64,000 bases of DNA from Tsuneonella mangrovi (GTDB lineage Bacteria; Pseudomonadota; Alphaproteobacteria; Sphingomonadales; Sphingomonadaceae), in the NCBI RefSeq assembly GCF_002269345.1, contig NZ_CP022889.1:1302001-1366000 (forward strand), in the 5' to 3' direction. The position numbers were made by a program, and so were the translations under genes. The notes below the pieces were generated by a model, which saw only the letters and a program-made list of their open reading frames with translations, did no database searches and was not told where the DNA came from. Of the stretch, positions 1 through 64,000 are shown in pieces; the stretch's first letter is position 1; every line of letters starts with the position of its first letter.

Positions 1-1433
1 AGGAACTGGAACTCGGTGCGAAACAACCCGATCCCGTCGGCACCGACCAGTGGCAGCGCGTCCATGTCGTCACGCAGGCCGGCGTTCATCATCACCTGGA
101 TGCGGGTGCCGTCGCGGGTGAACGGTTCGACATCGCGCAGTTCGGCATAAGCGGCCTGCCGCTCCTTGGTACGGGCAAAGCGCTCGGCAAAGATGTCAAT
201 CGTTTGCTGAGAAGGCCGGACGTGAGCGATCGCCTTGTCGGCATCGAGCAGTACTTCGTCGCCGTCGCGCACGATCCCGCGAATCCCGCGCGCACGGCCG
301 AGCACCGGCACGCCCATTGCGCGGGCAACGATCACCACGTGCGCAGTGAGCGAGCCTTCCTCGAGGATCACGCCCTTCAATCGCCGCCGGTCGTATTCGA
401 GCAGCTCTGCAGGGCCGAGGTTGCGCGCGATCAGGATCGTATCGCGCCGCAGCCCTTGCGTTGCGGCAGTACCCAGCTGGCCCGAGACGATCCGCAGAAG
501 CCGGTTCGACAGGTCCTCCAGGTCGTGCATGCGATCCGCCAGCAGCGGGTCGTCGATCTCGCGCATCCGCATCCGGGTGCGTTGCTGGACCCGTTCGATC
601 GCCGCTTCGGCCGTGAGCCCGGAATCGATCGCTTCGTTGATCCGCCGGCTCCAGCCTTCGTCGTAAGCGAACATCTTGTAGGTCTCGAGGATGTCCTCGT
701 GTTCACCACCGGTGCCGAATTCGGCCTGGCTCGACATCGCATCGATCTGGTCGCGCATCTTGTCGAACGCGCGGTAGACCCGTTGGCGCTCGGCCTCGAT
801 ATCATCCGCCACCACCTGGTCGATATGCACGCGCGGCTGGTGGAACACCGCAAATCCCGACGCGAGGCCTTTGACCAGGCTGAGGCCGGGGACCATCTGC
901 GGGCCGGTCAAGGCTTCGCCCAGCGTGCCCGCCTCTTCATCGACAAGGCCGGCGTGGGCGATCATCTCGCTGAGGACCATCGCGACGGTCTGCAGCGCTT
1001 CGATCTCGACGTCTTCGTAGCGCCGCGGATCGGCATGCTGGACGCACAGCGTACCCACCGCGCGTTCGCGATAGACGATCGGCACACCCGCAAACGAATG
1101 GAACTTCTCTTCCCCCGTTTCCGGGCGATAGGCAAAGTCGGGATGCGCCGCCGCTTCGGCGAGGTTGAGTGTCTCGATCCGGTCGGCGATCACTCCGTTG
1201 AGGCCTTCGCCGATCGCGAGCCGCGTGACATGGACCGCGCTCTGTTCCAGCCCGCGGGTGGCGAACAGTTCGAGCATGCCTTCGCGCAGGAGGTAGATCG
1301 AGCAGACCTCGCTATCAAGGTTTTCGCCGATAATCTCGACCACGCGGTCGAGCTTGCCTTGCGGATACATCCGCGAGGCCATCACCTCGTGCAGCTGGGT
1401 GAGGATCGATCGGGCAGCGGCGGCGGCAGTCAT
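1..1433 (-). CDS. ptsP: PtsP, phosphoenolpyruvate-protein phosphotransferase of the nitrogen PTS (EI-Ntr), partial
   Basis: First enzyme of the nitrogen-related phosphotransferase system: it takes phosphate from PEP onto a histidine and passes it to NPr. About 477 residues are visible; the C-terminal half lies beyond the window start. A GAF domain spans roughly residues 15-160, then the N-terminal PEP-utilising helical region, then the phosphohistidine swivel domain with SLTAHVVIVARAMGVP, whose His (about residue 365) is the expected phosphorylation site. The GAF domain at the N-terminus distinguishes it from the sugar PTS enzyme I. The ATG at 1433 follows an alanine-rich N-terminus. Cytoplasmic; normally signals nitrogen or carbon status. 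The frame is intact to the window edge. Confidence 0.93.
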   Translation of the reverse strand, partial: MTAAAAARSILTQLHEVMASRMYPQGKLDRVVEIIGENLDSEVCSIYLLREGMLELFATRGLEQSAVHVTRLAIGEGLNGVIADRIETLNLAEAAAHPDFAYRPETGEEKFHSFAGVPIVYRERAVGTLCVQHADPRRYEDVEIEALQTVAMVLSEMIAHAGLVDEEAGTLGEALTGPQMVPGLSLVKGLASGFAVFHQPRVHIDQVVADDIEAERQRVYRAFDKMRDQIDAMSSQAEFGTGGEHEDILETYKMFAYDEGWSRRINEAIDSGLTAEAAIERVQQRTRMRMREIDDPLLADRMHDLEDLSNRLLRIVSGQLGTAATQGLRRDTILIARNLGPAELLEYDRRRLKGVILEEGSLTAHVVIVARAMGVPVLGRARGIRGIVRDGDEVLLDADKAIAHVRPSQQTIDIFAERFARTKERQAAYAELRDVEPFTRDGTRIQVMMNAGLRDDMDALPLVGADGIGLFRTEFQF

Positions 1434-1618
1434 CTTCGCGTTGCCCTAGCGGATTGTGCACCGTATGGGAATCGCGCAGTCGGTATTCTCGCAATGCCGG
1501 GCAAATGGCGCGCGCAAACGCCGATCCATCGCGTTCGCGGCGCGCCATCCTCCCGTCCCCCTCGGGGGAGGGTCGCTCGCGCCGGGCAGCAGGGGACGCT
1601 GATGGCGCGAACCGGCGG

Positions 1619-1777
1619 TCAGAGCTCGTTGAGCTCTTCCTTGATCCTGAGCTTTTGCACCTTGATCTGCTTGATCGTCTCCGCGTTGGGCGCCGGGCGA
1701 TTCATCTCATCGCGCAATCGGGCTTCGAGGCCTGCATGCTTGGTCTGGAGGGCGTCGGCGTGGGACGATGACAGCAT
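1619..1777 (-). CDS. DUF465/YdcH family small protein
   Basis: 52-residue acidic/basic helical protein (starts MLSSSHADALQTKHAGLEAR, ends KIQ..KLRIKEELNEL-like). It matches the DUF465 (YdcH) pattern: two short helices with a central N-R/P turn and a Lys/Leu-rich second helix. A strong GAGGAG ribosome site lies about 8 bases before the ATG. A second DUF465 gene is divergent on the other strand, a pairing common next to ptsP in sphingomonads (known context). Function unknown. Confidence 0.8.
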   Translation of the reverse strand: MLSSSHADALQTKHAGLEARLRDEMNRPAPNAETIKQIKVQKLRIKEELNEL

Positions 1778-1966
1778 CTCGTTCTCCTCTTGCGGGTGCA
1801 ACCCGAACAGGCGACTCGTGCCATCTGGCGGCACGTGCCGCTCAAGTGTCATACAACCATAATATTGACGACTTGCGAACCCCTGCCGATCGCCTATTCG
1901 ATCAACAGCGACGATTTCCGCGACGAGGCGTTGGCTGCGGTTGCATCGGATGGGGACCCAGGACGG

Positions 1967-2164
1967 ATGACCGACGAAGAACTGCGCAAGCGGCTGGCGA
2001 TGCTCCGCACCGAACATCGCGACCTCGATGCAGCGATCGAAGCGCTGACCGCCGCCGGATCGACCGACCAGTTGCAAATCGCCCGCCTCAAGAAGCGCAA
2101 GCTCCGGCTGCGAGACCAGATCGCGATCATCGAAGACCAGCTGATCCCGGACATCATCGCCTGA
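1967..2164 (+). CDS. DUF465/YdcH family small protein (second copy)
   Basis: 65-residue helical protein starting MTDEELRKRLAMLRTEHRDL and ending in LRDQIAIIEDQLIPDIIA. The central DxxIEAL and KKRKLRLRDQI segments are typical of DUF465. The frame is open further upstream, but the ATG at 1967 has an AGGA ribosome site at correct spacing and gives the family's usual length, so it is preferred. Divergent from the other DUF465 gene; no molecular function is established. Confidence 0.8.
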   Translation: MTDEELRKRLAMLRTEHRDLDAAIEALTAAGSTDQLQIARLKKRKLRLRDQIAIIEDQLIPDIIA

Positions 2165-2277
2165 TCGCACTGAGGACGGCGCATTTCTGTCCCGCGCCGG
2201 GACAGCACCCCAATACCCGCCGGAAAATGCGGTTACCGATATGGCCCGGCGGAATGGGCGGGAGTAGCCTTGGCGAA

Positions 2278-2733
2278 ATGGGGAGACCACACAACATCAG
2301 CCAGCCGATCGTCGAGTCGCTGTATTGCGAAGCGCTGGTGCTTGCCGACGATGTGCGGGCGGCATTCGACCTCTCGCCGCATCGGAGCGAAAGCGACGAC
2401 CTGACACGGATCGCAATGTCCGCCGAAGGACTGCGAACGACGACCCGGATGATGCACCTGCTCGCCTGGTTGCTCAACCAGCGAGCCCATTTCGCGGGTG
2501 AGCTGAGCGAGTTCCAACTCCGCCGACACGGTGCACTGCCGGCCGATCGCCCGGCCGATCCGGATAACCTCGCGCTGTTCGAACCCGAAACGCGCGCGCT
2601 GATCCGCGAAACCGAAGCGCTCCACCGGCGAGTGTCCCGGCTCGACGCGGCATGGCGCGAAAGGTTCGCGGCAAGCCCTTCGTCTGCGGCGCGCAACCTG
2701 CACGAGAGACTCGACCGCGCGCTCGGGGAATGA
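2278..2733 (+). CDS. DUF1465 family protein
   Basis: 151-residue soluble, mostly helical protein. The segment around YCEALVLADDVRAAFDL and the later TRMMHLLAWLLNQRAHFAGEL match the DUF1465 family of alphaproteobacteria, where the gene commonly sits near DUF465 genes. A GGGAG motif lies about 13 bases before the chosen ATG; a start eight codons upstream is possible. Function unknown. It ends 9 bases before the convergent glpK stop, with no clear terminator between. Confidence 0.75.
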   Translation: MGRPHNISQPIVESLYCEALVLADDVRAAFDLSPHRSESDDLTRIAMSAEGLRTTTRMMHLLAWLLNQRAHFAGELSEFQLRRHGALPADRPADPDNLALFEPETRALIRETEALHRRVSRLDAAWRERFAASPSSAARNLHERLDRALGE

Positions 2734-2742
2734 ACCCGGCGG

Positions 2743-4203
2743 CTAGACCGCCGCCAACGCCCGCTTCCACCGATCGAGCCGCGCGGACCGGGCCGCATCG
2801 TCGATCCGTGGGCTGAAGGTGCGAACCTTGCCGCGCATCGCTGTCGCAGCCTCTTCGAGCGACGCGAACAGCCCGGCCCCGGTCGCGGCCAGGATCGCAG
2901 CCCCGAGCGCGGTCGTCTCGACCATGTCGGGCCGCTCGACTTCGAGCCCGAGAACGTCTGCCAGGTCTTGCGCCATCCAGTCATTGGCGCTCATCCCGCC
3001 GTCGATCCGCAGGTCGGTCCACGGCGCACCGTCGGCGGCAAAGGCTTCGGCCAAGTCGTGCGTCTGGTGCGCCATCGCCTCCAGCGCGGCCCGCGCCACA
3101 TGCGCCTTGCCGGTCGCGAAACTGAGGCCCGTGATCACGCCGCGTGCATCCGCCAGCCAGTGCGGCGCGCCGAGGCCTGAGAGCGCCGGCACGATTGTCA
3201 CCCCACCGCTGTCGGGAACCGAGCGGGCGAGCGCTTCGGTTTCGCTCGCGCTGGCGATCACGCCGAGCGAATCGCGCAGCCACTGGACAAGGCTTCCGGC
3301 AACGAACACCGAGCCTTCGAGCGCATAAGTCCGCTTGCCCTTGTGCTGCATCAGTACCGTGCCGAGCAGGCGGTTGTGCGACTGCGGGATTTCGCTGCCC
3401 TTGTTGGTCAGCACGAACGCCCCGGTGCCGTAGGTCGCCTTGGTCTCGCCGAACGCGAAGCAGCCCTGCCCGATCGTCGCCGCCTGCTGGTCACCGGCGA
3501 TCCCGGCGATCGGGATCGTCGGTCCGAGCAGGTCGGTCATCGCCAGCGCGCCATGCGTATCAACCACTTGCGGCAAAGCCGAGTGCGGCACCCCGAACAC
3601 CTCGCACAATCCCGGGTCGTACTGCGCGCCTTCCAGCGACAACAGCAAGGTGCGACTGGCGTTGCTGGCATCGCTGAGGTGCTCGCCGCCGGTGAGATTG
3701 TAGAGCAACCACGATTCGACCGTGCCGAATGCCAGCCGACCCGCCGCTGCTGCCGCGCGCACCTGCCCGTCGTTTTCGAGCATCCAGCGCATCTTGGAGG
3801 CCGAGAAATACGGGTCGAGCAGCAGGCCGGTCGCCTGCTGGATCGCGGGCTCTTCGCCGGCTGCTTTCAGGTCAGCGCAGAAATCGGCGGTACGCCGGTC
3901 CTGCCACACGATCGCGCGGGCGAGCGGTTCGCCGCCCTGGCGATCCCACGCGACAACCGTCTCGCGCTGGTTGGTGATGCCGATCGCGGCAATGCTCCCG
4001 TGGCCGACCTTGGCCGCCACCTCGCGCATGCAGGCGAGCATCCGGTCGCGAATCTCGCCCGCATCGTGCTCGACCCATCCCGGCTTCGGATAATGCTGCG
4101 AGAGCGCTTGCTGCGCCACCGCTGCCACATTGCCGGCGAGATCGAACGCGATCGCGCGGGTCGAAGTCGTGCCCGAATCGAGGACGAGGACGTGGTCTGC
4201 CAT
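2743..4203 (-). CDS. glpK: Glycerol kinase
   Basis: Phosphorylates glycerol to sn-glycerol 3-phosphate with ATP. 486 residues, the usual length for the FGGY family. The N-terminus reads VLVLDSGTTSTRAIAFDLAG (phosphate-binding loop), followed by GITNQRETVVAWDR and IVWQDRRT around the glycerol site, and GETKATYGTGAFVLTN in the C-terminal ATPase fold. The ATG at 4203 has an AGGAG ribosome site. No glpF or glpD lies beside it. Divergent from the metallo-hydrolase gene. Confidence 0.96.
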   Translation of the reverse strand: MADHVLVLDSGTTSTRAIAFDLAGNVAAVAQQALSQHYPKPGWVEHDAGEIRDRMLACMREVAAKVGHGSIAAIGITNQRETVVAWDRQGGEPLARAIVWQDRRTADFCADLKAAGEEPAIQQATGLLLDPYFSASKMRWMLENDGQVRAAAAAGRLAFGTVESWLLYNLTGGEHLSDASNASRTLLLSLEGAQYDPGLCEVFGVPHSALPQVVDTHGALAMTDLLGPTIPIAGIAGDQQAATIGQGCFAFGETKATYGTGAFVLTNKGSEIPQSHNRLLGTVLMQHKGKRTYALEGSVFVAGSLVQWLRDSLGVIASASETEALARSVPDSGGVTIVPALSGLGAPHWLADARGVITGLSFATGKAHVARAALEAMAHQTHDLAEAFAADGAPWTDLRIDGGMSANDWMAQDLADVLGLEVERPDMVETTALGAAILAATGAGLFASLEEAATAMRGKVRTFSPRIDDAARSARLDRWKRALAAV

Positions 4204-4259
4204 GTGCAATCTCTCCTGAGCGCGTGACATGGCGCAGCCCAACCCCCATATGCAAGGGG

Positions 4260-5132
4260 ATGGCCGGACCACCCCCCAAGCCCTGGCCGACCGGATTGGT
4301 CGAGCAACCCGAGCCGCTGGTGCGCCGCGTGCTCGCCCCCAATCCGTCGCCCTATACCTACACCGGGACGCAAACCTACCTGGTGGGTGCCGACGAGCGG
4401 ATCGCGGTAATCGATCCCGGCCCGGACGAACCCGAGCACGTCGCCGCGCTATTGGCCGCCATTGGCGATGCCGAAGTGGCGGCGATCATGTGCACCCACA
4501 CCCACCGCGATCATTCGCCCGCCGCCCGGCCGCTGGCAGACAAAACCGGCGCGCCGATTGTCGGCTGCGCGCCGCTAGTGCTCGACGACAGCGGACCGCG
4601 TGCCGATGCCGCATTCGACCGCCACTACGAGCCCGACCGCGTGCTTGAAGATGGTGAAGCGATGACCGGCCCCGGTTGGACACTGACCGCGGTCGCCACT
4701 CCAGGTCACACCTCGAACCACTTGTGCTTCGCGCTCGAACAGTCGGGCGCGCTGTTCACAGGGGACCACGTGATGGCCTGGTCGACGAGTGTAGTGGTGC
4801 CGCCCGACGGCGACATGGCCGCCTACATGGCGAGCCTCGAAAAGCTCTACGCGCGCAGCGATACCGTCTATTACCCGGCGCACGGCCCCGCGGTCGAGAA
4901 ACCACGCCAGCTGGTGCGCGGGATGATCGGCCACCGCCGCCAGCGCGAGAACCAGATAATCCGTTTGCTCACGGAGCAATCCCGTTCGGCTGCGGACCTC
5001 GTGAAGCCGATGTACAAGGGGCTCGATCCCCGGCTCGAAGGGGCAGCGCGCATGAGCGTGACTGCCCACCTGCTCGATCTCGAGCGGCGCGGCATCGTTG
5101 CGCGATCGGGCGACGACTGGCGAATGAACTGA
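4260..5132 (+). CDS. MBL-fold metallo-hydrolase (LACTB2-like)
   Basis: 290-residue metallo-beta-lactamase fold hydrolase. The zinc motif HTHRDHS lies in CTHTHRDHSPAARPL, with downstream metal-ligand segments PGHTSNH and YYPAHGP. The C-terminal 80 residues form a winged-helix extension as in the LACTB2/RNase-like subgroup. The frame is open from an ATG at 4224, only 21 bases from the divergent glpK start; 4260 is preferred on length but its purine-rich leader is unusually close, so the start is uncertain. Substrate unknown. Confidence 0.85.
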   Translation: MAGPPPKPWPTGLVEQPEPLVRRVLAPNPSPYTYTGTQTYLVGADERIAVIDPGPDEPEHVAALLAAIGDAEVAAIMCTHTHRDHSPAARPLADKTGAPIVGCAPLVLDDSGPRADAAFDRHYEPDRVLEDGEAMTGPGWTLTAVATPGHTSNHLCFALEQSGALFTGDHVMAWSTSVVVPPDGDMAAYMASLEKLYARSDTVYYPAHGPAVEKPRQLVRGMIGHRRQRENQIIRLLTEQSRSAADLVKPMYKGLDPRLEGAARMSVTAHLLDLERRGIVARSGDDWRMN

Positions 5133-5279
5133 AGCGCCTGCTCGAATCGGCCAGCCACCGGATTTTCCGGCGAAAACATACAATAGGCCCTCGTTGACCT
5201 GCGGCGAATAGCGGCTACCCTTGTTGCAATCGAGAAAACAACGGTCGCTTGTCCTTGGAACCTGTGAGGAAAGCGAGCC

Positions 5280-6050
5280 ATGGCAACGGCACCCGCAGAG
5301 CAATTCGCGCTCGAAAACCAGCTCTACTGGCGCATCGCGGTTTCGCTCTCCGTCTTCATTCTCATTGCGTTCGGTGCATTCAACGCGCTCGGCGTGGTCG
5401 ATATCACGCAGATGCCCCGTTCGACCCACCTCCACGCGATCGTGATGATCAGCTGGCTAGGGTTCTACCTTTTCCAGAGCCGCCTCGGTGCGGGGGCCAA
5501 TGTCGCATTGCATAGGAAGCTCGGCTGGTTCGGCGCGGTGTTTGTCGTGCTGATCTTCGCGACTGCGTGGAACACCGGATTCACGACGCACGCACTCGGG
5601 CGAACTCCGCCGGCCTTCTCCCATTCCTATTTCCTTGCGCTGACTCTCATCGAGCCGGCGATGTTCGTCGCGATGGTGTTCGCCGCCATCATTTTGCGCA
5701 AGCAGACCGACTGGCACCGACGGCTGATGCTGGGCGGGCTCGTCATCCTGCTCGAGCCGGCGCTGGGGCGTGCGCTCCTGATCCTGTCGGTTCCGATGAT
5801 GGGCGGTCCGGAGAGCGCGATTCCGTTCTTCGCCGCACACCAATGGGTGCTGCCCATGATGCAATTGTTCGTGCAGGTCGTCATCGTGCTGGTGATCATG
5901 CTCTACGACCAGATGATCCGCGGCACGACCCATCCGGCGTTGCGCTGGGTGCTGGGGGCCGTAGTGCTCAACTACGCATTGATCTGGACGCTATCGATCG
6001 AACCGACGTTCAGGAGCTGGTCGCTCGCCCTATGGAAGAGCGCGGCCTGA
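5280..6050 (+). CDS. Polytopic membrane protein, first of three tandem paralogues
   Basis: 256 residues, about seven hydrophobic segments. I do not recognise a named family. Shared with the two following genes: an HxHA motif (THLHAIVMISWLG), an N-x-x-LHRKLG loop, a DWHRRLML loop, a P-x-x-GR motif and an HPA motif. The five invariant histidines sit at membrane edges and could bind haem or a metal (inference only). Clear GAGGAAAG ribosome site before the ATG. Inner-membrane location inferred. Confidence 0.75.
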   Translation: MATAPAEQFALENQLYWRIAVSLSVFILIAFGAFNALGVVDITQMPRSTHLHAIVMISWLGFYLFQSRLGAGANVALHRKLGWFGAVFVVLIFATAWNTGFTTHALGRTPPAFSHSYFLALTLIEPAMFVAMVFAAIILRKQTDWHRRLMLGGLVILLEPALGRALLILSVPMMGGPESAIPFFAAHQWVLPMMQLFVQVVIVLVIMLYDQMIRGTTHPALRWVLGAVVLNYALIWTLSIEPTFRSWSLALWKSAA

Positions 6051-6136
6051 GCACTACAGGGTTCTGTCAACAACCGGCAAGTTGATTGCGAAGGCGCGCA
6101 GGTATAGCAAACGCGCGGGTCGCAGTGGAGGGAACG

Positions 6137-6925
6137 ATGGCAACTGCTGCGCCTGCGGGATTCGAACCCGTGCACGAATCTCAATCATCCGAAAACAGCT
6201 TCTTCGGCAAGATGGCGATCTTCATGGCGATCGTCGTGGTCGCCGGCTTCATGTTCCAGCTGGCGATGGGTCGTTCGACCTTCGCGTCACCGCCGCGGGT
6301 GCATTTCCATGCCATCAGTTTCATGGGTTGGGTCGCACTGTTCGTAACGCAGAGCAATCTCGCTGCGCGCGGCAACCTGCGGCTCCATCGCAAGCTCGGC
6401 TGGGTCGCAGCAGGCTGGATCATGCTGATGCTGACCTCCGCTTCGATCGTGATCGTCGCAATGGTCCGCAATGCCACGGTGCCGTTCTTCTTCTATCCGC
6501 AGCAGTTCCTCGTGTCCGATCCGATGATTCTGATCACTTTCGCCGGATTGGTCGGCTGGGCGATCGCGTGGCGCAAGCGACACGACTGGCATCCGCGATT
6601 GCAGATTTGCGCGATGGCAGTGCTGGCTGCGCCGGCATTCGGTCGCTTACTGCCGATGCCGCTGATCGCGCCGTACAGCTTCGAAGCATCGTGCCTTGCT
6701 TGCCTGATATTCCCGGCAATCGGAATGGTCCGCGACCGGCGCCGTTATGGCAAGATCCACCCGGCATGGGTCTGGGGCACGGCAATCCTGCTCACCAATA
6801 TCGTCGTGTCCGACATGATCGCCTATTCGCCAATCGGCGCAGAACTGTATCACACAGTCGCTGCCGGTACGGCAGGGGCGGGTGTCGATCCGCTTGGTTT
6901 CGGGACGCCTCCAGGTGGAGGATGA
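6137..6925 (+). CDS. Polytopic membrane protein, second of three tandem paralogues
   Basis: 262 residues with about seven transmembrane segments. Same motif order as the preceding gene: VHFHAISFMGW, NLRLHRKLGW, DWHPRLQI, PAFGR and IHPAWVWG. The N-terminus is longer and soluble. A GGAGGGAA ribosome site precedes the ATG at 6137; the frame is open farther upstream but has no ribosome site there. Overall identity to its neighbours is low outside the motifs, which points to an old duplication. Function not known. Confidence 0.75.
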   Translation: MATAAPAGFEPVHESQSSENSFFGKMAIFMAIVVVAGFMFQLAMGRSTFASPPRVHFHAISFMGWVALFVTQSNLAARGNLRLHRKLGWVAAGWIMLMLTSASIVIVAMVRNATVPFFFYPQQFLVSDPMILITFAGLVGWAIAWRKRHDWHPRLQICAMAVLAAPAFGRLLPMPLIAPYSFEASCLACLIFPAIGMVRDRRRYGKIHPAWVWGTAILLTNIVVSDMIAYSPIGAELYHTVAAGTAGAGVDPLGFGTPPGGG

Positions 6926-7010
6926 GGCAGGGCAGAGCTCGGCCCTCGAGATTGCCCAAACACAAGAGCAAGCAAAATGGGCACCTGGAAGTATTAAGCG
7001 GGGCTATGTC

Positions 7011-7724
7011 ATGGTGTCAGCTGCGGACGTGAACGGTGCCTTGATGCGCTAAGAGCGACAGTTTTTCTTCCTCATGTCGCTGTTGTTGATCGCAACCGCG
7101 TTGCTCGGCTTCGGCTATTTCCAGTATGCCGGTCTATCGACTTGGCATTCGCCTTGGTGGGTGCATGTTCATGCATTCACCCAGATGGGCTGGCTGGGCC
7201 TGTTCGCCGTGCAGAACGCGCTGGTGGTGAAGGGCAATGTCGCCCTCCACCGCAAGCTTGGGCAGCTTGGCGTGGCCTATGCCATCTGGCTGGCAATCTT
7301 CGCAGTATTCACCGGCTATTCGACCCTCTCCACCGGTCGCAACGACAGCGTGCTGCCAGATGAAGCGCTGCTGGCGACCAACTGGGCCACAGTCGGGACT
7401 TTCGCGATCCTGTTCATCGCCGCTTTCGGCAACCGCCATCGGAGCGACTGGCACAAGCGGCTGATGCTGTGCTCGGTGATCGCGCTGTCGGTGCCCAGCT
7501 TCGGGCGGATACTCGTCATGCTGGGAATACCCAGCACCACCAACCGGGCGCTGTTCGTGCTGTCCTATATCGTGATCGGCATGCTTTTCGACTGGCGCGT
7601 GCGGAGCCGGGTCCATCCGGCCTATATATGGGGGGCAGCGGCAGCGGTATCGCTGGGCCTCGCGATCGGCGGCCTGACGCTGTTTCCACCCTTCGTTGCC
7701 TTTGCGCGCGGGATTGCGCCTTGA
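7011..7724 (+). pseudogene. Third tandem membrane-protein paralogue, with an in-frame stop near its N-terminus
   Basis: From ATG 7074 the frame encodes 216 residues with the family motifs VHVHAFTQMGW, NVALHRKLGQ, DWHKRLML, PSFGR and VHPAYIWG. That start has no ribosome site and would begin inside the first membrane segment. Upstream, in the same frame, ATG 7011 begins MVSAADVNGALMR, then TAA at 7050-7052, then ERQFFFL leading directly into the 7074 ATG. The simplest reading is that a nonsense codon cuts the original N-terminus. Translation may restart at 7074, so the gene may still be functional; a sequencing error is also possible. Confidence 0.6.
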
Positions 7725-7768
7725 TCGACAGGCGCGTTGACGCCATCTGCCTCCCCAAGAGGTGACGC

Positions 7769-8755
7769 ATGAGCATTGAGACCAAACTTCCCACCGGGCA
7801 GGACCTGCTTGCCGAGATCGACCGCCTCCGCAAGGAGAAGAACGCGATCATCCTCGCGCACTACTACCAGTCGCCCGAGATCCAGGACCTTGCCGATTTT
7901 GTCGGCGACAGCCTCGAGCTCAGCCGCAAGGCGGCGGCGACCGACGCCGACGTGATCGCGTTCTGCGGGGTCAAGTTCATGGCCGACACCGCCAAGATCC
8001 TGTCTCCTGAAAAAATCGTCGTGCTGCCCGACATGGACGCCGGGTGCAGCCTCGAGGATTCGTGCCCCCCCGAAAAGTTCAAGGCTTTCCGCGAGGCGCA
8101 CCCCGAACATATCGCGCTAACCTACATCAACTGCTCGACTGAAGTGAAAGCATTGTCGGACGTGATCGTCACCAGCTCGAGCGCAGAGACGATCATCGCC
8201 CAGATCCCCGAAGACCAGAAGATCATCTTCGGGCCCGACCGGCACCTCGGCGGCTATCTCAGCCGGAAATTCAATCGCGAGATGCTGCTGTGGCCGGGTG
8301 TGTGCATCGTCCACGAAGCGTTTTCGGAAACCGAGCTGCTCAAGCTCAAGGCGCAGCACCCCGGCGCACCGGTGGCCGCGCACCCCGAATGCCCGCCGTC
8401 GATCATCGACCATGCCGACTATGTCGGCTCGACCAGCGGCATCCTCAAGTTTGCGCAAGCGTTCGAAGGCGACACGCTGATCGTCGCCACCGAACCTCAC
8501 ATCATGCACCAGATGGAAAAGGTGCTGCCCGAGAAGACCTTCATCGGCGCGCCGGGCGCGGACGGCAACTGCAGCTGCAACATCTGCCCCTACATGGCGC
8601 TCAACACGCTACCCAAGCTCTATACCGCGCTGCGCGACCTCGAACCGCGGATCGAGATCGAGGAAGGCTTGCGGCTCGCCGCGAAGCGCAGCCTCGACCG
8701 GATGCTCGAGATGGCCAGCAACACCGTCGGCAAGGGCGATCTCGGCAAAGTCTAG
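7769..8755 (+). CDS. nadA: Quinolinate synthase A
   Basis: Condenses iminoaspartate with dihydroxyacetone phosphate to quinolinate in NAD biosynthesis, using a [4Fe-4S] cluster. 328 residues. Family landmarks: AIILAHYYQSPEIQDLADFVGDSLELS, FCGVKFMADTAKIL, LPDMDAGCSLEDSCP, INCSTEVKALSD, HPECPP and GNCSCNICPYMALNTL near the C-terminus. A GAGGTGACGC ribosome site precedes the ATG. nadB and nadC are not in the window. Confidence 0.97.
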   Translation: MSIETKLPTGQDLLAEIDRLRKEKNAIILAHYYQSPEIQDLADFVGDSLELSRKAAATDADVIAFCGVKFMADTAKILSPEKIVVLPDMDAGCSLEDSCPPEKFKAFREAHPEHIALTYINCSTEVKALSDVIVTSSSAETIIAQIPEDQKIIFGPDRHLGGYLSRKFNREMLLWPGVCIVHEAFSETELLKLKAQHPGAPVAAHPECPPSIIDHADYVGSTSGILKFAQAFEGDTLIVATEPHIMHQMEKVLPEKTFIGAPGADGNCSCNICPYMALNTLPKLYTALRDLEPRIEIEEGLRLAAKRSLDRMLEMASNTVGKGDLGKV

Positions 8756-8811
8756 CGCGGCCCGGCAGCGGGCAATCGCGCGTCGCGAAGACACCTCAAC
8801 AGCAAGACGAA

Positions 8812-8839
8812 GACCCCGCCGGATCGCTCCGGCGAGGTC
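8812..8839. terminator. Bidirectional hairpin terminator between nadA and the protease gene
   Basis: A 12-bp stem with one mismatch and a TCGC tetraloop, in the gap between the convergent ends of nadA and the serralysin gene. It is GC-rich at the tip; flanking T-runs are short, so termination strength is uncertain. Confidence 0.65.
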
Positions 8840-8864
8840 TCATTCTACTATCAGAAGCGACGGT

Positions 8865-10526
8865 TCAGAGTACCAGATCGGCTGCCATCACCGCATCGCC
8901 GATCACGTGGACGCTGAAATCGGCAACCCCGTCTCCGTCGATATCGCCGGAGAGATATCCGCCGTCGAAGCGTACTTCGCCTGCGCTGTTGGAGAATACG
9001 GCATTGCCGATGAAGGCACCGAAACCGAGCGCGGTCAGGTCGATCGTGTCCTCGCCGCTGGCGAAGTCTGCGATCGTGTCGCCCATTTCCATGTTGTGGA
9101 ACAAGAAGGTATCCGCACCGTCACCGCCGATCAGGGTGTCGGCGCCTTCGTAGCCGTCGAGCACGTCGTCGCCACCCATGCCGTTGAGCACGTTGTCGAC
9201 CTGGTTGCCGACCAGATAGTCACGCTGCGTCGAGCCGATCGCGTTCTCGATGATCGTGCCGTAGGCAATCGAAATGTTATCGACCGCCGTGGTGTACAGG
9301 CCGCTGATGCTGACGCCGGTCGCATAGTAGGTGTCGGCCTGATTCACCGACTCGTAATAGGGCATGAAAGTAGACGCCCAGTATGCAGGCGTGGTGTCAT
9401 ACACATCGCCGAGAGTCGTATAGCCGGCTTCGCGGATGGCAGCGCGGTGTTCGTTGATCACCGAGGCATCGGGAATGGCGGCCGCGCCCGAGCTGAACGC
9501 CCCTTCGTGCAGGTTGATGTAGACGCTCACCCCCGCTCCGGACATGTCGATCGTGTCGTTGCCGCCGGCATCGTAGATCGACAGGTAGGGGAACAGGTTC
9601 TGCGAGAAATCGTAGACCGCGTTTCCTGCCGTCGAGTTCCAGCCGTAGATCGTGTCATCCGCACGGGTCGTGGGATCAGCCCCGTACTTGGCCTGGATCG
9701 TCAGTATATCATGGACCAGCGGAGTCTGAGGGTTGTTGTAGAACCCGCTCGACCAGTCGACATTGTACTGGTTGAACGAAGTGTTCTCCGACCCCCAGTA
9801 CGACATGATCGTATACTGCTCGCTGTCCTGGGCATACTCGGCGTAATTGGCGTAGTTCAGCGGTAGATCGGGGTCGTAATTGTAATTGCCCGGGTGCGAG
9901 AGACCGAGCGTATGGCCAAGCTCGTGGACGAGCGTGGTCGCGCCATAGCCGCCAAAGCCCAGCCAGGCGTTGGTCCAGTTGACCGCCGGATCGGCCACGA
10001 ACACATCCGACTGGAATTGCCAGCCCCGGCCGTTGATCGGATAGTAGGCATAGGCCTGCGCGGGGTCCCAGCTATTGCCGAACTGGATATCTGCCCCGAT
10101 CCCGTTCTTTTCGACAAAAGTTTGCGGAATCAGGTCGTCCCACAGCTGGATCGACGCACGCGCAGCGTCGCGCTGGGCGTCGTCGAACGGCGAGAATCCG
10201 TAAGGTGCCCCGAAGCCGTAATTCGGGTTGTTGTAGAGCCCTGTCAGATGCGAAAGGTCGGTAAAACTGTAAGTGATCGTGCCGCTCGGCGCGTCAAGCA
10301 CGCGCCCGGAGTCGATATGCTCGACAACTCCGTCGAGCCCAAGGATCGGCTTGCCGTCCCAGGTTCCGCCGGCATACGGGTCAAGGCTGAAGTCGGTCGG
10401 CGCGACCGGCGCTGGCATGTCGAGTGCGACCGGTGCCAATTTGCCTTCGTGCGCCTGCGTTCGCAGCGTATCGTCGCCGCGTGCCTCTGCAATCGGCTGA
10501 CTGCTTGTACTTTCGATCTTTGCCAC
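8865..10526 (-). CDS. Serralysin-like M10B metalloprotease with RTX repeats
   Basis: 553-residue secreted zinc protease. The catalytic motif HELGHTLGLSHPG is at residues 201-213 (three His ligands and Glu202), followed by the Met-turn YTIMSYWG near 250. A C-terminal RTX nonapeptide block (NVLNGMGGDDVLDG, then ADTLIGGDGADTFLF) and an acidic DIDGDG stretch mark calcium binding and type I secretion. No N-terminal signal peptide is seen, as expected for that route. The GTG at 10526 is chosen because a GGGAG ribosome site lies 8 bases upstream; an upstream TTG has none. No type I secretion genes are adjacent. Confidence 0.92.
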   Translation of the reverse strand: MAKIESTSSQPIAEARGDDTLRTQAHEGKLAPVALDMPAPVAPTDFSLDPYAGGTWDGKPILGLDGVVEHIDSGRVLDAPSGTITYSFTDLSHLTGLYNNPNYGFGAPYGFSPFDDAQRDAARASIQLWDDLIPQTFVEKNGIGADIQFGNSWDPAQAYAYYPINGRGWQFQSDVFVADPAVNWTNAWLGFGGYGATTLVHELGHTLGLSHPGNYNYDPDLPLNYANYAEYAQDSEQYTIMSYWGSENTSFNQYNVDWSSGFYNNPQTPLVHDILTIQAKYGADPTTRADDTIYGWNSTAGNAVYDFSQNLFPYLSIYDAGGNDTIDMSGAGVSVYINLHEGAFSSGAAAIPDASVINEHRAAIREAGYTTLGDVYDTTPAYWASTFMPYYESVNQADTYYATGVSISGLYTTAVDNISIAYGTIIENAIGSTQRDYLVGNQVDNVLNGMGGDDVLDGYEGADTLIGGDGADTFLFHNMEMGDTIADFASGEDTIDLTALGFGAFIGNAVFSNSAGEVRFDGGYLSGDIDGDGVADFSVHVIGDAVMAADLVL

Positions 10527-10796
10527 GTGCGTATCTCCCCTCGTCCGCCGGAGAAGCCGGCGGGTGCACAAAACCCGCCGGGGCCGCCGGCGAGCGTTCG
10601 GTTAGCGATCTGCCGGAGTTCCGCGTCCCACGAATTCCAGATCGGGACAGGCTTAGATCTGGGCTAATCGAAGTCAACGCCTGCGGAGAACAAAGCGCTG
10701 AATTAGCATGATTGGTTCGCGTCAAGCGATGGCGGAGTCATTTAATTTCAAGCTGCCAACCGATCGATCATTTGCCTGCAAGGGGATCGAGTCCAA

Positions 10797-11729
10797 TCAC
10801 GAATTGATCGGCGGTTTACTCGCCTGAACGGCCACCGCAGGTCCCTGCGAACGAGCGAGAACCAGCGCGCCCGCCACCAGTGCCATGCCGACCATGTCGG
10901 GCACTGCGAGCGTTTCTCCGAACACCATCCAGCCGATCGCGGCGGCGATCGCCGGCTGGGTCAAGAGCGCCATCCCGATCACCAGCGGCGGGAAGTTCTT
11001 GAGCGAATAGACCAACAGTCCCTGCCCGATGATCTGGCTGGTGATCGCCAGCGTCACGACCGGTCCCCACCCCGCCGCACCAGGCCAGACCGGTTCGCCC
11101 AGCGCGATCGATGCCGCGAGCAGTAGCGGCGAAGAGGCGAGCCCCACCAGCACGAGCACGCTCCATTGCCCCATCGATGCCCGCGCCCGCTGCGCAGGGA
11201 TAAGGTAGAACGCGTAGCAAAGCCCGGCGAACAGGCAGAACAAGTCACCAACGAGCGTCTTGGTCGAAATCTCGAGGCTGCGGCCGAGCAGGATCGTCGC
11301 CCCGCCAATCGCAGCTGCCAGTGCCAGCGCCTCACGCCGGTTGGGCAGGCGGCGAATGGCGACAATGCCCCATGCCATCAGGATCAGGCTGCCCGCGTTG
11401 CCGAACAAGGTCGCGTTGCCCAGCCGGGTGCGTTCGATCCCGGTGTGCCAACTGGCAAGGTCCATCGCGAAGAAGGTGCCCGCAATCAGCACCATTGCGA
11501 CCATGCGCCGGTCGAGCTTGCCGGGTAGCCGCGTGCGCCATGCCAGCAGCGCCATCAGCGGCAGCGGCAGCAGCATCCGCCAGAAGGCGGCGGCGACCGG
11601 GCCGGTATCGCTCAGCCGGACCAGCCACGGCCCCAGCGCGAGCGCGACATTGCCGCCAATCAGCGCCGCGAAGTGCCGCGCGTCGGCCTGAAAGGCATTC
11701 TTGTCCGCCGTGGCGCTTGTCGTGGTCAT
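10797..11729 (-). CDS. EamA/DMT-family transporter
   Basis: 310 residues with about ten transmembrane helices forming two EamA repeats: the first includes ALALGPWLVRLSDTGPVAAAFWRM, the second ends with MVFGETLAVPDMVGMALVAGALVLA. The motifs match drug/metabolite exporters; the substrate cannot be inferred. AGGGG lies 7 bases before the ATG. Divergent from the old yellow enzyme gene by 54 bases, so the two may share a control region. Confidence 0.88.
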   Translation of the reverse strand: MTTTSATADKNAFQADARHFAALIGGNVALALGPWLVRLSDTGPVAAAFWRMLLPLPLMALLAWRTRLPGKLDRRMVAMVLIAGTFFAMDLASWHTGIERTRLGNATLFGNAGSLILMAWGIVAIRRLPNRREALALAAAIGGATILLGRSLEISTKTLVGDLFCLFAGLCYAFYLIPAQRARASMGQWSVLVLVGLASSPLLLAASIALGEPVWPGAAGWGPVVTLAITSQIIGQGLLVYSLKNFPPLVIGMALLTQPAIAAAIGWMVFGETLAVPDMVGMALVAGALVLARSQGPAVAVQASKPPINS

Positions 11730-11783
11730 GAGTCGCCCCTAGTTCGGTTGCACAACGAAACCAGCAAAAAAGGACTGCCGCCC

Positions 11784-12893
11784 ATGCACGATGCGCTGTT
11801 TACCCCCGTCAAGCTCGGCGCGATAGAAACCAAGAACCGCATCCTGATGGCACCGCTGACGCGCGGGCGCTCGACCTTCCCCGGTTCGATCCCCAACGAG
11901 CTGATGGTGGAATACTATCGCCAGCGCGCAGGAGCAGGCCTGATCATCAGCGAAGCGACCGGGATCAGCCGCGAAGGGCTTGGCTGGCCCGCCGCACCGG
12001 GCGTCTGGAGCGAGGAGCAGGTCGAAGGCTGGAAGCCGGTGACCAAGGCGGTCCACGACGCAGGCGGCAAGATCGTGCTGCAGCTGTGGCATATGGGTCG
12101 GCTCGTCCACCCCGACTTCCTCGATGGCAATCCGGGCGTATCGGCCAGCGCGACCACTGCGCCCGACCACGCGCACACGCCGACCGGTCGCCAGCCGCAC
12201 CAGCAGGCCCGCGCATTGAGCGTCGAGGAGATTGCCCGTGTCGTCGGCGACTATCGCAAGGCTGGGGAGAACGCCAAGGCAGCCGGGTTCGACGGCGTGC
12301 AACTGCACGGCGCGAACGGCTACCTCGTCGACCAGTTCCTGCGCGACTCGACCAACTTGAGGACCGACGAATACGGCGGTTCGGCGGAAAACCGCACTCG
12401 GTTCCTGCGCGAAGTGCTGACCGCGCTGATCGAGGTCTGGGGCGCGGACCGGGTCAGCGTGCGCCTTTCGCCCAACGGCGAAACGCAAGGCTGCAACGAC
12501 AGCGATCCGGCAACCACGTTCGGGGCGGCAGCGAAGGTTTGCGAAGGCCTCGGGCTGTCATTCGTCGAACTGCGCCAGCCGGGACCGGACGGGACCTTCG
12601 GCGCGACCGACGTGCCCAAGCAGGATGGAGTCATCCGCAGCATCTATTCGGGACCGCTCGTGCTCAACAGCGACTACACCGCAGAAGAAGCAGAAGCAGA
12701 CGTGGCCAGCGGGCGTTGCGATGCGATCAGCTTCGGACGGCCCTACATCTCCAACCCCGACCTCGCCGAACGAATCGCAGTTGGGGCCGAATGGGCGCCC
12801 AACGTCAACGTGCCGAAGAGCTGGTACCTGCCCGGCCCCGAAGGCTACATCGATTATCCGACGATGGAAGAAACAGCGACCGCTACCGCCTGA
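11784..12893 (+). CDS. Old yellow enzyme family alkene reductase (NemA-like)
   Basis: 369-residue FMN-dependent ene-reductase that uses NAD(P)H to reduce activated C=C bonds, as in N-ethylmaleimide reductase. Landmarks: NRILMAPLTRGRS near the N-terminus, IVLQLWHMGRLVHPD, GFDGVQLHGANGYLVDQFL with the catalytic HGAN, the TDEYGGSAENRTRF signature, and CDAISFGRPYISNPDL binding FMN phosphate. An AAAAAGGA ribosome site supports ATG 11784. Cytoplasmic; probably involved in electrophile stress. Confidence 0.94.
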   Translation: MHDALFTPVKLGAIETKNRILMAPLTRGRSTFPGSIPNELMVEYYRQRAGAGLIISEATGISREGLGWPAAPGVWSEEQVEGWKPVTKAVHDAGGKIVLQLWHMGRLVHPDFLDGNPGVSASATTAPDHAHTPTGRQPHQQARALSVEEIARVVGDYRKAGENAKAAGFDGVQLHGANGYLVDQFLRDSTNLRTDEYGGSAENRTRFLREVLTALIEVWGADRVSVRLSPNGETQGCNDSDPATTFGAAAKVCEGLGLSFVELRQPGPDGTFGATDVPKQDGVIRSIYSGPLVLNSDYTAEEAEADVASGRCDAISFGRPYISNPDLAERIAVGAEWAPNVNVPKSWYLPGPEGYIDYPTMEETATATA

Positions 12894-12903
12894 CCGGTCC
12901 GGG

Positions 12904-13182
12904 CTATTGCGCGGTGGGAGCTGGTGTAGCTTCCGCCGATGCGGGCGCGTCGCTCGCGCTGTCTGCTGGGGTGGCGCTTGGCGCGCTGGCAGGCTGGCTC
13001 TGCAACGGCGGCGATTGCGACTTCACGGTATCGAGCGGCAACATCGCATCGCTGGCCGATCCCGGCAGGATTTCGCCCGCTGCCGTAGCGTTCTCGTCAT
13101 CCGAGGCAGCCGGCTGCTTCGAACCGCATGCGCTGAGGATAGCGAGCAACGGCAGGGCCAGGTAGGCAGGTTTGATCGTCAT
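12904..13182 (-). CDS. Small Ala/Pro/Ser-rich lipoprotein
   Basis: 92-residue protein with a lipoprotein signal ([14 protein letters not shown]; Cys19 as lipidation site) and a low-complexity tail rich in Ala, Ser and Pro. The ATG overlaps the lipB stop (ATGA), so translation is probably coupled. No domain is recognised. Inferred to be anchored in the membrane facing the periplasm. Confidence 0.75.
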
Positions 13183-13850
13183 GGCGTTTCCGTGTTGCAG
13201 TTGCCGAGCCGGGCGAGGAACCCGCGCGCCTCTGCGAGCAATGCCTCATCGAACGCCTCGGGCGCAAGCGGGATCCCGAGCCGGTCCATACTGGTGACCC
13301 CGAATTCGTCTATTCCGCACGGCACGATGCCGGTGAAATGGGTGAGGTCGGGCGCGAGATTGACCGAGAACCCGTGCATCGTCACCCACCGCCGCACACG
13401 CACCCCGATCGCGCCGATCTTGGCTTCGCGCCCGTCGATATCATCGGTCCAGATCCCTACCCGTCCTTCTGCGGGCCACGACTTCACCCCGAACCTCGCG
13501 AGAGTGGCGATGACCCATTGCTCGAGCCCGTGGACGAAGCAGCGCACGTCCTTTCCGCGCCGATTGAGGTCGAGCAGCACATAACCGACCCGCTGCCCTG
13601 GGCCGTGATAGGTATAGCGCCCACCGCGCCCGGCCTCGACCACTTCGAACCGGGGATCGAGCAGTTCCGCCTCGGCAGCGCTGGTCCCTGCGGTGTAGAC
13701 CGGCGGGTGCTCGAGCAACCAGATCAGTTCGCGCGCTTCGCCCGCAGCAATCGCGCGGTTGCGCGCCTCCATCTCGGCCAGCGCCTCGCGATAGGGCACC
13801 GGTGCGTGCGATATGCGCAGTTCGATCTCGGGCGGAAGATAATCGGCCAT
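13179..13850 (-). CDS. lipB: Octanoyl-ACP:protein N-octanoyltransferase
   Basis: Transfers octanoyl from acyl carrier protein to lipoyl domains, the first step of lipoate synthesis. 223 residues. [22 protein letters not shown] forms the acyl site; the catalytic pair is Lys144 ([16 protein letters not shown]) and Cys178 (GIVPCGI). ATG 13850 gives the family's usual N-terminus ([23 protein letters not shown]). Divergent from the membrane-protein gene at 13918; lipA is not in the window. Confidence 0.95.
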
Positions 13851-13917
13851 TGCCGATTGCGTGGCGATGCCCGGCCCGGTTATCAAGGGGAAAGCCGCAG
13901 GAAAGGGGAACCGAGCG

Positions 13918-14745
13918 ATGCAATTCGACATGACCGCCGCGTGGAACGAGGCGATGCGCCTTGTTACCGCCAACCGCGACGTGCTTCTGATCGTCGGCGG
14001 GGTGTTCTTCTTCCTTCCCTACCTCGTATTTGCATTGATGCTAGGCAACCAGATGTCGGCAATGGAAGCGAGCCTCGGCCCGGCTGCCGATCCCAAGGCG
14101 GCGACCGAAGCGATCATGGGCTTCTATGGCAGTATCTGGTGGATGTTCGCATTGCTCTCGATCGCGCAGGGCATCGGGATGCTGGGTCTGCTGGCGCTGC
14201 TTACCGACAGGACCCGCCCGACAGTCGGCCAGGCGCTGGCCATCGGTGCCCGCTTGTTCATACCGTACATCGCCGCACAGATCATCATGGTTGTCGCGGT
14301 GAGTTTGTTGATCATGGTCCCGATAATTGTCGGCGTGGCAATTTCGACAGCAGTCGGCGTGATCATGGGCATCGCGGCACTGGTGGCCGCCGTCTATCTC
14401 TTCACGAAGTTCATTCTGCTTCCGCCGGTTATTGCGATCGACCGGATCGGCAATCCGATTGCGGCGCTGCGCCGGTCATGGATGCTGACCAAGGGCAACA
14501 GTTTGCGAATCTTCCTGTTCGTGCTGTTGCTTGTGGTCGCTGTCGCAGTTGTCGGGGGAGTGATCTCTATGATGCTCGGACTAGTTCTTGCACTGGCCGG
14601 AACCGACATTGCACTGATTGGGCGGGCGATCCTGTCGAGCGTTCTGAACACCGTGTGGGTCGTGATCTTCCTCGCCGTGCTCGCAGCCATCCACCGCCAA
14701 CTGGCGGGCGATTCACCCGAAGCGGTCAGCCAGACGTTCGAATAG
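13918..14745 (+). CDS. Polytopic membrane protein, glycerophosphodiesterase membrane-domain type
   Basis: 275 residues with about six transmembrane helices and an [23 protein letters not shown]-terminus typical of small membrane proteins related to the membrane domain of GdpD-type enzymes. The loop [24 protein letters not shown] is the most characteristic segment. No catalytic domain is attached. An AAAGGGGAA ribosome site supports the chosen ATG. Function unknown. Confidence 0.72.
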
Positions 14746-14834
14746 CCGGTCGTGCTCGACAGGGCCGCAAGCTGACAAGTCACCCGGCAAGGTGCTAGCT
14801 TTCGATATTCCATCGATGCGGAGGGGAGGCTGCA

Positions 14835-15140
14835 ATGATACTCAGGCAATTCAGGGTGACGATCCACCGAGGCAAGGAAGACGAATTCGAGAAGGTCTTC
14901 CGCGACGAAATCCTGCCGATGGTCAAGGCGCATGACGGGCTAGAATGGGTGGCGGCAGGCAAGCCTTACAACGGCGCACCAAACGTGTTTTGTATGACCA
15001 TGCTCTGGCGCGACCTCGATGCACTCAAGGGCTTTGCCGGAAACGAATGGAACACGGCACGCATCGAGCCCGAAGAAGCACACCTCATCGAAGCAACCGA
15101 ACTCGAACATTTCGGACTGCTCGGCACCACTGGCCCTTAG
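14835..15140 (+). CDS. Antibiotic biosynthesis monooxygenase (ABM) domain protein
   Basis: 101-residue ferredoxin-like small protein: ILRQFRVTIHRGKEDEFEKVFRDEI opens a dimeric alpha/beta barrel as in ABM/NIPSNAP families, and NVFCMTMLWRDLDALKGFAG fits the second half. A strong GGAGG ribosome site precedes the ATG. No partner pathway is visible; a quinol or haem-related role is possible but unproven. Confidence 0.7.
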   Translation: MILRQFRVTIHRGKEDEFEKVFRDEILPMVKAHDGLEWVAAGKPYNGAPNVFCMTMLWRDLDALKGFAGNEWNTARIEPEEAHLIEATELEHFGLLGTTGP

Positions 15141-15178
15141 AGGCTCAGTTGTGCTAGCGAGCAAGTGTAAGCGGGAAG

Positions 15179-15805
15179 TTAGTCCTTCCAGCCCCAGAAC
15201 AGCTTGCAAGGCAGCACATTAAGCGGTTCGAACCCGCTATCGATTCGCTTGAAGTGCCTGGCCATGAAATCGCGCGCAGCGGCGGAAAACTGGTAAACGA
15301 GGAATGCCCCGCCCGGGCGGATTACCCGGTATGTCGCGGCGGCGATCGCCGGACCGACCCCGCCGGGTAGTGTCGAGAACGGCAGGCCCGACAGCACATA
15401 GTCGGCATGGTCGAACCCGTGTGCCTTGACAATTTCTTCGACGTCCTCTGCCGAGCCGAGCACCGGCTTGAACCGGCTGTCGGCGATGGTTCGCTTCAGG
15501 TAGTCGATGTAGAGCGGGTTGGTGTCGATCACGATCAGCGTGCCGTCACGGCGCAAGCGTTCGAGCACCGGCAAGCAGAAGGTTCCGACGCCGGGACCGT
15601 ATTCGACGAACACTTCGCATTCGTCCCATTTCACAGGCGCAAGCATCTTGGCAATCGTGAAGCGCGATGAAGGGATGATCGAGCCGACCATCCGCGGGTG
15701 TTCGAGGAATCCGCGGAAGAAGACGCCCCACTGGCCGAAGTAGCGGCTCAATTTGCGGCCAAGGCCTTCTTCGCGCCGAAGGGCCATCTCGTTCATCTCG
15801 GTCAA
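15179..15805 (-). CDS. Class I SAM-dependent methyltransferase, phospholipid N-methyltransferase-like
   Basis: 208 residues. VFVEYGPGVGTFCLPVLERL is the SAM-binding motif I, TLIVIDTNPLYIDYLKR motif II, and YVLSGLPFSTLPGGVGPAI resembles motif IV of PmtA-type enzymes, which methylate phosphatidylethanolamine. The N-terminal FFRGFLEHPRMVGSIIPSSR segment is also common to that group. Substrate assignment is by family only. Confidence 0.75.
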   Translation of the reverse strand: MTEMNEMALRREEGLGRKLSRYFGQWGVFFRGFLEHPRMVGSIIPSSRFTIAKMLAPVKWDECEVFVEYGPGVGTFCLPVLERLRRDGTLIVIDTNPLYIDYLKRTIADSRFKPVLGSAEDVEEIVKAHGFDHADYVLSGLPFSTLPGGVGPAIAAATYRVIRPGGAFLVYQFSAAARDFMARHFKRIDSGFEPLNVLPCKLFWGWKD

Positions 15806-15917
15806 GGTAAGCTATGTCCCGTCTTTGCGACCCGGTCCCGGGGCCATTGGGTGGGTGCCGCACTCGCAAATTCGCAGCCGCATTGCAAGCGCTCCAAAGC
15901 ACCGCTAGCCGGACCAA

Positions 15918-17258
15918 GTGACCGATTCCGTATCTCCCGCTGCCATGACCAAACCGATCCCGCGCGAGCGGATGGCGCTGCTGTTCCTGGTGATGCTGGT
16001 CTCCGCCGCAGGCAATACCGCGATGCAATCGGTGATGCCGTCTATCGGCACCGAACTGAAGGTCGCCGACGTGTGGATCAGCCTGGCCTATACCTGGTCG
16101 GCACTGCTGTGGATGCTGTGCGCCCCGCTGTGGGCTCGCCGCTCCGACCGGCGCGGCCGCAAGGCGATGATGGCGCTCGGGCTGACCGGGTTCATCGCCA
16201 GCTTTGCGCTGTGCGGATCGATCTTGTGGTTCGGCTTGTCGGGCGCTCTCACCGGCCTGTGGACACTGTTGTTCTTTGCTGCCGCACGCAGTCTCTACGG
16301 CGGATTCGGCTCCGCCGCACCGCCGGCAGTTCAAGCCTATGTCGCGAGCCGCACGCCGCGCGCCGAGCGCACCCAGGCGATGGCGATCATCGCGTCGAGC
16401 TTCGGGCTCGGCACCGTGATCGGCCCGGCGGTCGCACCGCTGCTGGTGTTTCCCATGACCGGCCTCGTCGGCCCGTTCTTCGCGTTCGCGCTGATCGGGT
16501 TGACGGTGCTGATCTTGCTCCGGTTGCGGCTGCCGAACGATGCACCCAGCTTCGCGGCACGCGGCTCGGTCACCGCCGCGCCGTTCAGCCCGAGCGCAAA
16601 CCTGGGCGTCGGGGAGGACGACGAGGACAACGAGGAAAGTGTACCGCCCCCGGACCTGCGGCTGCGCGACAAGCGTTTGCGCCCGTGGGTGATGTGCGGG
16701 CTTCTCGGCGGGCACGCGCAAGCGGCAACGCTCGGCATCATCGGCTTCTTCATCCTCGACCGCCTCCACATGCGCGCGACCCCGGATATCGGGGCGGGTT
16801 CGATCGGCCTAGTGCTGATGAGCGGCGCGATCGCAACGTTGTTGGCGCAATGGGGCCTGATCCCGATGCTCAAGCTCGGCCCCCGCATCTCGATCATGTG
16901 GGGCATGGCGCTGTCCTTTGTCGGAATCATCATCTTCGCAGTGTCCGACCAATTGCACTCGATCACGCTCGGGTTCGCGATGGCGTCGCTCGGCTTCGGC
17001 CTGTTTCGTCCGGGATTTGTGGCTGGCTCGTCGCTCGCGGTGTCGCGGCGCGAACAGGGGCAGGTCGGCGGCATCGTCGCGTCGGTCAACGGCGCCTGCT
17101 ACATCCTCGCCCCGGCGATCGGGGTGTGGCTTTACGACCACCACGAATGGGTCGGCTTCGGGGCGATCTGCACCTTGTGCGCTGCGGTGTTCTACGTCGG
17201 CTGGCGGTGGCTGCAATCGGACGCGATGCTCGAGGGCCGCGTTGACGAAGCGGACTAG
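15918..17258 (+). CDS. MFS transporter
   Basis: 446 residues with twelve predicted membrane helices. The signature loop between helices 2 and 3 reads [17 protein letters not shown] (motif A of the major facilitator superfamily). A long charged central loop contains GEDDEDNEESVPP. Start is a GTG at 15918 or an ATG at 15945; neither has a clear ribosome site. Resembles drug-efflux (DHA1) carriers; substrate unknown. Confidence 0.88.
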   Translation: MTDSVSPAAMTKPIPRERMALLFLVMLVSAAGNTAMQSVMPSIGTELKVADVWISLAYTWSALLWMLCAPLWARRSDRRGRKAMMALGLTGFIASFALCGSILWFGLSGALTGLWTLLFFAAARSLYGGFGSAAPPAVQAYVASRTPRAERTQAMAIIASSFGLGTVIGPAVAPLLVFPMTGLVGPFFAFALIGLTVLILLRLRLPNDAPSFAARGSVTAAPFSPSANLGVGEDDEDNEESVPPPDLRLRDKRLRPWVMCGLLGGHAQAATLGIIGFFILDRLHMRATPDIGAGSIGLVLMSGAIATLLAQWGLIPMLKLGPRISIMWGMALSFVGIIIFAVSDQLHSITLGFAMASLGFGLFRPGFVAGSSLAVSRREQGQVGGIVASVNGACYILAPAIGVWLYDHHEWVGFGAICTLCAAVFYVGWRWLQSDAMLEGRVDEAD

Positions 17259-17279
17259 CCGCCGCGCTCGGTTCGTCCC

Positions 17280-17624
17280 TCAGAGTATCTCCTCGATCCG
17301 TTCAGGCGGGCGGCACAGGCGCACTCCCTTTGCGGTTTCGACCAGCGGGCGTTCGATCAGCTTCGGATCGGCCATCATGGCATCGAGCACCGTGTCGGCG
17401 TCGGCCTCGGTGATACCACGCTCCTTGGCATCGGTCCCCTGCGTGCGCACACCTTCGCGCGGCTGCATTCCTGCATCACGATAGAGCTGCGCGAGCTTGT
17501 CGCGGCTCGGCGGGTGCCTGAGATACTGGATCACTTCGACCTCGATCCCCTCGCGCGATCGAAGCGCTTCGAGCGCCATGCGCGACTTGCTGCAGTTGGG
17601 ATTGTGCCAGATCGTGGCCTTCAT
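17280..17624 (-). CDS. ArsC/Spx-family arsenate reductase-like protein
   Basis: 114 residues with a thioredoxin-like fold of the glutaredoxin-dependent ArsC family: IWHNPNCSKSRMALEAL places the active Cys at residue 11, and LIERPLVETAKGVRLCRPPE supplies the conserved basic residues. An AGGAG ribosome site marks the ATG at 17624. No ars operon is adjacent, so the substrate may not be arsenate; YfgD-like relatives have no proven activity. Confidence 0.85.
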   Translation of the reverse strand: MKATIWHNPNCSKSRMALEALRSREGIEVEVIQYLRHPPSRDKLAQLYRDAGMQPREGVRTQGTDAKERGITEADADTVLDAMMADPKLIERPLVETAKGVRLCRPPERIEEIL

Positions 17625-17658
17625 CGCACGTCTCCTTTGTCGGCGTTGCACCTAGCGG

Positions 17659-17675
17659 TGCGGTTTTTCACCGCA
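17659..17675. terminator. Short hairpin between the ArsC-like and receptor genes
   Basis: Inverted repeat TGCGGT / ACCGCA with loop TTTTC, in the divergent intergenic region. Its position makes it more likely a regulatory hairpin or a remnant than a true terminator. Confidence 0.3.
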
Positions 17676-17695
17676 AGTGTCGAATTGCTGTTGTA

Positions 17696-17714
17696 ATTGC
17701 GAATTGCTCGCAAT
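17696..17714. promoter_or_regulatory. Palindrome upstream of the siderophore receptor
   Basis: A perfect 7-5-7 inverted repeat ATTGCGA...TCGCAAT, about 45 bases before the receptor ATG and 70 before the ArsC-like start. The form suggests an operator for a dimeric regulator, possibly iron-responsive given the gene. No regulator was identified. Confidence 0.5.
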
Positions 17715-17719
17715 AAAAC

Positions 17720-17745
17720 AATTGCTAACGATAACGATTCGCAAC
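17720..17745. promoter_or_regulatory. Candidate iron-box (Fur-like) site
   Basis: AT-rich imperfect palindrome (TTGCTAACGATAACGATTC followed by GCAA) directly upstream of the TonB receptor start. The repeated GATAACGAT-like hexamers resemble Fur boxes of proteobacterial siderophore receptors. Assignment is by similarity and position only. Confidence 0.45.
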
Positions 17746-17758
17746 ACGAGAAACTTTC

Positions 17759-19864
17759 ATGCACAACCTTGCCCTGCGCGGCGCCTTGCTTTGCGCTGCC
17801 GCAGCCGCCCCATCCATGCCGGCAATCGCCGCCGATGCCGTTGCGGCGGCGGATGGTCCGCGCGACTACCTGCCTTCCGCCATCCTCGTCACCGGACAGC
17901 GTGTCGACGGCTACGCGATCGACGACGGGTCGACCGGGACCAAGACCCCGACCCCGCTGATCGACGTGCCGCAGACGATCGATACGATCACCGAGGACCA
18001 GCTCGAAGACCAGGCGATCACGCAGCTCGGCGACGCGCTGCGCTATGTCCCCGGGGTCTCGCTCGACACCGGTGAAGGGCACCGCGACCAGGTCTATATC
18101 CGCGGCCAGGCCAGCACGGCGGACTTCTACCTCGACGGGATCCGCGACGACGCGCAATACTATCGCCCGCTCTACGACATCTCCCGGATCGAAGTACTCA
18201 AGGGCGCCAACGCGTTGATCTTCGGGCGCGGCGGTGGCGGCGGGGTGGTCAATCGCGTCAGCAAGGTCGCCGATCCTGCAAGATCGATGCTCGGCGCCAA
18301 CGCCAGCATCGACACATTCGGCGCATGGACGCTTTCGACGGACGTCAATCAGCCGCTGGGCAATGGCGTCGCTGCCCGGATCAATGCCGCATACGAAGAC
18401 TTCGCCAACGACCGCGACTTCGTGACCGGGCATTTCTGGGGCGTGTCGCCGACTGTCACCGCCGATTTCGGTTCGGACACCCGGCTCACCCTCCACTACA
18501 CGCATGACGAAAACACGCGCGTCACCGATCGCGGGAACCCGTCGCTGGGCGGCGAGCCGTTGACGGGCTTTGACACGACCTTCTTCGGCAGTCCCGATTT
18601 CAACACATCGCACACCACTGCGGACATCGCCCGCGCGCGGATCGAGCACGAATTCTCGTCTAGCCTGAGCGCCAATGCGACCGTGGTCTATGCCGACTAC
18701 GACCTTTACTACGCCAACGTCGTGCCGCAGGGCACCGACGGGACCGATGTGACGCTGGCGGGATATACCAGCGGCACCAAGCGGCAGAACCTGATCGGCC
18801 AGGCGAACCTGGTATGGACCGGAGAGACCGGCGCGATCGGCCACATCTTGCTCGCCGGGGTCGAGGCCGGCCGGCAGGATACCGACGCGCTCCACACGGG
18901 GATAACGTTCGCTGGCGGGGCCACTTCCGTGACTATCCCGCTCGCGTCGGTCCTCGCAGTGCCGGCAGTCACCGTCGGCGCGGTCGATCGCTCGACCTTC
19001 TCCCGCCTTGAGACAGTCTCGGCCTACCTGCAGGACCAGATCGCGATCGGCGAGCACTTCCAGCTGATCGCCGGGGTTCGCTACGACGAGTTCAGCCTCG
19101 ATAGCGACAACCGGCTGGCTGCCGAGCAGCTATCGCGCAAGGACCGCACGTGGAGCCCGCGCTTCGGCGTGGTCGTCAAGCCGCGCCAGTCGCTTTCGCT
19201 TTACGCCAGCTACGCCACCAGCTTCCTCCCGCAATCAGGCGACCAGTTCACCCGTCTCGACGCCACCACCGCGAGCCTTGAGCCGGAAAAGTTCGAAAAC
19301 CTCGAGGCAGGGGTGAAATGGGCAGTGAACCCGTCGCTTCTGGCGACCGCTGCGGCGTTCCGGCTGGACCGGTCGAACACACGCGCTGCCGACCCGCTCA
19401 ATCCCGGTTTCACGGTGCTGACCGGCGCGAGCCGGGTAAACGGGTTCGAGCTGTCGCTGGCGGGCAAGCTGGCGGAAAACTGGCAGGCGAATATCGGCTA
19501 CACCTATCTCGATGGCGAGATTCGCTCGGACACGTCCAGCGCCGCTGCAGGCACCCGGTTGCAGCAGGTGCCGCGCCACCAGGCGAGCGCGTGGACCCGC
19601 TACGACCTGAACGAGAGGTTCGGGCTCGGCGGGGGCGTGATCTTTCAGGACAAGCAGTTTGCCTCGATCAGCAACGCTGTCACGCTACCATCATGGGTGC
19701 GCTTCGATGCCGCCGCTTATCTCCATCTGCGCGAAGGCGTTTCGCTCCAGCTCAATGTCGAGAACCTGCTGGGCGCGCATTATTACCCGAGCGCGCACGG
19801 CGACAACAACATCCAGCCGGGCGATCCGCGCAGCGTGAAGATCGGGCTGAGGTTCGATATGTAG
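17759..19864 (+). CDS. TonB-dependent siderophore receptor
   Basis: 701-residue outer-membrane receptor for ferric siderophores. A signal peptide ends near PAIAADA; a TonB-box-like segment is followed by the plug domain (TPLIDVPQTIDTITEDQLED, then GEGHRDQVYIRGQASTADFYLDGIRDDAQYYRPLYDI and RIEVLKGANALIFGRGGGGG), the pattern of the FhuA/FhuE/FecA type. The remainder is a 22-strand barrel ending IGLRFDM. Iron regulation is likely from the upstream sites. No siderophore synthesis genes are nearby, so uptake of foreign siderophores is plausible. Confidence 0.93.
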   Translation: MHNLALRGALLCAAAAAPSMPAIAADAVAAADGPRDYLPSAILVTGQRVDGYAIDDGSTGTKTPTPLIDVPQTIDTITEDQLEDQAITQLGDALRYVPGVSLDTGEGHRDQVYIRGQASTADFYLDGIRDDAQYYRPLYDISRIEVLKGANALIFGRGGGGGVVNRVSKVADPARSMLGANASIDTFGAWTLSTDVNQPLGNGVAARINAAYEDFANDRDFVTGHFWGVSPTVTADFGSDTRLTLHYTHDENTRVTDRGNPSLGGEPLTGFDTTFFGSPDFNTSHTTADIARARIEHEFSSSLSANATVVYADYDLYYANVVPQGTDGTDVTLAGYTSGTKRQNLIGQANLVWTGETGAIGHILLAGVEAGRQDTDALHTGITFAGGATSVTIPLASVLAVPAVTVGAVDRSTFSRLETVSAYLQDQIAIGEHFQLIAGVRYDEFSLDSDNRLAAEQLSRKDRTWSPRFGVVVKPRQSLSLYASYATSFLPQSGDQFTRLDATTASLEPEKFENLEAGVKWAVNPSLLATAAAFRLDRSNTRAADPLNPGFTVLTGASRVNGFELSLAGKLAENWQANIGYTYLDGEIRSDTSSAAAGTRLQQVPRHQASAWTRYDLNERFGLGGGVIFQDKQFASISNAVTLPSWVRFDAAAYLHLREGVSLQLNVENLLGAHYYPSAHGDNNIQPGDPRSVKIGLRFDM

Positions 19865-19876
19865 TGCGAACGAAGC

Positions 19877-20422
19877 TCAATCCTTCGGCGGTGGAGCCAT
19901 CGCCGGTACGGCCTTCGCCGCGTCCTGCGCGCTGATCCCCGGGGCCGGTGCGGCGCTGATCGTTTCCTCGCGCCGCGCGACCCGGCCCGCGCGCTGGATC
20001 GCCCGCACAAGCCGTGGATAAACTCCGCAACGGCACAAGTTCGGCAGCGCAGCGGTGATCTGCTCTTCGGTCGGGTTGGGGTTGACCTTGAGCAGCGCGG
20101 CAGCGGCCATCACGATCCCGGGCGTGCAGAACCCGCACTGGATCGCCTGTTCGGCCACCAGCGCTTGTTGCACCGGATGCGAACGGTCGCGGCTCAGGCC
20201 TTCGATCGTGGTGATATAGCGGCCCTCGGCTTCGCCGATCGTGACGAGGCAGCTACGCAGCGCCTCGCCATCGACGATAACCGTGCAGGCGTGGCAATCG
20301 CCCACCCCGCAGCCATACTTGGTGCCGGTGAGGTTGGCCGCTTCCCGCAGCGCGTGCAGCAGCGGGGTCTTCGGGTCGAGATCGAAGCGCATGGGGCGCC
20401 CGTTGACGGTCATGCCAGGCAT
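19877..20422 (-). CDS. (2Fe-2S)-binding subunit of a molybdenum hydroxylase, orphan
   Basis: 181 residues. An N-terminal plant-type ferredoxin domain has YGCGVGDCHACTVIVDG, and a C-terminal domain has CGFCTPGIVMAAAAL and NLCRCGVYPRLVRAI, the second [2Fe-2S] cluster. This is the small subunit of isoquinoline 1-oxidoreductase or aldehyde/xanthine dehydrogenase-type enzymes. The large molybdopterin subunit normally follows but is absent here: the next genes are the convergent receptor and a divergent monooxygenase. A long alanine/proline tail follows the domain. Start could also be 20413. Confidence 0.88.
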   Translation of the reverse strand: MPGMTVNGRPMRFDLDPKTPLLHALREAANLTGTKYGCGVGDCHACTVIVDGEALRSCLVTIGEAEGRYITTIEGLSRDRSHPVQQALVAEQAIQCGFCTPGIVMAAAALLKVNPNPTEEQITAALPNLCRCGVYPRLVRAIQRAGRVARREETISAAPAPGISAQDAAKAVPAMAPPPKD

Positions 20423-20519
20423 CCCGCGATGCATAGCGCTCACAGCGCCATCGGCGCCAGCCCATTCGTGCGCGGCGAAGGCAGGCGCAGGGAACCGATT
20501 GCACGATGCAACCATTCGG

Positions 20520-20535
20520 CTTACGTTTGCGTCAA
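20520..20535. promoter_or_regulatory. Candidate operator, TTxACG-N4-CGTCAA motif
   Basis: CTTACG-TTTG-CGTCAA, 16 bases before the monooxygenase ATG. Nearly the same half-sites and spacing occur at 51773-51788 before a thiolase/crotonase pair. It resembles operators of lipid or branched-chain acid catabolism regulators such as LiuR/PsrA (family knowledge, not tested). Confidence 0.45.
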
Positions 20536-20551
20536 CTGGGAGACGACGAAA

Positions 20552-22054
20552 ATGACTCAAGCGCGCTGCGACCATGACGTCCTGATTGTCGGTGCGGGTA
20601 TTTCCGGCATCGGCATGGCGGCACACCTTGAAATGATGTGCCCCGACCGCAGCTATACGATCGTGGAACGCCGCGCGGACCTGGGCGGCACATGGGATTT
20701 GTTCCGCTACCCCGGCATCCGTTCGGACAGCGATATGCATTCGCTGAGCTACAAGTTCGAACCATGGACCGGCCGGGAAACGCTGGCACGTGCCGAGCGC
20801 ATCCAGGACTACCTGCGTAACGTCACCGAGAAATACGGCATCAGCGAGCACATCAGCTACAACACCAAAGTGCTCTCGGCCGATTTCGATTCGGCGCAAG
20901 GCTGCTGGCGAATCGCGTTGGAGGACGATGCCGGATGGCGCGAGGTGACCGCCAACTGGCTCTATCTTGCCGCCGGGTATTATGACTACGACGAGCCCTA
21001 TTCCCCCGATTTCGCGGGCGAGAGCGAATTCCCCGGCCCGGTGATCCACCCGCAGCACTGGCCCGAAGGCCTCGACTACAAGGGCAAGCGCGTGGCGATC
21101 ATCGGGTCGGGCGCGACCGCGATCACACTGGTCCCCAACATGGCGCGCGATGCGGCCAAGGTGGTAATGGTCCAGCGCACGCCGACCTATATCCGCTCGG
21201 TTCCCGGGATCGACCCGATCAGCGGATTCCTGCGCAAGTTCCTGCCGCTCAAGACCGCGCTCAAGATCACCCGCTGGGCGCATATCCAGCTGGCTGACAA
21301 GATGTTCAGCAACGCCCGCAACAAGCCGGAAAAGGTCAAGGCGGAGATCGAGAAGGACAATCGCAAGCACCTCGGCGAATTCTATCGCGCCGAGGACTTC
21401 ACTCCGCCCTACCAGCCATGGGACCAGCGGATGTGCTTCGTCCCCGATGCCGACTTGTTCGAAGCGATCAAGAACGGCAGCGTGGAAATTGCTACCGGCC
21501 ATATCGAGCGCTTCTCGCCCGAAGGCATCGTGCTGACCGACGGGCGGACCGTCGAAGCCGACATCATCGTCAAGGCCACCGGCCTGCGCCTCGCAATGGC
21601 GGGAAAGATCGCGATCAGCGTCGACGGGCAGGCGGTCGTGCCGAACGAGCACTATTACTACAAGAGCGCGATGATTTCGGGCGTGCCGAACCTCGTCCAC
21701 CCGGTGCCATACACCAACAACGGCTCCACCCTGCGGTTCGACCTGCTGTCCGATTACACCTGCCGGGTGCTGCAGAAGATGCGGCAGCTCGATGTCGACA
21801 TTGCTGTCCCGGAAATTCCCGCAGGCACCGATCTTGGCGTAATCGAATCGTTCGAGCTCGACGCCGGATACGTCAAGCGATCGGGCAACATGTTGCCCAA
21901 GAGCGCTGCGAGCGACCCCTGGCGGCTGAGCCACGACTACCTGCGCGACCGCAAGTTCCTGGCGACCGACCCGATCGACGACGGGTTGCTGCAGTTCCGC
22001 AAGGCCGGGGCCAATGCGCTTGCAGCAGAGGAACAGCTCGAAGCCGCAGAATAG
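20552..22054 (+). CDS. Flavin-binding monooxygenase (Baeyer-Villiger type, EthA-like)
   Basis: 500 residues. The N-terminal FAD site DVLIVGAGISGIGMAAHLE is followed by ERRADLGGTWDLFRYPGIRSDSDM, the Baeyer-Villiger GG-T-W and R-Y-P-G-x-R region; the NADPH site is KRVAIIGSGATAITLVPNM, and KATGLRL is typical of the C-terminal part. Such enzymes insert oxygen into ketones or oxidise sulfur compounds with NADPH; the substrate here is unknown. A GGGAGA ribosome site precedes ATG 20552. Confidence 0.9.
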   Translation: MTQARCDHDVLIVGAGISGIGMAAHLEMMCPDRSYTIVERRADLGGTWDLFRYPGIRSDSDMHSLSYKFEPWTGRETLARAERIQDYLRNVTEKYGISEHISYNTKVLSADFDSAQGCWRIALEDDAGWREVTANWLYLAAGYYDYDEPYSPDFAGESEFPGPVIHPQHWPEGLDYKGKRVAIIGSGATAITLVPNMARDAAKVVMVQRTPTYIRSVPGIDPISGFLRKFLPLKTALKITRWAHIQLADKMFSNARNKPEKVKAEIEKDNRKHLGEFYRAEDFTPPYQPWDQRMCFVPDADLFEAIKNGSVEIATGHIERFSPEGIVLTDGRTVEADIIVKATGLRLAMAGKIAISVDGQAVVPNEHYYYKSAMISGVPNLVHPVPYTNNGSTLRFDLLSDYTCRVLQKMRQLDVDIAVPEIPAGTDLGVIESFELDAGYVKRSGNMLPKSAASDPWRLSHDYLRDRKFLATDPIDDGLLQFRKAGANALAAEEQLEAAE

Positions 22055-22094
22055 GCGGCTTTCCTTGGCGCGACTGCTCGCCTAACGAAGCGGG

Positions 22095-22859
22095 ATGAGC
22101 GCAACCGATCGGATCTGGACCGCAGGGCTCGTCATCATCGGCGACGAGATCCTGTCGGGTCGCACCCACGACAAGAATATCGCCCAGATCGCCTCGTGGC
22201 TGCAGGTGCAGGGGATTCGCCTGTCCGAAGTGCGGGTGGTGCCCGATATCGAGGACCGGATCGTCGAAGCGGTCGATACCTTGCGCGCGGCCAACGATTA
22301 CCTGTTCACCACCGGCGGGATCGGACCGACGCATGACGACATCACTGTCGATGCGATCGCCAAGGCGCTGGGCGTGCAGGTCGTGATCCACCCCGAAGCG
22401 CGCGCGATGCTCGAGCGGTATTACACCGGCCGTGGCAGCGCCCTCACCGAAGCGCGGCTGCGGATGGCGCGGGTGCCCGAAGGCGCAGAGCTGATCCCCA
22501 ACCGGATGTCGGGCGCGCCCGGGATCCGCATCGGCAATATGTTCATCATGGCCGGGGTGCCGCACATTACCGCAGGGATGCTCGATTCACTCACCGGCGA
22601 GCTCGAAGGCGGTGCGCCGCTGCTGACCGAAACGATCGGTTGCTGGACTGCAGAAAGCGAAGTCGCCGACCTGCTGCGCGAAGTCGAAAGGGCGCACGAG
22701 AGCGCCCAGATCGGCAGCTATCCGTTCTTCCGCGAAGGGCGCGTCGGCGCGAACTTCGTGATCCGTTCGACCGATGCGGAAACGCTCAAGAGCTGCGTCG
22801 ATACACTGTGCGAGGCGCTCGGCGAGAATGGCCTCGACTTCACCCCGGGCGGCATCTGA
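22095..22859 (+). CDS. CinA N-terminal (MoaB/MogA-like) molybdopterin-binding domain protein
   Basis: 254 residues. [20 protein letters not shown] and [25 protein letters not shown] are the MoCF/CinA core motifs, followed by [20 protein letters not shown]. The C-terminal half matches the CinA-type extension without the NMN deamidase domain. Related proteins include pyrophosphatases acting on nucleotides. Exact activity is not inferable. The gene ends at a hairpin facing rplA. Confidence 0.85.
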
Positions 22860-22872
22860 CACGGAACAAGGA

Positions 22873-22898
22873 AAGGGCCGGAGTTTCCCCCGGCCCTT
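22873..22898. terminator. Terminator between the convergent cinA-like gene and rplA
   Basis: A perfect 9-bp GC-rich stem (AAGGGCCGG / CCGGCCCTT) with an 8-base loop, in the gap between two convergent genes. It is likely to serve both strands. Confidence 0.75.
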
Positions 22899-22947
22899 CG
22901 CATTTCGGTTCGATCGGGAGCGAAGCCGCCCGGCTTCGCTGTCCTGG

Positions 22948-23640
22948 TCAGGCGCCTTCGACTTCGGCGCTGTCGATCTTGAGGCCCGGACCCATCGTCG
23001 AGGTCAGCGAGACCTTCTTGACATACTTGCCCTTGGCACCCGAAGGCTTGGCCTTCACGATCGCATCGGTGAGCGCCTTGAAGTTGGCCTTCAAGTCCTC
23101 GTCCTTGAACGAGAGCTTGCCGATGCCCGAGTGGATGATACCCATCTTCTCGACGCGGAATTCGACCTGTCCGCCCTTGGCGTCCTTAACGGCCTGTTCC
23201 ACGTTCGGAGTGACGGTGCCGAGCTTCGGATTCGGCATCAGGCCCTTGGGGCCCAGCAACTTGCCCAGGCGACCGACGACACCCATCATGTCGGGGGTCG
23301 CGATCACGCGGTCATAGTCGAGATTGCCGGCCTGCATGTCTTCCATCAGGTCTTCGGCACCGACCTTGTCGGCCCCGGCAGCCAGCGCCTTGTCGGCGTT
23401 GTCACCCTTGGCGAACACCGCGACCCGAACTTCCTTGCCGGTGCCCGAAGGCAGCGAAACCATGCCGCGGACCATCTGGTCGGCGTGGCGCGGATCGACG
23501 CCGAGGTTCATCGCCACTTCGACGGTCTCGTCGAACTTGCCCTTGTGCTGGCGCAGGGTCGCGATCGCTTCGTCCACCGAGTACAGCTTCTCGCGGTCGA
23601 GCTCGGCCAGCGCCTTCTGCTTCTTGGTCAGCTTTGCCAT
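22948..23640 (-). CDS. rplA: Ribosomal protein L1
   Basis: 230 residues. The segments [51 protein letters not shown] and [10 protein letters not shown] are diagnostic of L1, which binds 23S rRNA at the L1 stalk. It follows rplK by 4 bases. No rplJ-rplL follows in the window; instead the hairpin at 22873 closes the unit. Confidence 0.98.
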
Positions 23641-23644
23641 TGTG

Positions 23645-24076
23645 TCAGCCCTCCACCACGTCGAGGCCCATCGAACGGGCCGAGCCCTCGATGATGCGGG
23701 TTGCCATTTCGATGTCGTTGGCGTTCAGGTCCTTCATCTTCGCTTCCGCGATTTCGGCAAGCGCCGAACGCTTGATGGTCCCGGCAGACACCTTGCCCGG
23801 CTCCTTCGAGCCCGACTTGAGCTTGGCGGCCTTCTTGATCAGGAAGCTGGCCGGCGGGCTCTTGGTGGTGAAGGTAAAGCTGCGGTCGGCGTAGACGGTG
23901 ATCGTCGTCGGGATCGGCATGCCCTTTTCGAGGCTGTCGGTCGCGGCGTTGAACGCCTTGCAGAATTCCATGATGTTGACGCCGCGCTGGCCCAGAGCCG
24001 GGCCGATGGGCGGTGACGGATTGGCGATGCCCGCGGGCACCTGCAGCTTGATATAGCCGTCGATCTTCTTGGCCAC
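23645..24076 (-). CDS. rplK: Ribosomal protein L11
   Basis: 143 residues. [28 protein letters not shown] is the N-terminal L11 signature with the proline turn; [18 protein letters not shown] and the C-terminal RNA-binding domain follow. It forms the GTPase-associated centre with 23S rRNA and is transcribed with rplA. Confidence 0.98.
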
Positions 24077-24231
24077 GAGTGGCCTCCTTTCTCACTGTTG
24101 CCGCGCTCTTTCGAAACGCGGCTCATGGTAAGCGGTCAAACAGGCACCCGAAGGCACCCTCCCGCACGAAACGCGGCCTGAAAGCCGCGAAGCGGCGCCC
24201 CTAATCGAACGGAGCGCCAAATTCAAGCCAG

Positions 24232-24768
24232 TTACTTGACCAGTTCGACCTGTTCGAAGTCGAGTTCGACCGGGGTAGCGCGGCCGAAGATCGAGACCGA
24301 GACCTTGACCTTCTGCTTGTCGAAGTCGAGCTCTTCCACCACGCCGTTGAAGCTGGCGAACGGGCCGTCGAGCACCTTGACCTGATCGCCGATCTCGTAG
24401 TCGACATGGATCTGCTGCTTGGGCGCAGCCTTGGCTTCTTCCACCCCGCCGAAATAGCGGGCGGCTTCACGCTCGGAGATCGGCTGCGGCTTGTTGCCCG
24501 AGCCGAGGAAGCCGGTCACCTTCGGGGTGTTCTTGACCAGGTGGTAGACGTCGTCAGTCATGGTCAGCTTGGCGAGCACGTAGCCGGGCATGAACTTGCG
24601 TTCGACCTGCACCTTCTTGCCGCGCTTGACCTCGGTCACGGTCTCGGTCGGCACTTCGACCGCCTCGACCGCTTCGGCCAGGCCCAGACGCTCGGCCTCG
24701 GCGATGATCGCATCGCGAACCTTGTTCTCGAAACCCGAATAGGCGTGGATGATATACCAGCGAGCCAT
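24232..24768 (-). CDS. nusG: Transcription termination/antitermination protein NusG
   Basis: 178 residues. The NGN domain (ARWYIIHAYSGFENKVRDAI) and the C-terminal KOW domain (YEIGDQVKVLDGPFASFNGVVEELD) are intact, with MPGYVLAKL between. It binds RNA polymerase and couples it to Rho or the ribosome. secE lies 23 bases upstream; the 155 bases to rplK contain short inverted repeats. Confidence 0.98.
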   Translation of the reverse strand: MARWYIIHAYSGFENKVRDAIIAEAERLGLAEAVEAVEVPTETVTEVKRGKKVQVERKFMPGYVLAKLTMTDDVYHLVKNTPKVTGFLGSGNKPQPISEREAARYFGGVEEAKAAPKQQIHVDYEIGDQVKVLDGPFASFNGVVEELDFDKQKVKVSVSIFGRATPVELDFEQVELVK

Positions 24769-24791
24769 TGTCGTCCTGCTTGTTTGAAGGG

Positions 24792-24986
24792 TCAGGCGAG
24801 CGAGAGCAGCCAGCTCATGGCCGCGCCGAACAGCGAATCGACCCCGAGGAAGAACACCGCCAGGATCACCATCATGATCCCCACGAAGATTGCGGTGCGA
24901 GTGGTTTCCTCGCGGCTAGGCCACACGACCTTGCGCATTTCCGCCTGCACTTGCCGCATGAATTCGCCGGGGCTGGTCTTGGCCAT
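24792..24986 (-). CDS. secE: Protein translocase subunit SecE
   Basis: 64 residues with a conserved N-terminus (FMRQVQAEMRKVVWPSREETTRTA) and one transmembrane helix (IFVGIMMVILAVFFLGVDSLF). It is the essential short form found in alphaproteobacteria and stabilises the SecYEG channel. ATG 24986 is chosen because the family begins just before the SPGEFMRQV segment. Its usual neighbour tRNA-Trp is now about 7.7 kb away, beyond the mobile element. Confidence 0.95.
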   Translation of the reverse strand: MAKTSPGEFMRQVQAEMRKVVWPSREETTRTAIFVGIMMVILAVFFLGVDSLFGAAMSWLLSLA

Positions 24987-25181
24987 GATCGTCAGCTCTT
25001 GCCTTCGAAATTGAATACGTTCGCCTTTCGCCAATGGGGCCGCAGCCGCTCCGGTTCAAGTCCCGGGAGGGCTAAAGGTGCTCCAGATGTCGGAAAGCGA
25101 GGAGCCATGTAGGCCGCGCCAAAGGCAAAAGCAAGCCACCCGGATCGCACCCGGCGCCATCGGTTCTGCGGCGAAAGGAAA

Positions 25182-25201
25182 CGCTGGCAGGGGTGACAGG
25201 A
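25182..25201. repeat. attL core, left copy of the 20-bp integration repeat
   Basis: Identical to the right copy at 32649-32668. Seventeen of its bases match the 3' end of tRNA-Trp, including the encoded CCA. It lies in the leader region upstream of secE on the other strand and no longer belongs to a tRNA. Confidence 0.9.
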
Positions 25202-25265
25202 GCCCAAGACAAACCCCCTCTAACCTGCTGAAACCGCACGAAACCCTTGTAATCGCAAGGCTCTT

Positions 25266-25303
25266 GGACCACAAAGCTGGCCCACAAAGCTGGCCCACAG
25301 AGA
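25266..25303. repeat. Arm-type integrase site, left
   Basis: Three tandem copies of a 13-base unit (CCACAAAGCTGGC, the last one shortened), 12 bases before the integrase start. 36 of 38 bases match the block at 32567-32604. Likely binding sites for the N-terminal domain of the integrase, and possibly its autoregulation. Confidence 0.75.
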
Positions 25304-25315
25304 AACGGAGACAAG

Positions 25316-26749
25316 GTGGCATCGCTACAGAACAGGCACAACAAATGGCGCGCCAAGGTCCGAATCCCCAAGTCCCTCAGGGACCACCATGGGGGCCAAG
25401 AGTTCCTCCAGAAAACCCTCAGTGCCCTCGACAAGCCCACGGCGCGAGCCGAGGCCGAAACGTGGGAGGCGGGGTTACGCTCCGAGTGGGCTGCGCTGGC
25501 CTCCCCCAGTTCCACCAGCGGGGCAGCCTTGAGGCGCGTCTACGATGACGGGAGGAGGGCCGCGCTCATGGGTGAGTACACCCTCATCGCGGACACCGAC
25601 GATGACCCCGTAGAGCTTGGCATTGATCGCGAGATCGAGAAGATCGCAGAGCAAGCTGAGCGAGATCGGTTGACGGAGGCAGCTGAGGCGCGGCTAGCTG
25701 GCCTACAGGATGCACTCAAGGAACTGCAGGGCCAGAAGGTGAAGCCCCGGCGGGAGCTAGAGCCGACCTTCTCGGAGCTTGCCAAGCAGCACGTGGAGCT
25801 CTGGGCCACGCAAGATGGGCTCAAGGAGAGCAACACCCGCCAGCAAAAGGAGGCAACCTTCCGGCTCTTCGCTGGGTACTGCAAGGACCGGCCAATCCGG
25901 AGTGTGACCCGAGCGGAAGTGGCCGGGTTCATGGATGCACTGAGGCGACTAGACCCACTCTGGTCCCGGTCTCCCAAGAGCAGAACCATGACGTGGTCAG
26001 AACTGCAAAATACCTACTGGGGCAACGACAAGGGCCTGTCCGCTTCCACGCTCAACCGCCACGCAACTACACTGCAGGGACTCTGGTGGTGGGCGGAAGC
26101 TCGTGGGCATTGCGAGGGAAGGAACCCGTTCACCGGGCTCCACCAGAAGATACGCCCGGGCAAGAACCTTCTGGGCTACTTGCCTTGGACCACCGAGGAA
26201 CTGAGATCCCTGTTCAACCCTCCCCCGAGGCGAACCGATATAACCGAGGTCATGGTGGTGGCTCTCCACACTGGGATGCGCCTCAATGAGATTGCTTCGC
26301 TTACGCTGGGGGACATCAGAGAGGCTGAGGGCGTCACCTACATCGAGGTGCAAGACGCCAAGACACCCGCAGGTAACCGGCAAGTACCCCTCCATCCCCG
26401 CATCGCATGGTTGGGCAACCTCAAGGGCCCGTCGGATGCGCGGGTGTGGCCCGGGTTCAATGGCGAGGGTCCGGGCAAGAAGCCGGGGCAGGATGCGAGC
26501 AAGGAGTTCTCCCGCTTCAAGGTTGCCCGAGGGTTCACCGACAGGCGGAAGGTGTTCCACTCGTTCCGTAAGAACGTGACGAAGATCATCGAGCGAGCCG
26601 GTGTGCCTGAGAACGAGTGGGCACAGGTACTGGGCCACGAGCGAGGATTCACATACAAGACATACAACGCCGACGGGATCACCATGCAGCGCAAGGCCGA
26701 GTTGATCGCGCTAATCGAGTATCCCGGGTTGGAGTTTCCGGGCCGATAA
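25316..26749 (+). CDS. Tyrosine-recombinase integrase
   Basis: 477 residues; catalyses site-specific integration at tRNA-Trp. The N-terminal 60 residues (ASLQNRHNKWRAKVRIPKSL) form an arm-binding region, followed by a helical stretch (100-145), the core-binding domain (about 150-270) and the catalytic domain with Arg322 (HTGMRLNE), Lys349, His415-x-x-Arg418 (HSFRKNV), His441 (LGHERG) and Tyr450 or 447. All catalytic residues are present, so it should be active. GTG start with GGAG at 25307. No excisionase is recognised. Confidence 0.95.
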   Translation: MASLQNRHNKWRAKVRIPKSLRDHHGGQEFLQKTLSALDKPTARAEAETWEAGLRSEWAALASPSSTSGAALRRVYDDGRRAALMGEYTLIADTDDDPVELGIDREIEKIAEQAERDRLTEAAEARLAGLQDALKELQGQKVKPRRELEPTFSELAKQHVELWATQDGLKESNTRQQKEATFRLFAGYCKDRPIRSVTRAEVAGFMDALRRLDPLWSRSPKSRTMTWSELQNTYWGNDKGLSASTLNRHATTLQGLWWWAEARGHCEGRNPFTGLHQKIRPGKNLLGYLPWTTEELRSLFNPPPRRTDITEVMVVALHTGMRLNEIASLTLGDIREAEGVTYIEVQDAKTPAGNRQVPLHPRIAWLGNLKGPSDARVWPGFNGEGPGKKPGQDASKEFSRFKVARGFTDRRKVFHSFRKNVTKIIERAGVPENEWAQVLGHERGFTYKTYNADGITMQRKAELIALIEYPGLEFPGR

Positions 26750-26750
26750 G

Positions 26751-26790
26751 TGGAACAGGCCAATTAGTGCCACCCCTTGGGGAAGGAACA
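26751..26790. repeat. Imperfect direct repeat, copy 1
   Basis: 40 bases immediately after the integrase stop, about 32 of 40 identical to 26891-26930. Both begin TGGAACAG and contain CAATT; the same TGGAACAG octamer recurs at 30877 before the serine recombinase gene. Confidence 0.6.
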
Positions 26791-26890
26791 TTTTTGGGGC
26801 GGGCTCGATCAGCCAAGCAGGGATAGTACCCGATGTTGGCGACACGGGACGCTACGCGGCTTGCAAAGCCATGTGAATCCTAGCGATTGT

Positions 26891-26930
26891 TGGAACAGAC
26901 CAATTGGGGCCCACCCTTGGGGAGAGAACC
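26891..26930. repeat. Imperfect direct repeat, copy 2
   Basis: Second copy of the repeat at 26751-26790, 140 bases downstream. It includes a CCAATTGG palindrome that the first copy lacks. Confidence 0.6.
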
Positions 26931-27111
26931 TTCGCTTGAGGCTGATCGATGGGTGTTCGGTGAGCTTGATTCTGGCCTCAAGATCGACGCTCAATTTCCC
27001 AAGCGATATCAACCGGCTGCAAAAAAGCAGGCAATTAGGTCGCACCTACGGATAGAGAACCTCCGCAGACCGGCCCCCGTGAGTATGGACAGGTAAGCCG
27101 TGGAGGCCGGT

Positions 27112-27136
27112 GGGAAGGGGGGTAAGGGGGGATGGG
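27112..27136 (+). other. Potential G-quadruplex motif
   Basis: Four G-tracts of 3, 6, 6 and 3 or more bases separated by 2-3 base loops (AA, TAA, AT) on the + strand. It fits the usual quadruplex pattern. Only seven bases separate it from the palindrome at 27143. Confidence 0.6.
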
Positions 27137-27142
27137 TATGTT

Positions 27143-27159
27143 GGTACTCTATGAGTACC
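27143..27159. promoter_or_regulatory. Perfect palindrome GGTACTC-TAT-GAGTACC
   Basis: A 7-3-7 perfect inverted repeat in the noncoding region ahead of the small-gene operon. Size and symmetry fit an operator for a dimeric repressor. No repressor gene is identified within the element. Confidence 0.5.
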
Positions 27160-27557
27160 TGTAGTTGCATTTGTGGCTTCACCCACTCCTCACCAACACT
27201 CCCACCTAATCCAGTACCCGTTGGTCCACTCTAAGTGGGGGCTGGGGAAGTGTGTCTCTGTCTCCGCACCATGTCGCCACCGACGGTGCCCTTCTAGTTC
27301 CCCAGTTTCGTCGCGCTCCCCTTCCCGGGTCTGAGCGCACGATGGGCTCTGCCCCCTAAGGCTGCTTTCGGGCCACGGGTTGAGGGGCAGAGCCCAGAAC
27401 TTCTCCAGCCTGTCGAGGCTGTTTCACCCGAACCGACGCAATCCCAACCTCATGACCCCGGCGGTGCACCCTCAGTGCCCTGTCGGCCCATCCCAGCGCC
27501 GTGGCTGGGTCTCTTAAACTCGCTGGCTCCACGGTCCCAGCATCCGAAAGGTCCACT

Positions 27558-28346
27558 ATGGACAACTCAACCGACCCGTCCCGTCTGGTCGCTGACACCA
27601 CCGGCTCAGACTTCACACCCGCAATCTACGATATCGCCCCGGAAGACCGGGAGCGCGCAGAGCAGCTCCTGCAGTTCGATCCCCTTGCTGCCCCGAGCCC
27701 CGTCAAGCTCACCGGCGGTGGAGCCTTCAAGGCCCCTGAGCGGTTCTCGCTGTCGATCCTGCCGCCCGACAAGCAGGCCCCCATTGTCGCCGAGCTCGCC
27801 AACGTCCCCGCCGACATGCGGGCCCAGCGCGAACACGAGCTCGTCACCAACGCCCTCAAGCAGAACAGCACCGAGCTCCGCATCAAGGCAGGTCCGGGGG
27901 CAGGCGCCACCGAGCTCGACCGTGCCCAGTTCCAGCTGGCCAAAGACATCCACGAGCTCGAAACCGAAGAGCTCTCGATCCACGCCCAGCTGGCCGAGGT
28001 CTCGAAGTGGGTTCCGGTGTTCAACGAGGTGACCGGTGAGCCCGTCATCGATCCCGCCACCGGCAAGCAGCAGATACTCGCTATTGAGGCCATCCAAGGT
28101 GACCGGCGGGAAGCCATGCAGAACCGCGCCAATGAGCTCGCCTACCGCGTTGAGCTCCTCAAGGGCATCGAGGGTGACCGTCGGATCGAGAAGGCCCTCA
28201 AGGGCACCATCGAGACCGAGAAGCTCCAGAAGCAGCAGATTGCTGACCGCGAGGAAGTGAAGCGGCTGGCAGACGAGCTCGCCCGTGAGAAGCGTCTACG
28301 CGAGCAGGCCGAGGCTCTCGCCAAGCACAAGGGCACTCAGCTGTGA
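27558..28346 (+). CDS. Hypothetical coiled-coil protein of the mobile element
   Basis: 262 residues, not recognised. The first 60 residues look disordered and acidic; the rest is helical and rich in Glu, Lys, Ala and Leu, with a likely coiled coil from about residue 190 (EGDRRIEKALKGTIETEKL, then REEVKRLADELAREKRLREQ). AAAGGT lies about 7 bases before the ATG. It is the first and largest gene of a unit of five overlapping or closely spaced genes, so it may have a structural or scaffold role (speculative). Confidence 0.7.
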   Translation: MDNSTDPSRLVADTTGSDFTPAIYDIAPEDRERAEQLLQFDPLAAPSPVKLTGGGAFKAPERFSLSILPPDKQAPIVAELANVPADMRAQREHELVTNALKQNSTELRIKAGPGAGATELDRAQFQLAKDIHELETEELSIHAQLAEVSKWVPVFNEVTGEPVIDPATGKQQILAIEAIQGDRREAMQNRANELAYRVELLKGIEGDRRIEKALKGTIETEKLQKQQIADREEVKRLADELAREKRLREQAEALAKHKGTQL

Positions 28347-28420
28347 CCGGTGCAGGCATGGCCCTGATCGGGGCCGGTCTGGGTCTCATCTTCCAACACC
28401 TGCGAGGGCCCCATGCGTAG
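28343..28420 (+). CDS. Hydrophobic 25-residue peptide
   Basis: GTG at 28343 overlaps the stop of the preceding gene (GTGA). The peptide is MTGAGMALIGAGLGLIF followed by QHLRGPHA: one short glycine-rich membrane helix with a basic end. Its end overlaps the next gene by 8 bases. Such overlap implies coupled translation, but the peptide is too short to be certain it is real. Confidence 0.4.
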   Translation: MTGAGMALIGAGLGLIFQHLRGPHA

Positions 28421-28583
28421 AAACCCGACCATCTGGCGAAGGGGCAGCAAGCAGGTCCGTCGAACGATACCCAAGCCGCTTCCCAAGTGCCGCGAGGTGA
28501 CCGTCGAGGTCATGGGCGTGGCTCCTGGCATCAAGCGGATCGACATCGTCTCAGAGCCCCAGACGCCCAAGGCGTCCAGCTAA
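28413..28583 (+). CDS. Small basic protein of 56 residues
   Basis: Begins MRRNPTIWRRGSKQVRRTIP and ends IDIVSEPQTPKASS. Ten basic residues in the first 20, then a short beta-rich half (CREVTVEVMGVAPGIKRIDI). Nucleic-acid binding is plausible. It starts inside the hydrophobic peptide gene and ends 20 bases before the next start. Excisionase-like in size only; no helix-turn-helix is evident. Confidence 0.5.
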   Translation: MRRNPTIWRRGSKQVRRTIPKPLPKCREVTVEVMGVAPGIKRIDIVSEPQTPKASS

Positions 28584-28603
28584 CCCCTAGGAGAGCCCCC
28601 GCC

Positions 28604-28759
28604 ATGCAGACATCCGAACCGCTGGATCATGGTGGGGGCATTCCTCCACTCTGGGCTGACATTCACGCCCTTCAACCTTTCACCCCCAATCGAAAGAACA
28701 CACGACCCAATGAACACCACCGCAGCCCGCTTGTCCCTGAGAGAGGCCATCGACGCTAA
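28604..28759 (+). CDS. Small hypothetical protein of 51 residues
   Basis: Starts MQTSEPLDHGGGIPPLWADI and ends SPLVPERGHRR. The support is a very good ribosome site (AGGAG, 9 bases before ATG) and its place in a tightly packed gene row; composition (Pro, His, Arg) is not diagnostic. Its end overlaps the next gene by 50 bases in another frame. Confidence 0.45.
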   Translation: MQTSEPLDHGGGIPPLWADIHALQPFTPNRKNTRPNEHHRSPLVPERGHRR

Positions 28760-28880
28760 GTGTCGCGATTGCATCTTTGACGAGTGCGAGCCCGGACGTT
28801 GGAAGCAGCAAGTTGCAGCCTGCACCTGCACCGACTGTCCGCTCTACACTGTCCGACCCCTGCCGAGACAGCGCGCATAG
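28710..28880 (+). CDS. Cys-rich phage-type small protein (putative zinc binding)
   Basis: 56 residues with cysteines in the arrangement IDAKCRDCIFDECEPG...QVAACTCTDCPLYTVRP. This pattern (A-K-C-x-D-C, then C-x-x-x-x-C-P-L) is found in small proteins of many proteobacterial prophages, which is the main evidence for a phage or satellite origin. The cysteines could bind zinc. It is probably translated by coupling, since it starts inside the preceding gene with no clear ribosome site. Confidence 0.7.
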   Translation: MNTTAARLSLREAIDAKCRDCIFDECEPGRWKQQVAACTCTDCPLYTVRPLPRQRA

Positions 28881-29044
28881 CAGGCCGAATTGATGTCTGA
28901 AGGACACCCTTAGGCTGGCTTTCTGAGATATCGTGGCCGGTCTGGGGGTGTCTCCACCCAATCAAATGAGGACACTCGCAAATGCCAACTCGGAGCTGGT
29001 TTTCTGGCTTGTCCAATGACGAGCCACACGAATTATTGGTCGGA

Positions 29045-29320
29045 TTAGTCTTTGCTGGCCTTATCCAAGTATGTCCCAACTCCGACTAGCACCGCCGGGA
29101 GAATTGCTCCGAGCAGGACACCAACGCCGCCCAACCTCAAGCGCAAGCCATATTCACCTTCGGGAAGCAGCCATCGGGGCGCGTCCCTCTTTCCAAGTTC
29201 GAGAATGAGCAGCGACCCATTGTAGTCATACTGGGTTCCGAGGCGCCAAAAAATAAGGATTAGAACTGCGGCAAGCGCATAGCTGGAGTATACCAGAACC
29301 TTCCTTTGGTCACTGTTCAT
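29045..29320 (-). CDS. Small membrane protein of the mobile element
   Basis: 91 residues with two hydrophobic segments (VLVYSSYALAAVLILIFW and LGGVGVLLGAILPAVLVGV) and a charged loop between. GGGAGG lies about 6 bases before ATG 29320. It is transcribed against the neighbouring genes, as cargo genes often are. No family recognised; a role in phage exclusion is possible but unsupported. Confidence 0.6.
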   Translation of the reverse strand: MNSDQRKVLVYSSYALAAVLILIFWRLGTQYDYNGSLLILELGKRDAPRWLLPEGEYGLRLRLGGVGVLLGAILPAVLVGVGTYLDKASKD

Positions 29321-29614
29321 TTTTGCCTCCCATAATATTGCCCCCGGCACATCAAACGGATTGCTTTAGAAAGTGGATCGCGCGCTAGCGATAGAAGTGC
29401 CGCCAACGGCATCGACTGGCCAGAGCTACTTATGCTTCTCAGCGGCCCGTGTCGTCAATGTCGGCTACCCCCCTTCTTGGATGCCGCCACCCAGACAGAT
29501 TGCAAAGACGGGAATATGAACCAACAATGCGATTGCTGTAGCCAAAGTTTCACTGGGTTAAAGCTTCTGCTAACTTTGCATCTGCTGTTTGCCTCGACTC
29601 AGGGAGGGAAAGAG

Positions 29615-29857
29615 ATGGGGATGATTACCGAGGCTAGTCCTAGATGGAGGAAGGTAGCTGGAGCGAAGTCAGTACCTCGAACATGCCCTCGTTGCAGCAA
29701 TAACGTACGGTTTGATTTGGTGACCGAAACGGCCGGGATAACTATCTTCGGCTTGGGGAGGGCATTAATCCCACTTCGACGATATTGGGCTATTAAGTGC
29801 CCTATATGTATATATTATGAAGTGATTTCTTCTGAGGAAGCAAGGAGCCTCAGGTAA
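29615..29857 (+). CDS. Zinc-ribbon protein A
   Basis: 80 residues with two CxxC pairs: RTCPRCSNNVRFDL and AIKCPICIYYEVI, a zinc-ribbon fold. The chosen ATG has a strong AGGGAGG ribosome site; the frame is open upstream to 29432, adding a further Cys-rich segment (QQCDCCSQ) that may not be translated. The sequence is visibly more AT-rich than the rest of the window. Its stop overlaps the next start (TAATG), so the two are co-translated. Confidence 0.6.
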   Translation: MGMITEASPRWRKVAGAKSVPRTCPRCSNNVRFDLVTETAGITIFGLGRALIPLRRYWAIKCPICIYYEVISSEEARSLR

Positions 29858-30222
29858 TGGTTCTAACCATGCGGATTGGGACAATTGAATTAGGCACAGG
29901 GCGTCTAGTTAATTGTGAACATTGTAATAATAGATCATATGAATCGGTGAAGCTAAAATATTTTCATCAAGATGCCCTTGGCTTCGTTCCGATGAATCGC
30001 AGGATTCAGGAGATACTTGTCGTATGTCCAGTTTGCCACTGGGGTATAAAGGTAGACCGCAATAAGGATTTTGTTTTTATTGATGCAATATTATGGGAAG
30101 GTCGGGAGAGAACGAGGGCTTTCCTTGACACCGTCTCCCCCTATCAGAAGCGTCTAACGATCAAATACTATAGGAAAGTCGGACTAAAGAGATTATTGAA
30201 CTATATGGGGTTTGAAAAGTAG
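29857..30222 (+). CDS. Zinc-ribbon protein B
   Basis: 121 residues (or 117 from ATG 29869). VNCEHCNNRSYESVKLKYF and LVVCPVCHWGIKV give two CxxC pairs in the same order as in its partner; the C-terminal half is basic and helical (YQKRLTIKYYRKVGLKRLLNY). It starts in the stop codon of the preceding gene. AT-rich codons mark a separate origin. Function unknown; a two-gene module carried by the element. Confidence 0.65.
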   Translation: MVLTMRIGTIELGTGRLVNCEHCNNRSYESVKLKYFHQDALGFVPMNRRIQEILVVCPVCHWGIKVDRNKDFVFIDAILWEGRERTRAFLDTVSPYQKRLTIKYYRKVGLKRLLNYMGFEK

Positions 30223-30400
30223 CCGCTCCCTGACGGATGGTCGGTGTTGAATTTGGGCGGTCATATTTGCTGCAAAAATCCGAACCGGGAAGCGAGTGAG
30301 CGAGAAACGGCCATTCCCCCATAGGGCACCCACCTGTAACCACCGGTCCCTAGCGGGACACCCCTCACTCTGAGCAGCTGAGGGATGCCGCGGAGCCGAA

Positions 30401-30754
30401 CTATGGGGCGGGATTGTTGGGCGGGGCAACTCGCGGCACATCTAAGCCCAACTCTAATTGGTAGGTCCTCAGAACCCACAGGTTACCCCAGTAGGGCATT
30501 ACGAGGCCATCGGCGGTAAATGACTCCTGTGACGCCGCTAACCTTGTTGCCAGCTCCTGAGCTTGTTCCGGTGTGCAGTCCTTGTTCCATTCGTTTATCT
30601 GCTCAAGGACATACGCCATTCCTTCAACAGAAGTCATGTCCGTGAGTTCAGGCACCTGAGCTGCGATCAAGTCTTGATTCTCGTTAAGCTCTATACTCTT
30701 CCGATCAAGCGCGGCTCGGGCTCTGTAATTCCTCCACCAAGATTTCAGGCCCAT
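30401..30754 (-). CDS. Hypothetical soluble protein of the mobile element
   Basis: 117 residues, starting MGLKSWWRNYRARAALDRKS. Helical first half with acidic residues, ending in a Pro/Asn-rich tail (VPRVAPPNNPAP). GGAG is about 10 bases before ATG 30754. No domain is recognised. It points toward the zinc-ribbon genes and away from the serine recombinase. Confidence 0.5.
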   Translation of the reverse strand: MGLKSWWRNYRARAALDRKSIELNENQDLIAAQVPELTDMTSVEGMAYVLEQINEWNKDCTPEQAQELATRLAASQESFTADGLVMPYWGNLWVLRTYQLELGLDVPRVAPPNNPAP

Positions 30755-30856
30755 CAATTTCTACTCCGACCCAGTCGATCCATCTGAGAGCAAGATAGCA
30801 GTAGATCGCGCAAAGTGCTCCATCAACAATCGGCTTTACACGTTGTACCAATCCAC

Positions 30857-30870
30857 GTAACGTCCGTTAC
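30857..30870. promoter_or_regulatory. Palindrome GTAACG-TC-CGTTAC
   Basis: A perfect 6-2-6 inverted repeat 26 bases before the serine recombinase ATG, in its promoter region. It could be an operator or a recombination site for the resolvase. Confidence 0.45.
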
Positions 30871-30896
30871 ACAGGTTGGAACAGTGAGGTTCACCG

Positions 30897-31571
30897 ATGA
30901 AAGCCGTTGCCTACTACCGCGTCTCCACCGCCACTCAGGCCCGCTCTGGGCTGGGGCTAGATGCCCAGAGGGCAGCCGTTGCTGACCTATGCGCCTCCCG
31001 AGGCATGGAGATCATTGCTGAGTTCACCGAGGTGGAGAGCGGCAAGCGGAACGACCGGCCTGAGCTCACCGAAGCTCTCCGCCGCGCGAAGCTCACAGGT
31101 GCCACGCTGGTGGTCGCCAAACTCGACCGCCTGTCCCGCTCAGTGGCGTTCCTGTCCACCCTGCAGGACAGCGGAGCCAAGTTCATCGCTGCCGATATGC
31201 CCGAGGCCAACGAGCTCACCGTGCACATCCTCGCAGCCGTGGCCCAAGCGGAACGCAAGGCAATCTCCACGCGCACCAAGGAGGCCCTCAGGGCAGCCAA
31301 GGCGCGGGGCGTGAAGCTTGGCAACCCCAACGGGGCAGCCTCACTCAAGAGGGCTGGCAAGGGTAACGTGGCAGCCATCGAGGCGGTCAAGGATGCCGCC
31401 CAGAGCCGTGCTCAGGAACTCGCTGGTGAGATTGAGGCGGTGAAGGCAGCCGGGGCCCAGAGCCTGCGGGAGATCGCTCAGGGGCTCAACGAGAGGCACA
31501 TCGAGGCACCTAGGGGAGGCAGCTGGTATCCTTCGGGGGTTAAGCGGGTGTTGGAGCGCCTAGGGACCTGA
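30897..31571 (+). CDS. Small serine recombinase (resolvase/invertase family)
   Basis: 224 residues. Catalytic Ser10 in AYYRVSTATQARSGLG, the resolvase domain to about residue 150 (KLDRLSRSVAFLSTLQ, AQAERKAISTRTKEALRAAKARGVKLG) and a C-terminal helix-turn-helix (LREIAQGLNERHIEAPRGGSWYPSGVKRVL). It lacks the long C-terminal zinc domain of large serine integrases, so it is more likely a resolvase or invertase. Ribosome site GAGG before the ATG. A hairpin follows at 31584. Confidence 0.9.
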   Translation: MKAVAYYRVSTATQARSGLGLDAQRAAVADLCASRGMEIIAEFTEVESGKRNDRPELTEALRRAKLTGATLVVAKLDRLSRSVAFLSTLQDSGAKFIAADMPEANELTVHILAAVAQAERKAISTRTKEALRAAKARGVKLGNPNGAASLKRAGKGNVAAIEAVKDAAQSRAQELAGEIEAVKAAGAQSLREIAQGLNERHIEAPRGGSWYPSGVKRVLERLGT

Positions 31572-31583
31572 GCCCTGCACCAC

Positions 31584-31611
31584 CTAGTGTATTGTGCGAG
31601 CAACACACTAG
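31584..31611 (+). terminator. Stem-loop after the serine recombinase gene
   Basis: Perfect arms CTAGTGT / ACACTAG with inner TTG/CAA pairing, 13 bases after the stop; a T-run (six T) begins about 14 bases farther on. Probably a terminator, though the spacing to the T-run is long. Confidence 0.5.
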
Positions 31612-31672
31612 CCTGCCGCCCTGCTTTTTTGCTCCACGACTCGGTGGGCTAAGAACTAATAATACTTCGCAG

Positions 31673-31697
31673 GACTGTTAGATTGATTCAAACAGTC
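31673..31697. repeat. Inverted repeat GACTGTT / AACAGTC
   Basis: Perfect 7-bp arms around an 11-base AT-rich loop, in the noncoding block after the serine recombinase gene. Confidence 0.5.
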
Positions 31698-31810
31698 GGG
31701 GAAAACCGGCCGCCAATAAATTTTTTTCGAATTGAAGAAATACCCTTGCGCGATTCGCCAGCCTAGGGATTCCGCGCCTTACGTCCCGCCGCTGCCGCAA
31801 GGTGATCTTC

Positions 31811-31846
31811 GTGAGCAATAGTTCGATAGGTTAATTATTGCGTCAC
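31811..31846. repeat. Inverted repeat with single-base bulge
   Basis: Arms GTGAGCAATA / TATTGC-G-TCAC: ten base pairs with one extra G on the 3' side and a 15-base loop. It resembles the bulged hairpin at 31887 in design. Confidence 0.5.
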
Positions 31847-31886
31847 CCCCTTGCATGGGAATCCCGGCTAATTCACGTTGGGGACT

Positions 31887-31914
31887 GGCTGGGGATAAGT
31901 TTTGTCCCCTAGCC
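31887..31914. repeat. Inverted repeat with single-base bulge (second)
   Basis: Arms GGCTGGGGA / TCCCC-T-AGCC: nine base pairs with one extra T on the 3' side and a 9-base loop. An outer GGGGAC/GTCCCC pairing (31880 and 31904) offers an alternative fold. Confidence 0.5.
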
Positions 31915-31971
31915 TACCCGGTCCAACTATAAGGGCCGTGGGCGAACTGCGTACCTTCCAACAGTATGCAG

Positions 31972-32045
31972 GGGAACGGTAAGCGGGCGGGCCTTCAACC
32001 ACTCAGCCCCTTCCAAAAGGGCATGATGCATCGCTTACCGTTCCC
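31972..32045. repeat. Long stem-loop with 14-bp perfect arms
   Basis: GGGAACGGTAAGCG at 31972-31985 is the exact reverse complement of 32032-32045. The 46-base loop contains a further near-perfect GCCCCTT / AAAGGGC hairpin. A cruciform or structured transcript upstream of the membrane-protein gene is possible. Confidence 0.65.
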
Positions 32046-32115
32046 GCCCTTCTTGCCTGAGATCGTTGGTTCGATCAATCCTAGGGGCAACTCGGACGGC
32101 TGCGGCAGGTGGCAG

Positions 32116-32496
32116 ATGAAGATCAGAGAAGAATGGGGTTCGTTAGCATCGCTCATAATTGGAGGCCTTGCCTTCGTCGGCGGAGTAGCTCAGCTCACCG
32201 ACCATCACACCAAAGGCAGCGGGATTATAGCTGGGGCTCTTATGGTTGTGGGGGCTCTCATTTATCGATCAGCGAAGAAGCGTCGGTCTCTTGAAGGAAG
32301 GAGCATCGTCAGAATAATCTCGGAGATCATCGGGGCGCTAATTATCCTCGAGCTCGCCTTCGGTCAGAACAATTTGAAAGAGCGGATCGCGAACGATCCA
32401 GTTGTATTCGTAATCGCGATATGGGCGCTCATTGCCTACGGCTACGCGGCCTTCAGATCACTATCGAGTTCAGACAATCAAGGCGCGTCCAGATAG
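32116..32496 (+). CDS. Small four-helix membrane protein near the right end of the element
   Basis: 126 residues from ATG 32116 with about four membrane segments (GSLASLIIGGLAFVGGVAQL, GIIAGALMVVGALIYRS, ISEIIGALIILELAFG, VVFVIAIWALIAYGYAAF). AGGTGG lies just before the ATG; the frame is open to 31966 but that leader overlaps the inverted repeat at 31972-32045. Not recognised. It may be cargo such as an exclusion protein (speculative). Confidence 0.55.
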   Translation: MKIREEWGSLASLIIGGLAFVGGVAQLTDHHTKGSGIIAGALMVVGALIYRSAKKRRSLEGRSIVRIISEIIGALIILELAFGQNNLKERIANDPVVFVIAIWALIAYGYAAFRSLSSSDNQGASR

Positions 32497-32566
32497 CAGA
32501 ACACCGACTGACTGCTTCTGCTTACCTTGGGCGAGTGCGAAAGCCTGAGCGATTCCCTCCCCATCC

Positions 32567-32604
32567 GGACCACAAAAGTGGCCCACAAAGCTGGCCCACA
32601 GAGA
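32567..32604. repeat. Arm-type integrase site, right
   Basis: Same three-unit block as at 25266-25303, in the same orientation, with two changes. It ends 44 bases before the attR core. In the excised circle the two blocks would flank the core, as expected for arm sites of a tyrosine integrase. Confidence 0.75.
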
Positions 32605-32648
32605 TCACTGTGCGCCACCTAAGTATCTTAAATATAATGTTTTTAGAG

Positions 32649-32668
32649 CGCTGGCAGGGGTGACAGGA
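32649..32668. repeat. attR core, right copy of the 20-bp integration repeat
   Basis: Overlaps the last 17 bases of the tRNA-Trp gene, including its CCA end. Integration kept the tRNA whole because the element's end restores the identical sequence. Confidence 0.9.
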
Positions 32669-32727
32669 TTCGAACCCGTGGCCCTCGGTTTTGGAGACCG
32701 ATGCTCTACCAGCTGAGCTACACCCCT
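32652..32727 (-). tRNA. tRNA-Trp (CCA anticodon)
   Basis: 76 bases with an encoded CCA end. On the minus strand: acceptor AGGGGTG, D-arm GCTCAGCTGGTAGAGC, anticodon loop CTCCAAA (anticodon CCA), T-loop TTCGAAT, acceptor CACCCCT, then GCCA. All four arms pair. It is the integration site of the mobile element; the gene stays intact, with transcription running toward the element and, beyond it, secE. Confidence 0.97.
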
Positions 32728-32802
32728 GCAGCGGACCGGCGCTTTAGGTGCAAATGTCCGGCATCGCAAGCGGCGAAACCGATGCTATGGTGTTCCGGCA
32801 CC

Positions 32803-33501
32803 ATGCACGCACCCGCCTCTCCTCTTTTACCCAGCGACCTGTTGCTGCTCGCCTATCGCAACGGGATCTTCCCGATGGCCGACGGGCGCGACGATGCCGA
32901 TGTGTTCTGGGTCGAGCCGAAGAAGCGCGCAATTATTCCGCTCGATGGCCTCAAGGTCTCGCGATCGCTCAGGAAAGTCGTGCGGCAGGCGCGCTTCGAG
33001 GTGACCTGTAACCGGGCCTTCGCGGAGGTGATCGACGCCTGCGCCGCGCCGCGCCCGGGGCATCCGGACACCTGGATCAGCCCGCGCATCGCCGCGAGCT
33101 ATCGTAACCTCCACGCCGAGGGGCACGCACACTCGATCGAATGCTGGCAGGATGGCGAATTGGTCGGCGGACTCTACGGCGTCGGGTTCGGCGGGGTGTT
33201 CTGCGGCGAGAGCATGTTCAGCCGCGCCGACGATGCCTCAAAAGTCGCACTGGTGTGGCTGGTCGGGCTGCTGCGGCGCGCCAAGGCGACCCTGCTCGAT
33301 TGCCAGTTCATGACCGACCACCTGGCCTCGATGGGTGCAATCGAGATTCCGCAGAAGCGCTACTGCGCGTTGCTCGAAGTCGCCGCCGGACTGGATGCAG
33401 CGACGTTGCCCGAGGCCTTCGCTGCGCTCGAAGGCGCGGCGAGATCGACCGGTGCATCGCCCGCCCAAGTCATTTTGCAGTCGTCCACCCACACGTCATA
33501 A
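32803..33501 (+). CDS. aat: Leucyl/phenylalanyl-tRNA--protein transferase
   Basis: 232 residues. Adds Leu or Phe to N-terminal Arg/Lys of proteins for the N-end rule pathway. Signatures: LLLLAYRNGIFPMADG, FWVEPKKRAIIPLDGLKVSRSLRK, DTWISPRIAASYRNLHAEGHAHSIECW, GGLYGVGFGGVFCGESMFSRADDASK and LDCQFMTDHLASMGA. The C-terminus ILQSSTHTS is usual for the family. Start may be 32803 or 32782. Its 3' end overlaps the convergent DUF2155 gene by 142 bases. Confidence 0.96.
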   Translation: MHAPASPLLPSDLLLLAYRNGIFPMADGRDDADVFWVEPKKRAIIPLDGLKVSRSLRKVVRQARFEVTCNRAFAEVIDACAAPRPGHPDTWISPRIAASYRNLHAEGHAHSIECWQDGELVGGLYGVGFGGVFCGESMFSRADDASKVALVWLVGLLRRAKATLLDCQFMTDHLASMGAIEIPQKRYCALLEVAAGLDAATLPEAFAALEGAARSTGASPAQVILQSSTHTS

Positions 33502-33941
33502 ACCGGGTCTTCGACGACGTTGAGGCTCGGCGATTCCTTGAACAGCCAGCCGGAAAAAATCTTGTTCCACACCGCCTTGTCCCGCCGCTGGTCGACCTTG
33601 CGCACGAACACCTGCACGAACGCACCGGTCTGCTTGGGCCATTCCCAAGGCGCGGTCTGCTCGCACGCCGCCAGCCGGATAATCGCGTTGCCGAAACGCT
33701 GCGAATCGCCCGGCTTCATGGTGAACTTCTTTTCGAGGTAGTTGCGCTTGTTGAGCACACCGATCGTCGCGACACGGTCTTGCATCGGGGTAGCCGCACC
33801 GGGATTGGCCGGCTTGGGCAACTTGGGCGCTTCGAGCGGGGGTAAGTCGGTAGGGACGCCAGTTTCCTGCACTTCGGGCGGCGGCACGGCCTTGGTGCAC
33901 GCGGCAAGCGCGAGGGGCAGGAGGACAGCCGCCCGGCGCAT
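33360..33941 (-). CDS. DUF2155 domain lipoprotein
   Basis: 193 residues. Lipoprotein signal LLPLALAACTKAVPP, a proline-rich linker, then the DUF2155 core (ATIGVLNKRNYLEKKFTMKPG, GNAIIRLAACEQTAPWE, IFSGWLFKESPSLNVVEDPVYDVWVDDC). The last 40 residues are a low-complexity Ala/Ser tail read opposite the aat coding region. It is the last gene of the recX operon. The known family association with NDUFA12 genes suggests a link to the respiratory or envelope machinery; function unknown. Confidence 0.88.
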   Translation of the reverse strand: MRRAAVLLPLALAACTKAVPPPEVQETGVPTDLPPLEAPKLPKPANPGAATPMQDRVATIGVLNKRNYLEKKFTMKPGDSQRFGNAIIRLAACEQTAPWEWPKQTGAFVQVFVRKVDQRRDKAVWNKIFSGWLFKESPSLNVVEDPVYDVWVDDCKMTWAGDAPVDLAAPSSAAKASGNVAASSPAATSSNAQ

Positions 33942-33943
33942 CG

Positions 33944-34342
33944 TCAGGCGTCCGGGCTCCACGATTCGTAGTCGCCGGTCGCCGAGGCCCGGACCCCGCC
34001 GCGTTGCAACGCTCCCTGCGGCAAGTAGGCCCCGGCCGTACCGGTGGCGTTGGGAGTGTAGTCCGATTCCCAGATCTTCGGCGGAGGCAGGCGGCTTTCG
34101 GGCACGTCGTCGAACGAACCGTGCAACCAGCCGTGCCATTCGGCGGGCACCCGGCTGGCGTCGTTCGCGCCATTGTAGATCACCCAGCGGCGCTCGCGTC
34201 CGTCGGCCAGCGGCTTGCGGCCCTTGAAGTAGCGATTGCCTTGCGCGTCGGAGCCGACTTCGATCCCGTTGCGCCAGCTGAACAGCGCGGTGCCGATGGT
34301 GGCGCCATCCCACCAGGTGAAGATTTTCGCGAGAAGGTTCAT
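33944..34342 (-). CDS. NADH dehydrogenase accessory subunit NDUFA12 family
   Basis: 132 residues. The segments FTWWDGATIGTALFSWRNGI, VGSDAQGNRYFKG, RRWVIYNGANDASRVPAEWHGWLH and PPPKIWESDYTPNATGT are diagnostic of the B17.2/NDUFA12 family, a supernumerary complex I subunit kept in alphaproteobacteria and mitochondria. ATG 34342 is used. Its stop is 2 bases from the DUF2155 start, so the genes are one operon. Confidence 0.94.
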   Translation of the reverse strand: MNLLAKIFTWWDGATIGTALFSWRNGIEVGSDAQGNRYFKGRKPLADGRERRWVIYNGANDASRVPAEWHGWLHGSFDDVPESRLPPPKIWESDYTPNATGTAGAYLPQGALQRGGVRASATGDYESWSPDA

Positions 34343-34390
34343 GCGCGGGCGGTTAGCCGATTCGCAGCCCAGCGCCAAGCGCCAAGGCGA

Positions 34391-34870
34391 TCACCATTCG
34401 ACCTTCGCACCCGGCCCGATGCCGAGCGCTGCGGCGCGCCCACCGGGAATCTCGAGCACCGCCGAACACATCCCGATCGCGCTGACCGGGGTAAGCGAGT
34501 AGGGCTCGGTATTGGCCGAGATGTTGAGGATCCGGTGGTCTGTGCCGATGAAGATGATGTCGAGCGGCAACGGGGTGTTCTTCATCCAGAAGCTCGGCAC
34601 ATCCTGCGGGTCGCGCGGAAAGATCATGCCTTCGTCGGGCCCCAGTTTGGTGCGGAACATCAGCCCCCGCGCTTCCTGCTCCGGCGTGCTCGCGACTTCG
34701 ACGCGGAAGCTATGCGTGCCCTTGGGCGTCGTGACCGTCAGCGCGATCACCGGCAGGCCCGACTCGGGATTCACAGCCGGCGTCGCTGCTGGCGCTGCCT
34801 CCGCAGCCGGCTGGTGCGAGCAGGCGACCAGAAGGGCGGCCATTGCAGCGATGATCGTAGGGCGAATCAC
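34391..34870 (-). CDS. DUF192 family lipoprotein
   Basis: 159 residues with a lipoprotein signal (IIAAMAALLVACSHQP), a linker, then the DUF192 core: FRVEVASTPEQEARGLMFRTKLGPDEGMIF, PSFWMKNTPLPLDIIFIG and AVLEIPGGRAAALGIGPGAKVEW. GTG start overlapping the recX stop. Function unknown; exported. Confidence 0.9.
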   Translation of the reverse strand: MIRPTIIAAMAALLVACSHQPAAEAAPAATPAVNPESGLPVIALTVTTPKGTHSFRVEVASTPEQEARGLMFRTKLGPDEGMIFPRDPQDVPSFWMKNTPLPLDIIFIGTDHRILNISANTEPYSLTPVSAIGMCSAVLEIPGGRAAALGIGPGAKVEW

Positions 34871-35439
34871 GGGTTATCTGGCTCCTCGGCTTCGGCGGCC
34901 CAGTCTTCGGCCAGCGCGATGGACGGCGCATCCACTACCGCGCGCGCCGCATCGAATCCATGCCCTGCGCGCACCATCGCGGCAATCTGCTTTTCGCGTT
35001 GCGGCCTATCGAGCGGCGATGCGCCCCACGGGCCGAACCTCCTGCGCCGCGCCAGCGTCAGCACAGCCCGGCGTGCAGCGGCTTCGTCGGGACCGGTCTC
35101 TTCTCTGATTTCCTCCGCAATTCCGCCAGCCGCCAGCGCCTGTGCAACCCGGCGCGGTCCGTAGCCGCGATTGAGCAAACCGCCACTCTTGGCCCGCGCC
35201 CACGCTGCATCATCGACGTATCCCGCATCGACGAACCGGGCGATAATTGCGTCGAGATCGGGCTCCATGCCCCCATCCCAGCCGCGCTCGCACAATTTAC
35301 GCACAAGGTAGCTGCGCAGCTTGCCCGCACTGGTGGCAAACCGCGCAACATAGGAAAGTGCCAATTCTTCAAGCTTTTGGGGGTCCAGCGGGCGCGAATT
35401 GCGACGTTTGCGGGCGCGAGGAGCGGACATGATCGCCAT
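34867..35439 (-). CDS. recX: RecX-family regulatory protein
   Basis: 190 residues. Three-helix repeats typical of RecX: ALSYVARFATSAGKLRSYLVRKLCERGW, IIARFVDAGYVDDAAWARAKSGGLLNRGYGPRRVAQAL and the third repeat. It modulates RecA filaments. recA is not adjacent. First gene of the four-gene unit with DUF192, NDUFA12 and DUF2155 genes; start uncertain (35439 or 35430). Confidence 0.9.
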   Translation of the reverse strand: MAIMSAPRARKRRNSRPLDPQKLEELALSYVARFATSAGKLRSYLVRKLCERGWDGGMEPDLDAIIARFVDAGYVDDAAWARAKSGGLLNRGYGPRRVAQALAAGGIAEEIREETGPDEAAARRAVLTLARRRRFGPWGASPLDRPQREKQIAAMVRAGHGFDAARAVVDAPSIALAEDWAAEAEEPDNP

Positions 35440-35571
35440 ATTCGTGCCACACTATGACACGATTGGGAAACCATGTATGGCTGCGCCCCGGGTCGCGTGG
35501 CCGTATTTGGGACACGCAACTAAGGGGATGCGCCGGAACAGGCGCGCTATAAGCGGGTTTTGCCTCCACAC

Positions 35572-37326
35572 ATGACTGAATCCACTCTTGCACCGACGCC
35601 GAACGATTGCTCGCTGCCGCGTCGCCGGTCGGATTTCGCCACGTTCGCCGAAGCGATCGATTACGCTGCAAAGAGCGAAAAGGGCCTCAACTTCCACGAT
35701 ATGCGCGGCGACCTCGTGCGCGCGTATCCCTATTCCGAGCTGCGTGAAGATGCGTTGGCGATGGCGCGTCGGTTGGTCGCCTCGGGCCTCAGCAAGGGCG
35801 ACCGCGTGGCACTGGTGGCCGAGACCGGCCCCGAATTCGCCGCGCTGTTCTGTGGCTGCGTCTATGCCGGTATCTGGCCTGTGCCGCTGCCTTTGCCGAC
35901 GACTTTCGGCGGCAAGGACAGTTATATCGACCAGTTGTCGGTCCAGCTGCAAAGTTCCGATCCGGCGGTGCTGATCTATCCCGGCGAAATCGCCGAAATG
36001 GCCAAAGCTGCCGCCGACCGCCAAGGCTGCGAAGGCACTAGATGGGAAGACTTTGCAACGCGGTCCGAACCCGAAGCAGATCTGCCCGCGCCAGACCCGG
36101 ACGATATCTGCTACCTGCAGTATTCCAGCGGCTCGACGCGTTTCCCGACCGGCGTCGCAGTGACCCACCGGGCACTTTTGCACAACCTGTTCGGTCACGC
36201 GACCGGCGTCGACCTCGGCGAGAACGACAGGGTCGTCAGCTGGCTGCCGTGGTATCACGACATGGGCCTCGTCGGTTGCTTCCTCTCGCCGATTTCGAAC
36301 CAGGTCAGCTGCGATTACCTGCGGACCGAGCACTTTGCGCGTCGCCCGCTTGCCTGGCTTGACCTGATCAGCCGCAACCAGGGCAATACGCTCTCCTATT
36401 CGCCGACGTTCGGCTACGACATCTGCGCGCGGCGCATTTCCAGCCAGAGCCATGTTGCCGACCGGTTCGACCTGTCGCGCTGGCGCACCGCGGGCAATGG
36501 CGCGGACATGATCCGCCCCGACGTGATGCAGAACTTCGTCAACGCTTTCGCCGGGGCAGGATTCCGCGCGAGCGCGTTTACCCCGAGCTACGGCCTTGCC
36601 GAAGCGACGCTCGCGGTCACCGTGATGCCGCCGGGCGAGGGGATCCGCGTCGAACTGGTCGAGGAAGAGCGCCTGTCGGGCACGCCGCGCGATCTCAGCC
36701 GTCCGGCCCGCTATCGCGCTATCGTCAACTGCGGCAAGGCGTTGCCGGGAATGGAAATCGAGATCCGCGGCGAGAACGACGCAGTGAAAGGCGATCACCA
36801 GGTCGGCAAAGTGTGGTGCCGCGGCGAAAGCGTGATGCACTCGTATTTCCGCAACCAGGAAGCGACCGACGAATGCCTCGTCACCAAGGAGAACGGGGAC
36901 GTTTGGCTCGATACCGGCGACATGGGCTACATGGCCGAGGGCTACCTGTTCATCGTCGGGCGCGCAAAGGACATGATCATCATCAACGGCAAGAACCACT
37001 GGCCGCAGGATATCGAGTGGGCGGTGGAGCAGTTGCCGGGCTTCAACCACGGCGACATCGCCGCGTTCGCGGTCGAGACCGAGAACGGCGAGGAAGCTCC
37101 TGCCGTGCTGGTGCATTGCCGGGTGTCCGATCCGGAAGAACGGATCAAGCTGCACGAGCAGATCCGCGACAAAGTCCGCGCGATAACGGGCATGAACTGC
37201 GTGGTCGAGCTGGTCCCGCCGCGCACCCTGCCGCGCACCAGCAGCGGCAAGCTCAGCAGGGCGAAGGCCAAGCGGCTTTACCTCTCAGGCGAAATCGAAC
37301 CGATCAAGCTGCTCGAAGCGGCCTGA
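35572..37326 (+). CDS. Fatty acyl-AMP ligase
   Basis: 584 residues of the adenylate-forming superfamily, FAAL branch. The AMP motif is YLQYSSGSTRFPTGV, with SWLPWYHDMGLVGCFLSPI downstream, then FTPSYGLAEATLAV, DVWLDTGDMGYMAEGYLFIVGRAKDMIIINGKNHWPQDIE and the C-terminal RTSSGKLSRAKAKRLYL with the catalytic Lys. These enzymes activate fatty acids as acyl-AMP for an acyl carrier protein. No carrier or polyketide synthase is adjacent. ATG 35572 chosen over an upstream TTG. Confidence 0.92.
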   Translation: MTESTLAPTPNDCSLPRRRSDFATFAEAIDYAAKSEKGLNFHDMRGDLVRAYPYSELREDALAMARRLVASGLSKGDRVALVAETGPEFAALFCGCVYAGIWPVPLPLPTTFGGKDSYIDQLSVQLQSSDPAVLIYPGEIAEMAKAAADRQGCEGTRWEDFATRSEPEADLPAPDPDDICYLQYSSGSTRFPTGVAVTHRALLHNLFGHATGVDLGENDRVVSWLPWYHDMGLVGCFLSPISNQVSCDYLRTEHFARRPLAWLDLISRNQGNTLSYSPTFGYDICARRISSQSHVADRFDLSRWRTAGNGADMIRPDVMQNFVNAFAGAGFRASAFTPSYGLAEATLAVTVMPPGEGIRVELVEEERLSGTPRDLSRPARYRAIVNCGKALPGMEIEIRGENDAVKGDHQVGKVWCRGESVMHSYFRNQEATDECLVTKENGDVWLDTGDMGYMAEGYLFIVGRAKDMIIINGKNHWPQDIEWAVEQLPGFNHGDIAAFAVETENGEEAPAVLVHCRVSDPEERIKLHEQIRDKVRAITGMNCVVELVPPRTLPRTSSGKLSRAKAKRLYLSGEIEPIKLLEAA

Positions 37327-37342
37327 TGCCGCCACCTTCCGA

Positions 37343-37768
37343 TCAATAGGCGAACTCGAGCACCGCGTGGGTGCACAGTTTGCCGCTGTCGATCAGGGTG
37401 ACGTTGCAGTCGATATAGGCGCTGGACCTGCCGAAGCGGCGAACATTGGCTTCGACCAGCACGTCTTCGCCCGCTGCAGGACGCAGGAAGTGCGTGTGCT
37501 GGTAGGCCGTCCCTTTGCTCATCTTCGCCCCGGTCGCCGCTGCAATCGAGGCGGCCGTATCGATTGCCGCCATCAGCGCCTGGCCGCATAGCGATCCGGT
37601 GAAGAAGTGCAGGCTAGGGTTCTGTGGCAGCCGAAAAGAGCAATAGCCCTCGCGAACGATGCAATCGGTCAGCCCCATTTGCTTGACCCATGGCGCATAG
37701 ATCAGCTCGATGAATTCGCCGACAGTCTCCTGCGTAACCGGCATCAAGGCCAAGACACGATCCAGCAC
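37343..37768 (-). CDS. PaaI-family thioesterase (hotdog fold)
   Basis: 141 residues. NPSLHFFTGSLCGQALMAAIDTAASIAAAT resembles the hotdog helix region, with TAYQHTHFLRPAAGEDVLVEANVRRFGRSSAYIDCNVTL following. Hydrolyses acyl-CoA thioesters in the PaaI/YbgC group; the substrate is unknown. Convergent with the acyl-AMP ligase, ending 16 bases from it. Confidence 0.82.
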   Translation of the reverse strand: MLDRVLALMPVTQETVGEFIELIYAPWVKQMGLTDCIVREGYCSFRLPQNPSLHFFTGSLCGQALMAAIDTAASIAAATGAKMSKGTAYQHTHFLRPAAGEDVLVEANVRRFGRSSAYIDCNVTLIDSGKLCTHAVLEFAY

Positions 37769-37828
37769 GATGCCTCTCCGTTCGTTGCAGTCGGCGCGAC
37801 TTTTCCATCAGCGGCGGCAGGGTCCCGC

Positions 37829-39382
37829 TTATTCCGTAGTTGCCCCCATAACCCACACCGCGCGCATCTCCGGCCCACCCGGCTCAAGCACCGGGGTCAC
37901 GTTTTCACCAGCGAGGATCGCCGCCGCCGTTTCACGCTCGCCGGGATCGCCCCCGCGCAGCGCAACGTTCATGCCAGTGCGGTGCGCGGCCCATGCGACC
38001 AGTTCGAGCGCTGCGCGGCCCTCGCTGGTCGGCTGGCCCTTTTCCTCTCCGGTTTTCGAGAAGGCGATTGTCGGCAGCGCCCCGCCCGCAGGTGGCTGGA
38101 GCAGGATCTGCCAGGTCGGCATGCTCGCTGCGATGCGTTTCTCGAGCGTCTGGTAGCTGGCGAGCCCGGCACCGGGCAGCGGCCTGGCGCGAACCACCGC
38201 GCGCCGATTGTCGCGGTCTATCGTCACGTCGGCGGGGGTTACCCCCGCAACCAGCGCCAGCGCGCGCTTCAGCTCGCCGACGCGCTCCACTTCGGCCTGC
38301 TGGCGCTGCGCCTCGGCAGCTGCAAGCTGGGCCGCTTCGGCCGCCTGCGCCCCGGTCCCGACCTTGTATTGCACGATCTTGAGATCGACCGGCTGGCCCA
38401 GCATCCGCTGCAACGCTCGCTCGCCTGTCTGCTCTGCCTGGGGCACCAGGGTAGGCGTGAGCACCGTCGCATTGACCGTTACCGGGTCCGCGCGCCAATC
38501 GATGTCGACCTGGCTCAAACGCGAATTCTTGTCGAACAGGTCTTGCAACTCGCCGCGAACCTGCCGCTCGCCATTGGCCTGCTTGCCGATCTGGATCAGC
38601 GAATAACCCAGCGGGATCGCAAGGGCGATGAACACCACCACCACCACGAAATTCTGGAGCTGCGTCTGGCGCTCGGTCAGCTCGGTGCGAAAACCGTAAA
38701 TGCGCGCCATCAGCATGGCGGTCAGCGCGATCGTGATGAGGTTGGTCAGGAACAGCAGCAGCGCGCCCTGGAACACCGTCCAGTTGAGCGTCGCGAGGCC
38801 GAATCCGACCACCGCCAACGGCGGCATCAACGCGGTCGCGATCGCCACGCCGACGATGGTGCCTTCCTTGCCGCGGATCATCGCGTAGGCGCCGGCGAGC
38901 GCCGAGAACAACGCAACCATCAGGTCGAACAGGTTGGGCCGGGTGCGGCTGGCGATCTCGCTGGTGACCGTCTGGATCGGCGAGAAGAACACGATCAGCG
39001 TGCACAGGAGGATCGCCATCAGGCTGCCGTAGAGCAGCGACCGCGCCGACTGGCGCAGCCATTGGTAGTCGCCGATCGCCAGCGCGAAGCCGAGCCCGAT
39101 GATCGGCCCCATGAGCGGCGAGAGCAGCATCGCGCCTATCACCACCGCCGGGCTGGAGAGTAACAGGCCGAGGATCGCGATTCCGCCGCTCATCGCGGTC
39201 ATGAACAGGTATCGCGCCGAGGTGTCGCATTCTTCGCGGCGCTTCGCGATCACCGCCGCCTGGTCGACCGTCGAAGTGACAGACGTGCGCCACCAGTGCC
39301 GCCAACTGTGAATGACAGCCGAAAACTGTCCGTGGTGCGGAACGTTCGTGGCGGTCGAGACGGGCGCATTCGGATCGCTCAT
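37829..39382 (-). CDS. DUF389 domain membrane protein
   Basis: 517 residues. Six or more membrane helices in the first 260 residues: YLFMTAMSGGIAILGLLLSSPAVVIGAMLLSPLMGPIIGLG is the DUF389 signature, with GTIVGVAIATALMPPLAVVGFGLA following. The C-terminal 250 residues are a soluble domain with a coiled-coil stretch (QAAEAAQLAAAEAQRQQAEVERV). Function unknown. Divergent from the telA-like gene by about 170 bases. Confidence 0.85.
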   Translation of the reverse strand: MSDPNAPVSTATNVPHHGQFSAVIHSWRHWWRTSVTSTVDQAAVIAKRREECDTSARYLFMTAMSGGIAILGLLLSSPAVVIGAMLLSPLMGPIIGLGFALAIGDYQWLRQSARSLLYGSLMAILLCTLIVFFSPIQTVTSEIASRTRPNLFDLMVALFSALAGAYAMIRGKEGTIVGVAIATALMPPLAVVGFGLATLNWTVFQGALLLFLTNLITIALTAMLMARIYGFRTELTERQTQLQNFVVVVVFIALAIPLGYSLIQIGKQANGERQVRGELQDLFDKNSRLSQVDIDWRADPVTVNATVLTPTLVPQAEQTGERALQRMLGQPVDLKIVQYKVGTGAQAAEAAQLAAAEAQRQQAEVERVGELKRALALVAGVTPADVTIDRDNRRAVVRARPLPGAGLASYQTLEKRIAASMPTWQILLQPPAGGALPTIAFSKTGEEKGQPTSEGRAALELVAWAAHRTGMNVALRGGDPGERETAAAILAGENVTPVLEPGGPEMRAVWVMGATTE

Positions 39383-39549
39383 CGGCTCAGGCTTAGTGCG
39401 TGCGTCCGGCGTTGAAAAGCCATACGGCGGCGCACAAGCCGTTTCCCACCCGGTTTGGGAAACGCTAGTCTGGCTTGAAACTCGTGTCTTATGACACTAA
39501 TACAGTAAGAAACCACGCCGACGGCCTGCCAAGGGAGCCCGTACCACCG

Positions 39550-40758
39550 ATGACCGCGACCGAAACCAAGACCGCCACCGAAAGCGATCTCAAGCTCACT
39601 CCGCCCGACCCTGTGCCACAGGTCAGCGTCGATAAGGCCGCAGGGTTGGTCCCCGTGTCCGACGAGAAGAAGTCCAAACTGGAAGAGAAGGTCGACGCGT
39701 TCGTCGCCGACCTCGTGGCGGAAGACGCCAATTCGCCCGAATTCGGCCAGAAGGTTGACCAGATCACCAACATGGGTCGCAAGGAAATCATGGCCGCTGC
39801 GCAGCAATCGAACCGGTTCCTCGACCGGCCGGTGCGCGCGATGGACAAGGACGAAGGGGTCGGCGCGAATCTTGCCGAGCTGCGCCGGGTGGTCGAAGAC
39901 CTCGACCCGGGTCGCAAGGGCAAGCTGTCGAAAGGCCGCAAGCTCCTCGGCATCATCCCGTTCGGCAACAAGCTCAACAGCTATTTCCGCAGCTACCAGA
40001 GCGCGCAGACGCACATCCAGTCGATCCTCACCAATCTCTCCAGCGGCAAGGACGAGCTGCTGATGGACAACGCCGCGATCGACGTCGAGCGGACCAAGCT
40101 GTGGGAAGCGATGGGCAACCTGGAACAGATGGTCCACATCTCCAAGACGCTCGACGAGAAGCTGGAGGAGAAGGCCGCCGAACTCGACGCGACCGACCCG
40201 GCAAAGGCCAAGGCGATCCGCGAGACCGCGCTGTTTTACGTCCGCCAGCGCACGCAGGACCTGCTCACGCAGACTGCAGTCAGCGTGCAAGGCTACCTCG
40301 CACTCGACCTGGTCAAGAAGAACAACGTCGAGCTGGTGAAGGGCGTTGACCGCGCGAGCACGACCACTGTCGGCGCGTTGCGCACGGCAGTGACAGTCGC
40401 CGAAGCGATGACCAACCAGCGGTTGGTGCTCGGCCAGATCACCGCGCTGAACGAGACGACCGCCGGGATCATCGATTCGACCAGCACGATGTTGCGCGAC
40501 CAGACCGGCAAGATCCACGAACAGGCCGCCAGCAGCACGATCCCGCTCGAGACGCTGCAACGCGCATTCCAGAACATCTACGATACGATGGACGAGGTCG
40601 ACACGTTCAAGCTGCGTGCGCTCGATTCGATGAAGCAGACGGTCGAGACGCTGTCGAGCGAGGTCGAGAGGTCGAAGGGCTACATCGCCCGCGCCGAAGG
40701 GCAGGCCAAGGCGCAGGCGAGCGTCGGCGAATCGAAGCTGCTGTCGGTGGAGAGCTGA
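39550..40758 (+). CDS. TelA-family toxic anion resistance protein
   Basis: 402 residues, mostly helical. The family core includes VDAFVADLVAEDANSPEFGQKVDQI, FLDRPVRAM, LLGIIPFGNKLNSYFRSYQSAQTHIQSIL and KAIRETALFYVRQRTQDLLTQTAVSVQGYLALDLVKKNNVELVKGVDRASTTTVGALRTAV. AAGGGAG lies upstream of the ATG. Linked to tellurite and other stress resistance in some bacteria; the mechanism is unproven. Co-transcribed with the next gene (stop and start overlap). Confidence 0.9.
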   Translation: MTATETKTATESDLKLTPPDPVPQVSVDKAAGLVPVSDEKKSKLEEKVDAFVADLVAEDANSPEFGQKVDQITNMGRKEIMAAAQQSNRFLDRPVRAMDKDEGVGANLAELRRVVEDLDPGRKGKLSKGRKLLGIIPFGNKLNSYFRSYQSAQTHIQSILTNLSSGKDELLMDNAAIDVERTKLWEAMGNLEQMVHISKTLDEKLEEKAAELDATDPAKAKAIRETALFYVRQRTQDLLTQTAVSVQGYLALDLVKKNNVELVKGVDRASTTTVGALRTAVTVAEAMTNQRLVLGQITALNETTAGIIDSTSTMLRDQTGKIHEQAASSTIPLETLQRAFQNIYDTMDEVDTFKLRALDSMKQTVETLSSEVERSKGYIARAEGQAKAQASVGESKLLSVES

Positions 40759-41510
40759 TGGCCGCCGACAGCACTCACGACAGCGACCGGATCATCGGCG
40801 AAGCAAAGCGCTCGCTCGCGGTCCAGCGGCAGGGCGGCACCCACCGCCCGGTCCGCTCGATCGGTCGCGAATCGCAGCGACTCAAGACCAGCCACCTGAA
40901 GAAGAAGCTCGGCCGTTTGCTTCTGGCGGTGGCCGGAATCTGGTTTGCCGCGAGCGTGATCGGAGTGATCTGGAACGGGATCGGCTTTTCCGGGCTGATG
41001 ATCGGTTTCCTCACCACGCTGGCCGCGGTTTACCTGTTTACCCGTTATCCGAAGTTGAAAGTGCCCAAGCGGGCTGACCTCAACCAGGGCGATGCCAAGC
41101 AATTGGTCGGGCGCACCGAACTATGGCTCGAAGCGCAGCGCCCGGCCCTGCCTGCACCTGCCGCCGACTTGGTCGGCAAGATCGGCGTCCAGCTCGACGC
41201 GCTCGGGCTGCAGCTCGACGGGGTCGACCAGAACCATCCCGCCGCGCGCGAAGTGCGCAGCCTGGTGGGCGAAACGCTGCCCGAAATGGTCGATAGCTAT
41301 CGCAAGATCCCCGCACACCTGCGGAGCGAAAAGCGCGCCGGTGCAACGCCCGACGAACAACTGACCAAGAGCCTTGGCAAGATCAGCGAAGAGATCGACC
41401 ACGTCACCCGCCAGCTTGCCGACGGTGCGCTCGACGATCTCGCAGTGCGCACCCGCTACCTCGACTACAAGTACGGCGACCCCGACAGCCCCGTAGCGGA
41501 GAGTGCCTGA
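40758..41510 (+). CDS. XpaC-like membrane protein, partner of TelA
   Basis: 250 residues. Two membrane helices (LLLAVAGIWFAASVIGVIW and GLMIGFLTTLAAVYLF) followed by a long helical soluble part ending in YLDYKYGDPDSP. The layout resembles XpaC-type partners of TelA, which often precede or follow it. The overlap ATGA with the upstream gene supports joint function. Confidence 0.65.
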   Translation: MAADSTHDSDRIIGEAKRSLAVQRQGGTHRPVRSIGRESQRLKTSHLKKKLGRLLLAVAGIWFAASVIGVIWNGIGFSGLMIGFLTTLAAVYLFTRYPKLKVPKRADLNQGDAKQLVGRTELWLEAQRPALPAPAADLVGKIGVQLDALGLQLDGVDQNHPAAREVRSLVGETLPEMVDSYRKIPAHLRSEKRAGATPDEQLTKSLGKISEEIDHVTRQLADGALDDLAVRTRYLDYKYGDPDSPVAESA

Positions 41511-41812
41511 TGCGCGTTGCCATCCCCCACGACCTCGACAACGACACCGTCCGCCAGCGGATGAAGTCCCGCACGCACGAGCTTGCCGACCACCTGCCGG
41601 CGGGCGCGGATGTCCACACCAGCTGGCCGAACGACGACCGCATGATCATGACGATCGGCGCGATGGGGCAGGAGGTTACCGGCAACGTCGATCTCGAGCC
41701 TGGCAAGCTCGTATTCGAAGTCCAGCTCCCGGCGATGCTTTCGTTTCTCGAGCCGATGATCTCTGGTGCGATCGAAAAGGGCGGCCAGAAGCTGATCGCT
41801 CCGCCCGAATGA
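41510..41812 (+). CDS. Polyhydroxyalkanoic acid system family protein
   Basis: 100 residues. MRVAIPHDLDNDTVRQRMKS, NDDRMIMTIGAMGQEVTGNVDLEPGKLVFEVQLP and the C-terminal ISGAIEKGGQKLI match the PHA granule-region family. Its start overlaps the stop of the preceding gene (ATG inside TGATG). It may bind polymer granules or membranes (family inference). Confidence 0.8.
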   Translation: MRVAIPHDLDNDTVRQRMKSRTHELADHLPAGADVHTSWPNDDRMIMTIGAMGQEVTGNVDLEPGKLVFEVQLPAMLSFLEPMISGAIEKGGQKLIAPPE

Positions 41813-41838
41813 TGCGCGCGGCTGGGGCTTAGTCGGCC

Positions 41839-42717
41839 ATGCCGAGCGGCGATCCCGACGGCGCGGGAATCACAAGCCGCGACCGTGTAATCTATCCCGA
41901 CAGCGGCCAAACCAAGGGCGACCTCGCCGATTACTACTCGGCGATCGCCCCGCTGATGTTGCCGTTCGCCTCGCGTCGCCCGATCAGCCTCGTACGGTGT
42001 CCTGAGGGGCGCGCGAAAAAATGCTTCTACCAGCGACACGACACCGGCGGGTTCGGCCCACATGTTTTCAAGCTGCCGATCGCCGAGAAGGACGGCTCGA
42101 TCGACGACTATCTCTATGTCGAAGATGCCGCCGGATTGCTGGCCTGCGTGCAGATGGGCACAATCGAGTTCCACGGCTGGTGTGCACTCGGCGACGATGT
42201 CGAACATCCTGACCGCATGGTGTTCGATCTCGATCCTGCAGAGGGCCTGGGTTTTGCGGACGTGAAGAATGCCGCGATCGGGATTCGCGACCTTCTCGCA
42301 TATCTAGGGCTCGAAAGCTTCGCGATGCTGACCGGCGGCAAGGGCGTCCATGTCGTCGTCCCGCTCAACCCGGGACATTCATGGGAGCAGCACAAGTCCT
42401 TCGCAAAGGGCCTCGCCGAAGCCCTCGCGCGCGAGGAGCCGGGCCGATTCGTGGCTACGATGAGCAAGGCGAAGCGCAAGGGTCGAATCTTCATCGACTG
42501 GCTGCGAAACCAGCGCGGCAATACCGCAGTAATGCCCTATTCCGCCCGTGCCCACGCCAATGCGCCAGTGGCGGCACCGGTCGCATGGGCGGAGCTGGTA
42601 GAGACAGCCAGCTCCCACCGGTTTTCGATTTCGGATGCTGGCACCTTGGTTGAACGGGCGCGTAGCAAGCCTCTCGCCGGATGGGGCGTAGCTGACCAAG
42701 CCTTGCCGACGGGTTAG
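41839..42717 (+). CDS. Stand-alone LigD polymerase domain (NHEJ primase/polymerase)
   Basis: 292 residues of the AEP superfamily polymerase domain of DNA ligase D. It has VIYPDSGQTKGDLADYYSAI, LVRCPEG...KKCFYQRH, the metal-binding MVFDLDPAEGLGF (Asp-x-Asp), LTGGKGVHVVVPL and GRIFIDWLRNQRGNTAVMPYSARA (third Asp). The usual ligase and phosphoesterase domains are absent, and no Ku gene is in the window. It may work with a separate LigD or Ku elsewhere. It ends overlapping the convergent SDR gene by 4 bases. Confidence 0.92.
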   Translation: MPSGDPDGAGITSRDRVIYPDSGQTKGDLADYYSAIAPLMLPFASRRPISLVRCPEGRAKKCFYQRHDTGGFGPHVFKLPIAEKDGSIDDYLYVEDAAGLLACVQMGTIEFHGWCALGDDVEHPDRMVFDLDPAEGLGFADVKNAAIGIRDLLAYLGLESFAMLTGGKGVHVVVPLNPGHSWEQHKSFAKGLAEALAREEPGRFVATMSKAKRKGRIFIDWLRNQRGNTAVMPYSARAHANAPVAAPVAWAELVETASSHRFSISDAGTLVERARSKPLAGWGVADQALPTG

Positions 42718-43502
42718 CTAAGCCCTTTTGCAATATCCATCCGCCCGGCATCGCCGACCGAACTGCCGCCGTCGACGTCGAGAATTGCGCCGGTGATGTA
42801 ACTTGCCGCGTCGGAGCTGAGGAACACCGCGGCCTCTGCGATCTCGCCGATTTCGCCCCACCGCTTGGCCGGGATACGGTGCTCGCTCGCGGCGCGCAAT
42901 TCGGGGTTTGGCGCGAGGCGGGTCATACCCTCCGTCCCGTCGATCGGGCCCGGCGAGATACCGTTGACCCGCACGTCCGGCCCCCATTCGATCGCCAGCG
43001 TGCGGATCACCTGATTGACTCCGGCCTTGGCGGCGCAGGCATGGACCTGCAGCGCCATCGCCTGTTCGGCCTGCCCGGCAGTGATCGCGATCAGGCTGGC
43101 CGGCTTCGCCAGCAGGTCATGACAAGCCCGGAAAGTGTTGAATGTCCCGAGCAGGTCGATGTCGACCACGGTCTTGAACGCGTTGGATGACATGCCCAGG
43201 GCCGGCGCGAGGAAATTACCCGCCGCGCCCGCAATGACGATGTCGAGATCGCCGAATTCGCTTCGTGCCGTCTCCAGCGCGCCGCGAATCGCGCCGAAGT
43301 CGCGCACATCGGCGGAAAGACCGATCGCGCCATGTCCGATCTCCCGCGCAGCGTTCGCCGCCTTTTCCGGGTTGCGCCCGCAGACCGCGACCTTTGCGCC
43401 CAGTTCGGTGAACCGCTTGGCGATCCCCAGGTTGATGCCACTGGTTCCCCCGGCGACGAAGGCAACCTTGCCTTCGAGCAGGCCATCGCGAAACGGACTC
43501 AT
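42714..43502 (-). CDS. SDR oxidoreductase, 2,4-dienoyl-CoA reductase-like
   Basis: 262 residues. Rossmann signature VAFVAGGTSGINLGIAKRF. The usual SDR Tyr-xxx-Lys is absent: the region reads QVHACAAKAGVNQVIRTLAIEWGP, as in peroxisomal-type 2,4-dienoyl-CoA reductase (DECR2), followed by NGISPGPIDGTEGMTRL. This fits reduction of dienoyl-CoA intermediates in beta-oxidation of unsaturated acids with NADPH. ATG 43502 with a GGGGAGAG ribosome site. Confidence 0.85.
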   Translation of the reverse strand: MSPFRDGLLEGKVAFVAGGTSGINLGIAKRFTELGAKVAVCGRNPEKAANAAREIGHGAIGLSADVRDFGAIRGALETARSEFGDLDIVIAGAAGNFLAPALGMSSNAFKTVVDIDLLGTFNTFRACHDLLAKPASLIAITAGQAEQAMALQVHACAAKAGVNQVIRTLAIEWGPDVRVNGISPGPIDGTEGMTRLAPNPELRAASEHRIPAKRWGEIGEIAEAAVFLSSDAASYITGAILDVDGGSSVGDAGRMDIAKGLS

Positions 43503-43560
43503 ATCTCTCTCCCCTTGCACGCTTCCGCCTATCGCGTAGCAAGGCGGCGGGAGAGTGCCA

Positions 43561-44307
43561 ATGACAATGGACCCACTGTTCGATTTCACCGGCAAGGTCG
43601 CGCTGGTCACCGGCGGCAGTCGCGGGCTCGGGCGCGAGATGGTGCTCGCACTCGCCGAGCGCGGCGCCGACTGCGTAATCGCCAGCCGCAAGATCGAGGT
43701 GTGCGAGGCGGTCGCCGATGAAGTGCGCGCCTTGGGTCGCCGGGCGCTTGCGGTCTCCGCGCATTGCGGTCGGTGGGACGATATCGATCGCTTGGTCGAA
43801 GCGGCCTATGGCGAGTTCGGCACAATCGATATCGCGATCAACAACGCCGGGATGGGGCCATACAGCCCGAGCCACGAAGTAACCGAAGCGCTGTTCGATT
43901 CGGTGCTTAACCTCAATTTCAAGGGTCCCTTCCGGCTTGCCAGCCAAGTCGCCAACCGCATGGCGCAAGGTGACGGGGGAACGATCATCAATATCAGTTC
44001 CACCGTAACCCAGCGCGCGTTTCCTGGGGTGGTGCCGTATGGCGGAGCAAAGTCCGCAATCAACCACATGACGGTGAGCCTCGCCCGGGAATACGGGCCC
44101 AAGGTGCGGGTCAACGCGATCATCCCGGGCGCGTTCCTGACCGATATTGCCAATGCATGGACCGACGAAGCGCGCGAAGTTCAGCCGGTCGCGCTGGGCC
44201 GGCCCGGTAACCCGGAGGAAATCGTCACCGCTGTGTTGATGCTGGCCAGCCCCGCGTCGAGCTATACCAGCGGAGCGCTGCTGCAGGTCGACGGAGGGCC
44301 GCGCTGA
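43561..44307 (+). CDS. SDR family oxidoreductase
   Basis: 248 residues with an intact fold: VALVTGGSRGLGREM, NNAGMG, NISSTVTQRAF, VVPYGGAKSAINH (Tyr-xxx-Lys), and GRPGNPEEIVTAVLMLASPASSYTSGALLQVDGG near the C-terminus. A GGGAG ribosome site supports ATG 43561. Divergent from the dienoyl-CoA reductase gene. Substrate unknown; the neighbourhood suggests acyl or hydroxy-acid metabolism. Confidence 0.88.
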   Translation: MTMDPLFDFTGKVALVTGGSRGLGREMVLALAERGADCVIASRKIEVCEAVADEVRALGRRALAVSAHCGRWDDIDRLVEAAYGEFGTIDIAINNAGMGPYSPSHEVTEALFDSVLNLNFKGPFRLASQVANRMAQGDGGTIINISSTVTQRAFPGVVPYGGAKSAINHMTVSLAREYGPKVRVNAIIPGAFLTDIANAWTDEAREVQPVALGRPGNPEEIVTAVLMLASPASSYTSGALLQVDGGPR

Positions 44308-44325
44308 CCCGCCGCCAAGCCTACG

Positions 44326-45489
44326 TCACATCGATCGCGCGATCAGCATCTTCATGATCTCGTTCGAGCCGCCGAAGATGCGGGTGATGCGGCTGTCGCG
44401 GAACATCTTCGCAATCGGGTATTCGTTGATGTAGCCCCAGCCGCCGTGGAACTGGAGGCACTTGTCGACGACTTCGCCCTGGAGTTCGGTGAGCCAGTAT
44501 TTCGCGATCGAAGCGGTGGTCACGTCGAGCTCGCCGCGCAGCAGCTTGGCGATGCAGTCGTTGAGGAACACCTTGGCCGCGGTGCCGCGGGCCTTGAGGT
44601 CGGCGAGCACGAATTGCGTGTTCTGGAAGTCCCAGATCGTCTTGCCGAAGGCCTTGCGCTGTTTGACGTATTCGACCGTCGTATCGAGCGCCTTCTCGAT
44701 CGTCGCCATCGCGCCGACTGCGATCACCAGCCGTTCTTGCGGCAGCTCGCCCATCAGCTGGTAGAAGCCGCGCCCTTCCTGCCCGCCGAGCACGGCGTCG
44801 CTTGGCAAATAAACATCGTCGAAGAACAGCTCGGAGGTGTCGGCCGCGTCCTGCCCGACCTTGTCGAGCTTGCGGCCACGGCGGAAGCCTTCCGCACCGT
44901 CAGTCTCCAGGCACATAAGGCTGATGCCCTTGGCACCTTCCTTCGGATCGGTTTTCGCCACAACGATGATGAAGTTCGCCAGCTGGCCGCTGGAAATGAA
45001 CGTCTTGGCACCGTTCAAGCGATAGCCGTTGCCGTCCTTGATTGCGGTGGTCGAAATGTTCTGCAGGTCGGAGCCTGCCCCCGGCTCGGTCATCGCGATG
45101 GCGCTGATGTATTCGCCGGTTACCAGTTTCGGGAGCCACTTCTTCTTCTGCTCCTCGGTCCCGTGGCGCACCACGTATGGCAGGATGATCACGTTGTGCA
45201 GCGAGGATGCGAATCCGTCGACGCCCTTCTCCGCCTGCTGGTCGAGCACAACCAGGTCGTGCCGGAAATCGCCGCCATGGCCGCCGTATTCGGTCGGCAC
45301 GGTCATGCCGAGCAGGCCGGCCCTGCCCGCCTCTTCCCAGAATTCGCGCTCGACCTGCCCATCCTCGCGCCATTTCTCGACTCGCTTTTCAGGGGCGTGC
45401 TGTTCGAAGAATTTGCCGACCGCGTCGCGAAAAACCGCGATTTCTTCGTCTTCCATGAAAGCGGGCGGGGGAACGTCGATCACAGGCAT
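44326..45489 (-). CDS. Acyl-CoA dehydrogenase (first copy)
   Basis: 387 residues. FAD-dependent oxidation of acyl-CoA to trans-2-enoyl-CoA. Signatures: AIAMTEPGAGSDLQNISTTA, NGAKTFISSGQLANFIIVVAKTDP, RRGRKLDKVGQDAADTSELFFDDV, and RAFG-type segment QRKAFGKTIWDFQN, ending QFHGGWGYINEYPIAKMFRDSRITRIFGGSNEIMKMLI. The catalytic base of the family is a Glu in the C-terminal INEY region. It faces the second copy at 48653 across other genes of the region. Confidence 0.94.
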   Translation of the reverse strand: MPVIDVPPPAFMEDEEIAVFRDAVGKFFEQHAPEKRVEKWREDGQVEREFWEEAGRAGLLGMTVPTEYGGHGGDFRHDLVVLDQQAEKGVDGFASSLHNVIILPYVVRHGTEEQKKKWLPKLVTGEYISAIAMTEPGAGSDLQNISTTAIKDGNGYRLNGAKTFISSGQLANFIIVVAKTDPKEGAKGISLMCLETDGAEGFRRGRKLDKVGQDAADTSELFFDDVYLPSDAVLGGQEGRGFYQLMGELPQERLVIAVGAMATIEKALDTTVEYVKQRKAFGKTIWDFQNTQFVLADLKARGTAAKVFLNDCIAKLLRGELDVTTASIAKYWLTELQGEVVDKCLQFHGGWGYINEYPIAKMFRDSRITRIFGGSNEIMKMLIARSM

Positions 45490-45560
45490 TGAGTCTGATC
45501 CTCTCTCGTGATTTGTCTTGTCCCCAAGCCTATCCTATCGGTAGCGATCCGCAACGTATT

Positions 45561-45580
45561 TTCCGCTTACGTCAGCGGAA
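45561..45580. promoter_or_regulatory. Palindrome TTCCGCT...AGCGGAA before the hydrolase
   Basis: 7-bp arms around a 6-base centre (TACGTC), 19 bases before the hydrolase ATG and between divergent genes (acyl-CoA dehydrogenase and hydrolase). It looks like an operator; the regulator is unknown. Confidence 0.45.
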
Positions 45581-45599
45581 AGTGCATTCAGGAGGACAA

Positions 45600-46472
45600 A
45601 TGGAGCTGATCGGCCCCACTTCGCAGAGCTACATTTCACAGCGTACCCGGCTGCACTACGCCGACTGGGGCAACCAGGATGCGCCGCCGTTGATCCTGCT
45701 TCACGGTGGGCGCGACCATTGCCGCAACTGGGACTGGACCGCCGAAGCATTGCGACACGACTGGCACGTGATCTGCCCCGACCTGCGCGGCCACGGTGAC
45801 AGCGAATGGAACAACAACGGTCACTACCCGATCATGGGCTACGTCTACGACCTCGCCCAGTTGGTCCACCAGTTGCAACTCGCCCCGGTCACCATCGTTG
45901 CCCACTCGCTCGGCGGAAACATTTCGATTCGCTACACCGGGCTCTATCCCGAAAACGTGCGCAAGCTGGTGGCGATCGAAGGCCTCGGGCCGAGCCCGAA
46001 AATGCAGGCAGAACGTCGCGAGACGCCGTTCCACGAGCATTGGCTCACCTGGATCGACAAGAAGCGCCAGGCAAGCAGCCGCCAACCCAAACGCTACGCG
46101 ACGTTCGAAGACGCGTTAGAGCGGATGCACGAGGCCAACAGCTATCTCTCGCGCGAGCAGGCCCAGCACCTCACTTCGCATGCCGTTATGCGCAACGAAG
46201 ACGGTACCTTCAGCTGGAAGTTCGACCCTCACCTCCATGCCTGGCCGCTCGACGATGTCTCGCAGCGGGGGCTGGAAGAGCTGTGGGGCCGGATCACCTG
46301 CCCCACCCGGTTCATCTACGGGGCCGACTCGTGGGCTTCGAACCCGGCGAAGGACGGGCGGATGGAGCATTTCGGCGACAATGTGACCGTCACCGAATAC
46401 GACCGCGCGGGCCACTGGGTCCACCATGACCGGTTCGCCGATTTCATCGAGGAATTGCGCGCGTTTCTCTAG
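45600..46472 (+). CDS. Alpha/beta hydrolase
   Basis: 290 residues. Nucleophile elbow AHSLGGN; oxyanion region LLHGGRDHCRNWDW; acid GADSWASNPAKD; final His in RAGHWVHHD. A perfect AGGAGG ribosome site at 6 bases. The likely substrate is a CoA or carboxylic ester; it is not identifiable. The neighbouring Crp/Fnr gene is convergent. Confidence 0.88.
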   Translation: MELIGPTSQSYISQRTRLHYADWGNQDAPPLILLHGGRDHCRNWDWTAEALRHDWHVICPDLRGHGDSEWNNNGHYPIMGYVYDLAQLVHQLQLAPVTIVAHSLGGNISIRYTGLYPENVRKLVAIEGLGPSPKMQAERRETPFHEHWLTWIDKKRQASSRQPKRYATFEDALERMHEANSYLSREQAQHLTSHAVMRNEDGTFSWKFDPHLHAWPLDDVSQRGLEELWGRITCPTRFIYGADSWASNPAKDGRMEHFGDNVTVTEYDRAGHWVHHDRFADFIEELRAFL

Positions 46473-46477
46473 ATCGA

Positions 46478-47131
46478 TCAGCCGCAATAAGCGGTAATGC
46501 CGTTGGGGTCAGTCACCGAGATCTTGCCATAGCCAAGATCGACCAGCCGCTTGGCGGCAAAATCGGACAGGATCTTGCCCACGGTGACTCGTGAAACTCC
46601 CACAAAGTCGGCCATTTCCTGCTGGGTGATCTCGAGGTCGGGGCCGTCACTCGTCGCAAGATCGGCCAGCACCCGGGCGATGCGAACCTGCGCGGACAGG
46701 CTGTAGTCGCTCTCGATCCGGTCGAGCGCAGTGCGCATCTTGTGCGCCATCGAGGCGAGCATCCAGCGGGCGAAACGCGGTTCGTTTGCCAGCAGCCGAT
46801 CGATCTGCGGCAGGTCGATCCACACCAGTTCGACCGCGTCTTCGGCGATTGCGTTGACCTGCTGCGGCAGGTGCGTGAGACACGCCAGTTCTCCCACGAG
46901 GTCGCCCTTGCCGAGAACGCCGTAGAGGATCCGCTCGCCATCGCGGCCGAACCGGCAGGCCATCAGGTGCCCGCTTTCGATCAGCCAGAAGCCGGTCGGC
47001 TGATCGCCGCGATGGAGCACTTGCGATCCGGCGGCAAAGCTGTGCCTGCGTCCCACTGAAACCAGCAGCGCGAAGATATCCCCTTCGGCACGGGTGGGCC
47101 CGATTTCGGAGAAATGATAAGTCCTTTGCAT
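46478..47131 (-). CDS. Crp/Fnr-family transcriptional regulator
   Basis: 217 residues. A cyclic-nucleotide-binding fold (HRGDQPTGFWLIESGHLMACRFGRDGERILYGVLGKGDLVGELA), a dimer helix, and a winged helix-turn-helix (EITQQEMADFVGVSRVTVGKILSDFAAKRLVDLGYG). It lacks the Fnr cysteine cluster. Divergent from the HD-domain gene, whose promoter it may control. Confidence 0.9.
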   Translation of the reverse strand: MQRTYHFSEIGPTRAEGDIFALLVSVGRRHSFAAGSQVLHRGDQPTGFWLIESGHLMACRFGRDGERILYGVLGKGDLVGELACLTHLPQQVNAIAEDAVELVWIDLPQIDRLLANEPRFARWMLASMAHKMRTALDRIESDYSLSAQVRIARVLADLATSDGPDLEITQQEMADFVGVSRVTVGKILSDFAAKRLVDLGYGKISVTDPNGITAYCG

Positions 47132-47206
47132 TCTTTCGCGTCATGCGCGCATAGAATGCGTTGCACAAGAGCAATCGATTCGCCTCGATTCGGGAGAGAT
47201 TTGACG

Positions 47207-47794
47207 ATGACCGACCTGCTGGAAAAGACCGCCGCCTTCCACACGATGTCCGAAGGGACGCAGGAAGACTGGGACATCATCATGACCCACATGAAGCCGT
47301 TCGCGCAAAGCGGCGGCAAGCGCGTGCTCGACCACTTGCGGCTGCTCGAAGGCGATTGCGGCGGGTTCGCAGTCGATCGGCTGACCCACTGCCTGCAGAC
47401 CGCCACCCGCGCATACCGCGACGGGCGCGACGAGGACTATGTCGTGATGGCGCTGCTCCACGACATCGGCGACACGCTGGGCGCCTACAACCACGCCGAT
47501 ATCGCCGCAGCGATCCTCGAGCCGTTCCTGTCCGAAGAACTGCACTGGATCGTGAAGCATCATGCGATTTTCCAGGGCAGCAACTTCTTCCACTTCATCG
47601 GGCTGGATCCCGACATGCGCGAGAAATATGCCGACTCGCCCTATTACGAGGCGACCAAGGAATTCATCGAGAAGTACGATTGCCCGGCATTCGACCCGGA
47701 CTACGAAAGCGAACCGCTCGAGTTCTTCGAGCCGATGGTGATGCGGCTGTTCGAACGGCCGCGCGCCAGCGTGTACAAGCGAGCAATGGACTGA
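47207..47794 (+). CDS. HD-domain protein, possible PhnZ-type oxygenase relative
   Basis: 195 residues. HD motifs: LTHCLQTATRAYRDG, VMALLHDIGDTLGAYNHADIAA, IVKHHAIFQGSNFFHF, and a later acidic EKYDCPAFDPDY region. The H...HD...H...H ligand order fits the mixed-valent di-iron HD oxygenases (PhnZ-like), as well as simple HD phosphohydrolases. No phosphonate genes are adjacent. GGGAGAG before the ATG. It precedes the class II aldolase gene by 18 bases and is probably co-transcribed. Confidence 0.7.
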   Translation: MTDLLEKTAAFHTMSEGTQEDWDIIMTHMKPFAQSGGKRVLDHLRLLEGDCGGFAVDRLTHCLQTATRAYRDGRDEDYVVMALLHDIGDTLGAYNHADIAAAILEPFLSEELHWIVKHHAIFQGSNFFHFIGLDPDMREKYADSPYYEATKEFIEKYDCPAFDPDYESEPLEFFEPMVMRLFERPRASVYKRAMD

Positions 47795-47812
47795 GCCGAG
47801 GAGTAAAGAGAG

Positions 47813-48607
47813 ATGGCCACCGTAATCGACATGAAGACCAAGGCTGACGACAGCCACATCCGCGGCTCGGTCAGCGACGAGGAATGGCAGGTCCGCGTCG
47901 ATCTTGCCGCCGCCTATCGCCTGGTGGCGCTGTATGGCTGGGACGACCTGATCTTCACTCACCTTTCCGCCCGCGTGCCCGGGCCGGAGCATCACTTCCT
48001 GATCAACCCGTACGACATGATGTTCGAAGAGATCACTGCGTCTTCGCTGGTCAAGATCGACGTCGAAGGCCAGCCGGTGCTGCCCACCGCACATCCGGTC
48101 AACCCTGCGGGTTTCACGATCCATTCGGCGCTGCACATGAACTGCGAGGATGCCTATTCGGTGATGCACCTGCACACTCCGGCCGGGCAGGCGGTGAGCG
48201 CGATGGCAGACGGCCTGCTGCCGCACACCCAGACCTCGATGATCGCCGGTTCGGACATCGCCTATCACGAGTACGAAGGCATCGCGACCGACCTCGAGGA
48301 GCGCGAACGACTGATCGAGGACATGGGCGACAAGCACGTGATGATCCTGCGCAACCATGGCACGCTGACGATCGGCAAGACCGTGGCGGAATGCTTCCTG
48401 CGGCTCTATTTCCTCGAGCGTGCGTGCGATGCACAGGTGAAGATGCTCTCCGCCGGGCGCGACGGGCTCAACAACCCGCCGCAGGGCACGCCGGAAAAGG
48501 TCAAGGCGCAGACCAAGCCCGAAGGTATGGGCATGATCGCCAACGGCCTCGCGTGGCCTGCGCTGCTGCGCAAGCTCGACCGGATCGACCCAAGCTTCCG
48601 CAACTGA
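47813..48607 (+). CDS. Class II aldolase/adducin family protein
   Basis: 264 residues. The zinc-type aldolase fold is shown by YGWDDLIFTHLSARVPGPEHHFLINPYDMMFEEITASSLVKID, MHLHTPAGQAVSAMADGLLP and ILRNHGTLTIGKTVAECF (metal His residues). Such proteins cleave or epimerise sugar phosphates or related hydroxy-acids; the substrate is unknown. Likely in one operon with the HD gene. Confidence 0.85.
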   Translation: MATVIDMKTKADDSHIRGSVSDEEWQVRVDLAAAYRLVALYGWDDLIFTHLSARVPGPEHHFLINPYDMMFEEITASSLVKIDVEGQPVLPTAHPVNPAGFTIHSALHMNCEDAYSVMHLHTPAGQAVSAMADGLLPHTQTSMIAGSDIAYHEYEGIATDLEERERLIEDMGDKHVMILRNHGTLTIGKTVAECFLRLYFLERACDAQVKMLSAGRDGLNNPPQGTPEKVKAQTKPEGMGMIANGLAWPALLRKLDRIDPSFRN

Positions 48608-48652
48608 TCGGGCGAATGGATGGGGCGGGCCTCGCAGCCTGCCCCGCCACCG

Positions 48653-49795
48653 TCAGATCGAGCGCGAAATCACTTCCTTCATGATTTCGTTGGTTCCGCC
48701 GAAGATGCGGGTCACCCGCGCATCGCGCCACAGGCGGGCGACGAGGTATTCGTTCATGTAGCCCGCGCCGCCGTGGAGCTGGAGCGCGGCATCGCAGATC
48801 CGGCCCTGCATATCGGTGTGCCACAGCTTGGCCGAGCTCGCCTCGGCGGTAGTCAGTTCCCCGGCCAGGTGGCGGGTCAGTGCCCAGTCGATATGCGCCC
48901 AGCCGACCTGCAGCTGCGCGGCGAGGTCCGCCAGCGTGAACTTGGTGTTCTGGAATTCGAACACGCTCTGGCCGAACGCCTTGCGATCCTTGGTGAAGGC
49001 GACCGCTTCGTCGAACGCGCGTTGGGCACTGGCCTGCGCGCTGATGGCGATCGAGAGGCGCTCCTGCGGCAATTCCTCCATCAGATGGATGAACCCGCGC
49101 CCTTCCTGCCCGAGCAGGTTCTCCACCGGGACGCGCACGTCTTCGAAGAACAGCTCGCTGGTGTCGGCCGAATGCTGGCCGACCTTGTCGAGATTGCGGC
49201 CCTTCTGGAAACCGGGCGTACCGTCTTCCACCAGGATCAGGCTGGTGCCCTTCGCGCCCAGGCTCGGGTCGGTCTTGGCAACCACGATCACCACGTCGCA
49301 ATTCTGCCCGTTGGTGATGTAGGTCTTGCTGCCGTTGATGATGAAATCGCTGCCGTCGCGCCGGGCGGTGGTGCGCACGCCCTGGAGATCGGACCCGGCG
49401 CCAGGTTCGGTCATGGCGATCGCGGTAATGACATCGCCCGAGACCATCCCCGGCAGCCAGCGCTGCCGCTGCTCTTCGCTGCCGAGCCGCTCGAAATAGT
49501 TCGCGGTGATATCGTTCTGCAAAGTAAACCCGGCCGACGAGCCGATGTAGCAGACTTCTTCGTTGACTACCGCGCAATAGCCGAAGTCGAGCCCCAGCCC
49601 GCCGTTCTCTTCGCTAACCGTGGGGCACAGCATTCCTGCCGCACCGAGTGCCTTCCATGCCTCGCGCGGGACGATGCCTTCGCGCTCGTGCTGTTCGAGG
49701 TGCGGGACCATTTCAGCGGCCAGCACCTTGCGAACGGTGTCGCGGAACATCTCGTGGTCTTCGGTAAACGCCGTGCGGCGGGAGGTATCGAGCAT
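48653..49795 (-). CDS. Acyl-CoA dehydrogenase (second copy)
   Basis: 380 residues. AIAMTEPGAGSDLQGVRTTARR, NGSKTYITNGQNCDVVIVVAKTDPS, KGRNLDKVGQHSADTSELFFEDVRVP and QLHGGAGYMNEYLVARLWRDARVTRIFGGTNEIMKEVI. Same family as the copy at 44326 but only moderately similar. It is followed on the minus strand by the upstream genes of a CoA-transferase/crotonase unit (49810-51720), so the three are probably co-transcribed. Confidence 0.94.
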   Translation of the reverse strand: MLDTSRRTAFTEDHEMFRDTVRKVLAAEMVPHLEQHEREGIVPREAWKALGAAGMLCPTVSEENGGLGLDFGYCAVVNEEVCYIGSSAGFTLQNDITANYFERLGSEEQRQRWLPGMVSGDVITAIAMTEPGAGSDLQGVRTTARRDGSDFIINGSKTYITNGQNCDVVIVVAKTDPSLGAKGTSLILVEDGTPGFQKGRNLDKVGQHSADTSELFFEDVRVPVENLLGQEGRGFIHLMEELPQERLSIAISAQASAQRAFDEAVAFTKDRKAFGQSVFEFQNTKFTLADLAAQLQVGWAHIDWALTRHLAGELTTAEASSAKLWHTDMQGRICDAALQLHGGAGYMNEYLVARLWRDARVTRIFGGTNEIMKEVISRSI

Positions 49796-49809
49796 CGTTA
49801 TTTTCCTTG

Positions 49810-50958
49810 TCAGGCCACGGTTCCGGCATCGCGCAGCGCGGCGCGTCCGGCTTCGTCAAATCCGAGCGATGCGAGGATCGCGTCGGTATCGTCACCCGGC
49901 ATCGGTGCGGGCTGCGGCGTGGAGTTTGCGGTCTGCGAATAGCGCGGAGCGGGCATCGGCTGCTTGCCGCCGGCCCCATCGAAGAAGGTGCCGCGCGCGA
50001 CGTTGTGCGGGTGCTGGGCCGCTTCGCTCATCGTCAGCACCGGCGCATAGCACACGTCGGTATGCTCCATCAGCGCATTCCATTCGTCGCGGGTTTTGCT
50101 CTTGAACAGCGCGGTAAGCTTGTCCTTGAGGCCGCCCCACTTGGCCCGGTCATGCTGGGCGTCGAATTCGGCGTCGTCAGCCAGCCCCGCGATCCGTCGC
50201 AACTCGGCATAGAACTGCGGTTCGATGCTGCCGATCGAGACGAACTTTCCGTCCGCCGTCTCGTAGGTATCGTAGAAATGCGCCCCGGTATCGAGCATGT
50301 TCGCCCCAAGCTCTTCCGACCACACGCCCATGTTCTTCATGCCGTGGATCATCGCCATCAGCACTGCGGTGCCATCGGTCATCGCACAGTCGATCACCTG
50401 GCCTTGCCCGCCACGCGCAACGTTGAGGAGCGCGCTCGACATGCCGAACGCGAGCATCATCCCGCCGCCACCGAAGTCGCCGATCATGTTGATTGGCGGG
50501 GTCGGTTTGCCGCCTGCGCGGCCGAAGTGCGCGAGCGCACCGGCGAGCGCGATGTAGTTGATGTCATGCCCGGCCCATGGCGAATAGGGACCGGTCTGCC
50601 CCCACCCCGTCATCCGGCCATAGACCAGCTTCGGGTTGTCCTTCAGCAGTTCATCCGGCCCCAGCCCGAGCCGCTCCATCACGCCGGGGCGAAAGCCCTC
50701 GATAATCCCGTCGGCGCTGGCGCACAGCTTGCGGGCGAGCGCGACGCCTTCAGGCGACTTCAAATTGACCGCGATCGACTTGCGCCCACGGGCAAGCACG
50801 TCAGCGTTCGATATCGGCTGCGATCCGCCCCGGGTGCCGCTTGCGCGGTCGATGCGGATCACTTCTGCGCCGTGATCTGCCAGCATCATCCCGCAAAAGG
50901 GGCCCGGCCCGATCCCGGCGAATTCGACGATCCTGAGGCCGCTGAGGGGGCCCGCCAT
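49810..50958 (-). CDS. CoA-transferase family III, alpha-methylacyl-CoA racemase-like
   Basis: 382 residues. GLRIVEFAGIGPGPFCGMMLADHGAEVIRIDR is the family III signature, with GRMTGWGQTGPYSPWAGHDINYIALAGALAHFGRAGGKPTPP and the AMACR-type LVYGRMTGW context. Racemises 2-methylacyl-CoA in branched-chain lipid catabolism; family III CoA transferases are the alternative. It starts directly at the crotonase stop. Confidence 0.9.
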   Translation of the reverse strand: MAGPLSGLRIVEFAGIGPGPFCGMMLADHGAEVIRIDRASGTRGGSQPISNADVLARGRKSIAVNLKSPEGVALARKLCASADGIIEGFRPGVMERLGLGPDELLKDNPKLVYGRMTGWGQTGPYSPWAGHDINYIALAGALAHFGRAGGKPTPPINMIGDFGGGGMMLAFGMSSALLNVARGGQGQVIDCAMTDGTAVLMAMIHGMKNMGVWSEELGANMLDTGAHFYDTYETADGKFVSIGSIEPQFYAELRRIAGLADDAEFDAQHDRAKWGGLKDKLTALFKSKTRDEWNALMEHTDVCYAPVLTMSEAAQHPHNVARGTFFDGAGGKQPMPAPRYSQTANSTPQPAPMPGDDTDAILASLGFDEAGRAALRDAGTVA

Positions 50959-51720
50959 TTACTTGCCCTTCCAGTTGGGCTTGCGCTTCTCGGCAAAGGC
51001 GGCAGCGCCTTCGCGCGCGTCTTCGGAGACGAACACCGGTGCGATCAACCGGGCTTGCCGGTCGTAGCGTTCGTCCATCGGCCAGCCGCGCGATTCCTTT
51101 ACGATCTGCTTCGACACGCGCACCGCCAGTGGGCCGTTGGCGGCAATCGTATTGGCAAGCGCGATCGCCCCGTCGAGCGCCGCGCCGTCGACCACGCGGT
51201 TGATCAAGCCAAGTTCGTAAGCACGCGGCGCGTCGATGAATTCGCCGGTCAGCGCCAGTTCCATCGCGACTCGTTCGGGAATCTGGTCGGGCAGCATCAT
51301 GACCCCGCCCGCTGCGGCGACGAGGCCGCGCTTGGCTTCGGGAATGCCGAACTTCGCACCGGCATTGGCGACCACCAGGTCGCAGGCGATCATCAGTTCG
51401 AGGCCACCGGCCAGCGCATAGCCTTCGACCGCGGCGATCAGCGGTTTCTTGGGCGGCGCCTGCACCACGCCGCCGAACCCGCGCCCTTTGATGCTGGGCG
51501 ATTCGCCGCGCAGGAAGCCCTTGAGGTCCATACCCGAGCAGAATGTGCCACCCGCACCGGTCAGGATGCCGACCCGCAAGCTGTCGTCCGCGTCGAGCCG
51601 GTCCATCGCCTCAGCGATCCCTTCGGCTGCAGCCTTGTTCATCGCGTTCTTGGCTTCAGGGCGGTTGATCGTGACGATCAGGATCCCGTCTTCCTCACGC
51701 GTCAGCACATCTTCGCTCAC
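50959..51720 (-). CDS. Enoyl-CoA hydratase/isomerase (crotonase family)
   Basis: 253 residues. ILIVTINRPEAKNAMNKAAAEGI, GAGGTFCSGMDLKGFL (oxyanion hole), KKPLIAAVEGYALAGGLELMIACDLVVA and AKFGIPEAKRGLVAAAGGVMMLPDQI. GTG at 51720 is chosen because GGGAGAG lies 5 bases before it. Hydrates or isomerises enoyl-CoA. First gene of the minus-strand acyl-CoA unit, divergent from the thiolase. Confidence 0.93.
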   Translation of the reverse strand: MSEDVLTREEDGILIVTINRPEAKNAMNKAAAEGIAEAMDRLDADDSLRVGILTGAGGTFCSGMDLKGFLRGESPSIKGRGFGGVVQAPPKKPLIAAVEGYALAGGLELMIACDLVVANAGAKFGIPEAKRGLVAAAGGVMMLPDQIPERVAMELALTGEFIDAPRAYELGLINRVVDGAALDGAIALANTIAANGPLAVRVSKQIVKESRGWPMDERYDRQARLIAPVFVSEDAREGAAAFAEKRKPNWKGK

Positions 51721-51772
51721 CGGCACTCTCCCATTTCGTTTTGAAACTTGCTTGTACTCGTGCTGGCCAAGG

Positions 51773-51788
51773 TTTACGCAAACGTCAA
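51773..51788. promoter_or_regulatory. Candidate operator, TTTACG-CAAA-CGTCAA
   Basis: Imperfect palindrome GGTTTACG / CGTCAACC in the divergent promoter region of the crotonase and thiolase genes. Half-sites and spacing match the site at 20520 before the Baeyer-Villiger gene. A shared lipid-catabolism regulator is inferred. Confidence 0.5.
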
Positions 51789-51823
51789 CCCGATTCCCGA
51801 ACGAACACAAAAGAGGACTTCCA

Positions 51824-53092
51824 ATGGCAGAAGCATATATCATCGACGCGGTGCGCACACCGCGCGGTATTGGTAAGGTCGGCAAGGGCGCGCTGGCGCA
51901 CATGCACCCGCAGCACGTCGCCGCGACGGTGCTCAAGGCGATTGCCGAACGCAACCATCTCGACACCAAGGACGTCGATGATGTGATCTGGTCGGTCAGC
52001 ACCCAGAAGGGCAAGCAAGGTGGCGACCTGGGCCGGATGGCCGCGCTCGACGCGGGTTACGACCAGACCAGCTCGGGCATGACGCTCGACCGCTTCTGCG
52101 GCGGCGGCATCACCAGCGTGAACCTCGCGGCTGCACAGATCATGAGCGGCATGGCCGACCTGGTGGTTGCCGGGGGCACCGAGATGATGAGCTACACCTC
52201 GTCCTCGACACAGGAGGAAATGCAGGCTGGCCTGATGCCGCTGGGCATGGGCGCGGGCAACGAACGGCTGCGCGAAGTGCACCCACAGAGCCACCAGGGC
52301 GTGTGCGGCGACGCGATTGCGACGATGGAAGGCTTCACCCGCGAAGACCTCGACGCGCTCGCATTGCGCAGCCAGCAGAAGGCCGCCGTCGCCATCGCTG
52401 AAGGCCGGTTCGACAAGTCGGTGATCCCGGTGGTCGATGTCGAAGGCAACGTGGTGCTCGACAAGGAAGAGTTTCCCCGTCCGCAGACCACCGCCGAAGG
52501 CCTCGCCGAGCTCAAGCCCAGCTTCGAGAAGATTGCCGATGCTCCGCTCGACGAAAAGGGCACGACCTTCCGCAAGCTGATCAACCAGAAGTATCCGGAC
52601 CTCGACATCAAGCACTTCCACCATGCAGGCAACAGCTCGGGCGTGGTCGATGGTTCGGCAGCTATCCTGCTTGCGAGCAAGGACTACGCGAAGGCGCACG
52701 GGATGAAGCCGCGCGCACGGATCGTCGCCACCGCGAATCAGGGTGATGACCCTACGCTGATGCTCAACGCCCCAGTCCCGGCGGCAAAGAAGGTCCTCGA
52801 GAAGGCAGGCCTCACCAAGGACGACATCGACCTGTGGGAGATCAACGAAGCGTTTTCTGTAGTCGCCGCGAAGTTCATCCGCGATCTCGACCTGCCCGAC
52901 GACAAGGTCAACGTGAACGGCGGCGCGATGGCGCTGGGCCACCCGATTGGCGCAACCGGTTCGATCCTGATCGGCACGATCGTCGATGAACTGGAGCGGC
53001 AGAACAAGCGCTACGGCCTCGTTACGATGTGCGCGGCGGGCGGGATGGCCCCGGCGATCATCGTCGAGCGGGTGGACGATTTCGTCGACTGA
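51824..53092 (+). CDS. Acetyl-CoA acetyltransferase (thiolase)
   Basis: 422 residues. Catalytic Cys92 in MTLDRFCGGGITSVNLAAAQI, the NEAF motif in DLWEINEAFSVVAAKF, GGAMALGHPIGATGS with the His, and the final MCAAGGMAPA Cys. It cleaves 3-ketoacyl-CoA or condenses acetyl-CoA. AAGAGGACTTCC ribosome site before ATG 51824. Divergent from the crotonase gene. Confidence 0.95.
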   Translation: MAEAYIIDAVRTPRGIGKVGKGALAHMHPQHVAATVLKAIAERNHLDTKDVDDVIWSVSTQKGKQGGDLGRMAALDAGYDQTSSGMTLDRFCGGGITSVNLAAAQIMSGMADLVVAGGTEMMSYTSSSTQEEMQAGLMPLGMGAGNERLREVHPQSHQGVCGDAIATMEGFTREDLDALALRSQQKAAVAIAEGRFDKSVIPVVDVEGNVVLDKEEFPRPQTTAEGLAELKPSFEKIADAPLDEKGTTFRKLINQKYPDLDIKHFHHAGNSSGVVDGSAAILLASKDYAKAHGMKPRARIVATANQGDDPTLMLNAPVPAAKKVLEKAGLTKDDIDLWEINEAFSVVAAKFIRDLDLPDDKVNVNGGAMALGHPIGATGSILIGTIVDELERQNKRYGLVTMCAAGGMAPAIIVERVDDFVD

Positions 53093-53129
53093 CCCCCCAA
53101 TCCCTCGGATAAAATGCTGGCGGCGGGCT

Positions 53130-53172
53130 TTGACAAAAGGTTCGCCGCTTGCTATTTGGTTTCATACGAAAC
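53130..53172 (+). promoter_or_regulatory. Sigma-70 type promoter with adjacent palindrome before hpd
   Basis: -35 TTGACA at 53130 and -10 TATTTG at 53153 with 17-bp spacing, followed directly by the inverted repeat GTTTC-ATAC-GAAAC (53159-53172). A repressor bound there would block the promoter. Dioxygenase gene starts 28 bases on. Confidence 0.55.
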
Positions 53173-53200
53173 TAGTTTAGCGATTACCGAGGACACATTC

Positions 53201-54301
53201 ATGGCCGACCTGTTCGAAAATCCCATCGGGCTCGACGGATTCGAGTTCGTCGAATTCTGCGCGCCGGACAAGGGCGTGCTGGAACCGGTGTTCGAAGGCA
53301 TGGGCTTCACCCACGTTGCTAGCCACCGCTCGAAGGATGTCGACCTGTGGCGCCAAGGCGGGATCAACCTGATCGCCAATTACGAACCGCGCAGCGCCGC
53401 GTGGTTCTTCGCCCGCGAGCACGGCCCTTCGGCGTGCGGCATGGCGTTCCGCGTGAAGGATGCGCGCAAGGCCTATGCCGAACTGCTCGCCCGCGGCGCC
53501 GAGCCGGTCCAGGTCCAGACCGGGCCGATGGAGCTGCACATCCCGGCGATCCGCGGCATCGGCGGGGCAATCCTCTACCTCGTCGATCGCTACGACGGCG
53601 ACGCCGGGCAGGGGCTGACGATCTACGACATCGATTTCGAATACCTTCCGGGGGTCGAGAAAAACCCCGAAGGCGCGGGCTTCAAGCTGATCGATCACCT
53701 GACCCACAACGTCTATGGCGGACGGATGAAGTACTGGGCGGACTACTACGAGAAGCTGTTCAACTTCCGCGAAATCCGTTTTTTTGACATCAAAGGCGAA
53801 TACACCGGGCTGACTTCCAAGGCGCTCACGGCGCCAGACGGCAAGATTCGCATCCCGCTCAACGAGGAAGGCGAAGGCGGCAAGGGCCAGATCGAGGAAT
53901 TCCTGCGCGACTTCAACGGCGAAGGCATCCAGCATATTGCCTTGATCTGCGACGACCTGATCGCTGCATGGGACCGGCTCAAGGCGCTGGGCGTGCCGTT
54001 CATGACTGCTCCGCCGCAGGCCTATTACGACATGCTCGAAGAGCGCCTCCCGGGTCACGGCGAAGATGCCAACGCGCTGGGGATGCGCGGCATCCTGCTC
54101 GACGGCACGACCGAAGGCGGAAGCCCACGCCTCCTGCTGCAGATCTTCGCGCAGGCACAGGTCGGCCCGGTATTCTTCGAATTCATCCAGCGCAAGGGTG
54201 ACGATGGGTTCGGCGAAGGCAACTTCAAGGCGCTGTTCGAAAGCATGGAGCGCGACCAAATCGAGCGCGGCACGCTCAATGTCGAGGAACCGGCACAATG
54301 A
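53201..54301 (+). CDS. hpd: 4-hydroxyphenylpyruvate dioxygenase
   Basis: 366 residues. Converts 4-hydroxyphenylpyruvate to homogentisate in tyrosine catabolism with Fe(II). Two VOC domains: N-terminal [13 protein letters not shown]; catalytic iron ligands in [17 protein letters not shown] (His), [11 protein letters not shown] (His) and [11 protein letters not shown] (Glu). [24 protein letters not shown] precedes the third ligand. The next gene overlaps by 4 bases. Confidence 0.97.
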
Positions 54302-54858
54302 CCGCGCACCCGATCAAACTCGGCGGGGTCCACCATGCGGCCTATCGCTGCAAGGACGCCAAAGAGACCGTCGAATGGTACGGCCGCGTCCTCGGCATGG
54401 ACTACACCACTGCTTTCGCCGAGGACCACGTGCCTTCGACCGGCGAATACGATCCCTACATGCATGTGTTTCTCGACGCCGGTAACGGCAACGTGCTGGC
54501 GTTCTTCGAGCTGCCCAACCAGCCGGAGATGGGCCGCGACGAGCACACACCCGCGTGGGTCCAGCACCTGGCATTCCGGGTCGGCAGCGAAGAAGAACTG
54601 CTTGCCGCCAAGGAACACGTCGAAGCGCAAGGCATCGAAGTGCTTGGCCCGACGCACCACGGCATCTTCAAGTCGATCTATTTCTTCGACCCAAATGGCC
54701 ACCGGGTGGAGCTTGCCGCCGACATCGGCACCGACGAGCAATACGCCGAACTGCGGCGCGTCGCTCCGTTGATGCTCGAGGAATGGAGCCAGACCAAGAA
54801 GGCTCCGCGCCACGCCGACTGGCTGCACGAGGTCGCCCGCGCCGAACACGGGAACTGA
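54298..54858 (+). CDS. VOC-family protein (glyoxalase/dioxygenase-like)
   Basis: 186 residues, one VOC (vicinal oxygen chelate) module pair: [73 protein letters not shown] and [18 protein letters not shown]. Start overlaps the hpd stop (ATGA), so the two act together, probably in aromatic catabolism. Exact reaction unknown. Confidence 0.85.
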
Positions 54859-54867
54859 TTTCCGGCG

Positions 54868-55923
54868 TCAATCCCGCCACAGCGGTCGCCACCAGTCCTC
54901 GTTAGCGAGGTACCAGCGCACTGATTGCGTCAGCCCGGCTACAAAATCGTATTGCGGCGCGTAGCCCAGATCGGTCCGCGCCCGAGCAGAATCGATCGCG
55001 TAGCGTCGGTCGTGCCCCGCGCGATCGGCTACGAATGACTTGAGTTCGGCGGTCGCGCGGCCTTGCGCTGCCGGGGCGTCAGGGAAGCGTTCGGCGAGTT
55101 CGGGATCGGTGGCAAAGGCGCTGTCGACCGCGTCGCACAGGGCATCGATCACCGCCATGTTGGGCAGTTCCGCTCCGCCGCCGATAGGGTAGGTTTCGCC
55201 GACAATCCCCCGCTCCAGACACAGTTCGATTGCGCGGCAATGGTCCTCGACATGGAGCCAGTCGCGCACGTTCATCCCGTCGCCGTAGATCGGCAGGGCG
55301 ATCCCGTGCAGCGCGTTGAGCAGGAACAGCGGGATCAGCTTTTCGGGGTGCTGGTAGGGACCATAGTTGTTCGAACAATTGCTGGTCGTCACCGCCAGTC
55401 CGTAGGTGTTGTGATAGGCCCGCACCAAGTGGTCCGCCGCCGCTTTGGAGGCCGAATAGGGAGAGTTGGGCGCATAGGGCGATGCCTCGCTGAACGGCGG
55501 CGCGCCCTCCCCGAGCGAGCCGAAAACTTCGTCGGTCGAGATATGGTGGAACCAGTGGTCGCGCCCGCCGCCCTGCTCCAGCCATACCGCCCGCGCCGCC
55601 TTGAGCAGGCTGTGCGTACCGACGACATTCGTTTCGACGAAGGCATCCGGCCCGGCGATCGAGCGGTCGACGTGGCTTTCCGCCGCGAAGTGGACGATCG
55701 TGCCGATATCGCGCTCGCGCAACAGCTTCTCGACCAATGCGGTGTCGCGGATATCGCCGATCACCAACTCGGCCTGTGCGATCCCGGCAATGGTCGCGGG
55801 GTTCCCAGCATATGTCAGGCTGTCGAGCACAGTCAGGCCGTCGCCCGGATGGCGTTCGGCCCAGTAGCGCACGAAATTGCCGCCAATGAACCCGGCGCCT
55901 CCGGTTACGAGCAGGTTGGCCAT
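54868..55923 (-). CDS. rfbB: dTDP-glucose 4,6-dehydratase
   Basis: 351 residues. NAD motif LLVTGGAGFIGGNFVRYW; active-site Tyr/Lys in YSASKAAADHLVRAYHNTYGL, with HISTDEVFGSLGEGAPPF, YGDGMNVRDWLHVEDHCRAI and TYPIGGGAE. Second enzyme of dTDP-sugar synthesis, after rfbA. The rfbC and rfbD steps are absent from the window. It faces the VOC gene convergently. Confidence 0.96.
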   Translation of the reverse strand: MANLLVTGGAGFIGGNFVRYWAERHPGDGLTVLDSLTYAGNPATIAGIAQAELVIGDIRDTALVEKLLRERDIGTIVHFAAESHVDRSIAGPDAFVETNVVGTHSLLKAARAVWLEQGGGRDHWFHHISTDEVFGSLGEGAPPFSEASPYAPNSPYSASKAAADHLVRAYHNTYGLAVTTSNCSNNYGPYQHPEKLIPLFLLNALHGIALPIYGDGMNVRDWLHVEDHCRAIELCLERGIVGETYPIGGGAELPNMAVIDALCDAVDSAFATDPELAERFPDAPAAQGRATAELKSFVADRAGHDRRYAIDSARARTDLGYAPQYDFVAGLTQSVRWYLANEDWWRPLWRD

Positions 55924-55936
55924 AGCCCGCCCCCCA

Positions 55937-56815
55937 TCAGCCGAGCAGCCGCAGCAGGTAGGCGCCGTAGCCCGAATTCATCAGCGAGCGAGCGATCTGT
56001 TCCAACTGCGCGTCGTCGATGAACCCCTGCCGCCAGGCGATCTCTTCGGGGCAGCACACCTTCACACCCTGCCGCTCTTCGAGGATGCGCACAAACGTGC
56101 CGGCATCGAGCAACGAATTGTGCGTGCCGGTGTCGAGCCACGCGAAGCCGCGCCCCAGGATTTCGACCGCAAGTTGTCCGTCTACGAGGTAGGACCGGTT
56201 GAGGTCGGTGATCTCGTATTCGCCGCGCGCCGAGGGTTGCAATTCTTTCGCCCGATCCACCGCCGTGCCGTCGTAGAAATAGAGCCCGGTGACGGCATAT
56301 CTGGATGCAGGGCGGGCAGGCTTTTCCTCGATCGAGACTGCCCGACCCGAAGCGTCGAAGCCGATCACGCCGTAGTTCCCCGGATCGTCGACATGCGTTG
56401 CGAATACACTCGCCCCTGCGGCCCGCCTATCCGCCGTAGCGAGCAGTTCGGGCATTCCGTGGCCGTAGAAGATGTTGTCGCCCAGCACGAGCGCGCTCGG
56501 ATCGCTGCCGACGAATCCGGCGGCTACGTGATAGGCCTGCGCAATCCCCTCGGGCTTTAACTGCGCAGCATAGGACAGTGCCACGCCGAAGTCCGATCCG
56601 TCGCCCAGCACGCGCTGGAATTGCGCGGCATCTTCGGCCGTGGTGATCACCACTATATCGCGGATTCCCGCCAACATCAGCGTGCACAGCGGGTAATAGA
56701 CCAGCGGCTTGTCGTAGACCGGCATCAGCTGCTTAGAAACGCCACGGGTCAGCGGATAGAGCCGCGTCCCGGTGCCACCGGCGAGGATGATCCCCTTGCG
56801 CCCCGTCGATTGCAT
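55937..56815 (-). CDS. rfbA: Glucose-1-phosphate thymidylyltransferase
   Basis: 292 residues. [44 protein letters not shown] is the RmlA signature; YYGHG-type [10 protein letters not shown] and [22 protein letters not shown] follow. Makes dTDP-glucose. ATG 56815 with GAGGTGAAG upstream. It precedes rfbB by 13 bases. Confidence 0.95.
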
Positions 56816-56901
56816 AACCCGCTTCACCTCGCACTGCCTGCGCCGCCTGCTTCGCAAGGGCCGCGAGGCAGGTCAACCGCGATCGCGGGATTGCAGTGCG
56901 C

Positions 56902-58206
56902 TCAGCCGGCCTTGCGAAGTTCGATCGGCCCGGCAACCACGGCGGGTTGGTCGGGCCATATGCCGCGAGTGTCGTAGACGACCTTGTCGGCGCGCTCCGC
57001 CAGCGGGACCGACTTGAATACGTCGTGATCGACCAGCACGATCATCACGTCGCACGCTTCCAGCGCGGTATCGATATCGACCTGGACCGCGCCGGTGCCT
57101 TCGAACTCGCGCGGCAGCTCGGCGGCGTAGGGTTCGACTACGTTGACCCGCCCGCCGTAGCGGCGCGCAAGGGTCGCTGCGACCAGCCGCGCAGGGCTTT
57201 CACGGAAGTCGTCGATGTTGGCTTTGAATGCCAAACCAAGGCACGCGATCCGCGCCTGCGGGTTGGCTTCGACCAGTTCGGTCGCTCGGGCGATGACGTG
57301 GTGGATCTTGCAATCGTTGACCCCGCGCGCGGTGCGGATCAGCGGGGTTTCGCTGGGCGCACCGTGGACGATGAACCACGGATCGACAGCGATACAGTGC
57401 CCGCCGACGCCCGGCCCCGGAGTAAGGATGTTGACGCGCGGATGGCGATTGGCCAGGCGGATCACTTCCCACACATCAAGCCCCATCGCATCGCTGACGA
57501 TCGAAAGCTCGTTGGCGAACGCGATGTTGACGTCGCGATAGGCGTTTTCGACCAGCTTGGTCATTTCCGCGCTGCGGGCATCGGTGGTCACGCAAGTGCC
57601 GCGCACGAACCGCTTGTAGAAGCTCAGCGCCTTGCGCGCGCAGCGCGGCGTGATCCCGCCGATCGAACGGTCGTTGTTGGTCAGTTCCTCGAGGATGCGC
57701 CCGGGCAGCACGCGCTCGGGGCAATAGGCGATCGAGACATCGGGAATGCCGTCGGTCAGGCCCGGCAACTTGAGGTCGGGGCGCTGGCCGGCGATCATGT
57801 CGCGCATCGCTTCGGTCGTGCCGACCGGCGAGGTCGATTCGAGGATGATCGTATCGCCAGCTTTCAGCACTGCAGCGACGTTGCGCGCGGCATCGAGCAC
57901 ATAGGTCGTGTCAGGCGTATGCGCGTCGTCCTTGTGGAACGGGGTCGGCACCGCAATCACGAACACGTCGGCTGCTTGCACTTCGGTAGCCGCGCGCAGG
58001 AGACCGCGTTGGACCACGCCATGCACCAGTCCGTCGAGATCGACTTCCTCGATATGGATTTCGCCGCGATTGATCGTATCGACGACGTGCTGGCTCACGT
58101 CCACGCCGTGCACCTTCATCCCCGAACGGGCTATGATCGCAGCCGTCGGCAGGCCGATATAGCCGAGGCCGATCACGGAAACTTCAGGCAAAATTTCGCC
58201 GCGCAT
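56902..58206 (-). CDS. wecC: UDP-N-acetyl-D-mannosamine dehydrogenase
   Basis: 434 residues of the UDP-glucose/GDP-mannose dehydrogenase superfamily. VSVIGLGYIGLPTAAIIARSG (NAD site), VPTPFHKDDAHTPDTTYV, and the catalytic Cys in GPGVGGHCIAVDPWFI, which marks the WecC type. Oxidises UDP-ManNAc to the uronate for exopolysaccharide. Divergent from another dehydrogenase of the same superfamily. Confidence 0.92.
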   Translation of the reverse strand: MRGEILPEVSVIGLGYIGLPTAAIIARSGMKVHGVDVSQHVVDTINRGEIHIEEVDLDGLVHGVVQRGLLRAATEVQAADVFVIAVPTPFHKDDAHTPDTTYVLDAARNVAAVLKAGDTIILESTSPVGTTEAMRDMIAGQRPDLKLPGLTDGIPDVSIAYCPERVLPGRILEELTNNDRSIGGITPRCARKALSFYKRFVRGTCVTTDARSAEMTKLVENAYRDVNIAFANELSIVSDAMGLDVWEVIRLANRHPRVNILTPGPGVGGHCIAVDPWFIVHGAPSETPLIRTARGVNDCKIHHVIARATELVEANPQARIACLGLAFKANIDDFRESPARLVAATLARRYGGRVNVVEPYAAELPREFEGTGAVQVDIDTALEACDVMIVLVDHDVFKSVPLAERADKVVYDTRGIWPDQPAVVAGPIELRKAG

Positions 58207-58396
58207 GGCAGTCCCTTGCAGTTCTTGTCGCGCACCCGTTTGCCAGCAAAGGGTTGATATTGCGGTAACGCTGATCGCGAGCGCCGAAAGCGCTTTGCAT
58301 TCCGTGGGGCACAGCTCCGGCCTGCACGTTGCATCGCAAAGGCAACCTTCGTACTCGAAGGCGATCGCGCAGTTTGCCAGGCGAAGGTCCGAACCA

Positions 58397-59662
58397 TTGA
58401 AAATATTGATTTTCGGACTTGGTTACGTCGGTTCGACGGCCGCGGGATGTCTCGCCAGCCAGGGACACCGCGTGATCGGGATCGACGTCAATCCGGCCAA
58501 GGTGGACGCGATCAATGCCGGCCTATCACCAGTCCGCGAGCCGGGGCTCGATGAGCTGGTAGCCGAGGCCCGGACCGAAGGATTGCTGTCCGCTTCGCTG
58601 ACGCCGGGCGAAGAGCTTTTCGATGCCGACCTGGCGATTGTTTGCGTTGGCACGCCAAGCGGTCCCGACGGAGCGCACGACATGGGGCACATCGTGCAGG
58701 TCACGCGCTCGATCGCCGAGGCATTGCAGCCGGGGCGCGAAGGGCAGCTAACCGTCGCCTACCGTTCGACCATGCGGCCGGGGAGCATGGAAACGCTCAT
58801 CCGACCGATCTTCGAAGCGTCACTGGGGAACAATTGCGAAGCGACCGTCGAGCTAGTCTACAATCCTGAGTTCCTGCGCGAGGCGAGCGCGATCGAGGAT
58901 TTTTTCACGCCGCCCAAGATCGTTGTCGGTACGCGCGACGGTAAGCCGTCTGCGGCGATGGACGCGTTGCACGAAGGGATCGACGCGCCGACGTTCCACG
59001 TCGGATATCGCGAGGCCGAACTGACCAAGTTCGTCGACAATTCGTGGCACGCTACAAAGGTGGTATTCGCCAACGAGATCGGGCGGCTCTGCGCGCAGCT
59101 CGGCATTTCCGCCAGCCAGGTCCACGCGATGTTTGCCGCCGACACCAGGCTCAACATTTCGCCGGCCTACACCCGGCCCGGAGGGGCGTTTGGCGGATCG
59201 TGCCTGCCCAAGGACGTGCGCGCGCTCCAGCACCTCGCCGCCGAAGCCGGTGCCAGTGCGCAGCTCATCGATAGCCTGATGAGCAGCAACGCGGCGCACC
59301 TGCAGTTCCAGTTCGACCGGGTGGCCGCGGCAGTTGAACCGGGTGCAAAGATCCTGCTCGTCGGCCTTTCCTTCAAGCTAGGTACTGACGACTTGCGCGA
59401 GAGCCCTGCATTGGACCTTGCCCGGCGGCTGATCGACGCCAGATACAGGCTTGCCATTTACGAAGCGGAGTTGAGCCCCAATGCGCTTCTCGGGCAGAAC
59501 CGCGACTACGCCATGTCCCACTTGCCTGAACTACGAGAGTTGCTGGTCGACAGGGAAACCGCGCAGGCAGGTGATTTCGCTCTTGCCGTCGCAACCAACC
59601 GGCTGGTCGACACGCTCGATCTCGGTGCCACGCCAGTGCTCGACCTCAGCGTAATCGCATGA
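58397..59662 (+). CDS. UDP-glucose/GDP-mannose dehydrogenase (AlgD-like)
   Basis: 421 residues. KILIFGLGYVGSTAAGCLASQGHRVIGIDVNPAKVDAIN opens the NAD domain; RSTMRPGSMETLI and the catalytic Cys in GGAFGGSCLPKDVRALQHLAAE follow. GSCLPKD is the form of GDP-mannose 6-dehydrogenase and of some UDP-glucose dehydrogenases. TTG start at 58397 with AAGG upstream; an ATG in frame is absent nearby. Makes a uronic acid for the polysaccharide. Confidence 0.9.
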   Translation: MKILIFGLGYVGSTAAGCLASQGHRVIGIDVNPAKVDAINAGLSPVREPGLDELVAEARTEGLLSASLTPGEELFDADLAIVCVGTPSGPDGAHDMGHIVQVTRSIAEALQPGREGQLTVAYRSTMRPGSMETLIRPIFEASLGNNCEATVELVYNPEFLREASAIEDFFTPPKIVVGTRDGKPSAAMDALHEGIDAPTFHVGYREAELTKFVDNSWHATKVVFANEIGRLCAQLGISASQVHAMFAADTRLNISPAYTRPGGAFGGSCLPKDVRALQHLAAEAGASAQLIDSLMSSNAAHLQFQFDRVAAAVEPGAKILLVGLSFKLGTDDLRESPALDLARRLIDARYRLAIYEAELSPNALLGQNRDYAMSHLPELRELLVDRETAQAGDFALAVATNRLVDTLDLGATPVLDLSVIA

Positions 59663-60882
59663 CCGGCAGCGACAGCCAGCCGCTCGCCGGGCGCAAGGTC
59701 CTGATCATTGTCGAGAACCTGCCGCTGCCGTTCGACCGGCGCGTGTGGCAGGAGGCGCGCACGCTGGTTGCGGCAGGCGCAGAGGTCTCAGTGATCTGCC
59801 CGACCGGCAAGGGCTACAAGGCGCGCTTCGAGACGATCGAAGGGGTCGAAATCCATCGCCACCCGTTGCCGCTGGAGGCGAGCGGCGCGGTCGGCTTCCT
59901 GCTCGAGTATTCTGCTGCGCTGCTGTGGCAGACTCTGCTGGCATGGAAGATATATTTCCGCCGCGGGTTCGACGTGATCCACGGGTGCAACCCGCCTGAC
60001 CTGATCTTCCTCGTCGCGCTGCCGTTCCGCCTGCTGGGCGTGAAGTTCCTGTTCGACCACCACGACATCAACCCCGAGCTGTACGAGGCCAAGTTCGGCA
60101 AGCGGGGGCCGTTCTGGCACCTGCTGAAGCTGTTCGAACGGCTGACGTTCGCCACCGCGACGATCTCGATCGCGACCAACCGATCGTATCGCAAGATCGC
60201 GATCGACCGCGGGGGAATGAAACCGGAGCGGGTGTTCGTCGTGCGCTCAGGCCCCGACCTATCGCGGGTCAACCGGGTTGAACCGGTCGAGCGGTGGAAG
60301 AACGGGCGGCCGCACATGGCCGGATATGTCGGAGTGATGGGCGAGCAGGAGGGGATCGACTTGCTGATCGAGGCGGTCGCGCATCTCACCGGGCCGATGG
60401 GGCGCAGGGACATCCAGTTCGTGCTCGTCGGCGGTGGTCCGAGCTTGCCCGACTTGCGGGAACTCGCCGAGCGGCGCGGCGTGGCGGACTTCATCACCTT
60501 TCCCGGACGCACGCCCGACGAGGACCTGTTCGCAGTGCTTTCGACGATGGATGTCGGGGTCAATCCCGACCGGGTTAACGCGATGAACGACCTCTCCACG
60601 ATGAACAAGATCATGGAATACATGGCTTGCGGCAAACCGATTGTGCAGTTCGACGTCACCGAGGGGCGCTTTTCCGCGCAGGATGCTTCGCTCTATGCCA
60701 AGCCCAACGACCCGATCGACTTTGCGCGGAAGATCGCCGAACTGATCGACGATCCCGAACGGCGCGCGGCGATGGGTGAATTCGGCAGGAAGCGCGTCGA
60801 GCAGGAACTCGACTGGTCGAAGCAGGTCGAACCGCTGCTTGCCGCGTACCGCCTCGCTCTAGGGATCGCGCCGGACGCGTAG
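59659..60882 (+). CDS. Family 4 glycosyltransferase
   Basis: 407 residues, GT-B fold. N-terminus VLIIVENLPLPFDRRVWQEARTLVAAGAEVSVICP; the C-terminal domain has YVGVMGEQEGIDLLIEAV, FVLVGGGPSLPDLRELAERRGV and STMNKIMEYMACGKPIVQFDVTEGRFSAQDASLYAKPNDPIDFA, with the E-x7-E motif altered. Start overlaps the previous stop (ATGA). Transfers a sugar in polysaccharide assembly; donor unknown. Confidence 0.9.
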   Translation: MTGSDSQPLAGRKVLIIVENLPLPFDRRVWQEARTLVAAGAEVSVICPTGKGYKARFETIEGVEIHRHPLPLEASGAVGFLLEYSAALLWQTLLAWKIYFRRGFDVIHGCNPPDLIFLVALPFRLLGVKFLFDHHDINPELYEAKFGKRGPFWHLLKLFERLTFATATISIATNRSYRKIAIDRGGMKPERVFVVRSGPDLSRVNRVEPVERWKNGRPHMAGYVGVMGEQEGIDLLIEAVAHLTGPMGRRDIQFVLVGGGPSLPDLRELAERRGVADFITFPGRTPDEDLFAVLSTMDVGVNPDRVNAMNDLSTMNKIMEYMACGKPIVQFDVTEGRFSAQDASLYAKPNDPIDFARKIAELIDDPERRAAMGEFGRKRVEQELDWSKQVEPLLAAYRLALGIAPDA

Positions 60883-61374
60883 CGCGAAGATCGCTGCGGC
60901 TCCCACGACTAGCGTCGCGCCGATATCGAACAGCCAGTTGAGGTGCATCGGGCGGTAGAGCACGCTGTCGGTCACATGCCAGGAGACGATCCGCAAGATC
61001 ATCAGCAATCCCATCGCAAGACAGCCAAAGCCGGCAACCGCGAGGGGTCGCATGGCCCCAAGTCTCAACTTTCGCGCACGTCCGCCGGCCAGCATCGCGC
61101 AAATCGCGACAAAGGCGAACGCGGTGCCGACCACCAGGGGTCCCTGCACTGTACGTCGCACTGCATAATCGCCGTCTTCGCGGGCGTTCAAGCGGAGCGC
61201 ATCGGTCAGCGTATGCTCGAGGCCGAAGCCGCGCGAAACTGCCAACAGGATGAAAAATGCCGCGAACAACGCCCATGCCAGCCGGTCAGCAGCGCGTGAA
61301 TCGCTTCCGAGCGCAGCCCACGCACACAGGGTAGCGACAACCAGGTAAAGCGCTTCAGCGACGAAATTGAACAC
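60859..61374 (-). CDS. Small integral membrane protein
   Basis: 171 residues with about five hydrophobic helices (FNFVAEALYLVVATLCAWAALG, LAWALFAAFFILLAVSRGFGLEHTL, GPLVVGTAFAFVAICAMLAGG, PLAVAGFGCLAMGLLMILRIVSW, WLFDIGATLVVGAAAIFALRV). Its 3' end overlaps the glycosyltransferase by 24 bases. No family recognised. Confidence 0.65.
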   Translation of the reverse strand: MFNFVAEALYLVVATLCAWAALGSDSRAADRLAWALFAAFFILLAVSRGFGLEHTLTDALRLNAREDGDYAVRRTVQGPLVVGTAFAFVAICAMLAGGRARKLRLGAMRPLAVAGFGCLAMGLLMILRIVSWHVTDSVLYRPMHLNWLFDIGATLVVGAAAIFALRVRRDP

Positions 61375-61565
61375 GATTGGTGACGCCCCGGAAATGGCTG
61401 AATCGCGCGAACTTTAGGTCACAAGCGGGCGAAATCCAATGATTCCGCCAGCCGCAGCGCAGGACCTTTCAATAACCGTCGACACGGCAGGTGCGATCCT
61501 TGCGCTCACCCTGCACGCCGATTAAGCATTTTCCCATCGGGACCGAGTCTTGGGATGAATGCACG

Positions 61566-62282
61566 ATGCTGTTTGGCAGGCCGATTCCAGGCCGCAGATT
61601 GACCCTTCTTGCAAGCGGGATCGTTGCGCTTTCGGGATGTGTCGATACGCCTTCTCCGCAAGCGGGGGCAGTCAATGCAGTGGCGGTTTCCGACCAGGGA
61701 CAGGCGGATTTTTCCTCCAAGCCCGAAGCGACCTACCTCCTCAAGCCGGCTGACTCGATCTCGCTGATCGTATTCCGCGAACCCGATCTGTCGCTCCAAA
61801 GCGTCGCGATCGGCGTCGATGGCACGATTTCGTTTCCCCTGCTGGGCAAGGTCCAGGCAGCCGGGCTGACGACCGCCCAGCTTGCAGACAAGATCCAGCA
61901 GGAACTTGGCGACGGGTACCTCAAGGACCCGCACGTTGCAGTAAACGTAATCGATTACGGATCGCACGTCGTCACCGTTGAAGGGGCGGTGAAGAAAGCC
62001 GGGATTTACAACTACCAGCCCGGGACCCGCCTGTCGGGCGCGATTGCGCTGGCCGAAGGGACATCGAACGTTGCCAAGCTGCGCGACGTGGCGATCTTCC
62101 GCCAGCGACCCGACGGAATCTGGGTGGCGAAGTTCGACTATCGCGAGGTCGTCAAGGGTACGATGATCGATCCGCTGATCGCGCCGGGCGACCGGGTCGT
62201 TGTCGGCACCTCCGCGCTGTCGCAGGCATGGCAGGACACGCTCAAGGCGCTGCCGGCCTTTGCCATCTTCACACGCTTGTAG
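61566..62282 (+). CDS. Polysaccharide export lipoprotein (Wza-like)
   Basis: 238 residues. Lipobox in LASGIVALSGCVDTPS; the polysaccharide export motif YLLKPADSISLIVFREPDLSLQSVAIGVDGTISFPLLGKVQAAG, then a SLBB-like segment VVTVEGAVKKAGIYNYQPGTRLSGAIALAEG. Forms the outer-membrane polysaccharide pore with the Wzc-like protein that follows. Confidence 0.92.
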   Translation: MLFGRPIPGRRLTLLASGIVALSGCVDTPSPQAGAVNAVAVSDQGQADFSSKPEATYLLKPADSISLIVFREPDLSLQSVAIGVDGTISFPLLGKVQAAGLTTAQLADKIQQELGDGYLKDPHVAVNVIDYGSHVVTVEGAVKKAGIYNYQPGTRLSGAIALAEGTSNVAKLRDVAIFRQRPDGIWVAKFDYREVVKGTMIDPLIAPGDRVVVGTSALSQAWQDTLKALPAFAIFTRL

Positions 62283-62301
62283 CGGCCGGGAGTGTGCAGC
62301 T

Positions 62302-64000
62302 GTGAACGATAGCCCCCACCCCGAACCGTCAAACTCGGCCAGCCAGACCGGCTGGCTCGAAGAACTGCTGAGGATCGAGCCGGACGGGGGATACGGCCCG
62401 TTCAACATGCTCGACATTTCGAAGGTGCGCGGGTTCCTCTGGCGCCAGCGCTATGTGCTGGGCGGGATCGTCGCCGGCTTCCTCGTTCTGGGCTTCCTCA
62501 TCACAATGCTGATGACGCCGATCTTCCAGGCTACCTCGACCGTAAGGGTCGATCCCGAGATGTCGACCATCGTCGACGACGGGCAGGCCCCGCCGGACCT
62601 GAGGGGCAACGATTACCTGCGTTATATCAGCACGCTGACGACGGTCATCCAGAGCCGTTCGCTGGCGCTGCGGGTAGTCGATGCGCTCGACCTCGGGAAA
62701 AACGCGGAATTCGTAGGCTCCGATGCCGCAAGACTGCCTCCCGCCAAGGCCAGAGATATCGCCGCGACGATGCTCATGGGCGAAGTGAAAGCGGAAACGC
62801 CCGACGATAACCGGATCATCCAGATCCACGTCCGCTCACCCGATCCCGCGCTCGCCGCGAAGATCGCCAATGCCTACAGCGACGCGTTCCTCGAGGATGA
62901 CATCCGCCGCAGCTTGGCCAAGAACGAATACGCCCAGACCTATCTTTCAAAACAGATCGGGGATGTCCGCAAGCAGCTCCAGGATGCCGAGCGCAAGGCG
63001 ATCTCCTATGCGCGCACCAATCGGATCGTCGGTGATGCACTGTTGGGCCAGTCATACGATCCGGCAACCGGGACGACCAGCGACCAGGCGGCTCCGCCCA
63101 CCACGACTGCCAGCAACCTCGCAGCGATCAACGCGGCCTATTCCGCCGCTGTCGCCCGGCGCATCCAGGCGCAGCAACGCTGGGACGCGATTGCCCGGAC
63201 CGATCCGGCAGACCTGCCAGAGGTGCAGCAGAGCGTCGCAGTACAACAACTGATCACGAATCGCGCAGCGGCGGCGAGCCAGCTCGCGGACCTCCAGATC
63301 CGCTATGGCAAGAAATACCCCCAAGTCAGCGAGTTGCAGGCGCAGATCGCGACGATCGACCGGCAAATCACGCAAGTCAGCAACGACATCAAGGACGGCA
63401 TCCACCAGAACTACCTGATCGCGCAGCGGCAGGAGAGCGCGCTTGCCGGGCAGTTGCACAAGGTATCGAACGAAACGCTCAACGAGCAGGATCGGCGGGT
63501 GGTTTTCAACCAGCTCCAGCGCGAGGCGTTCTCGCTGCGGGCACAGCTGCAAGACCTGATGGCGCGCTACAACCAGATATCGTCCGCTGCGAATGCGCGC
63601 CCGGGGACGATCACCAAGCTCGATGCGGCAACCGTCCCTGGCTCTCCATCCTCGCCCAACGTGGTCCGGAACATGTTGCTGGCGCTGATTGCCGGTGTCT
63701 CTGTTGCGGTCATGCTGGCTCTGCTGCGCGACGCATTCGACGATCGCCTGCACACGCTCGACGACGTGGAACGCAAGCTGGCGCTGCCGCCGCTCGGATT
63801 CACGCCGTTCGTCGCGGACATGGAGGATGAAAAGGACTCGGTTGCCCAAAAGGAGGCATATACCGCGATCCGCACGTCGATCGATTTCGCGCTGCCGCGC
63901 CGCGGCTGCAACGTGATCCAGGTCACCTCGAGCCAGGTCGGCGAAGGCAAGACGACCGTCGCAGAGGCGATCGCCCGCAAGTTCGCGCAGATGGGTCGCA
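62302..64000 (+). CDS. Wzc-like chain-length/tyrosine-kinase protein, partial
   Basis: 566 residues visible; cut by the window end. The Wzz domain (helix at VLGGIVAGFLVLGFLITMLM, then ATSTVRVDPE), a long periplasmic coiled region (RIQAQQRWDAIARTDPADLPE, LITNRAAAASQLADLQIRYGKKYPQVSELQAQIATI) and a second membrane helix (NMLLALIAGVSVAVMLALLRDAF) precede a BY-kinase Walker A motif TSSQVGEGKTTVAEAI. GTG start with GGGAG at 9 bases. Controls chain length and polymer export. Confidence 0.92.
   Translation, partial: MNDSPHPEPSNSASQTGWLEELLRIEPDGGYGPFNMLDISKVRGFLWRQRYVLGGIVAGFLVLGFLITMLMTPIFQATSTVRVDPEMSTIVDDGQAPPDLRGNDYLRYISTLTTVIQSRSLALRVVDALDLGKNAEFVGSDAARLPPAKARDIAATMLMGEVKAETPDDNRIIQIHVRSPDPALAAKIANAYSDAFLEDDIRRSLAKNEYAQTYLSKQIGDVRKQLQDAERKAISYARTNRIVGDALLGQSYDPATGTTSDQAAPPTTTASNLAAINAAYSAAVARRIQAQQRWDAIARTDPADLPEVQQSVAVQQLITNRAAAASQLADLQIRYGKKYPQVSELQAQIATIDRQITQVSNDIKDGIHQNYLIAQRQESALAGQLHKVSNETLNEQDRRVVFNQLQREAFSLRAQLQDLMARYNQISSAANARPGTITKLDAATVPGSPSSPNVVRNMLLALIAGVSVAVMLALLRDAFDDRLHTLDDVERKLALPPLGFTPFVADMEDEKDSVAQKEAYTAIRTSIDFALPRRGCNVIQVTSSQVGEGKTTVAEAIARKFAQMGR

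Follow-up and report, generated by a model that had tools for sequence, protein, structure and literature searches.

A tRNA-Trp-integrated element of Tsuneonella mangrovi with phage promoter-like sites, a probable satellite of T7-like podophages

Borders and gene content of the element

The window analyzed here, a 64,000-nucleotide stretch of the T. mangrovi contig NZ_CP022889.1, contains a small element located between the tRNA-Trp gene and secE (Table 1). The sequence CGCTGGCAGGGGTGACAGGA forms an exact direct repeat (20/20) at both ends of this DNA, with its two copies 7,467 bp apart, and is otherwise absent from the whole window. It corresponds to the 3' end of the intact tRNA-Trp gene. 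A second direct repeat of 38 nt, 95% identical between the ends, is placed just inside both of them, as would be expected of integrase arm sites. The integrase ORF is open and sits at the end distal to the tRNA. In an alignment of five relatives it retains R, HxxR, H and Y, which we take to be the catalytic positions. In two genomes of the same genus (G001 and G004; 3.3 kb per locus) the 20-mer was found only once, at tRNA-Trp, and is followed by host DNA, as in an empty site. Taken together, this anatomy and the empty sites show, on comparative sequence grounds, integration into the 3' end of tRNA-Trp by the element's own tyrosine integrase. The initial annotation had described the 20-bp repeat at both ends, the intact tRNA-Trp and integrase at opposite ends and the roughly 7.5 kb separating tRNA-Trp from secE, and had proposed the search for empty sites; our results agree with it in all of these points. 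Its statement that replication, conjugation and capsid genes are missing was likewise borne out, as no capsid, conjugation, replication or relaxase gene was recognised in Pfam and PHROG scans of 10 ORFs or in NCBIfam scans of five window proteins.

Table 1. Features of the element and its borders in the window (positions counted from the first letter of the window)
Feature	Position	Strand	Evidence or remark
secE (host, outside element)	24792..24986	-	ORF; conserved among relatives
Promoter-like block conserved upstream of secE, kept outside element	25105..25137	-	Visual comparison of relatives
secE-side attachment repeat, duplicating the tRNA-Trp 3' end	25182..25201	+	Exact 20-bp direct repeat
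Putative arm-type direct repeat, secE-side end	25266..25303	+	38-nt family
Tyrosine integrase, 477 aa	25316..26749	+	PF00589, E 3.6e-9; PHROG integrase, 4.2e-34; alignment of five relatives
T7-type phage promoter-like site 1	26761..26786	+	20.3 bits, window sites left out of matrix training
T7-type phage promoter-like site 2	26901..26926	+	23.3 bits, same matrix
T7-type phage promoter-like site 3	27032..27057	+	16.4 bits, same matrix
P262, 262 aa, mostly helical, defines the family	27558..28346	+	Alignment search, 15/397 family genomes; model pLDDT 76
P56, small core protein	28413..28583	+	25-40% identity to three aligned relatives
ZN, Cys-rich core protein, 56 aa	28710..28880	+	Three relatives, 46-80% identical
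Variable region: membrane-like protein, 101 aa	29045..29350	-	ORF only
Variable region: CxxC protein, 113 aa	29516..29857	+	ORF only
Variable region: CxxC protein, 121 aa	29857..30222	+	ORF only
Variable region: 118-aa protein	30401..30757	-	58% homologue in G244 element, L119
Small serine recombinase, resolvase/invertase type	30897..31571	+	PF00239, 2.7e-29
Cargo slot by tRNA end: membrane-like protein, 176 aa	31966..32496	+	Weak sub-cut-off matches only, e.g. a holin family
Putative arm-type direct repeat, tRNA-side end	32567..32604	+	38-nt family
Attachment-site repeat, tRNA side, overlaps tRNA-Trp 3' end	32649..32668	+	Exact 20-bp direct repeat
tRNA-Trp (CCA), intact, integration target	32652..32727	-	ARAGORN; Rfam tRNA, 71.7 bits

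The neighbourhood of tRNA-Trp and secE was compared in relatives. A match to the secE region was present in 66 of 148 genomes, the own genome counted, and 29 relative loci were fetched. tRNA-Trp lay inside the fetched flank in 12 of them. Its distance to the start of secE, measured in 11, was 0.22-0.75 kb, and an ORF of about 50 aa separated the two genes in 10 of these 12 loci. Among the other 17 loci, 10 were inspected further out, and tRNA-Trp was located at 2-16 kb in seven. The 50-aa ORF is missing at the corresponding place of the window, its best match in the genome being weak (E 0.005). The annotation had placed tRNA-Trp directly before secE; proximity holds in 12 of the 29 relatives, direct adjacency does not. 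It had also suggested that secE and nusG might have lost a promoter or gained one from the element, and for this we found no support. A block conserved upstream of secE in relatives (TTGCTTTTG ... CTACAT) still stands on the secE side of the attachment site, and the three phage-type sites of the element are oriented away from secE. Because a strict sigma-70 scan upstream of secE found nothing, the assignment of this block as the putative host promoter is based on conservation.

Promoter-like sites shared with T7-like podophages

Repeated sites of about 26 bp resembling T3-type phage promoters were identified upstream of P262, and the three copies in the window are located between the integrase gene and P262. 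A matrix trained without the window sites gave three matches in the 64 kb, exactly these. In a leave-one-element-out comparison, the 12 elements, 86,004 bp in all, gave 41 matches, 40 of them on the P262 strand, and the 191,861 bp outside gave none; one of the 12, G356, had no match. All seven further P262-type loci, which were not used in training, carried a match of at least 12 bits, and one element-derived pattern, searched in 397 bacterial genomes, matched 10 times, always inside elements of the P262 family. When promoter sequences that we take to be those of T3, K11 and T7 were scored with the matrix, they reached 16.8, 6.2 and 3.9 bits, respectively. Based on these comparisons the sites appear to be phage polymerase promoters and would presumably be used as such. 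The specificity is not perfect, with weaker matches in L071, which carries a distant relative of the integrase and no P262 (one match, 12.6 bits), and in L120 (12.1 bits, distant from the core). At 12 bits, one or two matches also arose after shuffling the letters of some loci, so near-threshold matches, for example that of 15.5 bits in G408, prove little.

Two element-derived patterns were searched in a viral collection of 2.9 million contigs and matched 11 and 3 stretches, and all 14 bear T7-like podophage genes. The sites precede the RNA polymerase gene, fall at the junction of exonuclease and connector or adjoin the terminase, and the pattern covering window site 2 had T7-like phages as its only matches in the collection. 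Moreover, an apparently complete T7-like prophage of 42.0 kb from the same bacterial family carries four sites at corresponding places. Temperate T7-like podophages, represented by IMG/VR contigs and the G036 prophage, share the site class of the elements at fixed places, but differ in their genes for replication and virions, which the elements were not found to contain. Unlike the elements, the temperate T7-like podophage S2B of Caulobacter showed no matrix match at 10 bits, nor did phage jiawei, the two being the named phages whose polymerases come closest (52%); neither gave a match to a generic T7-type expression.

The distribution of the sites bears on the idea that they are iterons for a small DNA-binding protein of an autonomous or conjugatively mobilised element, their likeness to phage sites being coincidental or an old shared iteron. 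Their position upstream of the core operon is frequent for iterons. However, no replication or relaxase gene was recognised and the phage sites of the same pattern occupy the three kinds of position described above, so that this explanation is very unlikely.

A shrunken T7-like prophage that kept some promoters would explain why the site class is the one of T7-like phages. We consider such an origin extremely improbable, as tblastn searches with eight T7-like proteins gave no match in any of 11 element loci or in the window, and the core is conserved in order across genera and was not seen in phages. The element integrase has no significant blastp similarity (best E 0.11) to that of a T7-like phage of the kind proposed below as helper, although both match phrog_1. 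RNA polymerase, DNA polymerase, connector and terminase genes were not found in the window, and neither the window's genome nor 10 further genomes of the genus yielded a gene for a T7-like RNA polymerase.

The P262 element family

An alignment search identified P262 in 15 of 397 genomes of the bacterial family, and 19 P262-type loci were examined. They correspond to integrative elements of this bacterial family, found in nine genera, with a common core of constant gene order and swapped integration modules in which the integrase is exchangeable. The seven P262 members with mapped tRNA-type ends measure 7,322-7,836 bp. Homologues of the small serine recombinase are present in 17 of the 19 loci and were not seen in L115 and L120. 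Cargo varies in the slot by the tRNA end and shows defence-type matches in three of the five relatives tested (G008, G325 and G384). The integrase was found in one viral contig, L082, alongside a serine recombinase and without P262. The Cys protein is not exclusive to the family, since it occurs in eight viral contigs and, among ten genome-contig loci, in six without P262 (L123, L127-L131). No matrix match of 12 bits was found in viral contigs L082-L090 or in L123 and L127-L131, which carry the integrase or the Cys protein without P262.

Pfam and NCBIfam searches with the window P262 gave nothing at the cut-offs, nor did PHROGs, and a scan of 16 members turned up no more than weak hits, each confined to one or two members. 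Neither phages, plasmids and the genome-contig scan nor the viral contigs yielded a match. A structure model (pLDDT 76, five sequences) had no match at E <= 0.001 in viral or PDB libraries; its best PDB rows included several phage portals or connectors, with a non-significant best E of 0.62. P262 was accordingly discarded as a member of a known family, and a profile comparison with the helper scaffold and connector was negative.

Short repeats of 11 bp lie next to terL of the proposed helper, and similar ones were observed in several element members. Fourteen regions were compared with 200 shuffles each, with results that are only indicative because the consensus was picked by eye from the same sequences. 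No shuffle was as good in eight regions (L148, G036, two of G424, G384, G337, G399 and L142), and few were in L146 (1), L141 (3), G325 (8), L124 (10) and OWN2 (14). In the window element, with 141 of 200 shuffles as good, the repeats were not detectable.

The family data are also relevant to a phage-triggered defence island, in which the polymerase of a T7-like phage would act as an alarm for P262 and cargo and the element would not be packaged by phages. Such a trigger explains the sites as well as hijacking does, and the defence-type cargo of the three relatives suits it. On the other hand, the narrow size range of the mapped members, the integrase and conserved serine recombinase, the nine genera with swapped integration modules and the terL-like repeats of several members suggest transfer by phage, which they do not prove; we regard the defence island as unlikely.

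A satellite of T7-like podophages

The annotation had seen a small integrative unit or phage satellite of unknown type; the type can now be narrowed to a family with T7-like phage promoter-like sites. No virion structural genes of its own were recognised, and its cis signals match those of T7-like phages, the proposed helpers, in site class and positions. Very probably, the element is a satellite of temperate T7-like podophages that integrates at tRNA-Trp and would be switched on and packaged by its helper. Because it carries what look like the virus's polymerase start signals, an infecting virus would probably activate it: the polymerase of an infecting or induced helper would make transcripts of P262, P56, the Cys protein and the genes behind them alongside those of the helper's own genes. 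T7-type phages start replication from polymerase transcripts, so the sites could double as a satellite replication origin. More speculatively, in members that have the short terL-type repeats they might also contribute to a packaging signal. Excision and amplification of the DNA would follow, and helper particles would take it up. The cargo is of anti-phage type in some members.

A bolder reading, which we advance tentatively and with some doubt, is that the family represents the first satellites of T7-like phages, with promoter mimicry alone providing the induction switch, the origin of replication and the signal for packaging, and with P262 as a morphogenesis factor. Copies of helper promoters, accompanied in some members by terminase-end short repeats, would make a replication gene or regulator unnecessary, and P262 would lie behind a site like the one preceding the helper's connector and scaffold genes.

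Most known satellites detect their helper by means of a protein that encounters a repressor or an activator. If the satellite reading is correct, activation by helper-polymerase promoters would be a simple and readily tested tie between the lives of two genomes, and satellites would extend to T7-like phages. It would also provide a search rule, as bacterial genomes can be scanned for phage-polymerase promoters outside phages.

PICI, SaPI and cfPICI satellites have an integrase, site-specific insertion, helper reliance and accessory genes, together with Stl/AlpA, Pri-Rep, TerS and capsid redirection genes. The window element resembles them in the first four features, helper reliance being proposed here, and differs in that its induction would come from the helper polymerase. 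None of the PICI genes was found in Pfam and PHROGs (10 ORFs) or NCBIfam (five proteins), at a sensitivity that distant versions could escape. P4-like satellites encode alpha primase, psu, delta and sid, none of them recognised in the window (Pfam, PHROGs). Their likeness to our element would lie in satellite genes that respond to a helper; P4 late promoters use the host polymerase and an activator, not a phage polymerase. Anti-phage hotspots, described for P4-like satellites in PMC9122126, are a further likeness; P4-like satellites are also the subject of PMC8628076.

The PICMI satellites of Vibrionaceae are inserted beside fis with AlpA as key regulator, and the available text of PMC10803314 describes no helper-polymerase promoters in them, whereas the window element is in tRNA-Trp, none of its 10 scanned ORFs matched AlpA, and its helper would be a T7-like podophage. 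According to the same text, PICMI115 measures 6,110 bp, and PICMIs resemble the elements described here in their very small size, few core genes, defence cargo and lack of capsid-remodelling genes (PMC10803314).

Integration at tRNA-Trp and the interval to secE

The positions given in the initial annotation for the 20-bp repeat, intact tRNA-Trp and open integrase gene were confirmed. Because the repeat corresponds to the 3' end of tRNA-Trp, the element is a normal tRNA integrant. Its integrase is located at the tRNA-distal end, and a further pair of direct repeats immediately inside both element ends looks like integrase arm sites. The empty site expected in relatives exists: in two genomes of the same genus (G001 and G004, 3.3 kb fetched from each) the 20-mer is single and lies at an unoccupied tRNA-Trp. 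The genome that carries the element is one contig of 2,702,851 bases.

The initial annotation had also assumed that tRNA-Trp normally stands directly before secE. Instead, tRNA-Trp, present in the fetched flank of 12 of 29 relative loci, lies 0.22-0.75 kb from the secE start in the 11 relatives measured, and in 10 of the 12 (among L034-L062) the two are separated by a conserved ORF of some 50 aa, of the MSSLSFRSSRPDSW... type. This ORF is absent from the 195 bp left between repeat and secE start in the window, and its best match elsewhere in the genome was weak. When tRNA-Trp was sought further out in 10 of the remaining 17 loci, it was seen at 2-16 kb in seven (L188-L192, L196 and L197) and was not seen in the fetched stretch of the other three. 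In many relatives, therefore, this interval exceeds that of the empty sites, and the 2-16 kb between the genes in those seven genomes suggest that it may be an insertion hotspot. None of these ten loci showed promoter-like sites or proteins of the family of P262, the 262-aa protein that defines this group of elements. An additional tRNA-Trp-like stretch lies close to secE in L190.

The suggested loss or gain of a secE promoter was not borne out: relatives share a conserved block upstream of secE, which the window retains between the att site and secE (by eye), and the element's own sites are oriented away from secE. We take this block, given its conservation, for the promoter of the secE operon; a strict promoter scan upstream of secE found no promoter. 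The secE leader also contains a GC-rich inverted repeat of the CCCTCCCGG...CCGGGGCGG type, which recurs, altered, in the relatives compared and has no Rfam match at the gathering threshold.

Locations of the features discussed (window positions unless a locus is named)
Feature	Location	Strand
Element between tRNA-Trp and secE	25182-32668	
Stretch between secE start and repeat	24987-25181	
GC-rich inverted repeat, secE leader	~25030-25070	minus
Promoter-like sites (matrix matches)	26761, 26901, 27032	
Reverse transcriptase, slot of G008 (T. troitsensis element)	L069:13082-14176	minus
KAP NTPase, slot of G325	L109:13034-14521	
Prophage of G036 (L152, L153, L168)	G036:C1:1602018-1644049	

The P262 element family and its variable slot

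A second element with the same core, 7,322 bp long, lies at tRNA-Gln of the same genome, and its integrase is 59% identical to that of the window. An alignment search with P262 identified 15 of 397 genomes, in 9 of 96 genera, and 19 P262-type loci were examined (the window, the second own copy L067, L068, L069, L109-L121, L122 and L124). The usual order is integrase, P262, the small core proteins P56 and Cys protein, a zinc-ribbon-like protein and a small serine recombinase. Not all members carry every core gene: the window element is missing the zinc-ribbon-like protein, and L121 gives only a weak P262 match, with P56, Cys protein and recombinase present. The integrase is exchanged among these loci. 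Seven of the 19 have a tyrosine integrase at tRNA-Gln, tRNA-Trp or tRNA-Tyr. In three more (L114, L117 and L112, the last with 5,000 masked bases) a tyrosine integrase is present but the sequence fetched contains no tRNA; eight have a large serine recombinase and again lack a tRNA in the sequence fetched; no integrase was seen in L120. End repeats were searched for with 2.5-15 or 3.5-16 kb between the copies, and both tRNA-type ends were mapped in 7 of the 19 members, which measure 7,322-7,836 bp (mean 7,597, s.d. 180). The same integrase type occurs in G030 in a 12.4-kb element without P262.

A slot beside the tRNA end differs between members. In G008 it holds a reverse transcriptase (RVT_1, 3e-22) whose top NCBIfam match, a group II maturase, is under its cut-off; the enzyme resembles group II and DRT-type enzymes. 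The slot of G325 encodes a KAP NTPase (PADLOC PDC-S20, 2.6e-81; PDC-S20 is a candidate defence family), and that of G384 a protein with an HsdR_N domain by Pfam (PADLOC only 0.0011). PADLOC gave no match for G007, G356 or the five window proteins scanned.

Promoter-like sites in the elements and in T7-like phages

The sites repeated between integrase and P262 have the consensus CAATTAACCCTCACCCTCGGAGAAGG; those of the window form a variant class (AATTRGG...CAC). The T3 promoter has 13 consecutive bases, the spacing and the GG start in common with this consensus. It scored 16.8 bits with a matrix built from the sites, K11 scored only 6.2 and T7 only 3.9, and the four bases preceding the start are unlike all three. 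With each element's own sites omitted from the matrix and a threshold of 12 bits, the matrix gave 41 matches within 12 elements (86,004 bp in total), against none across 191,861 bp of flanking sequence (limits of G399, G424, G337, L122 and L124 placed by hand), and 40 of the 41 read toward P262. Only three matches of at least 8 bits occur in the 64-kb window. Matches were present in 18 of the 19 P262-type loci, the exception being G356; the 18 include all seven loci that contributed no training sites (lowest 13.8 bits); the G030 element has two.

Based on the element-derived pattern AATTAACCCTCACYCTYGGRG, 11 stretches (9 contigs) were identified in the viral collection, all 11 with T7-like genes. 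In three contigs, from near-identical phages, the site precedes the RNA polymerase gene by about 100 bp, and one of them has a second site after the gene; the other placements are the exonuclease-connector junction (three) and an inverted orientation past the terL end (five). A second pattern, AATTRGGSCSCACYCTYGG, covering the window's middle site and one G337 site, matched three stretches (2 contigs), all T7-like, once at the same junction and twice inverted past terL. The viral stretches are partly non-independent and represent about four phage lineages when grouped by protein identity. Allowing at most one mismatch, the first pattern gave 10 matches in 6 of the 397 bacterial genomes, every one inside a P262 element; reversed, it was absent from the matches listed. 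It is very improbable that the repeats are iterons of an autonomous or conjugatively mobilised element. The element is very probably a satellite of temperate T7-like podophages, a reading made slightly less likely by the low K11 and T7 scores.

Helper-type prophages and possible use of the sites

PF00940 was above cut-off in 7 of the 397 genomes, none of them of this genus. The PF00940 gene of G036 belongs to a 42.0-kb prophage between 14-bp repeats at tRNA-Gly(ccc), in which 8 of 8 T7-like query genes were found; it is apparently a complete temperate T7-like prophage from the same bacterial family. Of its four sites, two follow the polymerase, one separates exonuclease from connector and the last is inverted past terL.

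The polymerase of such a helper would use the element's sites. Since the T7 polymerase is required for replication start at the primary origin (works cited in PMC5997990), these sites could double as an origin of replication. In several members and helpers, though not in the window, short 11-bp repeats come after a site, which points to a terminus or a signal for packaging. By eye, the site nearest upstream of P262 is, in several members, similar to the one before the helper connector gene; P262 itself has no similarity to helper scaffold or connector. No description of satellites carrying T7-type promoters was found among the open-access papers listed, by titles and abstract starts, most subscription journals being outside this scope, and the same kind of search on phage satellites with Autographiviridae gave nothing on point; such satellites are likely novel.

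Of the other six genomes with PF00940, G408 has one site, weak at 15.5 bits, roughly 30 bp ahead of its polymerase gene, the scanned stretch of G027 one match that is not strong (13.6 bits), and those of G281, G045, G309 and G013 none. S2B (Caulobacter) and jiawei, the named phages with the most similar polymerases (52% identity), have no matrix match, and promoters may drift along with the polymerase. The polymerase of OR464703.1, a phage recorded on Mycolicibacterium, shows the same closeness as S2B (52%) to that of L151, an alphaproteobacterial-type contig, and its host label is perhaps worth checking.
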